From positions 6,501 to 41,259 of the forward strand of contig JAGRBF010000020.1 of assembly GCA_020434205.1 (NCBI GenBank): a stretch of DNA of 34,759 nucleotides, given 5' to 3'. The position numbers and the translations under genes are program-made. The first letter of the stretch is position 1. Each line of letters begins with the position of its first letter. This DNA is from Calditrichota bacterium. Its GTDB lineage: Bacteria > Calditrichota > Calditrichia > RBG-13-44-9 > J075. Below are positions 1 through 34,759 of the stretch, piece after piece. The notes beneath the pieces are model-generated. The model was not told the DNA's origin, did not search any database, and saw only the letters and a list, made by a program, of their open reading frames with translations.

Positions 1-518
1 TCCCGGATTAAATCCGCCAGGGCCTTTTTATCGTCCAAAACCAACCCCTTGATGGTTAGCAGACAAACCATTTTTCCCCCGTGCATCATAAAAAAATGCC
101 CGCGGGGATTCCCCTCTCCGTCAAAAAGATCGTACATGCCCGATTCGCTGCCCAGCTGCGGAAATGCGCTGTCCGGCCGGTTGAACAGGTAATCCTGCTC
201 CAGCATCCCCAGGGTGGCCGGCAGCTGGGAATGATAGCTGATGCGGGCTTTGGCGCTGTCCCCCTTCAAAAAATAGTAGGTCTCCAGGCCCTCCCGCCCT
301 CCCGGTGCCTGGTATTGATAAACCAGGCGCACCGAGCCGTCGAATCGCACCGATTTGGCGAAATACTCCCGGGTGGTATCCACCGCCAACCCGTATGCAG
401 CCAGATCCTTCGCCCGCAGAAACAGGGTTTTGTCCCGGGGATTAACCGGTTCCTCGGAGCAAGCACTAAGGCAAAGCGCGGCAAGGGCCAGGGTTATGGC
501 CGCAGCAAATTTAAGCAT
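1..518 (-). CDS. Lipoprotein, C-terminus beyond the window edge
   Basis: The reverse strand is open from an ATG at 518 to base 1 with no stop, so only the first 172 codons are present. The product begins MLKFAAAITL and has a lipobox LSAC with the acceptor cysteine at residue 20, followed by an acidic linker (SEEP). This indicates an outer-membrane or periplasmic lipoprotein. The mature part is soluble, rich in aromatic and charged residues, and without a domain I recognise. It starts 12 bases after the stop of the SRAP gene on the same strand, so the two are probably co-transcribed. The ribosome site is weak (AGAAG, 6 bases upstream). The lipoprotein call rests on the visible signal; the function is unknown. 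Confidence 0.8.
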   Translation of the reverse strand, partial: MLKFAAAITLALAALCLSACSEEPVNPRDKTLFLRAKDLAAYGLAVDTTREYFAKSVRFDGSVRLVYQYQAPGGREGLETYYFLKGDSAKARISYHSQLPATLGMLEQDYLFNRPDSAFPQLGSESGMYDLFDGEGNPRGHFFMMHGGKMVCLLTIKGLVLDDKKALADLIR

Positions 519-530
519 GTTTTTCTTCTG

Positions 531-1226
531 TTATTTTTCGGATTCTTCGATTTCTTCCATCAGATGCGGGCCGTCGTTGCGGGTGCTGTTCACCTCGCTG
601 GAAACCCGGGCCGCGCGCATCTGGGCAGCGGGGAAGGGCTCCATCATATCGACCAGGGCATCAATGTCGGTAAAAGAGGGGTCCAGCCATTTTTTTTCCC
701 ACTTCTGAGGCAGGATAAAGGGCATGCGATTGTGGACCGGCGCCACCACTTTGTTGGGGGGAACGGTGATAATGGAACAGCTGTAGCGGACCGGCCCCTG
801 GGGATCCTGCCAGATGCTGTAAATTCCTCCCAGTGAAAAAAGGGATTGGTCGGCCATCTCAAATTTGATGGGAATTTTCTCCGATCCCCGTTTTTCCCAT
901 TCATAAAAATGATTGGCGGGAATAATACAGCGGGAACGGCGCAGAAGATTCTGTTTGAACCCCTTTTTCAGGAAGGAATCGTCCCGACTGTTGAACATAT
1001 TGTAGGTCGAGTCGAAGGTTTTGGAAAAGGCCGGGATCAACTGCCAGAGCATGTCCCGCATGGCCGGGGGAGCGCCTTTCTCCTGGTAAATAACGGGTAT
1101 ATCCTGATACGGGGGGATGTTGAAGGAATAAGGTTGCCGGAAAATGAGGGGCATGGGAAAGCCGAAGCGCGCTTCGAAGGCTTCGGGGGTCATTCTGGCC
1201 GCATAAAGGGCAAATCTGCCGCACAT
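531..1226 (-). CDS. SRAP-domain protein (SOS response-associated peptidase, YedK/HMCES family)
   Basis: This 231-residue protein begins MCGRF, the family signature in which Cys2 becomes N-terminal and forms a covalent bond with abasic sites in single-stranded DNA. The other active-site positions of the family are visible: Asn79 in MFNSR, Glu109 in FYEW and His165 in VHNRMP. SRAP enzymes cap abasic sites to protect replication and can also cut the bond to themselves. The frame is open 24 codons further upstream, but a start there would bury the catalytic cysteine, so the start at 1226 is firm. Length is normal for the family (about 220-240). Downstream, 12 bases away, is a lipoprotein gene with no obvious link. 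The upstream spacer carries a 7-bp tandem repeat. Confidence 0.95.
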   Translation of the reverse strand: MCGRFALYAARMTPEAFEARFGFPMPLIFRQPYSFNIPPYQDIPVIYQEKGAPPAMRDMLWQLIPAFSKTFDSTYNMFNSRDDSFLKKGFKQNLLRRSRCIIPANHFYEWEKRGSEKIPIKFEMADQSLFSLGGIYSIWQDPQGPVRYSCSIITVPPNKVVAPVHNRMPFILPQKWEKKWLDPSFTDIDALVDMMEPFPAAQMRAARVSSEVNSTRNDGPHLMEEIEESEK

Positions 1227-1286
1227 AGGGGGTCTTTCGATTATAGTGATGGTTGCATGGTTATCGCCTGCGGCGATGGCAAATTG

Positions 1287-1335
1287 CTCACGACTCACGA
1301 CTCACGACTCACGACTCACGGCTCACGGCTCACGG
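1287..1335. repeat. Seven-copy 7-bp tandem repeat (CTCACGA/CTCACGG)
   Basis: Four units of CTCACGA are followed directly by three of CTCACGG, with no interruption. The array lies in the 112-bp gap between the stop of the metallo-hydrolase gene and the start of the SRAP gene. It is one of four short-period arrays in intergenic DNA of this window; the others have an 8-bp period (30301, 34501 and 34688). Confidence 0.95.
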
Positions 1336-1338
1336 CCA

Positions 1339-2196
1339 TTACGCCTTCGCCTCGGGCACCGCATCCAGCACCAACTGGTCTCCCACGCAAAGATGGGTTA
1401 CCCGCCCCGGGAAGTGGCGCTCGAAAATACCAAAGGCCCGCTGACCGGTGGAGTGGATCGGAATCAGGTAATCAAACTGAAACTGCTGAAGTTCATAAGC
1501 GATCTTCTCAACCTTGTCATCGGGCGATTGGCGCAGATTCAGCCCTCCGACGATGGCGAAAAACTGGTTCTTTCCGGTTTTGTCCACCACGTGGGTGAGG
1601 GTGTTGATCAGCCCGCTGTGGGTGTCCCCCAGAAGCACCACCAACCCTTTGGTGGTATTGAGGATCAGGGCCATATCGTCTTTGAGCGGATCGGTGATGT
1701 AACTCTCCAGGGCCTGTTCCTGATGAAACTCCGCCGGAAGCTCGAAGGTGTTGACACGGGGAATTTCCCCGCTCAGGTAAACGTCCCCGGCCACTTTGTA
1801 ATAGTGGGTTTTCAGGATAAAATCCCCGCCCATGCGCACCAGGTCGCTTTTTTCCTGAGGCATGCCGACTTCCATCCGCCCGTGCTCGAAAACCCGGTAT
1901 TTCCGGTTGAAGATGTTGTAGTGGCAAATGACCTCGCCCTTCCCGAACGCCTTGAGATAATGCACCAGACCTCCGGTGTGGTCGCGGTGCCCGTGGCTGA
2001 AAATGATCTTCTGAACCGCCGCCATGTCGATATTGAGCTTCTCCGCGTTTTTCAAAAACACGTCGCTCAGGCCGGTGTCGAACAAAAACTGCCCGGCGTC
2101 GCAATCGATGTGAAAGGACAACCCGTCTTCGGCGAGCAAATCCCGTTTCTGGACGCGGTTGTTGGTCAGAATCGTGAGGGTAAGGCGGGACAACAT
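1339..2196 (-). CDS. MBL-fold metallo-hydrolase, DHPS-like subgroup
   Basis: The 285-residue protein carries the metallo-beta-lactamase metal motif His68-x-His70-x-Asp72-His73 in SHGHRDHTGG, preceded by the usual LFDTG strand at about 38-42. Later blocks GDTHSGLINT, IVGGLNL and IPIHSTG match the layout of the subgroup annotated as 7,8-dihydropterin-6-methyl-4-(beta-D-ribofuranosyl)-aminobenzene-5'-phosphate synthase-like. That subgroup usually has GCxHxG and HCTG, so this copy differs by having Asp in place of the first Cys and Ser in place of the second. No signal peptide is seen, so it should be cytoplasmic. A clear ribosome site (GGGAGGAG) supports the start. The substrate cannot be told from sequence; the fold is certain, the subgroup likely. 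Confidence 0.88.
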   Translation of the reverse strand: MLSRLTLTILTNNRVQKRDLLAEDGLSFHIDCDAGQFLFDTGLSDVFLKNAEKLNIDMAAVQKIIFSHGHRDHTGGLVHYLKAFGKGEVICHYNIFNRKYRVFEHGRMEVGMPQEKSDLVRMGGDFILKTHYYKVAGDVYLSGEIPRVNTFELPAEFHQEQALESYITDPLKDDMALILNTTKGLVVLLGDTHSGLINTLTHVVDKTGKNQFFAIVGGLNLRQSPDDKVEKIAYELQQFQFDYLIPIHSTGQRAFGIFERHFPGRVTHLCVGDQLVLDAVPEAKA

Positions 2197-2444
2197 GGCA
2201 CTCCTCCCGGGAAAGGGTTAGAAGGAATTTGAGGGATGTTTCCCCATGGCTAAATTTAGCGTTTAAGCCGCCTGAAGGCAACATTTACCACAAAAGCGGG
2301 TAATACAATTTGAGCGGATTCCCGCCCTGCGGAAAAGGCCTTTTTGGTTGGGAGGGAATTTCGCCGTATCTTGGAACCGCCAATGTCGCGGGGGAGGTGC
2401 GACGAATAGTCATGATCACCAATCTTCACCAGGAGAGACCGAAA

Positions 2445-2870
2445 ATGAATGCCAGCGTTAACCCCGGTGTCGCTCAGCGGCAAACCCACAGCACCCTGAT
2501 CGGGTATATTTTGTGGATTTTCGGATTTACCGGATCCCATCGTTTTTATTTCGGGAAACCGGTGTCCGGAACGGTTTATTTTTTTACCCTGGGCCTGCTG
2601 GGCATCGGCTGGCTGATCGACCTGCTCCTGATCCCCGGCATGGAGCGGGACGCGGAAAAGCGCTACACCGCCGGGGAAATAGATTATACCCTAACCTGGA
2701 TACTGCTAACCTTCCTCGGGGTGTTCGGGGTGCACAGGATGTACATGGGCAAATGGCTTACCGGGTTGCTCTACCTGGTTTCCATCGGCCTGTTCGGGGT
2801 GGGTTACCTCTACGATTACTGGACCCTCAACGAGCAAATTACGGTGCTGAACAAGTCGCGGCACCTATAA
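2445..2870 (+). CDS. Membrane protein with two TM2 domains
   Basis: The 141-residue protein consists of two tandem TM2 units. The first (about residues 17-66) runs from IGYILWIFGFTGSHRFYFGK to LLLIPGM. The second (about 81-131) runs from WILLTFLGVFGVHRMYMGKW to the YLYDYWTLNEQI end. Each has the family signature: a helix, then a G-x-H-R-F/M-Y-x-G-K turn, then a second helix. The start at 2445 is chosen because AGGAGAG lies 7 bases upstream; the open frame extends 45 codons further without a ribosome site. TM2 proteins are widespread and mostly of unknown role in bacteria. The stop overlaps the convergent LapA-like gene by six bases. Confidence 0.88.
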   Translation: MNASVNPGVAQRQTHSTLIGYILWIFGFTGSHRFYFGKPVSGTVYFFTLGLLGIGWLIDLLLIPGMERDAEKRYTAGEIDYTLTWILLTFLGVFGVHRMYMGKWLTGLLYLVSIGLFGVGYLYDYWTLNEQITVLNKSRHL

Positions 2871-3191
2871 GACAGGATCGGAATCTTCCCCCGCCTGCCC
2901 GATCGCCGGTGTTGTTGTCGCCGCAGTTGCCGGGGCCTCAGACACCCTTTTCTCCAGGGTTTTGATTTCCTTGTTGCGGTCGTAGAGCCGTTTACGGCCC
3001 CGGATCATGGCCGGCAGCATGCCCAAAAAACCGGTTATCATACCCAGGCCGAAGGTCACCAGCAGCACCAGGGCCAGCGAGCTGTCGAAATCGAAGGTGA
3101 ATAGCGAAACGGTAACCGGAACCGCGTTTTGCACCGCAAAAACCACCGCCATTATGGCCACCACAAAGGCGAGAATCATCAGAATCATCAT
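2865..3191 (-). CDS. LapA-domain (DUF1049) inner-membrane protein
   Basis: A 108-residue protein with two hydrophobic helices near its N-terminus, separated by a short loop containing VQNAVPVTVSLF, the hallmark of the LapA/DUF1049 family. The second helix (LALVLLVTFGLGMITGFLGM) is followed by a basic segment (RGRKRLYDRN), a short coiled-coil stretch (IKTLEKRV) and an Ala/Thr-rich tail. In proteobacteria LapA helps assemble lipopolysaccharide with LapB; here only the domain is recognised. The start is the first of two adjacent ATGs, 8 bases after GCAGG. It is the last gene of the minus-strand run DUF432-like, MscS, LapA, 52 bases after the MscS stop. Confidence 0.82.
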   Translation of the reverse strand: MMILMILAFVVAIMAVVFAVQNAVPVTVSLFTFDFDSSLALVLLVTFGLGMITGFLGMLPAMIRGRKRLYDRNKEIKTLEKRVSEAPATAATTTPAIGQAGEDSDPVL

Positions 3192-3243
3192 TGCAAAAAC
3201 CTGCTTTCGTGTTGTTTGGCTTCGCCGAATAGACGCTATACGG

Positions 3244-4095
3244 CTAACCCTTCGCGTCCCCATCGGCCATTTTCACCGGAAACGGTTCGCTAACGCTTCC
3301 CGTATAAACCGATACGTGGGGAAAGGGAATTTCGATGCCCTCTTCGTCAAAACGTTTTTTGACCCGCTCAAAAATATCGGTTTTTACCCGCAGCCAGTCC
3401 TCCCGGGTGGCCCATAACCCCAGCTTGATGTCGATGGAAGAGCTGCCGAATCCCTCGTAAAAAAGCTGGGGAGAAGGTTCCTTGAGGCAGAGGGGATGCT
3501 GGGCGGCGATCTCCATCAACACGTTGCGCACCCGCTCCAGATCTTCTTTGTAGGCCACCGAAACCAGCAGGTCGATGCGGCGGATGGGAAAGCGGGTAAC
3601 GGTGGTAACCTCGCTTTTGAGGATGGTTTCGTTGGGAATGCGCACGAACTGGTTCTGGAAGGTGCGCAGTTTGATGGACAGGGTGTCGATGGAAAGCACT
3701 TCCCCGGTGAGGTTGTTGACGGTGATGATGTCCCCCACCACGAACGGCTCTTCGGCAATCAAAAACAGGCCGCTGATAATGTTGGAAACGCTGGTCTGCG
3801 AGGCAAAGCCAATGGCAATGCCCACAATCCCGGCCGTTCCCAGCAAAGCCCCCAGCTGAAACCCGAATTCGTGCAGGAGCATCACCCCGATCAGGGTTAT
3901 TCCCCCGTATTGCACCACCTTCCCGCCGATCATGGCCCGCTGCGGGGTAAATTTTTTGCTGAGGCCGCTTCTCAGCCAGCCGGCAGCCATATACACCAGC
4001 GGAAGCCCCGCCAGCAGCAGGAGGGCGATGCGCAGAATGCGCGAGGTCATTTCCGGGGTCATCAACATATCCAGATTCAACAGTGGCCAGTTCAT
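3244..4095 (-). CDS. Small mechanosensitive channel (MscS family)
   Basis: The 283-residue protein has three N-terminal membrane helices followed by the MscS core. The pore-lining helix is LGALLGTAGIVGIAIGFASQ, and the family beta domain begins EEPFVVGDIITV...GEVLSIDTLSIKLRT. A cytoplasmic alpha/beta domain completes it, ending near IEIPFPH. MscS channels open under membrane tension and release solutes after osmotic downshock. The start at 4095 follows TTGAGG at a good distance, only seven bases after the stop of the upstream DUF432-like gene, so the two are tightly coupled. Length matches short MscS homologues. A second MscS gene lies 2 kb away at 6118, beyond corA. Confidence 0.95.
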   Translation of the reverse strand: MNWPLLNLDMLMTPEMTSRILRIALLLLAGLPLVYMAAGWLRSGLSKKFTPQRAMIGGKVVQYGGITLIGVMLLHEFGFQLGALLGTAGIVGIAIGFASQTSVSNIISGLFLIAEEPFVVGDIITVNNLTGEVLSIDTLSIKLRTFQNQFVRIPNETILKSEVTTVTRFPIRRIDLLVSVAYKEDLERVRNVLMEIAAQHPLCLKEPSPQLFYEGFGSSSIDIKLGLWATREDWLRVKTDIFERVKKRFDEEGIEIPFPHVSVYTGSVSEPFPVKMADGDAKG

Positions 4096-4102
4096 AAGCA
4101 CC

Positions 4103-4909
4103 TCAACGGTTGAAAAAATCCAGTCCGGCCAGGTCGGCCAGGGACGAAAATGTTTTTGCGGTAAAACTGCGGTGGGGCGCAACCCGGGATTTGCGAATGC
4201 GTTTTGCGCGGGAAACTTCGGACGGGGGACCGTTTACAATGTCGATTTCGCTGAAATGGCGCTGCCCGCGGTAGTGAACCCGGACCTGATTGGCCCAGCG
4301 CGCCTGTTCGTATTCGTAGATGCTCAGGCGGCTAACCTCCAGGCGCACCTTTTCCACGTCCAGATTCTCATCATCCCCGTTGTGAATGGTGATGGGACAG
4401 TGAACAATCCAGGGATCCGGGGCGCCCCGGCCGGCCACCCGGCGGGCGCGGGTGGTAAGGGCGTAGCAGAGTTCCCCCGCCACAAAGTTGCCGAACCAGG
4501 TTTTGCTGAGCTGCAGGGTGGGCACCCTGAGCAGGCTGTTTTTGCCGATCTGCAGCTCCACCCACAAGGGGATGGAAACGTAAATCTGGCATTCGATTCC
4601 CGGCGGCAGGTGCAGCGGGTCCTCGGGATTGATGACCAGGGGCAGGTCCGGCAGGGCGGGGACGATCTCCAGCTGACCGTGGCGTTTGCCCAGGGTCCAT
4701 CGCTGCCAATTCGGCGCTGCCGGCAGGGCAATTTCCGCCTCGGTTTCCGCGGCCTGAACGGGGCAGAGCCACAGATCGCCGTCAAAAAACTTCAGCCACA
4801 GGCGCAGGTGGCCGAGGGAAAAAAGCCCGGGTTCGTTATCGGGTAAACTGACCTTGCCCCAGCTTAAGCGGGGCGGTTCCGGCGCTTGGTCCGGGACGGT
4901 TTTGGGCAT
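4103..4909 (-). CDS. DUF432-like protein, partner gene of MscS
   Basis: This 268-residue soluble protein has no signal peptide or membrane helix. Its middle and C-terminal blocks resemble the uncharacterised DUF432 family as I remember it: PLVINPEDPLHLPPG, then LSKTWFGNFVAGELCYAL, then CPITIHNGDDENL and RLSIYEYEQARWANQV. It ends 7 bases before the MscS start, which fits my recollection that such proteins occur next to mechanosensitive channels. A role with the channel is inference only. The gene is divergent from corA, with 129 bases between the starts. Family assignment is by memory of motifs, without a profile search. Confidence 0.7.
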   Translation of the reverse strand: MPKTVPDQAPEPPRLSWGKVSLPDNEPGLFSLGHLRLWLKFFDGDLWLCPVQAAETEAEIALPAAPNWQRWTLGKRHGQLEIVPALPDLPLVINPEDPLHLPPGIECQIYVSIPLWVELQIGKNSLLRVPTLQLSKTWFGNFVAGELCYALTTRARRVAGRGAPDPWIVHCPITIHNGDDENLDVEKVRLEVSRLSIYEYEQARWANQVRVHYRGQRHFSEIDIVNGPPSEVSRAKRIRKSRVAPHRSFTAKTFSSLADLAGLDFFNR

Positions 4910-5038
4910 TTTGGGGTGCTCTTTGCTGGTAGAATTGAAATAAATTCAGTAGATTAGCGGACCGATCGGCATCTCCGGACGGCTCAACAACAGGTCATAC
5001 CGGCCTAAAATTACGCATTTAACCCCCGACGCGCAACT

Positions 5039-6148
5039 ATGGCCAAACATCCCAAAAAACGCCCCGCCCCCAAACGAAAACTGGTCAATAAAATCGGCAG
5101 CAAGCTGGGTATGGCCCCGGGAAGTCTGGTTTACACCGGGGAAGCCCGCGCTCATCCCGTTAGTCTGGTTGTTCACGATTACAACCGCAGCAATTATGCC
5201 CAGCATCAAATTGAGCATCCCAAAGACCTGGCTGCTTTCCTGGACCCGGCCACCACCACCTGGATTCAGGTGATCGGGGTTCACGACGTGGAAATGCTGC
5301 GGGGCATTTCCGAGGTGCTCAACATTAACCCCCTGGTAATGGAAGACGTGCTGAACCTCAACCAGCGCCCCAAGGTCGAATTTTTTGACGATTACATCTA
5401 CCAGGTGATGCGCATGTTGTCCATAACCCCGGACGAAAACGGCATCAGCGGCGAACAATTCAACATGATCCTCGGCAAAAACTTCACCCTGACCTTTCAG
5501 GAAAACCCCAATACCTTATTCGATCCCCTCATCAAACGCATCGAAGAGGGGCGGGGACGCATTCGCTACAACGGGCAGGATTACACCGCCTATGCCCTGG
5601 CGGATCTGGTGGTGGACCATTACTTCCCGGTGCTGGAACAGCTGGGCGAGCAGGCCGAAAATCTGGAAGAGCGGGTGCTGGTGGACGGAGATGCCCGGGT
5701 CCTGCACGATATCCAAGCCCTCCGCAAGGACCTGATGCGCCTGCGCAGAGCCGCCTTTCCCCTTCGCGAGGCGGTCACCAACCTGCAGCGCTCGGATTCT
5801 GCGCTCCTGAAAAAGGAAAACGAGCCGTTTTTCAACGACCTGCACGATCATCTGGTCCAGGTTATCGAAACCATGGAAATTTACCGGGAAATGTCCGGCA
5901 ATATTCTGGACACCCACTTCTCCTATGCCAGCGCCCGCATGAACGAGATCATGAAGGTGCTCACCATCATTTCCACCATCTTTATTCCCCTGGGGTTTCT
6001 GGCGGGCATCTATGGGATGAACTTTGCCGAAAGCGCCTACAATATGCCGGAGCTACGCTGGGAATACGGGTATCTCTATTTCTGGGGATTGAGTTTTGTG
6101 GTGGTGTCCGGGCTAATTTACCTCTTCCGCCGCTGGGGCTGGTTCTGA
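5039..6148 (+). CDS. corA: CorA-family magnesium/cobalt transporter
   Basis: A 369-residue protein with a long soluble N-terminal domain rich in charged helices (about residues 30-300) and two C-terminal membrane helices. The first helix ends in YGMNF, with the Gly-Met-Asn selectivity motif at 326-328; the second is YLYFWGLSFVVVSGLIYLF. These features define CorA, which forms pentameric channels for Mg2+ (also Co2+ or Ni2+) uptake. The block ITVxxISTIFIPLGFLAGIYG at the pore is fully typical. No strong Shine-Dalgarno precedes the ATG at 5039, but the homologous region begins soon after. Its last 31 bases overlap the convergent lipoprotein-MscS gene. It sits between two MscS loci, suggesting an ion and osmotic homeostasis neighbourhood. 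Confidence 0.95.
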   Translation: MAKHPKKRPAPKRKLVNKIGSKLGMAPGSLVYTGEARAHPVSLVVHDYNRSNYAQHQIEHPKDLAAFLDPATTTWIQVIGVHDVEMLRGISEVLNINPLVMEDVLNLNQRPKVEFFDDYIYQVMRMLSITPDENGISGEQFNMILGKNFTLTFQENPNTLFDPLIKRIEEGRGRIRYNGQDYTAYALADLVVDHYFPVLEQLGEQAENLEERVLVDGDARVLHDIQALRKDLMRLRRAAFPLREAVTNLQRSDSALLKKENEPFFNDLHDHLVQVIETMEIYREMSGNILDTHFSYASARMNEIMKVLTIISTIFIPLGFLAGIYGMNFAESAYNMPELRWEYGYLYFWGLSFVVVSGLIYLFRRWGWF

Positions 6149-7341
6149 TCCTCCGGGGTTCCGTAGAAATTGCCGTCCAGATCTTCGGCGGTTACCAGGC
6201 CCGCCTTCAAAAACTCGCGCATCACAATTTCGGTCATCTCGCTGGAAAAGGGAAATTCGTAGCGCAGGTTCAGCACGTAAGCCTTCAGGCGCATTTTCAG
6301 CACCGAACGCCCTTCGTGGATTTCATTTTTGAAAATCACCACAATCGGTTTGTTCAGATAAATGTAGCGGGAAACCGCCGCCGCCCGGTAGGCTATGCGC
6401 CGGGCCCGCACCGTGTTGATGTCCGCCGGCAGGAAAAATTCCGCCACCACCTGGCAATTGCGCTGGCCGGCATTGGCGTTGGAAACCGCCTCGTTCATCA
6501 TTTCCGCGTTGGGGATGGACACCAGGTTGTCGTCCGGCGTTTCGATGCGCACCGTCCGCAGGCCGATCTGTTTAACCTCACCGTAGAAACTGCCCACCTG
6601 AACCTTATCCCCCACCTGAAAAGGGCGGTCCAGCAGCAGCATCAGCCCCCCGAAGATATTTTTGAGGATGTCCTGCGAGGCAAAGCCCACCGCGATACTG
6701 GCGGAAGCCCCGATGGCCAGCAGGGTTTCGTCCGATAGCTGAAAAATATTGACGATGATGATGTAAAAAACGGTCGACCAGCCCAAAATCCGGATGATGG
6801 GCACCAGCCGTTTGATGGTAAAGCTGGAACGGGCCCAGCGGTTGGACTCCGCCAGGGATTCCAGCAGGTTGGTGAGATAGCGGATCAGGTAAAGCGCTAT
6901 GATGAACAAAAGAATGGCCGAAAAAACCGAGCCGACCGTCAGGCGCCATTTGGGTTTGGCGACTTTGGCGTCCGAGGTGCTTTCCCGGGAGGTATCCGCG
7001 CTGGCCGGGGGCTGGCCCATCGCCTGGTTGATCAGGTCCTGAACCTTGTCCAGCGGCGAGGGTTTGTTGGCGGTGCTATCCGGAGCCGCCGCTTTTGGGG
7101 TGTTTTTGGCGGAATCGTTTGGCGATTTTTGCCCGACAGGCTCTTTTGCCGGCGGAATGGGGGAGAGCGGCGCCGGTTGCTCGGCGGCATTTTCAGCAGC
7201 CAGACTGTCTCCGGAAACCTGCAGGGAATCCGGGAGCGCAGTGTTTTCCCCTTCTGCGCTTTTCTTGCAGCCGCTCACAAGGAGGCCCGCGAAGATGCTC
7301 AGCATCAGGGCAAAAGCGATATTTTTAAGATTTTTTTTCAT
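6118..7341 (-). CDS. MscS-family channel with an N-terminal lipoprotein signal
   Basis: The 407-residue protein opens with MKKNLKNIAF and a hydrophobic stretch ending in lipobox LVSGC (Cys25). About 105 residues of Pro/Ala/Ser/Asp-rich linker follow, then a membrane region (about 135-220) and the MscS core: ASASIAVGFASQDILKN, then DRPFQVGDKVQVG and IETPDDNLVSIPN. A basic tail ends QPQRRKR. A diacylated N-terminus on an MscS channel is unusual; the signal would place the linker outside the cytoplasm. The stop overlaps corA by 31 bases. The start has only a weak ribosome site, but the signal peptide supports it. It lies 25 bases after the large P-loop-like gene and is probably co-expressed with it. 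Confidence 0.9.
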   Translation of the reverse strand: MKKNLKNIAFALMLSIFAGLLVSGCKKSAEGENTALPDSLQVSGDSLAAENAAEQPAPLSPIPPAKEPVGQKSPNDSAKNTPKAAAPDSTANKPSPLDKVQDLINQAMGQPPASADTSRESTSDAKVAKPKWRLTVGSVFSAILLFIIALYLIRYLTNLLESLAESNRWARSSFTIKRLVPIIRILGWSTVFYIIIVNIFQLSDETLLAIGASASIAVGFASQDILKNIFGGLMLLLDRPFQVGDKVQVGSFYGEVKQIGLRTVRIETPDDNLVSIPNAEMMNEAVSNANAGQRNCQVVAEFFLPADINTVRARRIAYRAAAVSRYIYLNKPIVVIFKNEIHEGRSVLKMRLKAYVLNLRYEFPFSSEMTEIVMREFLKAGLVTAEDLDGNFYGTPEDQNQPQRRKR

Positions 7342-7366
7342 GTGGATTTTTTTGCGTCCGCCGCAC

Positions 7367-10300
7367 TTAATAAATAATATTCCATTCCTGCAGGGCCTGC
7401 ACCGCCGGGCGGTAAACCAGGGGATGGAGATGATACATCCCTTTTTTGATTTCCAGATAACCCCGGTTTTGCAGGCGGTTCAGCAGCAGTTGGCTCTCCT
7501 GCTTGTCCAGGTGAAAAATCCGGGCGTGGTTGTCGGCATTCAGGGAGGCGTGCTGCAGAATGGCCGCCAAAGTGAAAAGCTCTTCCGCGGGCAGGTTGTA
7601 CAGCACGGTATTGTCAAAACTGATGGTGGCCGGCAGAGAAACCGTGTCGTCATTGGTGACCGTCACCGAGGATAACCACAGCAAAATGGCCACCGAGATG
7701 TTGCCGGCAGACTTTTGGGTGAGGTCCTTAAAAAAGAGGTCTTCCAGAAATTCCTGGCGGGCGATATCGCTGTCCAGGCGACGGAAACGCCGGTTTTTGG
7801 CGATCTCCGGGGGCAGCTCGTAATGCAGGCGATAGCCGCTTACCCGGTGGCGCTTCAGGATAATCTCGCGGACCTCTTTGTCGCTGCAACTGCCCAGATC
7901 AATAATGGGACGGGTGTATTTCTGGATGCCGATCACCTTGTCCAGGTAAAACCAGCTGTAGGTGGTGCAGGAGAGCACCCAAAAAACGGGGTGACTGGTT
8001 CTGGCGATAAACAGCATAAAAGATTCCAGGGTGTCGAAGCCGTCCACCGTGCGCAGGAAGAGGTTCTGGATGTTCTCCACGATAAAAACCCGCCTTTCGG
8101 CAAGGCCCACAATGTGGTTTTCCAGATCCGCCAGGGTTTTGATCTCCCCGGTTTCCTCGGCGGGCAGCAGCTTGTCCCGCAGGATGGTAAAGAGGTCCTC
8201 CTCCGAGTAAATGGTCTCGTCGGTAAAACTCATCCGAACCACCTTAAAATCCTTAAAATACTGATCCTTGGCGAGGTTTAGCAGGGTGGTGCGACCGTTG
8301 CCCCGCTCGCTGATAATGCTGGTGATAACGTAGTTGCCCTCGATCCACTCCTGCAGGTCCGCCTTTAACTGCCGGGTGGCTTCGGTGCGCTGCATGTAAA
8401 AACGTTCGTCGCTGAGGGGTTTGAGCTCGAACAGGCGCTGGTAAACGTAGGGCAGCTTGCGCACCCGGCTGTTCATGTCGGTCAGAAAGCGAATAAAGCT
8501 GATGGCCTGCTGGGCCGGCGGGGCGGCGATGCCCAGCCACACCTGTACGGTCTGATAACCCTGGTTGAAGTGTTTCCAGCCGGTTTTGCCCAGGATCAGC
8601 AAACGGGTGAAGTAGCGCCGCAACTTGCGGATACTGCGGCGGTAGAGGTGGCGGAATTCCTCGCGGGCCCGGGCGCTGGCCAGGCGCAACTGCAGCTCCA
8701 GGATCTTTTTGCTGCCGGCCAGTTCCCCAACCCCGTTGTCGAAGGTCTCGGCGATTTCCAGCAGGTCGATGTTGGTGCTTTCCACCAGGCTGCCGATAGA
8801 CTCGATCAGATCGCTGACCTGGCGCATGGCCCGATTAAGGCCGTCCTGAACGGCCTGCAGGGATTGGGTGGGGTCGCCGCTTTCCCGCTCTTCGCGGGTC
8901 AGTTGTAAGCCCGCCCCCAGGTTAAATTCCGCGATGTCGTTGATGGTGGAAATCCCCATCAGGATGCGCTGGATACGCTCGTGAAAATTTTTGCTGAAGG
9001 TTTTGTGGGAGGCCTTAAAGGCGCGGAAAAGCTCGTCTTCCACAATATCCTTGAGGGCAACTTTGTGCACCTCGGATTTGGGTTTGAGGTTGCTGAGGTC
9101 GCGCTCCTCGAAGATGACGCTTTCCTCGGACATGGATTCAATAGCCTGACCCAGCCGCTGAATGCAGGAATCCACCGCCCCTTCCAGACGCGCCCGCACC
9201 AGAGCGTCCATCATCATGGGGAGTTTTTCCTGCTGGAGGGATTTGTGCAGCTCCCGGATTTCCCGCACAATGGCCCGGCGCAGGGCGGCGGGGTCCTCGC
9301 TGCTGTGTCCCTCGAACTGCTCCAGGGAATTCCGGATAACCGTGCGGGCCCCTTCGAACACCGGGGAAATCTGCTTGTCCACCTTCAGGGTGGTGGCTTT
9401 GATGACGTCGTACATGATCTGGCGGGTGCGAATCTGCAGGATCCCCAGCTCCAGATCCTTTTGCCATTCCCCGCGCTCCGCGGTAAAATGGGCGTCCCAG
9501 GCATGGCGGTAGTTTTCGAAACGGCGCCGGAAACCCTGCCAGTTTTGTTCGATAACCTGCTGATCGAACTGATTGCCGCGCAGGGCAAAAGTGCCGGCGT
9601 AATCCCACTTGCTCCGGTATTCGCTGAAAAGGGTTTCCTGGTTTTCGTGAAACTTGAGGAAGGTATCCTCCTCAAACCGTTCGAAGGCTTTTTCCAGCAG
9701 AAAAACCGCCTCGATCTGGGTGCTGAGTTTGGACACCCAGCCGTTAAGCTGACCTTCGGTGATCTCCTTGACGCTGTTTTCGTAGTGCTCGGTGGCCAGC
9801 AAAGTGTCCTTGAGGTCCAGATTGAGCTTGTGAAGCTCGTAAAGCTGGCGGGCGGTGGTCTGGAGAAAAGTCGGCCATGCTTCCAGCAAAAAATTTACCG
9901 CGGGCCGGCCCGCAAAAAGCACAAAGTAGCTCCGGGGGTTGAAGAAACGTTCCTCGACCGCCGGGGGTTTGCGGCGAATCCACCGTCCCAGCCGCCGCAC
10001 CGGGCGCAGCAGGCCGCGCACCCTTTTCCCGAAGCGGATATCCACATCTTCTTCGGATTGCGGATCCCAGAAACTTTCCGGGATGGGAATCTGCAGGGTA
10101 TCGGGCAAAGTCTGCAACTCGGGAGTGGCCAGCAGTTCATCGGCAAAAAAGGGGGAGAGGAGGCTATCCGGGATCGCTTCCGTCCAGGCGGAGGCGGCCT
10201 TGAGCGAATTTTCCAGGCGCACCCAAACCTGGCGATTGTCCCGGTCCTTGGGAGATTCCTGGATCAGCAGCAAATCGTTGTGCAATTCTTCCAGAATATT

Positions 10301-10597
10301 CTGATAGGTTTGAAGGGCCAGGCTGCCCTTCTCCGACCACTCGTGCAGATGGTCCTGAACGAACATCTCCAGGGTGGGAAGCAGGGCTTCGAGGATGGAA
10401 CCTGCGCTATGTTCCGGTTGAGGTGAAGGGGTGGTGGTGGGTGTTTCGCTCAACTTTTTTCCAGGCGATTGATATGCGGTTTGGCAGAAATTTGGTGCGG
10501 TTAATTTATTGGAAAAGCCCGGTAAATCAAAGTTTCTTTTGGGGTAAAGATCTCCGCGGGGCGGGTGGAAGAGCGGGGGCCGCCTTTCAAAAAACAT
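7367..10597 (-). CDS. Large P-loop-like (STAND/AAA-type) protein, operon partner of MscS
   Basis: The product is up to 1,076 residues. Residues 60-700 are mostly helical and charged, with coiled-coil character. An NTPase-like module follows: SERGNGRTT at 763-771 is a Walker A-like loop, and RVFIVENIQNLF (Glu841) is a Walker B-like strand, followed by LESFMLFIARTSHPVFWVLSC. The C-terminal 70 residues look like a winged helix (ESQLLLNRLQNRGYLEI). The P-loop is degenerate: the usual first Gly is Ser763 and the usual Lys is Arg769, and Walker B has Glu-Asn. Nucleotide hydrolysis is therefore doubtful. No signal peptide is seen. The first 48 residues look non-coding in character and the ATG lacks a ribosome site; a TTG at 10453 is an alternative start. 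The MscS gene follows 25 bases downstream. Confidence 0.85.
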   Translation of the reverse strand: MFFERRPPLFHPPRGDLYPKRNFDLPGFSNKLTAPNFCQTAYQSPGKKLSETPTTTPSPQPEHSAGSILEALLPTLEMFVQDHLHEWSEKGSLALQTYQNILEELHNDLLLIQESPKDRDNRQVWVRLENSLKAASAWTEAIPDSLLSPFFADELLATPELQTLPDTLQIPIPESFWDPQSEEDVDIRFGKRVRGLLRPVRRLGRWIRRKPPAVEERFFNPRSYFVLFAGRPAVNFLLEAWPTFLQTTARQLYELHKLNLDLKDTLLATEHYENSVKEITEGQLNGWVSKLSTQIEAVFLLEKAFERFEEDTFLKFHENQETLFSEYRSKWDYAGTFALRGNQFDQQVIEQNWQGFRRRFENYRHAWDAHFTAERGEWQKDLELGILQIRTRQIMYDVIKATTLKVDKQISPVFEGARTVIRNSLEQFEGHSSEDPAALRRAIVREIRELHKSLQQEKLPMMMDALVRARLEGAVDSCIQRLGQAIESMSEESVIFEERDLSNLKPKSEVHKVALKDIVEDELFRAFKASHKTFSKNFHERIQRILMGISTINDIAEFNLGAGLQLTREERESGDPTQSLQAVQDGLNRAMRQVSDLIESIGSLVESTNIDLLEIAETFDNGVGELAGSKKILELQLRLASARAREEFRHLYRRSIRKLRRYFTRLLILGKTGWKHFNQGYQTVQVWLGIAAPPAQQAISFIRFLTDMNSRVRKLPYVYQRLFELKPLSDERFYMQRTEATRQLKADLQEWIEGNYVITSIISERGNGRTTLLNLAKDQYFKDFKVVRMSFTDETIYSEEDLFTILRDKLLPAEETGEIKTLADLENHIVGLAERRVFIVENIQNLFLRTVDGFDTLESFMLFIARTSHPVFWVLSCTTYSWFYLDKVIGIQKYTRPIIDLGSCSDKEVREIILKRHRVSGYRLHYELPPEIAKNRRFRRLDSDIARQEFLEDLFFKDLTQKSAGNISVAILLWLSSVTVTNDDTVSLPATISFDNTVLYNLPAEELFTLAAILQHASLNADNHARIFHLDKQESQLLLNRLQNRGYLEIKKGMYHLHPLVYRPAVQALQEWNIIY

Positions 10598-10647
10598 TTT
10601 TGTGATGGTTCCCGTTCAAATTTTGGTGATATTCAACCCGTTAAGCG

Positions 10648-10665
10648 CCGGATGGCAACATCCGG
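10648..10665. other. Hairpin with GCAA tetraloop
   Basis: CCGGATG and CATCCGG form a perfect 7-bp stem around GCAA, a GNRA-type tetraloop; G-T and C-G pairs extend it by two. There is no T-run, so it is not an intrinsic terminator. It lies between the divergent P-loop-like gene and the CBM9-like lipoprotein gene and could belong to either leader. Function unknown. Confidence 0.6.
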
Positions 10666-10854
10666 TGAATTGTTTGTTTGACGATACGTTTGGCAGACGA
10701 CTCGGGTGCGTTACACTTAATGGCGAGTTCCTTAAAGGGTTGTTCTTCCCTATTTCGCGTTTTCGAGGTTTCGCGGTTTAAGTAATGAAAGGCTGCCTAA
10801 CGTCAGTTAAGAAATTTGGCCGAAGGGGGCCCGCACCCCCGGTAAGAGGAGACT

Positions 10855-11664
10855 ATGCAAAGCAAAAACAAATCTTTACGTTGGGGCAAAAATGCCCTTT
10901 TGGTCCTGGTCCTGTTGGGCCTGTGGTCCTGTCGCGGCTCCAAGGTGGAATCCCGCTGGAGCGCCCAGTCGCCCGTTATCGACGGGATCGGGGAAGAATG
11001 GCCCGGGCAAAGCCTGGAATTTGACGACGACCTCGAGCTGGCCTACGGCATCAGCAACAACAAAGAGGTCCTCAGCGTGATGTTCCGATTTGCCGACCAG
11101 CGCCTGGCGCGCCGGATGGAACGGTTGGGATTTACCCTGTGGCTCAATCCCGATCAGGATGAGGACCGGGACTTTGGCCTCTATTATTGTGATCCGGCGG
11201 TGGTTGGCCGTCCGGGCGCCTGGCGGGAAGAGTCCCGGGTTGCCCGTGCCGAAGCGGCCCAGCAGGCCCGGCCGGAGCCCAGCGGACGCTTTTTTATGAT
11301 TCGGAAGGACACCGTGGATTTACCTCACGGTGGCATGCACGGTCTGGAGGCCGCGGTGGGCTATCACGGCGGTTTTTATTGCTTCGAATACCGCATTCCC
11401 CTGGGGCCGGACAACGGGTATTCTCTGGAGGTGACTCCCGGAAAACCGGTGAAGCTGGGTTTTGTGCTCTCCGGCCTGAGCGATGATCAGCAGGATGAAA
11501 TGCGCGACCGGATGGAAGAGGATCGCGAGGTTTTCTCCACCGGCATGGAAGAACCGATGGGCAGCCCGGGCCGGCGCCGCAGCATGGGCGGCCGTTTCGG
11601 CAACATGCGCAGCCTCCTGGAGGAGCGGGAAATGTGGGTGACGGTGAAGTTGAGTGAAAAATAA
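10855..11664 (+). CDS. Lipoprotein with a CBM9-like domain
   Basis: A 269-residue protein with a basic N-terminus, a hydrophobic stretch and a lipobox ending in Cys26 (GLWSC). The mature protein begins with SPVIDGIGEEWPG at 40-51, the typical opening of the CBM9-like sugar-binding beta-sandwich found in many exported proteins. Later blocks (VLSVMFRFAD, GFTLWLNPD, FEYRIPL) fit such a fold. The C-terminal part is Met/Arg/Glu-rich and ends MWVTVKLSEK. Substrate binding is not provable from sequence. A strong ribosome site (AAGAGGAG) precedes the ATG, and a GGGGG/CCCCC hairpin lies just before it. The stop codon lies within the strong terminator that follows, so it is a single-gene unit. Confidence 0.82.
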   Translation: MQSKNKSLRWGKNALLVLVLLGLWSCRGSKVESRWSAQSPVIDGIGEEWPGQSLEFDDDLELAYGISNNKEVLSVMFRFADQRLARRMERLGFTLWLNPDQDEDRDFGLYYCDPAVVGRPGAWREESRVARAEAAQQARPEPSGRFFMIRKDTVDLPHGGMHGLEAAVGYHGGFYCFEYRIPLGPDNGYSLEVTPGKPVKLGFVLSGLSDDQQDEMRDRMEEDREVFSTGMEEPMGSPGRRRSMGGRFGNMRSLLEEREMWVTVKLSEK

Positions 11665-11708
11665 AAGCAGGCAGGCCTATTCGTATAGAAAGGCCTGCCT
11701 GCTTTTTT
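11663..11708. terminator. Strong two-way intrinsic terminator
   Basis: The arms AAAGCAGGCAGGCCT and AGGCCTGCCTGCTTT pair perfectly around a 12-base loop, with six T on the plus side and four on the minus side. It separates the plus-strand CBM9-like lipoprotein gene from the convergent VWA gene and can end both. Confidence 0.93.
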
Positions 11709-11725
11709 GCGTTTTGCCGGGCGGA

Positions 11726-12778
11726 TCAGGGAATCCGGAAAGAAAACCCTTCCGTTGCTTCCCCGCTTTCGTTGCCAATGGTAACCTGCCCGTTAACAAC
11801 CTGTCCCCGGACAAGGGTCTGAAATCCAGCCCCGGCCATTTGCACCTGGACCAATGCGGAGCCCTTGGAGGTTGCCCGGGCAATGTTGGCGTAGATGCTA
11901 AGGACCGAGGAGGAGTCCGTCTCGCTGATCCCGGCGTAGGCGGCATTGGTGCAATTGGCGATGAAACGCATATTCTCGACGGCGCCCGGATCATTTAAGC
12001 CGATGTCCGAGGCCGGCCCCAAACCAATGGTGTAGATGGGGATCTCCAGGTTGTTGGCATAGCTGCAAACGCTGTCCCGGAGGGCCAGGGAGTTGGGTTG
12101 CCCATCGGAAAGTAAAACGATAGCCCGTTCGTAAAGCCCGCGCGGACGTTCCCGGTCTATGTAGCTCAGTATCTCCAGAAGGGACTCGTAGGTTGGGGTT
12201 GCCCCGGATTGGCCTACCAGCTCAATCGCCGCCTTCAGGCTATCGGCGTTCCCGGAAAAGGGTGAGAGCAATTGGGTGTAAAAGAAATTGTTATAGTCGG
12301 GAATGCCCTGGTAAGTGAGAATACAGGCTTGGTAGGGAAGCTGGTTTGTCTCCAGCACGTCGACAAAAAGCTGGGCGCCGGCCACCCGGGTCCGCAGGGG
12401 ATCGTTGTAGACCATGCTGCCGCTGCCATCCAGACTCAGGGCCGCGGCCAGGGGCAGGTTGGAAGGAGAGCTCAGTTGTTCGATCTCCGGCTCGGCGGTG
12501 ATGTTCTCGGGTTCCAGAATTTCGACCCGGATTTCCAGATCGGAGGTAAGAATGGCTTCCCCGGATTCGTCGACCGGCAGGACGGACAGGCCAAATTGCC
12601 CGGTGGTCAGGAAGTCGTTTTCGATCTGCGTCCCGATAACGAAAACCTGATCTACCGCGGCAGGCGGAGGGGCTTCGGTAGGAGACTTGTGACAGCTTTG
12701 AAAGAGAGTGGCCAGGCTTACCAGCAAAAAAAGCATGGCTGCAACAACGGTTTTCTTAAGGATGGTAGGGCTTTTCAT
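11726..12778 (-). CDS. VWA-domain lipoprotein
   Basis: The 350-residue protein begins MKSPTILKK, with a signal peptide and lipobox-like end LFQSC (Cys29). After a beta-rich region comes a von Willebrand factor A domain with an intact metal site: Asp117-x-Ser119-x-Ser121 in LSLDGSGSM, a conserved Thr in GATPTYESL, and the Asp in VLLSDGQPN. VWA domains bind protein partners through a divalent metal. The C-terminal segment is a small beta domain (TLVRGQVVNGQVTIGNESG). The start at 12778 is preceded by GGAGG at 8 bases; an earlier in-frame ATG would place 27 odd residues before the signal. It is the last gene of the minus-strand envelope cluster and is separated from the barrel gene by a hairpin terminator. 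Confidence 0.88.
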   Translation of the reverse strand: MKSPTILKKTVVAAMLFLLVSLATLFQSCHKSPTEAPPPAAVDQVFVIGTQIENDFLTTGQFGLSVLPVDESGEAILTSDLEIRVEILEPENITAEPEIEQLSSPSNLPLAAALSLDGSGSMVYNDPLRTRVAGAQLFVDVLETNQLPYQACILTYQGIPDYNNFFYTQLLSPFSGNADSLKAAIELVGQSGATPTYESLLEILSYIDRERPRGLYERAIVLLSDGQPNSLALRDSVCSYANNLEIPIYTIGLGPASDIGLNDPGAVENMRFIANCTNAAYAGISETDSSSVLSIYANIARATSKGSALVQVQMAGAGFQTLVRGQVVNGQVTIGNESGEATEGFSFRIP

Positions 12779-12812
12779 ATCAAAATCCTCCGTTTGAAAT
12801 TGGTTTCGGAAA

Positions 12813-12840
12813 ACCGGTTTGCCGTTTCCGGCAAACCGGT
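12813..12840 (-). terminator. Intrinsic terminator of the barrel-protein gene
   Basis: A perfect 12-bp stem (ACCGGTTTGCCG with its complement) closes a four-base loop. On the minus strand it begins ten bases after the stop of the outer-membrane gene at 12850 and is followed by TTTT. It may reduce rather than block read-through into the VWA gene, whose start is 35 bases further on. Confidence 0.78.
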
Positions 12841-12849
12841 ACTTCTGTT

Positions 12850-13371
12850 TTAGTTCCACAAGGCTATGCCGACTTCCAGGCCCAGGTAGCTGATGTCGGT
12901 TAGATAATAGACTGCCCGGAGGTCCAACTTGCCGAAATTGACCCCTGCGGCGGGCCCCAGGGTAATTTCACTGCTACCGCTGCCCAGGTAGCCAAAATCG
13001 TCGCCACCCACGCTGACGAAGAAGTAACCCAGATCCCCGCCGACGTAAGGGCGCATTTTCTCGCCTTCTTCCTTGAGGTAATAGCGGGCCCCGGACATGA
13101 TCGGGATTACGGTAAGCGAGAGATCCCCAAACAGATTGTCTGTGGCGCTGTGGCGCAGGAAACCGACAGACCCGGAAAGGGTTATCTTGTCGTCGAACTT
13201 GTAAAAAACGGTTCCCACACCCCCGGCGCCGTTGCCCCAGAAATTGCCGTAACCGCCGGAGCTCATGGCCACCATGCCGCGCGCCCCGTATCCGGAAATT
13301 TCCCGGGCCAGAGTTTGATTCGCTGCGGCCAGAGCCAGAATCATCGCAAATACCATCGTAAACTTTTTCAT
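12850..13371 (-). CDS. Outer-membrane beta-barrel-like protein
   Basis: A 173-residue protein with a clear signal peptide (MKKFTMVFAMILALAAANQTLA, cleavage likely after TLA). The mature part is Gly/Ser-rich with alternating strands, such as YGNFWGNGAGGVGTVFYKF, ITLSGSVGFL, MRPYVGGDLGYFF and YLGLEVGIALWN. It lacks long hydrophobic helices and ends close to an aromatic residue, as small 8-strand barrels do. The start at 13371 follows AAGGAG at 8 bases. No specific family is recognised. It lies between an LPP20-like gene and the VWA lipoprotein gene on the same strand, after a 325-bp gap that could hold its own promoter. Confidence 0.8.
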   Translation of the reverse strand: MKKFTMVFAMILALAAANQTLAREISGYGARGMVAMSSGGYGNFWGNGAGGVGTVFYKFDDKITLSGSVGFLRHSATDNLFGDLSLTVIPIMSGARYYLKEEGEKMRPYVGGDLGYFFVSVGGDDFGYLGSGSSEITLGPAAGVNFGKLDLRAVYYLTDISYLGLEVGIALWN

Positions 13372-13696
13372 AACAGATCTCCTTGAAACGTTTGATGAAG
13401 TTGGGTTTGTTAACTGCTCTACCAAGGATCTGTCGCGCGGCGTGGGAATCTTACAAGGCCGGGGAAATATTTTTTGAGTTTTTCTGGCAAGTAACAGTTT
13501 TTGTTGGATTTGAGTATCGTCTTTTTGCGGTGGAGCAGACCCTGCTCTTCCTGATGGTTGGTCGCGGGGGGATTTCCCTCTATGGGCATGTTCGCCTCGG
13601 ACAAGGCGATTGTGGTGATAGAGGGAGGGGAAAAAAGCCCCGCAACCGGAAGGAATGTTCTTCTCAGAGGCAGGGCGAAGGGGGCAAAGGAGAGGG
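13372..13696. other. 325-bp spacer with small hairpins, no convincing gene
   Basis: Both strands hold open frames of 61-121 codons here, but none has a ribosome site with a plausible product. The spacer contains a short hairpin at 13533-13547 (GAGCAG/CTGCTC). It also has a long-range pairing of TTTCCCTCTAT near 13575 with ATAGAGGGA near 13620. It probably carries the promoter and leader of the barrel gene; I cannot assign promoter elements. Confidence 0.5.
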
Positions 13697-15067
13697 TTAC
13701 CGGACCAGGAATTTCTCCAGCTCGGACAGGACTGGCTCTACCTCGTAACGCTCCAGGGCGGCGTTAAAAGCCTGTTCGTAAGAAAGCCCGGGTGCGCGGG
13801 TTTTGCCTTTGTTGGAGTAGGTTACCTTGTTGCTTTTCAGATCGAGCAATTCCAGCAGCACGGTAACCTCAACCGAATACATCCGGTCGAATTTGCCCAG
13901 GGTGGTGGCGCTTACCTTCAGGTTGATCTGAAAGTCGCTCTCGGCCGGGTTGTCGCTGAATTCCGCGCTTACCGTGGTGGTGAGATGTTCGCTGATCCGG
14001 CCTTGCAGCAAATTGACGTTCGATCCCGTCAGGCCCGCCGGGGGACTGTAAACCGGCCTAAGGGTAACCCGGGGCGGTAACAGGGAAACGTGAAAATCCG
14101 CATAACGTTGGTTGTCCGGGGTAATCCCGTAAATGCCCCGCAGTAGCGGATCCAGACGCAGATTCCAGCCCGGTTGGGCTTTGATGCGCAGGCCGTTGGC
14201 GTCCCAGGTTGCCGACTGGATCACGCAGGTGGCAATGCCCTGCTGGTTAGTGGTGGCCAGGGTATCCAGGTGGGCCGTCTCCCCCTCTGCAACCGAAAAA
14301 CTCACCGGAAGAGCGTGGACCGGCCTGTCCCCGGCCGGCGTTCTGGCAAAAACCCGGGCCTGAACCTGTTTGCGATCCTGGGGACTGAAACGAAGGGTTT
14401 TTTCCACCGCTTCGATATAAATAATCCCGAACAATTGTTTCAACTCCCCGGTGGACATATCGTCGATGTAAAAGGATTCGCCGTTTTCCTGTACCAGCAT
14501 ATCCTGGGTGGCGGCAAAATCTCTGAGGGCGTCCAGGGCGGAGATGTAATTGTCTATAGCCAGCACAAACTGGTCGCTCTCCCGGGCTTTTTGGGCGTTG
14601 CGGAAATTGGAGAGGGCCTTCTGTTTGGCCTTCCCGATGCGTTCCATGAGCCTTTGTTGGTAGGTCGCTTTGCTGATGGAGAGAAAGATCCAATACGTTT
14701 TGCTTTTGGCATCCACGTATTCCTGCTTGTCCAGATCCTCCCCGAACAGGGTTGCCGAGGAACTGGATTTGATGGTCTGTTCGATTTGCTGGGAAATGAA
14801 AAACTGGTCCCCAAGGCGCTTTTGTTTATCCTGCGAAATAATTTCCGAACGGATATAGGTTTCGATCTGGCTGGAAATCTCCGCCAGCGCTTTATCGTAA
14901 AACTTGGTTTTGGCGTCTTTCCTCATGTAACCATGCTGAATGCTGTAGTAGATCTCCCCACTGTTGGGGGGGAGGTAGGTGGCGCTTGCCCAGGCCGGTT
15001 GGCAGTAAGCGGCCTGCCACAATCCGCCCAGCCCCGCCATCAGCATGGCGAACAAAAAGGTTCTCAT
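13697..15067 (-). CDS. Exported LPP20-like domain protein of a CsgG cluster
   Basis: The 456-residue protein begins MRTFLFAMLMAGLGGLWQAA with a signal peptide. Residues about 30-110 (IYYSIQHGYMRKDAKTKFYD, ALAEISSQIETYIRSE) have the helical pattern of the LPP20 domain, a periplasmic fold also found in flagellar and curli-related accessory proteins. A helical region with TPR-like character follows (about 120-210), then beta-rich domains, including one near 245-320 that looks immunoglobulin-like (PVSFSVAEGETAHLDTLATT). The C-terminal part (about 350-456) is again alpha/beta, ending LSELEKFLVR. The start at 15067 is preceded by GGGAG. It is 67 bases downstream of the CsgG-family gene, suggesting joint function in the envelope. 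Family calls are by motif only. Confidence 0.8.
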   Translation of the reverse strand: MRTFLFAMLMAGLGGLWQAAYCQPAWASATYLPPNSGEIYYSIQHGYMRKDAKTKFYDKALAEISSQIETYIRSEIISQDKQKRLGDQFFISQQIEQTIKSSSSATLFGEDLDKQEYVDAKSKTYWIFLSISKATYQQRLMERIGKAKQKALSNFRNAQKARESDQFVLAIDNYISALDALRDFAATQDMLVQENGESFYIDDMSTGELKQLFGIIYIEAVEKTLRFSPQDRKQVQARVFARTPAGDRPVHALPVSFSVAEGETAHLDTLATTNQQGIATCVIQSATWDANGLRIKAQPGWNLRLDPLLRGIYGITPDNQRYADFHVSLLPPRVTLRPVYSPPAGLTGSNVNLLQGRISEHLTTTVSAEFSDNPAESDFQINLKVSATTLGKFDRMYSVEVTVLLELLDLKSNKVTYSNKGKTRAPGLSYEQAFNAALERYEVEPVLSELEKFLVR

Positions 15068-15134
15068 GGAAACAACTCCCTTTTTTGAATGGTAAGCCCC
15101 GACCGCTTTGGGATTCGGGCAGGGCGACCGGGTT

Positions 15135-16424
15135 TTATTGGACTTTGACCTTGCTTTTGTGGACAAACCACTCCATGTCGTTGGGCAGGCGGACCAGAAA
15201 CCACTCTCCCGCCAGTTCAATAATGGTCATTTCGATGTCCGCGGGAATCGGCACGCTGTTGGCATTTTCATCCGGTTCTTCATAGGCCACGCAGCCCGCC
15301 AGCGTTACCAGCATCGGGGCGCAAACGTCTTCCGGCACATCCGGCCAGGCGTAGGGGGTAAGGCAGGATTGCAGGGTCGGGGAGGTTAGCACCTTTTCCA
15401 CCCGTTTGGCTGCGTCCTTGTATAGCGTCTCTTTCTTCCGGGTTTTGGCGGCCAGGTCATAGAATTCCGCGGCCTCGCTGTAATTGCCCACCAATTCGCT
15501 GAGAACCCCCAGATTGTAATTGAGCTCATGGGCAAAGGGATTGCTCTGGGCCATTCCGGCGAAAATTTTGTAGGCCGGCTCCAGATCCTCAGCGTCTTTA
15601 GCGTTTTCGAACGCTTCCATAGCCCGGTCCGCACAGGTCCTCATGTTGTCATCCACGCTCGGTCTGCGGATTTCCAACTCCTGGGGAAAAGTGCCGGTGG
15701 CCAGGGCGGCGCTTACCTGAACACCGCTTTTTTGGAGAAGGTGCTGAACGGCCTCCCGGACGTCAAAGGTGTTTCCGGGCGCCAGATCATCCTGATTGAG
15801 GTTGGATATGAACTTGGCGACAATGGCGTCCTTAACGGCATTGTCCGCCTTGTAGGAGCGACAGGTAACGGTCACCATATTGCCGGCCACAATTTGTTCG
15901 GTTTCCACCCGCAGAACCCGCCAGTTAATGACCACATTGACGGTGCGCTCAATGGCCTTGACCTTGAGAAATCCCTTGCCGACCGACTGGTTCTGGTCAT
16001 TGAAGTTGTAGTTGATGGTTCCGGTAATGATGCCCTGAACCCCGGCCAGTTCTCCGATTTTGACGGCATAGGCATCCCCGGTTAAGCCGCGCAGTTGATC
16101 CTCATACTGGGTGATGATAGCGTCCCGCTGGGATTGATCCACCACCTTGAGGCTGGCGCAATTGCCCAGGGTCTGGAAGAGGGGAAACTCTCCTCCGCCA
16201 ACCCCCATGGAAGCTTGTACCATGGCATTGGTGATATAGCCGGCCAGGTCCTTGCCGAACAGATCCCCCGGATTGGACTCCTCAAAGTTGGCGATGGCGA
16301 TCGTCTCGATGCCCTCAAGGTTGAACTGGGGAGTGGCGATGACCCTGGCTTTAATACTTTCCCCCTGCAAGGACCCAAACCAAAGCGCAGCGAATAAAAA
16401 GGCTATCCCTAAATATCTGTTCAT
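15135..16424 (-). CDS. CsgG-family protein with TPR and SH3-like domains
   Basis: A 429-residue exported protein with a signal peptide (MNRYLGIAFLFAALWFGSLQ). Residues about 35-235 match the CsgG fold: IETIAIANFEE, LKVVDQSQRDAIITQYEDQL, IGELAGVQGIITGTINYNF and VNVVINWRVLRVETEQIVAG. In curli systems CsgG is a lipidated secretion pore; this copy has no lipobox cysteine. Residues about 275-345 form TPR-like helices (AHELNYNLGVLSELVGNYSEAA), and the C-terminus (MTIIELAGEWFLVRLPN...WFVHKSKVKV) resembles a small SH3-like domain. A very strong ribosome site (AGGAGG) supports the start. LPP20-type genes flank it on both sides, an arrangement seen in CsgG/LPP20 loci. Confidence 0.87.
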   Translation of the reverse strand: MNRYLGIAFLFAALWFGSLQGESIKARVIATPQFNLEGIETIAIANFEESNPGDLFGKDLAGYITNAMVQASMGVGGGEFPLFQTLGNCASLKVVDQSQRDAIITQYEDQLRGLTGDAYAVKIGELAGVQGIITGTINYNFNDQNQSVGKGFLKVKAIERTVNVVINWRVLRVETEQIVAGNMVTVTCRSYKADNAVKDAIVAKFISNLNQDDLAPGNTFDVREAVQHLLQKSGVQVSAALATGTFPQELEIRRPSVDDNMRTCADRAMEAFENAKDAEDLEPAYKIFAGMAQSNPFAHELNYNLGVLSELVGNYSEAAEFYDLAAKTRKKETLYKDAAKRVEKVLTSPTLQSCLTPYAWPDVPEDVCAPMLVTLAGCVAYEEPDENANSVPIPADIEMTIIELAGEWFLVRLPNDMEWFVHKSKVKVQ

Positions 16425-16449
16425 TATCTCGACCTCCTAACATAGAATA

Positions 16450-16468
16450 CCCGGCCATATGGGCCGGG
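16450..16468. other. Intercistronic hairpin between LPP20 and CsgG-family genes
   Basis: CCCGGCC and GGCCGGG form a 7-bp GC stem around ATATG, 14 bases after the LPP20 stop. It has no T-run, so it more likely stabilises or processes the shared mRNA than ends it. Confidence 0.6.
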
Positions 16469-16481
16469 CATCGGGTTCCGG

Positions 16482-17045
16482 TTATTGCTTGTTGCCTTTA
16501 TCCAGTTTACTGTTCAGCTCTTCAAAAGCTTTGGTGCTCTTGAATTTGACCATAAGCTCCTGGTCCTGGGTCAGGTTCTTCATAAAATTTTCCTGGACCT
16601 TTCCGACCGGCATTTTCATCAGCATATAAACCACGTAAAGCCCCTCTTCTTTGACGACTTCCTGCTTTTCAACGGATACACCGGAGAGGGATTGCTGATA
16701 TACAGTCTCCCGCACTCTCTCAAAATTTTGATCCAGCTCGATCGCCTCCCCGTCTGCCACCTGGTCGGAAAAGTTTTTGATCATCCCCCCGAGCTGAACG
16801 GAGATTTTCTCCGCAATTGCCCCGCGTCCATTGTCCTTGGCAATACTCATCCCCATGCTCAGATCCGGGGATTTGCCGATGCCAACTTCGTACAAATATT
16901 CGTCAGTATCCTGAGGGCGATTGGTGATGAAGTCCGGGATATTAACGGTTTGAGCAGGCGGCGTTGCGGCCGCCTGGGGTTTGGATCCGCCGCATGCGCT
17001 CATCAAAGCCAGCAATACCACTGCGCCAAATATCTTCAATTTCAT
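16482..17045 (-). CDS. LPP20-family lipoprotein
   Basis: A 187-residue protein with lipobox LMSAC (acceptor Cys18), then a Pro/Ala-rich linker. The core matches the LPP20 family: YLYEVGIGKSPDLSMGMSIA, then DNGRGAIAEKISVQLGGMIK and LSGVSVEKQEVVKEEGLYVVYMLMKMP. LPP20 proteins are periplasm-facing lipoproteins that accompany CsgG-like and flagellar outer-membrane proteins. A strong ribosome site (AAGGAGAG) precedes the ATG. The C-terminus is charged and helical (FEELNSKLDKGNKQ). It sits directly upstream of the CsgG-family gene, 57 bases away with a hairpin in the gap, so the two are very likely made together. Confidence 0.9.
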   Translation of the reverse strand: MKLKIFGAVVLLALMSACGGSKPQAAATPPAQTVNIPDFITNRPQDTDEYLYEVGIGKSPDLSMGMSIAKDNGRGAIAEKISVQLGGMIKNFSDQVADGEAIELDQNFERVRETVYQQSLSGVSVEKQEVVKEEGLYVVYMLMKMPVGKVQENFMKNLTQDQELMVKFKSTKAFEELNSKLDKGNKQ

Positions 17046-17139
17046 GATTCTCTCCTTGGGTAAGGGTTATGGGAACCGCACGGAAATTTGGGATTTCATC
17101 CGCCGGTTTAATGGATATCTTTCCTCAGGGAAAATTTTC

Positions 17140-18627
17140 TTACAACTCCTGAAAACTTTTTGCCAAAATGATGACGTTCGGTTTGCTGTCCCGGAACCGG
17201 GGCATGGCCATACCCATATCGGCATTGATGTAAGTAGGATCGCAAATCACAAATCGCCGCTGGCTGAACTCCAAAAAATCGCCGGGAAAATCGGCGCCGA
17301 GCCCCACCGCGGTGGCCACATGCCCGGGATAATCCACCCCGACCACCTCCAAACCCAGAAAATGGCGCACCAGCAGAGCGTAAAAAATGGAGCGGTCTTC
17401 ACAATCCGAAAAGGGATAAAACAGGGTTTCTTCGGCAAACAGAGGCCTTTCCCGCCCAAACTGAACGTCGTCTTTCTCATATGCAAAAGCCACCTGCACC
17501 AAACGCAGCAGGAAGTTGGTCCCTTCCACGGTGCTCATCCCGGAGAGGATCTCACTCAACTGGGCGGTCAGGGAATTAAAGGCCTGTGCAGAGAGTGGGG
17601 TTTCGAAATAAACCGCCAGCTCCGTCTGGGGATAGGTGCTGAAAAAATCGATCAGGGAGCGGTTGATGCTGATGGAAAGGGAATAATCCTTCCCCAGATA
17701 ACTGAATGCCAGGCGGCGTTCGGTTTGGGCAATGCCCAGTGCCGGCAGTTTTCGCATGCCCAGGCTGACGTCCCTGGTGGCCTTGGGATGGCGGGTAGGG
17801 TAGGTGTATAAGGCGCTGGTTTCGGAGGGGGCGGGGCCATCCAGGGACACCAGGTAGAATTTGCGCTCCTCGCTGCGCAGAAAAGAAAGCTGGAAAACCG
17901 CCTCGCGAATGGGTAGCAGCAGGAAAACGCCCCGCTTATCGTAGCCCACCCGGACATCATAACCCAATTGATTCAGCAAAAACCAGGTGAATAGGGTGGT
18001 CTCCGCCTTTTTGCCCGGGAAAATGGTCCCGGCAAATTGATGGCAGGCCAACACAAGGCCCCAATCGTTTAGACCCACTTCCTTTTGAAATTGCTCAAAC
18101 TGTTCGACCAGTTTGCGGTAATCGCTTTGAGCGGCGGCGGCCCAGAAGTCGCTGATGGCCTGATTTCCCGGCGGGCCGTTCAGGCTAAGCTCATCCAGGC
18201 TGCCGGGCCGGAAAAAAGTGTAGTTTCCTTCAAAAAAAGCAATTTGGGTGGGGACGTTTTCTTCCTCAAAAAGAGAGAAAAATTCCTTTACCGATTCCTC
18301 GGGCGGCCGGATTTCGGTCATTTCCCCGGTAGGAGGGGAAATCCTCCCGGAAGGGTCCTGATAACCCTGCAGGGGAGATGGCTGGTCCGGCGCAACCGGA
18401 AAGGTTGCCGGCTTGGGGATTTGATCCCGGGCTTGTCCTTTAAAAACCTCGAATGCTTCCCAGTGTTTTTTCAGGAATTCCGCGAATTCCCGGTCGCGCT
18501 CGTCCCGGAAATTTTGATATTCCTGCTGACGGCGCTTTTTCCACGCCTCAAAATCGTCCTGAGCGGATGCCCGGAGGCTGAGGCCCACAAGAAAGAGTCC
18601 TAAAAAGGCAATGGTTTTACGCGGCAC
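17140..18627 (-). CDS. Exported transglutaminase-like cysteine protease-fold protein
   Basis: The 495-residue product starts at a GTG with GGGAG six bases upstream, giving a signal peptide (PRKTIAFLGLFLVGLSLRASA). An upstream ATG frame would bury this signal. A highly charged helix follows (about 25-65), then a long middle domain of strands and helices. The C-terminal part has the transglutaminase-like triad in order: Cys409 in FSDCEDRS, His436 in PGHVATAV and Asp463 in CDPTYINADMG. Proteins of this fold cleave or crosslink peptides; bacterial ones often act in the envelope. It follows the anti-sigma gene by 61 bases and precedes LPP20, so processing of cluster products is a reasonable but unproven idea. 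Confidence 0.85.
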   Translation of the reverse strand: MPRKTIAFLGLFLVGLSLRASAQDDFEAWKKRRQQEYQNFRDERDREFAEFLKKHWEAFEVFKGQARDQIPKPATFPVAPDQPSPLQGYQDPSGRISPPTGEMTEIRPPEESVKEFFSLFEEENVPTQIAFFEGNYTFFRPGSLDELSLNGPPGNQAISDFWAAAAQSDYRKLVEQFEQFQKEVGLNDWGLVLACHQFAGTIFPGKKAETTLFTWFLLNQLGYDVRVGYDKRGVFLLLPIREAVFQLSFLRSEERKFYLVSLDGPAPSETSALYTYPTRHPKATRDVSLGMRKLPALGIAQTERRLAFSYLGKDYSLSISINRSLIDFFSTYPQTELAVYFETPLSAQAFNSLTAQLSEILSGMSTVEGTNFLLRLVQVAFAYEKDDVQFGRERPLFAEETLFYPFSDCEDRSIFYALLVRHFLGLEVVGVDYPGHVATAVGLGADFPGDFLEFSQRRFVICDPTYINADMGMAMPRFRDSKPNVIILAKSFQEL

Positions 18628-18688
18628 GGTTTCTCCCAACTGGCATTGTGATGGTTTTAATTCCGTTTTGCTGATGTACGCCCCGGCT

Positions 18689-19360
18689 TCAGGGGATAAT
18701 TCTTCCCCGGCCACCCCAAGCCGAATCCCCGGTGGCGTAAAAAACCAGGAGTCCGATTTGCGTCAAATTACCGCGATCGGGAAAATTGATTGTCCCGCTG
18801 GTGTCGCTGCTTTTTGCTCCCAGCGGCAGGGTAGGGCGTCCCAGAGAATCCAATCCCACCAGGCGATATCCGGAGGCCTCCGCCACCGCCGACCAGCTTA
18901 CCCGATAGCGTTTTTGTCCGGGCGGGGATTCAAGCGGTTTCAGGGTAAGGTCCTGTTGCACCGGGGCAACGGCAAGCGACGCCCGTTCCGGGCTGTCCTG
19001 GCCTTGCTCCAGCATTACCGGCTGCCAATTTTGATCGTCAGTGAAATGGTCCTGCCCTCCCCGGTTCCAGAGCAGGGAACCGGCTAACAGAATCAGCGCC
19101 ACCGCCGCGGCGATCATCCAGTAGCGCGGGGAAGCAAAACGGCCCGTGGTGGCCGGTTGGGTGAGGGGAATGACGTTGCTGTTTTCCCCGTCCATTGCTT
19201 CGAGCAGGCTTTCCTTGTTTTCCAGGATACTCTGGGCCACCGGGGCAAATTCATACAATTCCCGGAAACAAACATCGCATTCGGCGAGGTGAGTTTCGAA
19301 GTTTTTTTTCTCCTCCCCGGAGAGCAGGTTTAATGCGTATCTGCTCAGGAGTTGGTTCAT
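18689..19360 (-). CDS. Anti-sigma factor with a zinc-finger (ZAS) domain
   Basis: A 223-residue single-pass membrane protein. The cytoplasmic N-terminus has the zinc anti-sigma signature His24-x3-Cys28-x2-Cys31 in HLAECDVC, in the usual position after a short helix. A membrane helix spans about 80-98 (YWMIAAAVALILLAGSLLW). The outer C-terminal part (about 135-223) is beta-rich, with a fibronectin-III-like feel (YRVSWSAVAEASGYRLVGLD). Such proteins hold a sigma factor at the membrane until a signal releases it. It begins 50 bases after the sigma gene on the same strand, the standard pairing. The ribosome site is weak, so expression may be coupled to the sigma gene. Confidence 0.9.
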   Translation of the reverse strand: MNQLLSRYALNLLSGEEKKNFETHLAECDVCFRELYEFAPVAQSILENKESLLEAMDGENSNVIPLTQPATTGRFASPRYWMIAAAVALILLAGSLLWNRGGQDHFTDDQNWQPVMLEQGQDSPERASLAVAPVQQDLTLKPLESPPGQKRYRVSWSAVAEASGYRLVGLDSLGRPTLPLGAKSSDTSGTINFPDRGNLTQIGLLVFYATGDSAWGGRGRIIP

Positions 19361-19410
19361 TTCCGGTTTACTACACGATGCGTCCAAAACGAAGTCCTTT
19401 GATAAAACGT

Positions 19411-20178
19411 TTAAGGCGTAATGCCGATTTTTTTCAATTCCCCGACCAGCCGTTTGCGAAAGCGGGTTAATTGGACGTCTATGGTTGCCGGGGCAACCTC
19501 CGGACGCAGGGCGATCAGTTCCTGGCGTCCGCCGCCGCTCAGGATTACCCGCAACATGGATTCCTCAGGTTCGCCCAGTTTGCGGACAAAGGCGATCAGA
19601 AAAGCTTTTAGGGATTCCATGTGGGAATGCTCCAGAGGATTGGGAAAGCTGCTGTCGGCCAGGGTATCCAGGGCGTTGGGAGCCTCCTCGTTTTTGCTCG
19701 ATAGATCCTCGTGGTGCCGGGAGCGTCGGCTGCGTTTACGCCGGAAATTGGAGAGCAGGTTGTTCAGGGCGGCATGGGCCCAGGGCAGCAGGGGTTTGTC
19801 CGTAACCTCGGGATATTTCTGGTAGACAATCGCCATGGTCTCCTGGAGCAGGTCTTCGCGGTCCTGCGGCGAAATATCCCGATGGGCTTCCAGGCTCAGG
19901 GCAAGACGTTTGCGCAGCCGGGAGAAGTAGACTTCCGCACTGCCTTTGTCGCCTTTTCTGGCCCGAATCAGCCGGAGCTCGTCTTCAATTTTTTCCCGCA
20001 GGAGGGTCATGGCCCGAATCATTTGCGAACTCTCATCCTTTTTGTTTTTACCCCACTGCTTCAGGGTAAACAGGGTGTCGTCTACCACGGCGTTGGCAAT
20101 CGCGGGGTTTTTCAGATGATCTGTCGCAACCTCGAACAATCTTTCCCGAAATTTTTCAAAAAAATCTTTTTTGGCCAT
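19411..20178 (-). CDS. Sigma-70-family (ECF-like) sigma factor
   Basis: The 255-residue protein has a region-2 core at about 88-155: PQDREDLLQETMAIVYQKYP, the Trp-rich PLLPWAHAALNNLLSNFRRK and a basic RSRRSRHH tail. A C-terminal helix-turn-helix region 4 (about 200-250) ends IALRPEVAPATIDVQLTRFR-KRL. An extra charged helical N-terminus of about 80 residues precedes region 2, longer than in usual ECF factors. The start at 20178 has GAGAGG five bases upstream. The anti-sigma gene follows at once. It probably directs RNA polymerase to promoters of this envelope cluster, its own included; the target sequence cannot be read from here. Confidence 0.88.
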   Translation of the reverse strand: MAKKDFFEKFRERLFEVATDHLKNPAIANAVVDDTLFTLKQWGKNKKDESSQMIRAMTLLREKIEDELRLIRARKGDKGSAEVYFSRLRKRLALSLEAHRDISPQDREDLLQETMAIVYQKYPEVTDKPLLPWAHAALNNLLSNFRRKRSRRSRHHEDLSSKNEEAPNALDTLADSSFPNPLEHSHMESLKAFLIAFVRKLGEPEESMLRVILSGGGRQELIALRPEVAPATIDVQLTRFRKRLVGELKKIGITP

Positions 20179-20271
20179 CGGGACCTCTCCCAACTTCCTT
20201 CGGGTCTAATGCTGTTCAAACAAATGAAAGGAATCAGTCGGTTACTGCTGAACAGGGGGGAGAATAACAAG

Positions 20272-20291
20272 CGCCCGGTAAAAACCAGGCG
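20272..20291. other. 8-bp hairpin between barrel and sigma genes
   Basis: On the minus strand CGCCUGGU pairs with ACCGGGCG (one G-U) around UUUU. No T-run follows. It lies 94 bases before the sigma start and 130 bases after the barrel stop. It could be part of the sigma-gene leader or a weak terminator. Confidence 0.5.
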
Positions 20292-20420
20292 TTTAATCCG
20301 CTTAGATGATCGTAACTCCGGAAATAATGGGTGTATCGAACCCCATGTTGGCGAAAACTCACCAAATTGCAATCACTTGCGCAACACCATAGTGCGGACC
20401 TCCCCGGTAATTGCGGAAAG

Positions 20421-21026
20421 TTACCATTTTCTGACCGGAAAAAAGACGCCGGCCTGAAGCCCCCAATAACTGCCGTCGCTAAACGTGCTGTAGAAGAGGG
20501 AAAAATCGAAACGGTTGTTGTAGCGAACTCCCAGTTCCGGGGAAAGAGCCAACCGGAATTTTTTCTCCTCGCTGATGACCGTCTCAATATCCTCCGCGGT
20601 GTTTTTGTCTTTTAGCTGGGTGGCAATGCGCTCCAGACCGACTTTCCCGCCGGCGAACAACTGGATTTTGGCCTGAGGATGGGAGAAAAAGCGGGTGCCC
20701 AAAAATACACTGGTAACCGTATTGGAAGCATCCAGATCGTCCTTGAAATAGACGCGGTTGGCGAGAATCAAAGTGTCCGGGGAATCCCCGCCGAAACCCT
20801 GATAGGCTCCCCAAAGATTAAGAACCCAGCGCGGGGTCATGGCGTATTCCACCACCCCGGCGAACCCGATCCCGCTGCCGGCAAAATCGGAAAATTCTCC
20901 CAGGGCGGATTCAAATTGCAGGCTTGCCCCGAACCCCAGGTCGCCCACAATACGCGGGTATTGTTGCTGTGCCTGGGCCAGAGTGGTTAGCAGTAAGGTT
21001 AGAACGGCCATTTTCCAAAGTTTCAT
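20421..21026 (-). CDS. Outer-membrane beta-barrel protein
   Basis: A 201-residue protein with a signal peptide (MKLWKMAVLTLLLTTLAQA, cleavage near AQA-QQQ). The mature chain shows regular amphipathic strands: GDLGFGASLQFES, GIGFAGVVEYAMTPRWVLNLWGAY, VTSVFLGTRFF, IQLFAGGKVGLERI, LALSPELGVRYNN and YWGLQAGVFFPVRKW. It ends in an aromatic residue, as barrel proteins recognised by BamA do. AGGAG seven bases upstream supports the start. No specific family is recognised. It lies between the large lipoprotein gene and the sigma gene, on the same strand. Confidence 0.85.
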   Translation of the reverse strand: MKLWKMAVLTLLLTTLAQAQQQYPRIVGDLGFGASLQFESALGEFSDFAGSGIGFAGVVEYAMTPRWVLNLWGAYQGFGGDSPDTLILANRVYFKDDLDASNTVTSVFLGTRFFSHPQAKIQLFAGGKVGLERIATQLKDKNTAEDIETVISEEKKFRLALSPELGVRYNNRFDFSLFYSTFSDGSYWGLQAGVFFPVRKW

Positions 21027-21090
21027 TTTTCAGCTCCTGTCTGGTGTTTGATGGTGTTTGTTTCTCCGGGAATCCCCCCTTAAAACGGGG

Positions 21091-22416
21091 TTACTGCCCG
21101 AGCACTTTTTTGAGGAGCTTTTCTTTATCCACCCCAACTTTGAGTCCGCTGGGATCCTCCGCCGGGGCGGGAGAGCCGGGTGTTTGGGAGATGATCTGGG
21201 GGATCTGGGAAATGGTGACCCCCAGGGCAGCTCCGGAATTGCGGATCAGTTGATCGACTCCCATTGCGATGCGCTCTGAGGGCGCCGGGATTTCCGGCGG
21301 TGCTTCCCCGCTTTCCAGAAACCCGCGGGCCTTCTGCGCCCCCCTGAGGTCTCCGCTAAGATAGGTGGCCCAATGGTTGGTGTCGGTATAGACCCCGCTC
21401 AGACTTTCCTCGCGGGCCACCCGCCCGGACCCCAGTTCGACGATCCGCCAGTTGAGGGTGATTTCGGTATCGACCGTTCGGGTGAAATGGGTGGCTTTGC
21501 CCTTGAAGGTTCTGGTGGTGGTAACTTTTTTACCGTTAACGCTGTTTTCGGAAATTTTTTCGTTTCCGGAATGTTCCTGGACTTCCCGTTCGATTTTGGG
21601 AGGATGTAGTTGAATGGCGGTAATGTTACCGAAAACCGCAAAATGAGCGTCGGGTAAAAATCCGCTGACAAATTCGCCGGCGGCCACCGGGTTGGTCATC
21701 GGATTCCCTTTGGCCGCCGGAAAGGGCGGAGAGGCCTGAAAAGAGTTGAACTCCGCAAAATCCGGATCGAGCATGATCGCCATAGCCAGTTTCTGCGAAA
21801 AGGTGCTGCCCCAGTCTACATCACCGGAAAATCTGCTGTTATCGTGAACGGGAATGAGGACGTATTTGCGAAAGGCCTTGTCCCGGGCCTCGAAATATTT
21901 GGTGCGGGCGTCTTTGAAATCGCCCAACTTCTTGAAATTCTGGGCCGCCGCAATGGCCTGCTCCCGCGTGCCGCTCTCCAAAAGGGCGAGGGCATCCTGG
22001 TAAGTGGTCTCCTGGGCGCGCTGGCGGGAAGCCTGGGCCCGTTCCTGGAAGGGGACCTTCTCGAGATCCAACGCCATGCCGGAGTTTTCCAGGGCGGAAA
22101 TACGCCGGTTAATGCCAACCATGGATTCCAGTTGCCTGGCCCGGTAAGCAATCTGGTCGGCGGTTTGGTCCGGCAATCCGGCAAATTGAGTCTCAAAACT
22201 TTCAACCATTCCCGGGTAGGCGCTGGTCAGGATTTCCCGGGGTTTGAGGTATTGTGGATTGCGTTCCAGCGATTCCAGGGATTTGACTACCGCCTCCTTA
22301 TGCTGCCCTTTTTTCAGGTGGAAAGCAGCTTGCTCACCGTAGCGATAGTAGTTTTTGAAATAGGCGCATCCGGAAATAATAAATAATGCGGAAAGGAATA
22401 GGGTTACCCTGTACAT
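21091..22416 (-). CDS. Lipoprotein with TPR-like helices and a CsgG-like/unknown domain
   Basis: A 441-residue protein with a lipobox ending in Cys17 (FIISGC). Residues about 25-200 are helical with TPR-like spacing (AAFHLKKGQHKEAVVKSLES, QDALALLESGTREQAIAAAQ). The second half is alpha/beta: KYVLIPVHDNSRF, FGNITAIQLHPPKIEREV, TRTVDTEITLNWRIVELGSG. A serine-rich linker and a helical C-terminus (VGVDKEKLLKKVLGQ) follow. The LNWRIVELGSGRV block is reminiscent of the strand pair seen in CsgG-type proteins, but I would not call it CsgG. A G-rich ribosome site precedes the ATG. It is the first gene of the minus-strand envelope cluster, 64 bases upstream of the barrel gene. Confidence 0.8.
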   Translation of the reverse strand: MYRVTLFLSALFIISGCAYFKNYYRYGEQAAFHLKKGQHKEAVVKSLESLERNPQYLKPREILTSAYPGMVESFETQFAGLPDQTADQIAYRARQLESMVGINRRISALENSGMALDLEKVPFQERAQASRQRAQETTYQDALALLESGTREQAIAAAQNFKKLGDFKDARTKYFEARDKAFRKYVLIPVHDNSRFSGDVDWGSTFSQKLAMAIMLDPDFAEFNSFQASPPFPAAKGNPMTNPVAAGEFVSGFLPDAHFAVFGNITAIQLHPPKIEREVQEHSGNEKISENSVNGKKVTTTRTFKGKATHFTRTVDTEITLNWRIVELGSGRVAREESLSGVYTDTNHWATYLSGDLRGAQKARGFLESGEAPPEIPAPSERIAMGVDQLIRNSGAALGVTISQIPQIISQTPGSPAPAEDPSGLKVGVDKEKLLKKVLGQ

Positions 22417-22614
22417 ATCATTTACCCCCCATGACGGTATTAAGGATGAGAAAAATACGGTGGGTTACTCCCCGACGCCCGTTTTGCGAAAACGCAGGCC
22501 GTTGCGGAGCCGAAAACCGCGATTGCGGGTCTGCCGCATCAATTTAAAAATGCAATGGGAGAAAGTATTGAGGCGGGTAGGACGGATCAATCATCTTTCC
22601 CCCAACCGTTTTAG

Positions 22615-22780
22615 GGCTTTGGAGCATATTCTTTCCCAATTTCCCTATTCCTGAAGGGGGAAGAACGATGATTTTGCTGAGACGGGTTAAAAACTGTGGC
22701 AATGCCGGACGGATTGATAAACCGTTTCGGGCTTGCAATGCTGAAAATCGGGGTATTGCCAGGAAACCAACCCGGACCGG
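22615..22780. repeat. Dispersed intergenic repeat, copy A
   Basis: This segment matches 23317-23484 over its full length, with roughly three-quarters identity by eye and small indels. Both copies start GGCTTTGG and end CCAACCCGGA(C/T)CGG. Two stem-loops persist in both copies although their arms differ: a C-rich/G-rich one around TATTCC, and one around GGCTTGC...GTATTGC. It lies downstream of the 74-residue membrane protein gene. Confidence 0.82.
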
Positions 22781-22790
22781 TCCTGAAATG

Positions 22791-22849
22791 GGGTGATTGA
22801 AAGAGCCGGCCCAGGGTCCGGGCTACCCCGTGAGGCTTCTCAATCACCC
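22791..22849. repeat. 10-bp inverted repeat with an inner stem
   Basis: GGGTGATTGA at 22791 pairs perfectly with TCAATCACCC at 22840; within it AGCCGG pairs with CCGGGCT around one bulge. It begins 11 bases after the stop of the minus-strand gene at 22860 and could shape that gene's mRNA end, though no T-run follows. Confidence 0.65.
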
Positions 22850-22859
22850 ACTCAGGCTA

Positions 22860-23084
22860 TTATTGCTTTTGCTTCTCGATAGCTTTGACGGATTTGCGAA
22901 TATCCTCAAGCACCAAAAATGCACCGAGGAACATTGATCCTAAAATAAAAGCCACCACCAGACCACCAATAGCGCCACCAATTCCACCTGCCCGCCACCC
23001 CCCAACAATTCCGGAAACCAGCATGAGCCAGAGTGAGATTTCGATAAGCACTGCCCATAAGCTAACGATCATTCTGGAAAGCAT
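22860..23084 (-). CDS. Small two-helix membrane protein, unknown function
   Basis: A 74-residue protein with two hydrophobic helices: the first runs MIVSLWAVLIEISLWLMLVS, the second VVAFILGSMFLGAFLVLE. They are joined by a Gly-rich stretch (GGWRAGGIGGAIGG). A charged C-terminus (DIRKSVKAIEKQKQ) should lie in the cytoplasm. AAGGAG five bases before the ATG is strong support that this is a real gene. I do not recognise a family. It is isolated between two copies of the intergenic repeat and faces away from kinase 1. Confidence 0.75.
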   Translation of the reverse strand: MLSRMIVSLWAVLIEISLWLMLVSGIVGGWRAGGIGGAIGGLVVAFILGSMFLGAFLVLEDIRKSVKAIEKQKQ

Positions 23085-23489
23085 AAAATCTCCTTGCGTT
23101 AACTTCCCCAGGATTTTTTAAAGTTAGGGCCACCGGGTACTTCCGGCAATGATCCTTTTCCTGATCCGGATGTGCTAAAAGCTGTTTTTTTTGCGCCAAA
23201 ACCGCGCTGCCGGATGGCCAAAAAAACACGGGAAAATTAAGGTTGGTTTTAGGGTGCTAATTTAAGCCCCGGGACCACCTGGCGCCCCCGAAACACCCTT
23301 TGGTCAAATTGAATCAGGCTTTGGCGCATACCCCTTCCCAATTCCCCTATTCCTTGAAGGGGGCAGAATGGCGATTTTACAGAGGCAAATTTAAAACCGC
23401 TGCAATGCCGCACGGGGTTGTTAAATCGCCTGAGGCTTGCTATACTGAAAACCGAGGTATTGCAAGCGAACCAACCCGGATCGGCTCCC
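23085..23489. other. 405-bp spacer with no gene, upstream of kinase 1
   Basis: The spacer separates the divergent small membrane protein gene and kinase 1. Its first 200 bases are unremarkable apart from A/T runs; the rest is copy B of the dispersed repeat, which ends six bases before the kinase start. Clear promoter boxes for either gene are not visible. Confidence 0.6.
23317..23484. repeat. Dispersed intergenic repeat, copy B, abutting kinase 1
   Basis: This is the partner of 22615-22780, in the same orientation and 700 bp away. It ends at CCCGGATCGG, six bases before the kinase ATG, so the kinase leader RNA would contain it. In this copy GCTTGC...GCAAGC gives a 6+4-bp stem with one T-T mismatch, and ATTCCCC...GGGGG a second stem. 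Confidence 0.82.
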
Positions 23490-24674
23490 ATGGGATTTCC
23501 AACCAATTTGCTGCTAACCATTGCCTTTCTGGCGACGGCCGGGCTCACCATTATCGCGGTGCTGATTTACCAGATGTCCCGCAGTTCCTGGCGGGTTGGG
23601 CGCGAAGAGCGAATGCTGCAGGCGGTTTTGAAGGCCAGTCCCGCCATGATCCTGGCCTGGGACAATCAACAAATTATCCGCGTTTTTAACCTGGCCTGCG
23701 AAAACTGCTTCGGCCTCTCCCACGCGGAGGTGGTCGGGAAAGGGCTTCGCGAGGTTGGGATTTTTCCTGAGAAATTTCTGGCGGAACTGAACAACGGCAT
23801 AGACTTCCCCTTCCGCCTGCGCACCGAACGCCATATTGCCGCCGGAAACCACCGCAAGATAGATTGGATGATCAATCACCTGAAAGATGAGGAGCTGGGG
23901 TTGAATCTGGAAATCGCCGCAGGACAAGATATTACCCGGCTGGTGCACATCCAGGAGGATCTCGAATCCCACCGGGAAATCCTGCGGGCCATGAACGAAA
24001 AACTCTCCCAGCAGCGGGAGAGGCAGCGCCGCGATATTGCCGAACAACTGCATTCCGGGGCCGGACAAACCCTGGTAACCGCCAAAATAATCCTGGAAAC
24101 CCTGCTCAAGGACCCTGCCCTGGGAAAAGATCAGAAGGATAAGGTGGGTCAGGCGGTGGCCCTTTTACACCAGGTGGTGCAGGCCAACAACGCCATTATC
24201 TTCGAAATCAGCCCCAGGCTGCTCTACGACGTGGGCCTGGTGGACGCCCTGGAAGCACTGACCCGCACGGTTGCCGGACGTCATCAGCTAAAGTACGATT
24301 TTTCGGCGCTCGGCCAAATTCCCCGGGTGTCCGAACCGGCGGCCTTGCTGGTCTACCGGGCCTGCCAGGAGTTGCTGCACAACGCGGTTAAATATGCCCG
24401 GGCTACCGAACTAAGCGTGCAAATAAGCTTTCTGAAGGGTTGCCTGGAACTGGTGGTTAGTGATGACGGGATTGGGGTAAAGCCGGAAAAAATCATCAAA
24501 CGCGCCCCCCGGCAGGGCGGTTTCGGGCTCTACAATATCCGCAGCCGCCTGAATTATTACCAGGGGGAACTGCAGATTTCGCCAGTAGCCCAGGGCAGCG
24601 AATTTATTATCAAACTGCCGGTTCAACCGGAGGGAAAGGATGGGAGCAATGCCGATTCGGGTGCTGTTGGTTGA
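23490..24674 (+). CDS. Sensor histidine kinase (PAS, HisKA_3, HATPase), cassette copy 1
   Basis: A 394-residue membrane-bound kinase of the NarX/DesK class. One N-terminal helix (about 5-29) is followed by a PAS domain (about 40-150; PAMILAWDNQQIIRVFNLAC). The dimerisation helix is RRDIAEQLHSGAGQTL with His188. The ATP domain has the N box ELLHNAVKYA, G1 DDGIGV and G2 GFGLYNIRSR. The residue after His188 is Ser, where this class normally has Asp or Glu. The start at 23490 is chosen because the helix begins there; an open frame 24 codons longer would be repeat-derived sequence from a TTG. The ribosome site is weak. The response-regulator gene overlaps its 3' end by 35 bases. Confidence 0.92.
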   Translation: MGFPTNLLLTIAFLATAGLTIIAVLIYQMSRSSWRVGREERMLQAVLKASPAMILAWDNQQIIRVFNLACENCFGLSHAEVVGKGLREVGIFPEKFLAELNNGIDFPFRLRTERHIAAGNHRKIDWMINHLKDEELGLNLEIAAGQDITRLVHIQEDLESHREILRAMNEKLSQQRERQRRDIAEQLHSGAGQTLVTAKIILETLLKDPALGKDQKDKVGQAVALLHQVVQANNAIIFEISPRLLYDVGLVDALEALTRTVAGRHQLKYDFSALGQIPRVSEPAALLVYRACQELLHNAVKYARATELSVQISFLKGCLELVVSDDGIGVKPEKIIKRAPRQGGFGLYNIRSRLNYYQGELQISPVAQGSEFIIKLPVQPEGKDGSNADSGAVG

Positions 24675-25311
24675 AGATGAAACCATTTTGCGGGCCACCC
24701 TGGGGATGGCCCTGAATTCCCTGGGGCAAATGGAGCTGGTAGGGGAGGCGCCGGACGGCCGCACCGCCCTGAAGCTGGTTAAAAAGCTGCGGCCGGAGGT
24801 GGTGGTGATGGATATCCACCTGCCCGATGTCAGTGGGGTGGACGTGACCCGCCAGATCGTAGAATTGTATCCCGGAATAAAGGTGGTGGCGCTTTCGATC
24901 GAAAGCGATCCCATCTACGTGCGCAATATGCTGAGCGTGGGGGCCAAAGGTTATATGCTGAAACAATCCACCCCGGACGAGGTTGTTCATGCCATCAAAG
25001 AAGTGTATCAGGGGCATTATTACATCTGCGAGGCCCTTCACGGGGTAACCATCGGGGATTACGTACAGCAACTGACCGGCGGAATCCCGCGGCGCACCGG
25101 GAACCTGACTGCCCGGGAAATGGAGGTGTTTCGCCTGGTCGCCATCGGACATCCGCCTAAGGGCATCGCCGATATGCTGAGCATCTCCGTAAAAACCGCC
25201 GAGCACCACCGGCGCAACCTGATGGATAAAATGAAGGTCCGTTCCCTGCAGGGCTTGACGGTGTTGGCCATTCAGGAAGGGATCATCTCCGCAAAAGAGG
25301 TGCTTATGTAG
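24640..25311 (+). CDS. NarL/LuxR-type response regulator, cassette copy 1
   Basis: A 223-residue regulator. The receiver domain (about 5-120) has the acidic pair Glu12-Asp13, the phospho-acceptor Asp58 in VVMDIHLPD, Ser in VVALSIES and Lys in YMLKQS. The C-terminal LuxR helix-turn-helix (about 155-215) reads LTAREMEVFRLVAIGHPPKG and VKTAEHHRRNLMDKM. It should bind DNA when phosphorylated by the kinase encoded just upstream; the 35-base gene overlap suggests coupled translation. GGAGGG precedes the ATG; a second ATG three codons on is possible. Its stop overlaps the convergent seven-helix gene by eight bases. All key receiver residues are intact. Confidence 0.94.
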   Translation: MGAMPIRVLLVEDETILRATLGMALNSLGQMELVGEAPDGRTALKLVKKLRPEVVVMDIHLPDVSGVDVTRQIVELYPGIKVVALSIESDPIYVRNMLSVGAKGYMLKQSTPDEVVHAIKEVYQGHYYICEALHGVTIGDYVQQLTGGIPRRTGNLTAREMEVFRLVAIGHPPKGIADMLSISVKTAEHHRRNLMDKMKVRSLQGLTVLAIQEGIISAKEVLM

Positions 25312-25963
25312 CGGCGACCGGCCCGGAATGGGCGCGCTTCAGTAAAACCAGGGAAACCGCAAAGGCCAGATATTTAATGGCGTTGAAGATCACATTTATT
25401 GAGGCCAGCACGGTCCTGGTTTGGGCGGTATCCGTTTCGAATGCTCCAAAAACGGCGATCGCCGCAAAGCTGTAAACCAGTATTCCCCCCAAAAACCAGG
25501 TTTGATAATGCCGGAAAAACGATCCGGTGTGTTCCTCCCAGCCGTCCCGCAATCCGAAGATGCAGAGTAAAACCAGCAGGAATACCTCGATAATCCGGGA
25601 GGTGCTGTTGAGTTCGTTCAGGGCCAATCCTTCCCAACCCATCAGCCTGGCCAGAAGGAATCCCGCCACGAATATCAGGGAAACCAGGCGGACGAAGGCC
25701 GGTTTCGGCTTTTTGAGCCACGGTGCCACGGTAAAACCGATAAGGATAATTTCCAACGGGGTGAGCAGGCTAACCAGGCCGATGTTGGCGGTTTTGCTGC
25801 TGGCCAAAAAACCCGAGGCAATCTCGAACATACCGTTGATAATAATGTACAGGGTTATCCAGTTGAGATCCCGGGAGCGGGTCCGGATGCGAAATAACAA
25901 ATAGGCGCTGAAAAAGGATAGCGCAACACCGAAAGCGAAGCAGGCTAAAGCGAAATAGATCAT
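25304..25963 (-). CDS. Seven-helix membrane protein, cassette copy 1
   Basis: A 219-residue hydrophobic protein with about seven membrane helices and short loops; no enzyme motif. It is a distant paralogue of the protein at 32751. They share LLTPLEI/ILTPIEV after the second helix, TWFLGGILVY/TWFAVGILIY before the sixth, and similar length and helix order. Both lie immediately after and convergent with a kinase-regulator pair, and downstream of a CPPxC-protein gene. A receptor, transporter or anchor for the CPPxC protein is a guess from context. The ribosome site is weak and a terminator stands between it and the CPPxC gene, so it may have its own promoter or depend on read-through. Confidence 0.82.
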   Translation of the reverse strand: MIYFALACFAFGVALSFFSAYLLFRIRTRSRDLNWITLYIIINGMFEIASGFLASSKTANIGLVSLLTPLEIILIGFTVAPWLKKPKPAFVRLVSLIFVAGFLLARLMGWEGLALNELNSTSRIIEVFLLVLLCIFGLRDGWEEHTGSFFRHYQTWFLGGILVYSFAAIAVFGAFETDTAQTRTVLASINVIFNAIKYLAFAVSLVLLKRAHSGPVAAT

Positions 25964-26036
25964 GGCTGGGCAGGGGTCTGATTAACATGTCCGGTAGCTG
26001 TGTGGGTCAATACTATGGAAATTATGCCAAAGTTGC

Positions 26037-26067
26037 AAAAAAAAGCCCCGCCGCGGTGCGACGGGGC
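26037..26067 (-). terminator. Intrinsic terminator after CPPxC gene 1
   Basis: On the minus strand GCCCCG pairs with CGGGGC around an 11-base loop and is followed by eight T, nine bases after the stop at 26076. It should end most transcripts of the CPPxC gene before the membrane-protein gene. Confidence 0.93.
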
Positions 26068-26075
26068 CTGGCCGG

Positions 26076-26771
26076 TTAGGCAGCCAGCGGTCCCAACTCC
26101 GCAGGGACGGGGGCTTGGTAGTAGCTCAGGGCTGTCTTTTCCAGGAAACGATCACTGTTGAGCAGATTGTCCTGGAAACAAAACGGAGGACAAAGCAGGC
26201 TCAATTCGATCAATTCCCCGTGCATCATCAGGTTGCCCCGGGCGTCCACCCCGGCGATAACGATGTTGCGCACCCCTTCGGGGTCCGCGCCGAACAGGAA
26301 CTGCGCACCCACACAGGGGGCCTGGTTAAGGAGCCGGCGCAGGGCATCCGCCCCGAAGAAGCCGCCCTTGGGCTGTTGGGGATCCCGCAGGGCCCGGTAT
26401 ACCCGGGTTTTGCGGCCGGCTTCCAGCCAGCTGATCCCGTGATCCACCGCGTAGGGAGCGTAATTACCCTGACCATCCCGGGGCATTTCCGCCATAGAGC
26501 GCAAAATCCCGACGGGCACCAGGGGGTGCTCGTTGCGCGTGGTGGAAGGGACAACGATGAGTTCGTCGCCGATGCCCTCGCCCCGGGCGTAATAATAGTG
26601 CAACCCGGTAACTTCCGCCCCGGAAAGCAGCTTGAGCAGTGAGGCGCCGTCGAAAAACACCCCGCTGTTGAGGGGCGGTTGGGCAATGCTGCTCAGGTTG
26701 GCGATGAAACCCTGGGCCGCGGTTCTGTCGATTTTGTGTTGCCGGTCGGATGCAAAAACAGAATTTTTCAT
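26076..26771 (-). CDS. Two-repeat protein with CPPFC motif, cassette copy 1
   Basis: A 231-residue protein without signal peptide or membrane helix. It has two related units of about 50 residues: one at about 38-85 (GVFFDGASLLKLLSGAEVTG, then LHYYYARGEG and ELIVVPS) and one at about 138-185 (GGFFGADALRRLLNQAPCVG, then AQFLFGADPEG and NIVIAGVD). A short tail carries CPPFC (194-198) followed by DNLLNS. The protein at 33661 has the same two units and the same tail pattern, so this is a paralogous pair. Four conserved cysteine positions suggest metal binding, disulfide or modification; none is shown. GGAG seven bases upstream supports the ATG. I recall similar uncharacterised proteins in Bacteroidota, but cannot name a family. 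Confidence 0.85.
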   Translation of the reverse strand: MKNSVFASDRQHKIDRTAAQGFIANLSSIAQPPLNSGVFFDGASLLKLLSGAEVTGLHYYYARGEGIGDELIVVPSTTRNEHPLVPVGILRSMAEMPRDGQGNYAPYAVDHGISWLEAGRKTRVYRALRDPQQPKGGFFGADALRRLLNQAPCVGAQFLFGADPEGVRNIVIAGVDARGNLMMHGELIELSLLCPPFCFQDNLLNSDRFLEKTALSYYQAPVPAELGPLAA

Positions 26772-26893
26772 GATCAATCTCCAATAACATTTTAATTTCG
26801 GGTGGCCCTCGCCACCCTCCTAACACCGTTGTTTAAGGTTGTCCGGGGTTGAATTCCCTCCTTTCAGCAACGCCGGAGCGGTTAAGGGTAAAA

Positions 26894-26943
26894 AAAATGG
26901 GCGATCGGAAAAGGCTGGTTGCCATTTTCCAGTCGCCCATTTT
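26894..26943 (-). terminator. Strong intrinsic terminator after the 125-residue gene
   Basis: The arms AAAATGGGCGATCGGAAAA and TTTTCCAGTCGCCCATTTT pair over 19 positions with two mismatches, and a run of seven A on the plus strand gives seven T on the minus strand. It is 52 bases after the stop at 26996 and 122 bases before CPPxC gene 1. Confidence 0.93.
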
Positions 26944-26995
26944 CCCGCAGGCCTTTGGCAGGCCGTAAAGAAGCCGGTTTAATGCGAATGTTATT

Positions 26996-27373
26996 TTATT
27001 GAATCAGTTCTTTTTCCCCGCTAAACACTTTTTCAAGACTCAGCCTTTTTTCCCCGACCCGGATGTAATAGCGGTGAACTTTGCTTCCGCCCCGGTGGGT
27101 AATTTCCAGAATGTCCGGGTGAATAAAGCGTGCGGTTAAGCGCGGGTCCGGCGGCATTCGCCGGGTTCGGGAAATTTTGGCCAGATTGGCCAGGGAAATC
27201 TCACCCCGTTTGCCCCCACATTTCAGGGTGTTTGGATTAATGACCAGGCGATAACGAATCGCCCGGTCCGTGCAAGCCAGGAACAACTCCAGCACTCTGG
27301 CGATCTCCGGATGGATCTTTTCCCGTGGGTCAGGCTTTCGCCACAATACCCGTCCGTTGGTCATCTCGGCCAT
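26996..27373 (-). CDS. Hypothetical 125-residue basic protein
   Basis: A soluble, basic protein without signal peptide or membrane helix. Notable blocks are GRVLWRKPDPREKIHPEIAR, FLACTDRAIRYRLVIN, ISLANLAKISRTRRMPPDPR and GSKVHRYYIRVGEKRLSLEK. I do not recognise a family. AGGAG at seven bases upstream of the ATG and a strong terminator after the stop make it a credible single gene. The upstream spacer is shared with the divergent HTH/binding-domain regulator, so that regulator may control it. Confidence 0.72.
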   Translation of the reverse strand: MAEMTNGRVLWRKPDPREKIHPEIARVLELFLACTDRAIRYRLVINPNTLKCGGKRGEISLANLAKISRTRRMPPDPRLTARFIHPDILEITHRGGSKVHRYYIRVGEKRLSLEKVFSGEKELIQ

Positions 27374-27718
27374 GGTAATCTCCTGTCGCAAGTGAAGGGG
27401 CGGCGGAATTCACATGGGTGAATATATTTCCGGGCAATTCGCTTGTCAAGAAAAAACTTTGTCGACAACAAAATAAAATAGTGAAACAATAAAACCGTGT
27501 CAAAAATGAATCATTGAACGGGGCAGTAACCGCAGCCGCTTCCCGAAAAAGTTTGCCTTCAGTAAAAAAAGTGTTTCCCGACATAAATAAAGAGCGCATC
27601 AAAAAAAATGTTGCATATTGATTTTTTGGTGCTAAATATCCGGAGCGCGCGTTTGTTCTTGCCGATCCCGGTGCCCAAGGCAATCGCACCGGTACCGGAA
27701 ACCCTGTGGAGGCCAATC
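27374..27718. other. 345-bp divergent promoter region
   Basis: This A/T-rich spacer lies between the divergent 125-residue gene and the HTH/binding-domain regulator. It contains the 10-bp palindrome TTGTCGACAA near 27460. It also holds a possible promoter TTGCAT - 17 bases - AAATAT near 27611-27639, upstream of the regulator. Operator sites for the regulator would be expected here, but none is certain. Confidence 0.4.
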
Positions 27719-29788
27719 ATGGTCGGCAGTAAAATCAGAATCTGGCGGGAAGAAAAGGAAATGTCCCTGGGCACCCTGGCCAACCTGCTGGATATGGATC
27801 GCAGTACCCTGCATCGCTGGGAAAAAACTGAAAAAGATTATCCCTCGGTTGATGATAAACTGCTCTATCTGGACACCTGGCATCTGCTTGGAGCCGCCAT
27901 GATCCAGGACCTGGGGCTGTCGGTGGTTTGGTTGGCCCTTAGCCGAAGGGCCTCCTCCAAAAAAGGACAACACCCCAAATTCAGCTTCTTTGAAGAAGAG
28001 TGCCTGAAAATTCACATTCCCGGAAACGATCTGGAAGATTTCTACCAGAAAAACACCCTGAGCAATTTGCCCCGCTCCAGCGAGCAGGCTTTCCGGAGGT
28101 TAACTGCCACCAAGCGGGAGGAGGAGAAGGGTCCTGAAATCGTTTTGGCCACCGTGGCCAACGGGGTCTTTGACGAGGAAGATCTGAAACGCAACCACCT
28201 GACCAAAATCGGCTATATTCCCCTGCCCTTCAACTTTATCCAGGCCATTTCCAAAAGGGAACTCAACATCGCCAATGCCCGGGATTATGCCCGTCTATCA
28301 ATTGGCTTTATGCGCGGCAGTTATACCGAAACCCTGATCCGCAAATGGCTGAGGCCCCGCTTTTTTCCCCCGGATGGCGGCGGAGAGCTGATCGCCTTTC
28401 CCGAGTTCGAAGCCAGCGCTATCCAGCGTTATCTGGACAGCGGCATGATCGACGTATTCATTGTTGGGCAACCCTACGCCACCGAACTGCAGCACACCCT
28501 GGGGAGCTTCTACGAGTGGCCTTTCGTCTCTCTGGCCGGCCAGAAGGGGCTGGCCCAAAATCCCACTCCGGCGGGGGGAATCGACCTTCGCAACCGCTAT
28601 TGGATTCTCGCCAAAAACCTGGACGAGTTGATGATCAAAAGGCTGCTGCGCGCCTTGATCAAAGCCAACCGTTTTTTCAAGGAGGAGCGCAGCGAAGCCA
28701 TTCGCATTATTACCGAAACCATCGGCCTGACCCCGGGGCGCTTCGAGAAACATCTCCTGGACGAAATGAATTTCGAGTTTCGCATCGCCCGCGAAGTGGT
28801 GTACAACCAGGTCCTGGTGAACACCGGAACCCCCAGCAGGGATTTGTCTCTGAGTTATGTCGCCGATATCGCCCTTTCCATGATCGGCTTTGGGCTGTCG
28901 GCTGCCTCATCGGGGAAAAGTCTGTTCGAAGAAAACGGTCTGTCAATGAAGGCCGAGCCTTACCTGCGGAGCGAAAGCGCCTTCGAATCCATGCTGCAGG
29001 GAAAATTCGACGCTTGCATCGTTTCCCCAAAATTGTATCACAGTCGGGAAAAGGAGGGGCTTCGCCAGGTGGCCACCATCACTGCTCCTTCCCATTTTCT
29101 GCAGGTACTGCGGCCCCGGCGGGACAGGGAGAGCGCCCCGGAACTGTGGCGATATTACCAAGCTGTTGCCAAACGGAAGCTGGATCAGTTCGGCGGGGGA
29201 AATTTCACCATCGGGTTCCTGCAGGGATCTTTCTCGCAATTTATTGTTTCTCAAAAACTGCTGCCCCGCCTGACCTTCGACCGCGATCAATTTGCTCCGC
29301 ACCTGAAACCGATTCCCGCGGTGGAGGATCCCCGGGACAGCCGCGATTTGTCGGCCCGCCTGGACCTAACCGTGGAGGAAATCCTGAAGCAGTTGAACAG
29401 CCCGGAGCCGCACCGGATGGATATCTTTGTGGGCATGGATCCCCTGATGTCCCGCCTTTACAGCGCCCTGGATCCGCAGGGCGAAAATTATTATCTGGAG
29501 CCCCTATACCATACCCTGGAACTGGGGGCCAATCGGGTTGAATATGCGGTGCTGATGACCGAAGAAGCAGTTGCGGACCGGGAAAAATGCTGCCGCTTTC
29601 TGAGGAGCATTCACAAAACATTTGCTCTGGCGGGGGACGATCCGGAATTGGTTTACAACTACATCCAGGGTGGCCAGGGCAACCATCCTCTGTCCATGGA
29701 TCGCGATACCTGGTGCCGGTTTCGTTTTGAACTGAAGCTGGATTACGATTTGTTGCTAAAAGATATTCTGACCTTAACCGCCCCCTGA
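27719..29788 (+). CDS. HTH regulator fused to tandem solute-binding-like domains
   Basis: A 689-residue soluble protein. Residues 5-40 form an XRE/Cro-type helix-turn-helix (IRIWREEKEMSLGTLANLLD followed by STLHRWEK). The rest resembles periplasmic-binding-protein folds of the NMT1/substrate-binding type, but without a signal peptide, and repeated: LSIGFMRGSYTETLIRKWL begins near 193 and FTIGFLQGSFSQFIVSQKLL near 496, with a further segment between. Cytoplasmic binding domains joined to DNA-binding domains sense small ligands in several regulator families. The start at 27719 is set by GGAGG seven bases upstream; a longer open frame lacks one. Its stop overlaps the convergent FecR-like gene by 15 bases. 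Ligand and targets unknown. Confidence 0.83.
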   Translation: MVGSKIRIWREEKEMSLGTLANLLDMDRSTLHRWEKTEKDYPSVDDKLLYLDTWHLLGAAMIQDLGLSVVWLALSRRASSKKGQHPKFSFFEEECLKIHIPGNDLEDFYQKNTLSNLPRSSEQAFRRLTATKREEEKGPEIVLATVANGVFDEEDLKRNHLTKIGYIPLPFNFIQAISKRELNIANARDYARLSIGFMRGSYTETLIRKWLRPRFFPPDGGGELIAFPEFEASAIQRYLDSGMIDVFIVGQPYATELQHTLGSFYEWPFVSLAGQKGLAQNPTPAGGIDLRNRYWILAKNLDELMIKRLLRALIKANRFFKEERSEAIRIITETIGLTPGRFEKHLLDEMNFEFRIAREVVYNQVLVNTGTPSRDLSLSYVADIALSMIGFGLSAASSGKSLFEENGLSMKAEPYLRSESAFESMLQGKFDACIVSPKLYHSREKEGLRQVATITAPSHFLQVLRPRRDRESAPELWRYYQAVAKRKLDQFGGGNFTIGFLQGSFSQFIVSQKLLPRLTFDRDQFAPHLKPIPAVEDPRDSRDLSARLDLTVEEILKQLNSPEPHRMDIFVGMDPLMSRLYSALDPQGENYYLEPLYHTLELGANRVEYAVLMTEEAVADREKCCRFLRSIHKTFALAGDDPELVYNYIQGGQGNHPLSMDRDTWCRFRFELKLDYDLLLKDILTLTAP

Positions 29789-30271
29789 TTCCCGCGCGAG
29801 ACTGCGAATCTCTCCGGGAGAAAGTTTCTCCCAACTACCGTCCGGGATGTTGCTGTTCCGGAATTCCCCCTCGCCTTTTTCCAGCCCCACCGTCAGGCGT
29901 CCCTCTTCAAGGTTCAGCTGTAGGGTCCCCTGCTTCAACAGACAATCCCCCCAAAGGGTGCGGATAAACAATGGGGTGGCCTCCTGCGCTGTGGGGGTAA
30001 AATCTATCCGGACCTGGCCCTGCTGCAACAACAGCTCCTGGCCCGGCCGCCAGCCGGCTATTCCCGCCAGGCGGGTTCCCGCTTCCAGCGACAGGGAAAT
30101 TTGCGGGGAAAGCTGCACTGTGCGGCTTTCCGTGCTGATGGTGGTTTTGCCCGGGTCGGCGGGTGCGCCCGGGAAGCGCAGCCACAGGAAAACCAGCAGG
30201 ACCACCGCGCTCAGGGAAACCAGCAGGCGCGGCAGGGTGACGGGACGTTCGCGGCCCGGGGGAGGGGACAT
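29774..30271 (-). CDS. FecR-like membrane-anchored protein
   Basis: A 165-residue protein with one N-terminal membrane helix (about 13-32, LPRLLVSLSAVVLLVFLWLR). The external part resembles the FecR domain: VQLSPQISLSLEAGTRLAG, then LLLQQGQVRIDF, IRTLWGDCLLKQGTLQLNLE and LTVGLEKGEGEF. FecR proteins sense surface receptors and control a sigma factor, but this one lacks the usual cytoplasmic N-terminal sigma-binding part and no sigma gene is adjacent. AGGAG seven bases upstream supports the start. It converges with and overlaps the HTH/binding-domain gene by 15 bases. Confidence 0.75.
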   Translation of the reverse strand: MSPPPGRERPVTLPRLLVSLSAVVLLVFLWLRFPGAPADPGKTTISTESRTVQLSPQISLSLEAGTRLAGIAGWRPGQELLLQQGQVRIDFTPTAQEATPLFIRTLWGDCLLKQGTLQLNLEEGRLTVGLEKGEGEFRNSNIPDGSWEKLSPGEIRSLARESGGG

Positions 30272-30300
30272 AGGTATTCTCCTGAATTTTGATTCAAATT

Positions 30301-30373
30301 AACCACTCAACCACTCAACTACTTAACCACTCAACTACTTAACCACCAAGACACCAAGACGCCAAGGACGCCA
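30301..30373. repeat. 8-bp-period degenerate tandem repeat (AACCACTC type)
   Basis: Eight consecutive 8-bp units run AACCACTC, AACCACTC, AACTACTT, AACCACTC, AACTACTT, AACCACCA, AGACACCA, AGACGCCA, then a 9-bp AGGACGCCA. The array starts 30 bases upstream of the FecR-like start codon. It decays progressively from left to right. Confidence 0.9.
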
Positions 30374-30562
30374 ACGAAAGTGATTCCGCTATTTAACCGC
30401 TAAGCCGTATTTCCGGTTGCAAATTTGGCTGCACCCGCTTATGTTGTGGCCGGATACCCCAAGATAGCCGCATTTTCCCTCAGGATCAAATGAGACCGCA
30501 TCGCTCCAATGGCTTGGGTTGTTGGTGTGCCGGAGTCCCTTTCAATAAAAAGAGCGCGCAAA

Positions 30563-30793
30563 AATGCTCCTTTGGAGCAGTTTGTGGGCAAAAGGAGCAT
30601 TGCTTCTAACCTGACGACAATCTAAGTTGACTGTAGAGTTTGCTCCAAATTATTGCGGTCCCTGCGGAGAAACTGAGGTATGGGTCACTGGTGAAAAGGT
30701 ACGCGTCTCGACCCCCCCCGGAGTGATCTCGCCCGTGGAACATGATTGTGTTTCTACAAAAAATTGCCGGATAGCCTTTATCCGGCTTTTTTT
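30563..30793 (+). ncRNA. Candidate structured RNA or leader ending in a terminator
   Basis: Two TGCTCC segments (30565 and 30641) and two GGAGCA segments (30574 and 30594) allow mutually exclusive pairings. These are a tight 6-bp hairpin, an 11-bp stem of AATGCTCCTTT with AAAGGAGCATT, or a longer-range stem using 30641. An intrinsic terminator closes the region 107 bases before kinase 2. This is the layout of an attenuator or a small RNA gene. It matches no riboswitch class I know. The limits are approximate and transcription is inferred. Confidence 0.35.
30766..30793. terminator. Intrinsic terminator upstream of kinase 2
   Basis: GCCGGATA and TATCCGGC form a perfect 8-bp stem around GCCTT, followed by seven T and preceded by a run of A, so it can work in both directions. 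No protein gene ends before it on the plus strand, which is why a non-coding transcript is suspected. Confidence 0.92.
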
Positions 30794-30899
30794 GTATGAA
30801 AATTTGACGATTTCTTCTATATTTTTTTAAAGGGCTTTGGACCGGTAATACCTTCAGATATCACGCCAGAACAAAAGCAGAACCAGACCCGGGAGCAGT

Positions 30900-32048
30900 A
30901 TGGGCGACCCCGTTTTCATCGTTTACATCTTCGGAATTGTGGTCCTGGGATTTATCATCGCCTTTTTTGCGGTTTCCCTGCTCTCCGGGCGGGCCATGAG
31001 CCGCCAGAACAAGTTTCTGGCCGGGATCCTGGAAGGCAGCTCCGCCCTGATCATCGCCTGGGACGACCAGCAGAAAGTGGTGGCCTTCAACGAGGCCTGC
31101 GAAAAGCTGACCGGCCTTTCCGGCAAAGAAATCAACGGGATGCCGGCCGCCCAGCTCAACATTTTCCCCCCCGAAACCTTTTCCGGACCAATCCCCCCGC
31201 TGCCTACCGTTTCCACCTGGAAAGGCAAGGACGGCCGGGAGGTTTTTATCCAATGGCATTTTTCCGCCATCGAAGCGGCCTACGGGCAGCCCCGTCTGAT
31301 CATCGCTTCCGGCATCGACGTTACCCGCTTGAACAACGCCCTGGCCCAGGTCGAGGATTACAGCGTGCGGCTGCGCACCTCGGCAGCCCGCATGGCCAAT
31401 CTGGAAGAGGAGGAGCGCCGCAAAATTGCCCAGGTGCTGCACGATCGGATGGGGCAGGATCTCAGCGCCGGGCGCATGACCCTCAACGCCCTCAAGCAGG
31501 ACAACAACCCTCCCGAAATGGCGGCCCGCATTGAGGATCTGAGCAATATTTTCAGGGACATTATCCAAAGCTCCCGGGAGTTGATCGCCGAGTTGAGTCC
31601 CCGCGAATTGTATAAGGTTGGTTTGCAGGCCGCCCTGAAAACCCGCATCGAATACCTGCGCGACAAATGGCGGGAAAGCCTGGAGTTCGAAGGGCAACTC
31701 AAGGACGAAAGCGATTTGCCGGAGCACCTGCCCTATTTCCTGTATTCCGCCTGCGGGGAGTTGCTTCACAACGCCCATAAGCACGCCTCCGGCAGCGAGG
31801 TGGTGGTGTCCCTTTTCCGGGAGGAGGGCCATATTGTTCTGCAGGTTTCGGACAACGGTCCCGGTTTCGACCCGGTGGCTCTGGAGGAAAGCCTGGGGCA
31901 CACCAGCGGTTTCGGGCTGTTTTACATCCGGGACCGCACCCGCTATTTCGGGGGGCGCTTTGAGGTGCAATCCCAACCGGGAGAAGGCAGCGAGTTTAAT
32001 CTGTTTTTTCCGACCCAAACAGTGGAGAAGGGAGTGGCAAATGCATAG
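30900..32048 (+). CDS. Sensor histidine kinase (PAS, HisKA_3, HATPase), cassette copy 2
   Basis: A 382-residue paralogue of the kinase at 23490. It has one N-terminal helix (about 5-28, VFIVYIFGIVVLGFIIAFFA) and a PAS domain (about 40-145; ALIIAWDDQQKVVAFNEAC, matching AMILAWDNQQIIRVFNLAC of copy 1). The dimerisation box is RRKIAQVLHDRMGQDLSA with His181 followed by the normal Asp, unlike copy 1. The ATP domain has GELLHNAHKHA, DNGPGF and GFGLFYIRDR. GGGAG close to the ATG supports the start. The regulator gene overlaps its stop by eight bases. The upstream leader contains alternative hairpins and a terminator. Confidence 0.94.
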   Translation: MGDPVFIVYIFGIVVLGFIIAFFAVSLLSGRAMSRQNKFLAGILEGSSALIIAWDDQQKVVAFNEACEKLTGLSGKEINGMPAAQLNIFPPETFSGPIPPLPTVSTWKGKDGREVFIQWHFSAIEAAYGQPRLIIASGIDVTRLNNALAQVEDYSVRLRTSAARMANLEEEERRKIAQVLHDRMGQDLSAGRMTLNALKQDNNPPEMAARIEDLSNIFRDIIQSSRELIAELSPRELYKVGLQAALKTRIEYLRDKWRESLEFEGQLKDESDLPEHLPYFLYSACGELLHNAHKHASGSEVVVSLFREEGHIVLQVSDNGPGFDPVALEESLGHTSGFGLFYIRDRTRYFGGRFEVQSQPGEGSEFNLFFPTQTVEKGVANA

Positions 32049-32706
32049 AATTCTGGTGGTAGACGATCATACGGTGATGGCCGAGGGCATCAAAATGCTG
32101 ATGGAAAAGGGGGGGGATTTCCGGGTGGTGGACATGGCCCAGACTGCTGAGGACGGGGTTCGACTGGCCCTGCGCCTCAATCCGGACGCCATTATCATGG
32201 ACCTGCATTTTGCCCACAGCCGCATGACCGGCTTTGAGGCAATCCATATGATTCGTCGCCAGCACCCGTCCCTGCCCATCCTGACCCTTTCCTGGGAAAA
32301 CACCGCCGGTTTCGTGATGAAGGCCCTGGAGGCGGGAGCGGCCGGCTACATCGTTAAGGAGGATTCCTCTGAGGAACTGGTTTCCGCGGTTCGCAAGGTA
32401 ATTGCCGGGGAGCGATTTATCAGCCATCGCCTGCGGGACAAGGTAATGGAGGCCCTGCTGGATCGCACCACCTCGGAGAACACCCGCTCCGGCAACGGCT
32501 TTTTGAACAAACGGGAAATCGCCCTGCTTATCCACCTGGCCCGGGGCAAATGTCCCAAGGAAATCGCCGACGAGCTGAAGCGCAATCACAAAACCATCGA
32601 AACCCACCGCCGCAACCTGTTCCGCAAGATCGGGGTGGACAACCTGGCCTCCCTGGTCAAATACGCCATCCAGAACAAATACATCAAGCCCGAGGATATC
32701 CAGTAG
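32041..32706 (+). CDS. NarL/LuxR-type response regulator, cassette copy 2
   Basis: A 221-residue regulator. The receiver has Asp8-Asp9, the phospho-acceptor Asp54 in IIMDLHF, Ser in LTLSWEN and Lys in YIVKEDS. The loop after Asp54 (LHFAHSRMTGFEA) is about two residues longer than the usual LxMPxMxGxEA form, and lacks the Pro. The LuxR helix-turn-helix (about 155-215) reads LNKREIALLIHLARGKCPKE and HKTIETHRRNLFRKI. The start ATG is inside the last codons of the kinase gene (8-base overlap), so translation is coupled; AGGGAG lies just upstream. Its stop TAG is the first triplet of an inverted repeat shared with the convergent membrane-protein gene. Confidence 0.94.
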   Translation: MHRILVVDDHTVMAEGIKMLMEKGGDFRVVDMAQTAEDGVRLALRLNPDAIIMDLHFAHSRMTGFEAIHMIRRQHPSLPILTLSWENTAGFVMKALEAGAAGYIVKEDSSEELVSAVRKVIAGERFISHRLRDKVMEALLDRTTSENTRSGNGFLNKREIALLIHLARGKCPKEIADELKRNHKTIETHRRNLFRKIGVDNLASLVKYAIQNKYIKPEDIQ

Positions 32707-32753
32707 GTGCGAGGCATGCCTCGCACCCAACATCCGGGCATGCCTCACACCTA
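32704..32753. repeat. Inverted repeat containing both convergent stop codons
   Basis: The left arm TAGGTGCGAGGCATGCC (32704-32720) pairs with GGCATGCCTCACACCTA (32737-32753) over 17 positions with one mismatch. The left arm is also half of a perfect 22-bp palindrome at 32706-32727. The regulator's TAG is at the outer end of the left arm; the membrane-protein gene's TAG, on the other strand, is at the outer end of the right arm. It probably ends transcription from both sides, though T-runs are lacking. Confidence 0.88.
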
Positions 32754-33422
32754 CCGCCAGGATTTTTCGACCCAATACAAACCCGCCAGAAAACAGATGC
32801 TGCGCAGGCAACTGGCTAGGTTGTTGATGATCCAGATGGCTATTTGCTCTTGCGGTTGGCTCAAATCGAAAGCGAACATTACGCCAGTCGTAGGTAGGAA
32901 ATAAATGAGGATACCAACCGCAAACCAGGTTTCGGGGAACGAGAGCATATTGCCCTTGGCCTGCAAAGTGATTCGAATTAAAGCCCATAAGGCCAAAATG
33001 CTGATTAATAAATGGCCGCTAACCAGGACAGTAGAATTAAGCGTTGGAGAACCGTTGTTCTCAATTAGCCAGGGGGAGTTTGCCAGAACAAAAAGGGTAA
33101 ATAGGAATCCCAAGATTAGGATGGGGCGGAAGTTCTTTTTCCCAAAAATGGCAGTGGTCAATATGGGTCCGGTTAACCATACCTCAATAGGTGTTAAAAT
33201 ATTTAACAAAAAAAGATTACTTATTTGGTTTGCTTGCAAAATGTGGCCAATTACCTGGACAACCAAATAAACAATCATCAATGATAAGATGGTACGCAAG
33301 CCAATTGATAAGCGTTCATTTTTCAAGAATATTCGAATTGACCACAGGGCGGTAATGCCAAGAAGGAAGTATTGCGCATAATAGGTGGTCAGGAGAAGGT
33401 TGAAGGTGGTATTCGAATCCAT
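32751..33422 (-). CDS. Seven-helix membrane protein, cassette copy 2
   Basis: A 223-residue protein with about seven membrane helices, a distant paralogue of the one at 25304. The shared blocks are ILTPIEV and TWFAVGILIY, at the same places in the helix order. The base composition is clearly richer in A and T than its neighbours (runs such as TTAACAAAAAAAG), which suggests a different history from the other copy or relaxed selection. The ATG at 33422 is preferred over a TTG 14 codons upstream, though neither has a strong ribosome site. The CPPxC gene lies upstream on the same strand, beyond a hairpin. Function unknown. Confidence 0.82.
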   Translation of the reverse strand: MDSNTTFNLLLTTYYAQYFLLGITALWSIRIFLKNERLSIGLRTILSLMIVYLVVQVIGHILQANQISNLFLLNILTPIEVWLTGPILTTAIFGKKNFRPILILGFLFTLFVLANSPWLIENNGSPTLNSTVLVSGHLLISILALWALIRITLQAKGNMLSFPETWFAVGILIYFLPTTGVMFAFDLSQPQEQIAIWIINNLASCLRSICFLAGLYWVEKSWR

Positions 33423-33608
33423 TTTATACGGCGGATTTTGGTGGTGAGAAAATGCTACAAGCAAATCATGATGGCAAAGAAAATCGCTTTACCTTGTTCG
33501 CTGCTCCCTGAAACTTGCAGCAAAATTGAACAGACCAATTAAATACGACCACAATGTATTGAATTACATTGGATTAATAAAATTTAAAACGAATTTTCTG
33601 CCTTTAAT

Positions 33609-33640
33609 AGAATAGCCCCCATTTGAGTGAGGGCTATTCT
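33609..33640. terminator. Hairpin terminator after CPPxC gene 2
   Basis: GAATAGCCC and GGGCTATTC pair perfectly, with one further A-T pair, around 12 bases. It lies 21 bases after the stop at 33661. T-runs are short on both sides, so termination may be partial. Position matches the terminator after CPPxC gene 1 (26037). Confidence 0.65.
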
Positions 33641-33660
33641 TATCAGTTCGAGATCCAATA

Positions 33661-34302
33661 TTACATTACTTTCAGGGTCACCCCACGCATGGCCGGCAGG
33701 CCGCTGTTGAGGGGATTGAGGAGACCACAAACCGGCGGGCAGGGCAGTCCTAACTCCGCCAGTTGTCCCTGCCAGCGGTCCTCGCCCTGCGGGGTCACCG
33801 CGGAAATCACGATCACCCGCTGGCGGTGTTCGTTGAGCCCGAAGTGGAAGGTCAGCCCCGGGGTGTCCGGCTGGTTGAGCACCCGCTCCACCGCGGCCCG
33901 GTTAAAGGCCCCGCCGTGGATCTCGCCCTGGTTAATCCCGGCCCGGTAGCGGGCGGTATACCCGGCGGCGGCCGCCACGCTCAGTTGCGGGGAGGCAAAT
34001 CCCGGGCGTTCCTCTTCCGCCAGCGGGGCGCCCAGAAACAGCACCGCCTCGTCCAGCAGGTCGTGTCCGGCTTCGTTGGTGGCGGTGAGAACCAGCACGT
34101 TGCCGTCCTCGAGATCCTTGCCGTAATAGTAGCGGATGCCCGCCGCATTGGGCTGGGCGAGCACCTTCCGCAGCGCAGCGGCGCTGAAGTAAGCTGCAAC
34201 CCCGCCCTCGCCGAGGGGATTGTTTTCCAGATACTGATTTACATAGACCTTGCCTTCGGCTTCGGTGATATTGTGATTGCGTTGAGAAAGAGACGATTTC
34301 AT
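33661..34302 (-). CDS. Two-repeat protein with CPPVC motif, cassette copy 2
   Basis: A 213-residue protein, paralogue of the one at 26076, with no signal peptide or membrane helix. Unit 1 (about 34-84) reads GVAAYFSAAALRKVLAQPNA, then AGIRYYYGKD and VLVLTATN. Unit 2 (about 128-175) reads GGAFNRAAVERVLNQPDTPG, then LTFHFGLNEH and RVIVISAV. The tail has CPPVC (188-192), then NPLNS as in copy 1 (DNLLNS). The unit pattern is G-G-x-F-x-x-x-A-L/V-x-x-x-L-x-Q-P, then aromatic-rich and hydrophobic strands. AAGGAG seven bases before the ATG supports the start. A strong terminator lies 82-125 bases upstream, as before copy 1. Role unknown; possibly a signal or cargo for the adjacent membrane protein and kinase. 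Confidence 0.85.
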   Translation of the reverse strand: MKSSLSQRNHNITEAEGKVYVNQYLENNPLGEGGVAAYFSAAALRKVLAQPNAAGIRYYYGKDLEDGNVLVLTATNEAGHDLLDEAVLFLGAPLAEEERPGFASPQLSVAAAAGYTARYRAGINQGEIHGGAFNRAAVERVLNQPDTPGLTFHFGLNEHRQRVIVISAVTPQGEDRWQGQLAELGLPCPPVCGLLNPLNSGLPAMRGVTLKVM

Positions 34303-34383
34303 GACATACTCCTTGTTCAGGATGGGTGTTGTGAGAAATCGTCTGCCGGCAGACTATTTGATTTGGCGCGCAAAAAAGTCGAC

Positions 34384-34427
34384 AAAAAAAGGGCAGCCGG
34401 CGCTTCATGCGCTCTTGCTGCCCTTTT
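34384..34427 (-). terminator. Strong intrinsic terminator upstream of CPPxC gene 2
   Basis: AAAAGGGCAGC and GCTGCCCTTTT pair perfectly around an inner GCGC/GCGC stem, with seven T on the minus strand. No gene is seen in the 330 bases upstream on that strand inside the window. It is either the end of a transcript starting beyond the window or an attenuator in the CPPxC leader. Confidence 0.9.
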
Positions 34428-34474
34428 CCATTTCGATCAGGTTTTTTCAGCTGATCTTTACAGATTCGGGTATT

Positions 34475-34500
34475 TCAAAATTCGCAACCGCGAATTTTGA
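34475..34500. other. Perfect 11-bp hairpin
   Basis: TCAAAATTCGC pairs with GCGAATTTTGA around AACC. It directly abuts the compound tandem repeat. No T-run, so not a classical terminator; it may mark one end of the repeat unit or be a regulatory stem. Confidence 0.7.
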
Positions 34501-34670
34501 GGACCATTGGACCGATGGACCATTGGACCGATGGACCGATGGACCGATGGACCCAAGGACCAGAGGCGATGCTAAGACTGAAAGAGGACCATTGGACCGA
34601 TGGACCAGAGGCGATGCTAAGACTGAAAGAGGACCATTGGACCGATGGACCAGAGGACTATGGGCGAGAC
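34501..34670. repeat. Compound tandem repeat: 8-bp GGACCGAT units and 45-bp higher-order unit
   Basis: Eight units of the form GGACCATT, GGACCGAT, GGACCCAA or GGACCAGA run from 34501 to 34564. A 21-bp insert beginning GGCGATGCTAAG follows. Three 8-bp units plus this insert form a 45-bp unit, present twice in full (34560-34604 and 34605-34649) and once in part. The two full copies appear identical. Confidence 0.95.
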
Positions 34671-34687
34671 TGGGACTTTCTTAACCT

Positions 34688-34735
34688 CCCACTCTTGTAG
34701 TTTCGTACCCCCGTACTCTCGCACCCTCGCCCGTT
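34688..34735. repeat. Degenerate 8-bp-period stretch (CGTACCCC type)
   Basis: Successive octamers CCACTCTT, TGTAGTTT, CGTACCCC, CGTACTCT, CGCACCCT and CGCCCGTT share a pyrimidine-rich pattern. It is more decayed than the other arrays, and its period is the main reason to list it. Confidence 0.55.
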
Positions 34736-34759
34736 TTGCGGCGGCTCTCCAGGTTCAAA

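Follow-up and report, generated by a model that had tools for sequence, protein, structure and literature searches.

The UhpABC system is composed of the membrane sensor UhpC, the kinase UhpB and the NarL-type regulator UhpA. In the quorum-sensing operon ComQXPA, a small modified peptide, ComX, is the signal, and the kinase, ComP, is a fused protein with many helices. In the QseG-QseE-QseF system, QseG acts directly on QseE, no seven-helix (7TM) protein is present, and the kinase and the regulator differ in class from those of the cassette described here. QseG is an accessory lipoprotein which is encoded with the kinase and the regulator and acts on the kinase (PMC12691602). In the HbpS-SenS-SenR system of streptomycetes, a soluble secreted protein feeds a sensor kinase and its regulator (PMC4991794).

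The window, i.e. the whole stretch of 34,759 nucleotides analysed here (contig JAGRBF010000020.1 of a Calditrichota bacterium), contains two copies of a cassette encoding a histidine kinase, a NarL-type response regulator, a 7TM protein and a soluble protein with a C-P-P-x-C motif (CPPxC protein). As in UhpABC, the genes of a HisKA_3 kinase and a NarL-type regulator are accompanied by that of a multi-helix membrane protein, and sensing would lie on this membrane partner; one of the nearest NCBIfam kinase models is UhpB. UhpC, however, has 12 helices and is homologous to sugar-phosphate transporters, and the N-terminus of UhpB itself contains many helices, whereas the cassette contains an unrelated seven-helix partner, a one-helix kinase and a constant fourth soluble gene. 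The order signal, membrane receptor part, kinase and NarL-type regulator is also that of ComQXPA, but the CPPxC protein is a folded domain, about 100 amino acids long, whose tail is conserved, and no modifying enzyme could be recognised in the neighbourhood. The cassette shares with HbpS-SenS-SenR a soluble accessory protein, a kinase and a regulator, and with QseG-QseE-QseF an accessory protein gene alongside those of the kinase and the regulator. The HbpS system differs in that it has no 7TM protein and that HbpS is secreted; CPPxC was compared with HbpS only through Pfam and NCBIfam scans, which found no CPPxC family. With regard to a secreted accessory protein acting on the outer part of a kinase, export signals are found in 16 of 86 CPPxC proteins, and the Bacteroidota kinases have no outer domain. 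Within the literature covered, which leaves out most subscription journals, nothing relevant was found on such a four-gene system or on rhodopsin-like 7TM partners of kinases in bacteria. One named example was looked up, and there CPPxC and 7TM are annotated as hypothetical proteins. An anti-phage defence system was also considered and rejected, as no PADLOC model matched.

In the first copy, the kinase (23490..24674, + strand) contains one transmembrane helix, a PAS domain, a HisKA_3-like DHp domain and a HATPase domain (1.7e-14 in the domain search). The HisKA_3 search gave no match for this kinase; its His box is present, with Ser replacing the usual Asp after the phospho-His (HS for HD; LHSGAGQ). 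Its gene overlaps that of the regulator (24640..25311, +), which combines Response_reg and GerE domains. On the opposite strand are located the 7TM gene (25304..25963, -) and the CPPxC gene (26076..26777, -), for which the ATG at 26771 is a likelier start than the TTG at 26777. The second copy consists of a kinase (30900..32048, +) with one transmembrane helix, a PAS domain, HisKA_3 (LHDRMGQ; 4.9e-11) and HATPase (1.3e-14), an overlapping regulator gene (32041..32706, +), the 7TM gene (32751..33464, -; likelier start at the ATG at 33422) and the CPPxC gene (33661..34302, -). Apart from these two starts, the positions, strands and kinase-regulator overlaps of the eight genes are those of the original prediction. 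REC and GerE/LuxR HTH domains were found in both regulators, and the phosphoacceptor Asp58 of the first is conserved in the alignment of the two. Both window cassettes thus contain a NarL-type two-component system (HisKA_3 kinase and REC-LuxR regulator). Both CPPxC proteins are composed of two tandem domains, and alignment and profile matches place the motif in the C-terminal domain only (CPPFC in the first copy, CPPVC in the second).

Pairwise alignment of the two copies gave identities of 32% (kinase), 30% (regulator), 25% (7TM) and 34% (CPPxC). In a whole-genome search, the second-copy 7TM and CPPxC proteins recovered their first-copy counterparts at E 5e-8 and 5e-18, respectively. HMMs built from Bacteroidota sequences only were run against the 173 ORFs of the window: in each family just the two window copies matched, below E 1e-18, with no other match below E 0.1. 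The proposal that one cassette is present twice with diverged proteins is borne out by these identities and profiles. The two cassettes are old paralogues, 25-34% identical; a recent duplication was rejected because the distance between them is about the same as that to other Calditrichota cassettes. A third CPPxC gene of the same genome (G000:C601:32114-32596) encodes one domain with a signal peptide; its contig stops 336 bp past the gene, and any further genes of a third cassette would lie beyond the available sequence.

The linkage of the four genes was counted in 396 Bacteroidota genomes, where 40 CPPxC-family genes were found. All 38 CPPxC genes that are not truncated by the end of a contig have a 7TM gene within 2.5 kb; 37 of the 40 have a kinase within 6 kb, and 30 a NarL-type regulator. 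A second set of 40 loci was picked for the presence of 7TM and the lack of a first-pass CPPxC match; CPPxC was detected by a wider profile in 25 of them, a kinase in 36 and a regulator in 39, and several of the remaining loci have an upstream ORF with a CPP-like tail end or a GIRFYYAAYP-like core. The Bacteroidota genes lie on one strand in the order CPPxC, 7TM, kinase and regulator, whereas those of the NarL-type cassettes read here in Calditrichota point towards each other; the linkage has therefore survived rearrangement. The arrangement is convergent in the window and in L040, three genes intervene in L045, and L156 is rearranged and has no CPPxC gene. The repeated co-occurrence in distant genomes proposed as a check was thus recovered in both Bacteroidota and Calditrichota.

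The 7TM gene stays beside kinases of four different classes. Among its nearest neighbours, 58 cases have CPPxC upstream and a kinase downstream (50 HisKA_3-type, 8 hybrid). The CPPxC-7TM pair also occurs beside hybrid kinases (L034, L036, L095) and HTH_26 regulators (L035, L037), and 7TM with HisKA_2 or LytS-type kinases and LytTR (L117, L133). The response circuit, predicted as a NarL-type pair, is not always of this type.

There is good support for the view that these four genes act together. The contrary explanation, in which descent or transfer has kept them side by side and the circuit consists of the kinase and the regulator alone, is highly improbable: order and content persist in the 396 Bacteroidota genomes and, on rearranged strands, in Calditrichota, and 7TM keeps its place beside the four kinase classes. 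It can account for the CPPxC and 7TM genes that are found apart (five solitary CPPxC genes in the Calditrichota loci L038, L039, L041, L042 and L046; 7TM genes without recognised CPPxC in L156, L123 and L125) and for a co-phylogeny largely explained by shared species history. The Mantel coefficients between family distances range from 0.47 to 0.91 (53 quartets). After 500 swaps of labels within genomes, agreement was supported for kinase-regulator (2/500), CPPxC-7TM (3/500) and 7TM-regulator (16/500); the value for 7TM-kinase was 67/500, and CPPxC-kinase was not above chance. The matching of the four trees anticipated in the original prediction is thus retained for three pairs and not for CPPxC-kinase, and the agreement is weak once species history is controlled.

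Kinases of this set occur in many Bacteroidota, at least 80 of the 396 genomes as counted by the 7TM family. The 7TM structure model displays seven helices (pLDDT 79), and the charge pattern of 95 sequences corresponds to an N-terminus outside and a C-terminus inside. No match was obtained in Pfam for 34 7TM proteins, sugar-phosphate transporter families included, in NCBIfam above the curated cut-offs, or among PDB sequences. The top Foldseek matches are rhodopsins and GPCRs, with a best TM-score of 0.63 and a best E of 0.06 (not significant). A microbial rhodopsin was rejected, since no retinal-binding lysine is conserved (the helix-7 column of Lys197 in the first copy is K/R in only 15% of the 95 sequences), and so was a 12-helix UhpC-type sensor, given the seven helices and the absence of Pfam matches. 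All nine Bacteroidota kinases examined are composed of one transmembrane helix, HisKA_3 starting from residue 23-76 and HATPase, and none contains a sensor or outer domain. Because the partner kinases have no sensor domain and the helices are oriented N-out/C-in, 7TM is favoured as a receptor or transducer over an exporter.

Strong hairpins are found in 13 of 22 CPPxC-7TM gaps against 1 of 26 other intra-operon gaps (p 5e-5). In the window, the predicted hairpins between the CPPxC and membrane genes were both recovered: the first (26069-26043, - strand; 12-bp stem and U-tract, z -2.7) lies directly 3' of the CPPxC stop codon as a terminator or attenuator, and the second (about 33640-33610, -; 13-bp stem, poor U-tract, z -4.5) also lies 3' of that codon. 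Neither matches a known RNA element of Rfam. Since the hairpin sits after the CPPxC gene, this protein would be produced in larger amounts than the membrane parts.

A high CPPxC output could also be expected if 7TM exported or matured CPPxC as a secreted signal or effector whose production is controlled by the kinase and regulator, as in bacteriocin or quorum-sensing operons. Most CPPxC proteins have no signal peptide, yet are encoded beside the membrane protein in every assessable Bacteroidota case, and their tail is modelled as disordered. We nevertheless regard this explanation as unlikely. Members with their own Sec or lipoprotein signals (L060, L068, L083, L089, L093) keep the adjacent 7TM gene, which they therefore do not need for export; the tail is conserved across the alignments, whereas a specificity signal should be hypervariable; the Pfam scan of 34 7TM proteins revealed no known family of transporters or proteases; and a kinase devoid of sensor would still lack an input.

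CPPxC gave no match to Pfam or NCBIfam families and has no relatives among PDB sequences; a structure search gave no significant PDB match, with a low-confidence model (pLDDT 62) that is uninformative for the fold. A plasmid search with one CPPxC protein gave no match. The two conserved Cys residues could bind a metal or be joined in a disulfide. Not every member has the motif, which is missing in four loosely matched ones (L076, L081, L082, L084). An export signal is likely in 16 of the 86 proteins and none is recognisable in 70, including both window copies. These 70 sequences and the Cys pair would suit a cytoplasmic partner or brake of 7TM or the kinase, sensing a metal, redox state or small ligand while 7TM senses an unrelated outside cue. 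Such a role is improbable, as the same domain bears likely export signals in 16 members, exported CPPxC occurs with 7TM and a hybrid kinase, for example in the L034 and L036 operons, and an excess over the membrane parts is unexpected for a stoichiometric subunit. Of the roles originally predicted, a receptor is thus preferred over an exporter for 7TM, and a signal or ligand role of CPPxC agrees with the hairpin and with the export signals found in some members, although most have none.

We therefore moderately favour a four-part signalling unit in each cassette. The soluble CPPxC protein (with two domains in the window; some relatives are exported or are lipoproteins), produced in excess, would carry or become the stimulus; 7TM would read this protein or its ligand and pass the change within the membrane to the kinase held by one helix, which would phosphorylate the NarL-type regulator and so change transcription. 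The CPPxC-7TM and 7TM-kinase contacts and the direction of signalling are inferred, and contact with the outer face of 7TM is unproven for most members because of the 70 proteins without export signal. A broader reading, doubtful at present, is a general undescribed module of Bacteroidota and Calditrichota, in which an extracellular or periplasmic CPPxC signal and a 7TM receptor of rhodopsin topology would serve several classes of sensorless kinases (HisKA_3/NarL, hybrid, LytS or HisKA_2/LytTR) and perhaps HTH regulators. If 7TM is the CPPxC receptor, this would represent a modular bacterial ligand-receptor-kinase system. Two families without Pfam or NCBIfam entry, which travel with the kinase, are thus the probable missing sensor of kinases without a visible one, and how these Bacteroidota kinases sense becomes directly testable. 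The window kinases also contain a cytoplasmic PAS domain, which may provide a second input.

The eight cassette genes were all recovered in the window with the predicted places, strands and overlaps: kinase 23490-24674(+), regulator 24640-25311(+), seven-helix membrane protein (7TM) 25304-25963(-) and CPPxC protein 26076-26777(-) in copy 1, and, in the same order, 30900-32048(+), 32041-32706(+), 32751-33464(-) and 33661-34302(-) in copy 2. HMMs for the four families, trained on Bacteroidota sequences only, were run on the window's 173 ORFs. Each family matched just two genes, with E-values of 6e-28 and 4e-19 (CPPxC), 2e-21 and 4e-21 (7TM), 1e-43 and 6e-42 (kinase) and 4e-59 and 5e-50 (regulator), and no third ORF was found in any family, the next match being above 0.1. 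The two gene sets are therefore truly homologous, as expected of a cassette present twice, though their proteins are only 25-34% identical across the four families.

Among 40 Calditrichota genomes, the first CPPxC profile detected the family in seven, and among 396 Bacteroidota genomes in 27. The 7TM family was found in 80 of the 396 Bacteroidota genomes and, at a loose cut-off, in nine of the 40 Calditrichota genomes (three weakly). At E 1e-6 it was present in 10 of 385 genomes mostly of other groups; six of these ten are Calditrichota and one, judging from matching coordinates, is a genome already in the Bacteroidota count. The predicted co-occurrence in other genomes was observed across Bacteroidota: among 40 CPPxC-seeded loci, a 7TM gene lies within 2.5 kb of 38 CPPxC genes (the remaining two run off the contig), a kinase within 6 kb of 37 and a NarL-type regulator within 6 kb of 30. 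In a second set of 40 loci, chosen for the presence of 7TM and the absence of CPPxC in the first pass, a wider profile recovered CPPxC in 25, and 36 of the loci have a kinase and 39 a regulator; by eye, several of the remaining loci have a small upstream ORF with a CPP-like tail or a GIRFYYAAYP core. Linkage is looser in Calditrichota, where 7TM is near 9 of 15 CPPxC genes by the 2.5-kb rule, a tenth (L035) neighbors a divergent six-helix protein and five stand alone.

Bacteroidota place the four genes on a single strand, as CPPxC > 7TM > kinase > regulator. The window's family differs: in its NarL-type cassettes (both window copies, L040 and L045) kinase-regulator faces 7TM-CPPxC, with three intervening genes in L045. 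L156 keeps the facing arrangement, with no CPPxC gene recognised there. Since linkage persists despite the changed strands, this argues against mere operon inertia. A plasmid of Spirosoma oryzicola (NZ_CP089539.1) bears the cassette WP_232562942 - WP_232562943 - histidine kinase - response regulator, where the first two proteins, both annotated as hypothetical, are CPPxC (E 2e-11) and 7TM (1e-41).

The CPPxC domain comprises about 100 residues (GG-F-(x6)-iLnQ--c-GiR-YyG ... vLVGvd--gnDm--G ... CPPxC---N-LN). Both window proteins contain two such domains, the CPPxC motif being in the second only. A weak model (pLDDT 62) gives helix-helix-three strands and a disordered tail, and found no PDB match in a structure search. 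By a simple rule, a Sec-like or lipoprotein signal is present in 16 of 86 CPPxC proteins and absent in 70, including both window copies. At the CPPxC position of L100, L108, L126, L128, L129, L133, L134, L135 and L136, ORFs missed by the profile look like far relatives, keeping a CPP-like tail, a lipoprotein signal or a GIRFYYAAYP-like core. The source genome, a 5.6 Mb draft assembly in which the window spans G000:C593:6501-41259, has a third CPPxC gene (G000:C601:32114-32596, equivalent to L006:8115-8600), with a single domain and a signal-peptide-like N-terminus, 336 bp from the contig end. It adjoins a gene for a protein of ~511 aa; because similar-sized counterparts precede the CPPxC-7TM-hybrid kinase sets of L034 and L036, a third cassette was probably truncated there.

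The 7TM proteins are mostly of 200-260 aa. The alignment of 95 sequences reveals a conserved E/Q/D in helix 2, Glu (57%) or Gln (26%) at the helix-3 position occupied by E71 in copy 1, and F-W---G---Y in helix 6; a retinal lysine is not conserved. A model built from nine sequences has seven helices (pLDDT 79, pTM 0.76), and the Lys/Arg-rich loops 1 and 3 and C-terminus point to an N-out/C-in orientation. Foldseek listed GPCRs and microbial rhodopsins, with a best TM-score of 0.63 (4hyj) and no E-value below 0.06. Neither CPPxC nor 7TM has a Pfam hit, an NCBIfam assignment or a sequence relative in the PDB, and PADLOC matched none of the eight proteins tried; the libraries and papers searched yielded neither family, nor the two combined. 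The kinase and the regulator are ordinary NarL-type members.

All nine Bacteroidota kinases scanned consist of one TM, HisKA_3 and HATPase, and no sensor domain was found in them; the window kinases each have one additional PAS domain. Sensing would then fall to the partner proteins. The cassette may resemble kinase systems of several parts, such as UhpABC, whose sensing is done by an accessory protein, either soluble or in the membrane. Accessory proteins likewise provide sensing for the kinase in HbpS-SenS-SenR (PMC4991794) and QseG-QseE (PMC12691602). Kinase 1 (23490-24674) has no HisKA_3 Pfam hit and carries Ser right behind its phosphoacceptor His (LHSGAGQ). Asp occupies this position in 48 of 53 kinases (three unreadable); from this substitution, kinase 1 may be weakened or phosphatase-biased. 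The partners vary: the CPPxC-7TM pair accompanies hybrid PAS-HisKA kinases in L034, L036 and L095, and an HTH_26 protein in L035 and, by similarity of its ORF, L037, while 7TM is beside a HisKA_2 + LytTR pair in L117 and a LytS-type + LytTR pair in L133. The kinase-less variant (L035:6481-8211, L037:6127-7813) comprises the HTH_26-type regulator, a 7TM-like protein extended at its N-terminus by a soluble region, and an exported CPPxC protein. Six Bacteroidota loci (L063, L072, L077, L124, L058, L075) have two or three consecutive 7TM genes, or CPPxC-7TM twice before one kinase, and are possible multi-receptor units.

Over 53 quartets, Mantel r was 0.91 for kinase-regulator, 0.84 for 7TM-kinase, 0.83 for 7TM-regulator and 0.47-0.51 for CPPxC against each of the others. 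Species history accounts for much of this correlation. When labels were swapped only within genomes holding several cassettes (500 swaps), support for the tree matching anticipated in the original prediction remained for kinase-regulator (2/500), CPPxC-7TM (3/500) and 7TM-regulator (16/500), was weak for 7TM-kinase (67/500) and was absent for CPPxC-kinase (372/500). The four Calditrichota cassettes form one group in the kinase, CPPxC and, weakly, regulator trees; the 7TM tree resolves only the joining of the two window copies.

The predicted hairpin between the CPPxC and 7TM genes is present in both window copies. Scored against mononucleotide shuffles, 13 of 22 CPPxC-7TM gaps of 50-350 bp contain a hairpin beating almost all shuffles, versus 1 of 26 gaps between other genes of the sets (Fisher p 5e-5); the background is 53 of 192 ordinary same-strand gaps. 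The simplest reading would be that CPPxC is made in excess of the membrane parts, as are the products of binding-protein genes heading transporter operons. Between the cassettes, positions 27608-29788 encode a protein of 726 aa that has an HTH at its N-terminus and seems to contain two halves that repeat each other and resemble binding proteins (SIGFMRGSYTETLIRKWLRPRF / TIGFLQGSFSQFIVSQKLLPRLTF). Just past copy 2, near the contig end (34501-34656), GGACCATTGGACCGAT and a 45-bp unit are repeated in tandem; further short repeat arrays lie at 1287-1334 and 30301-30346.
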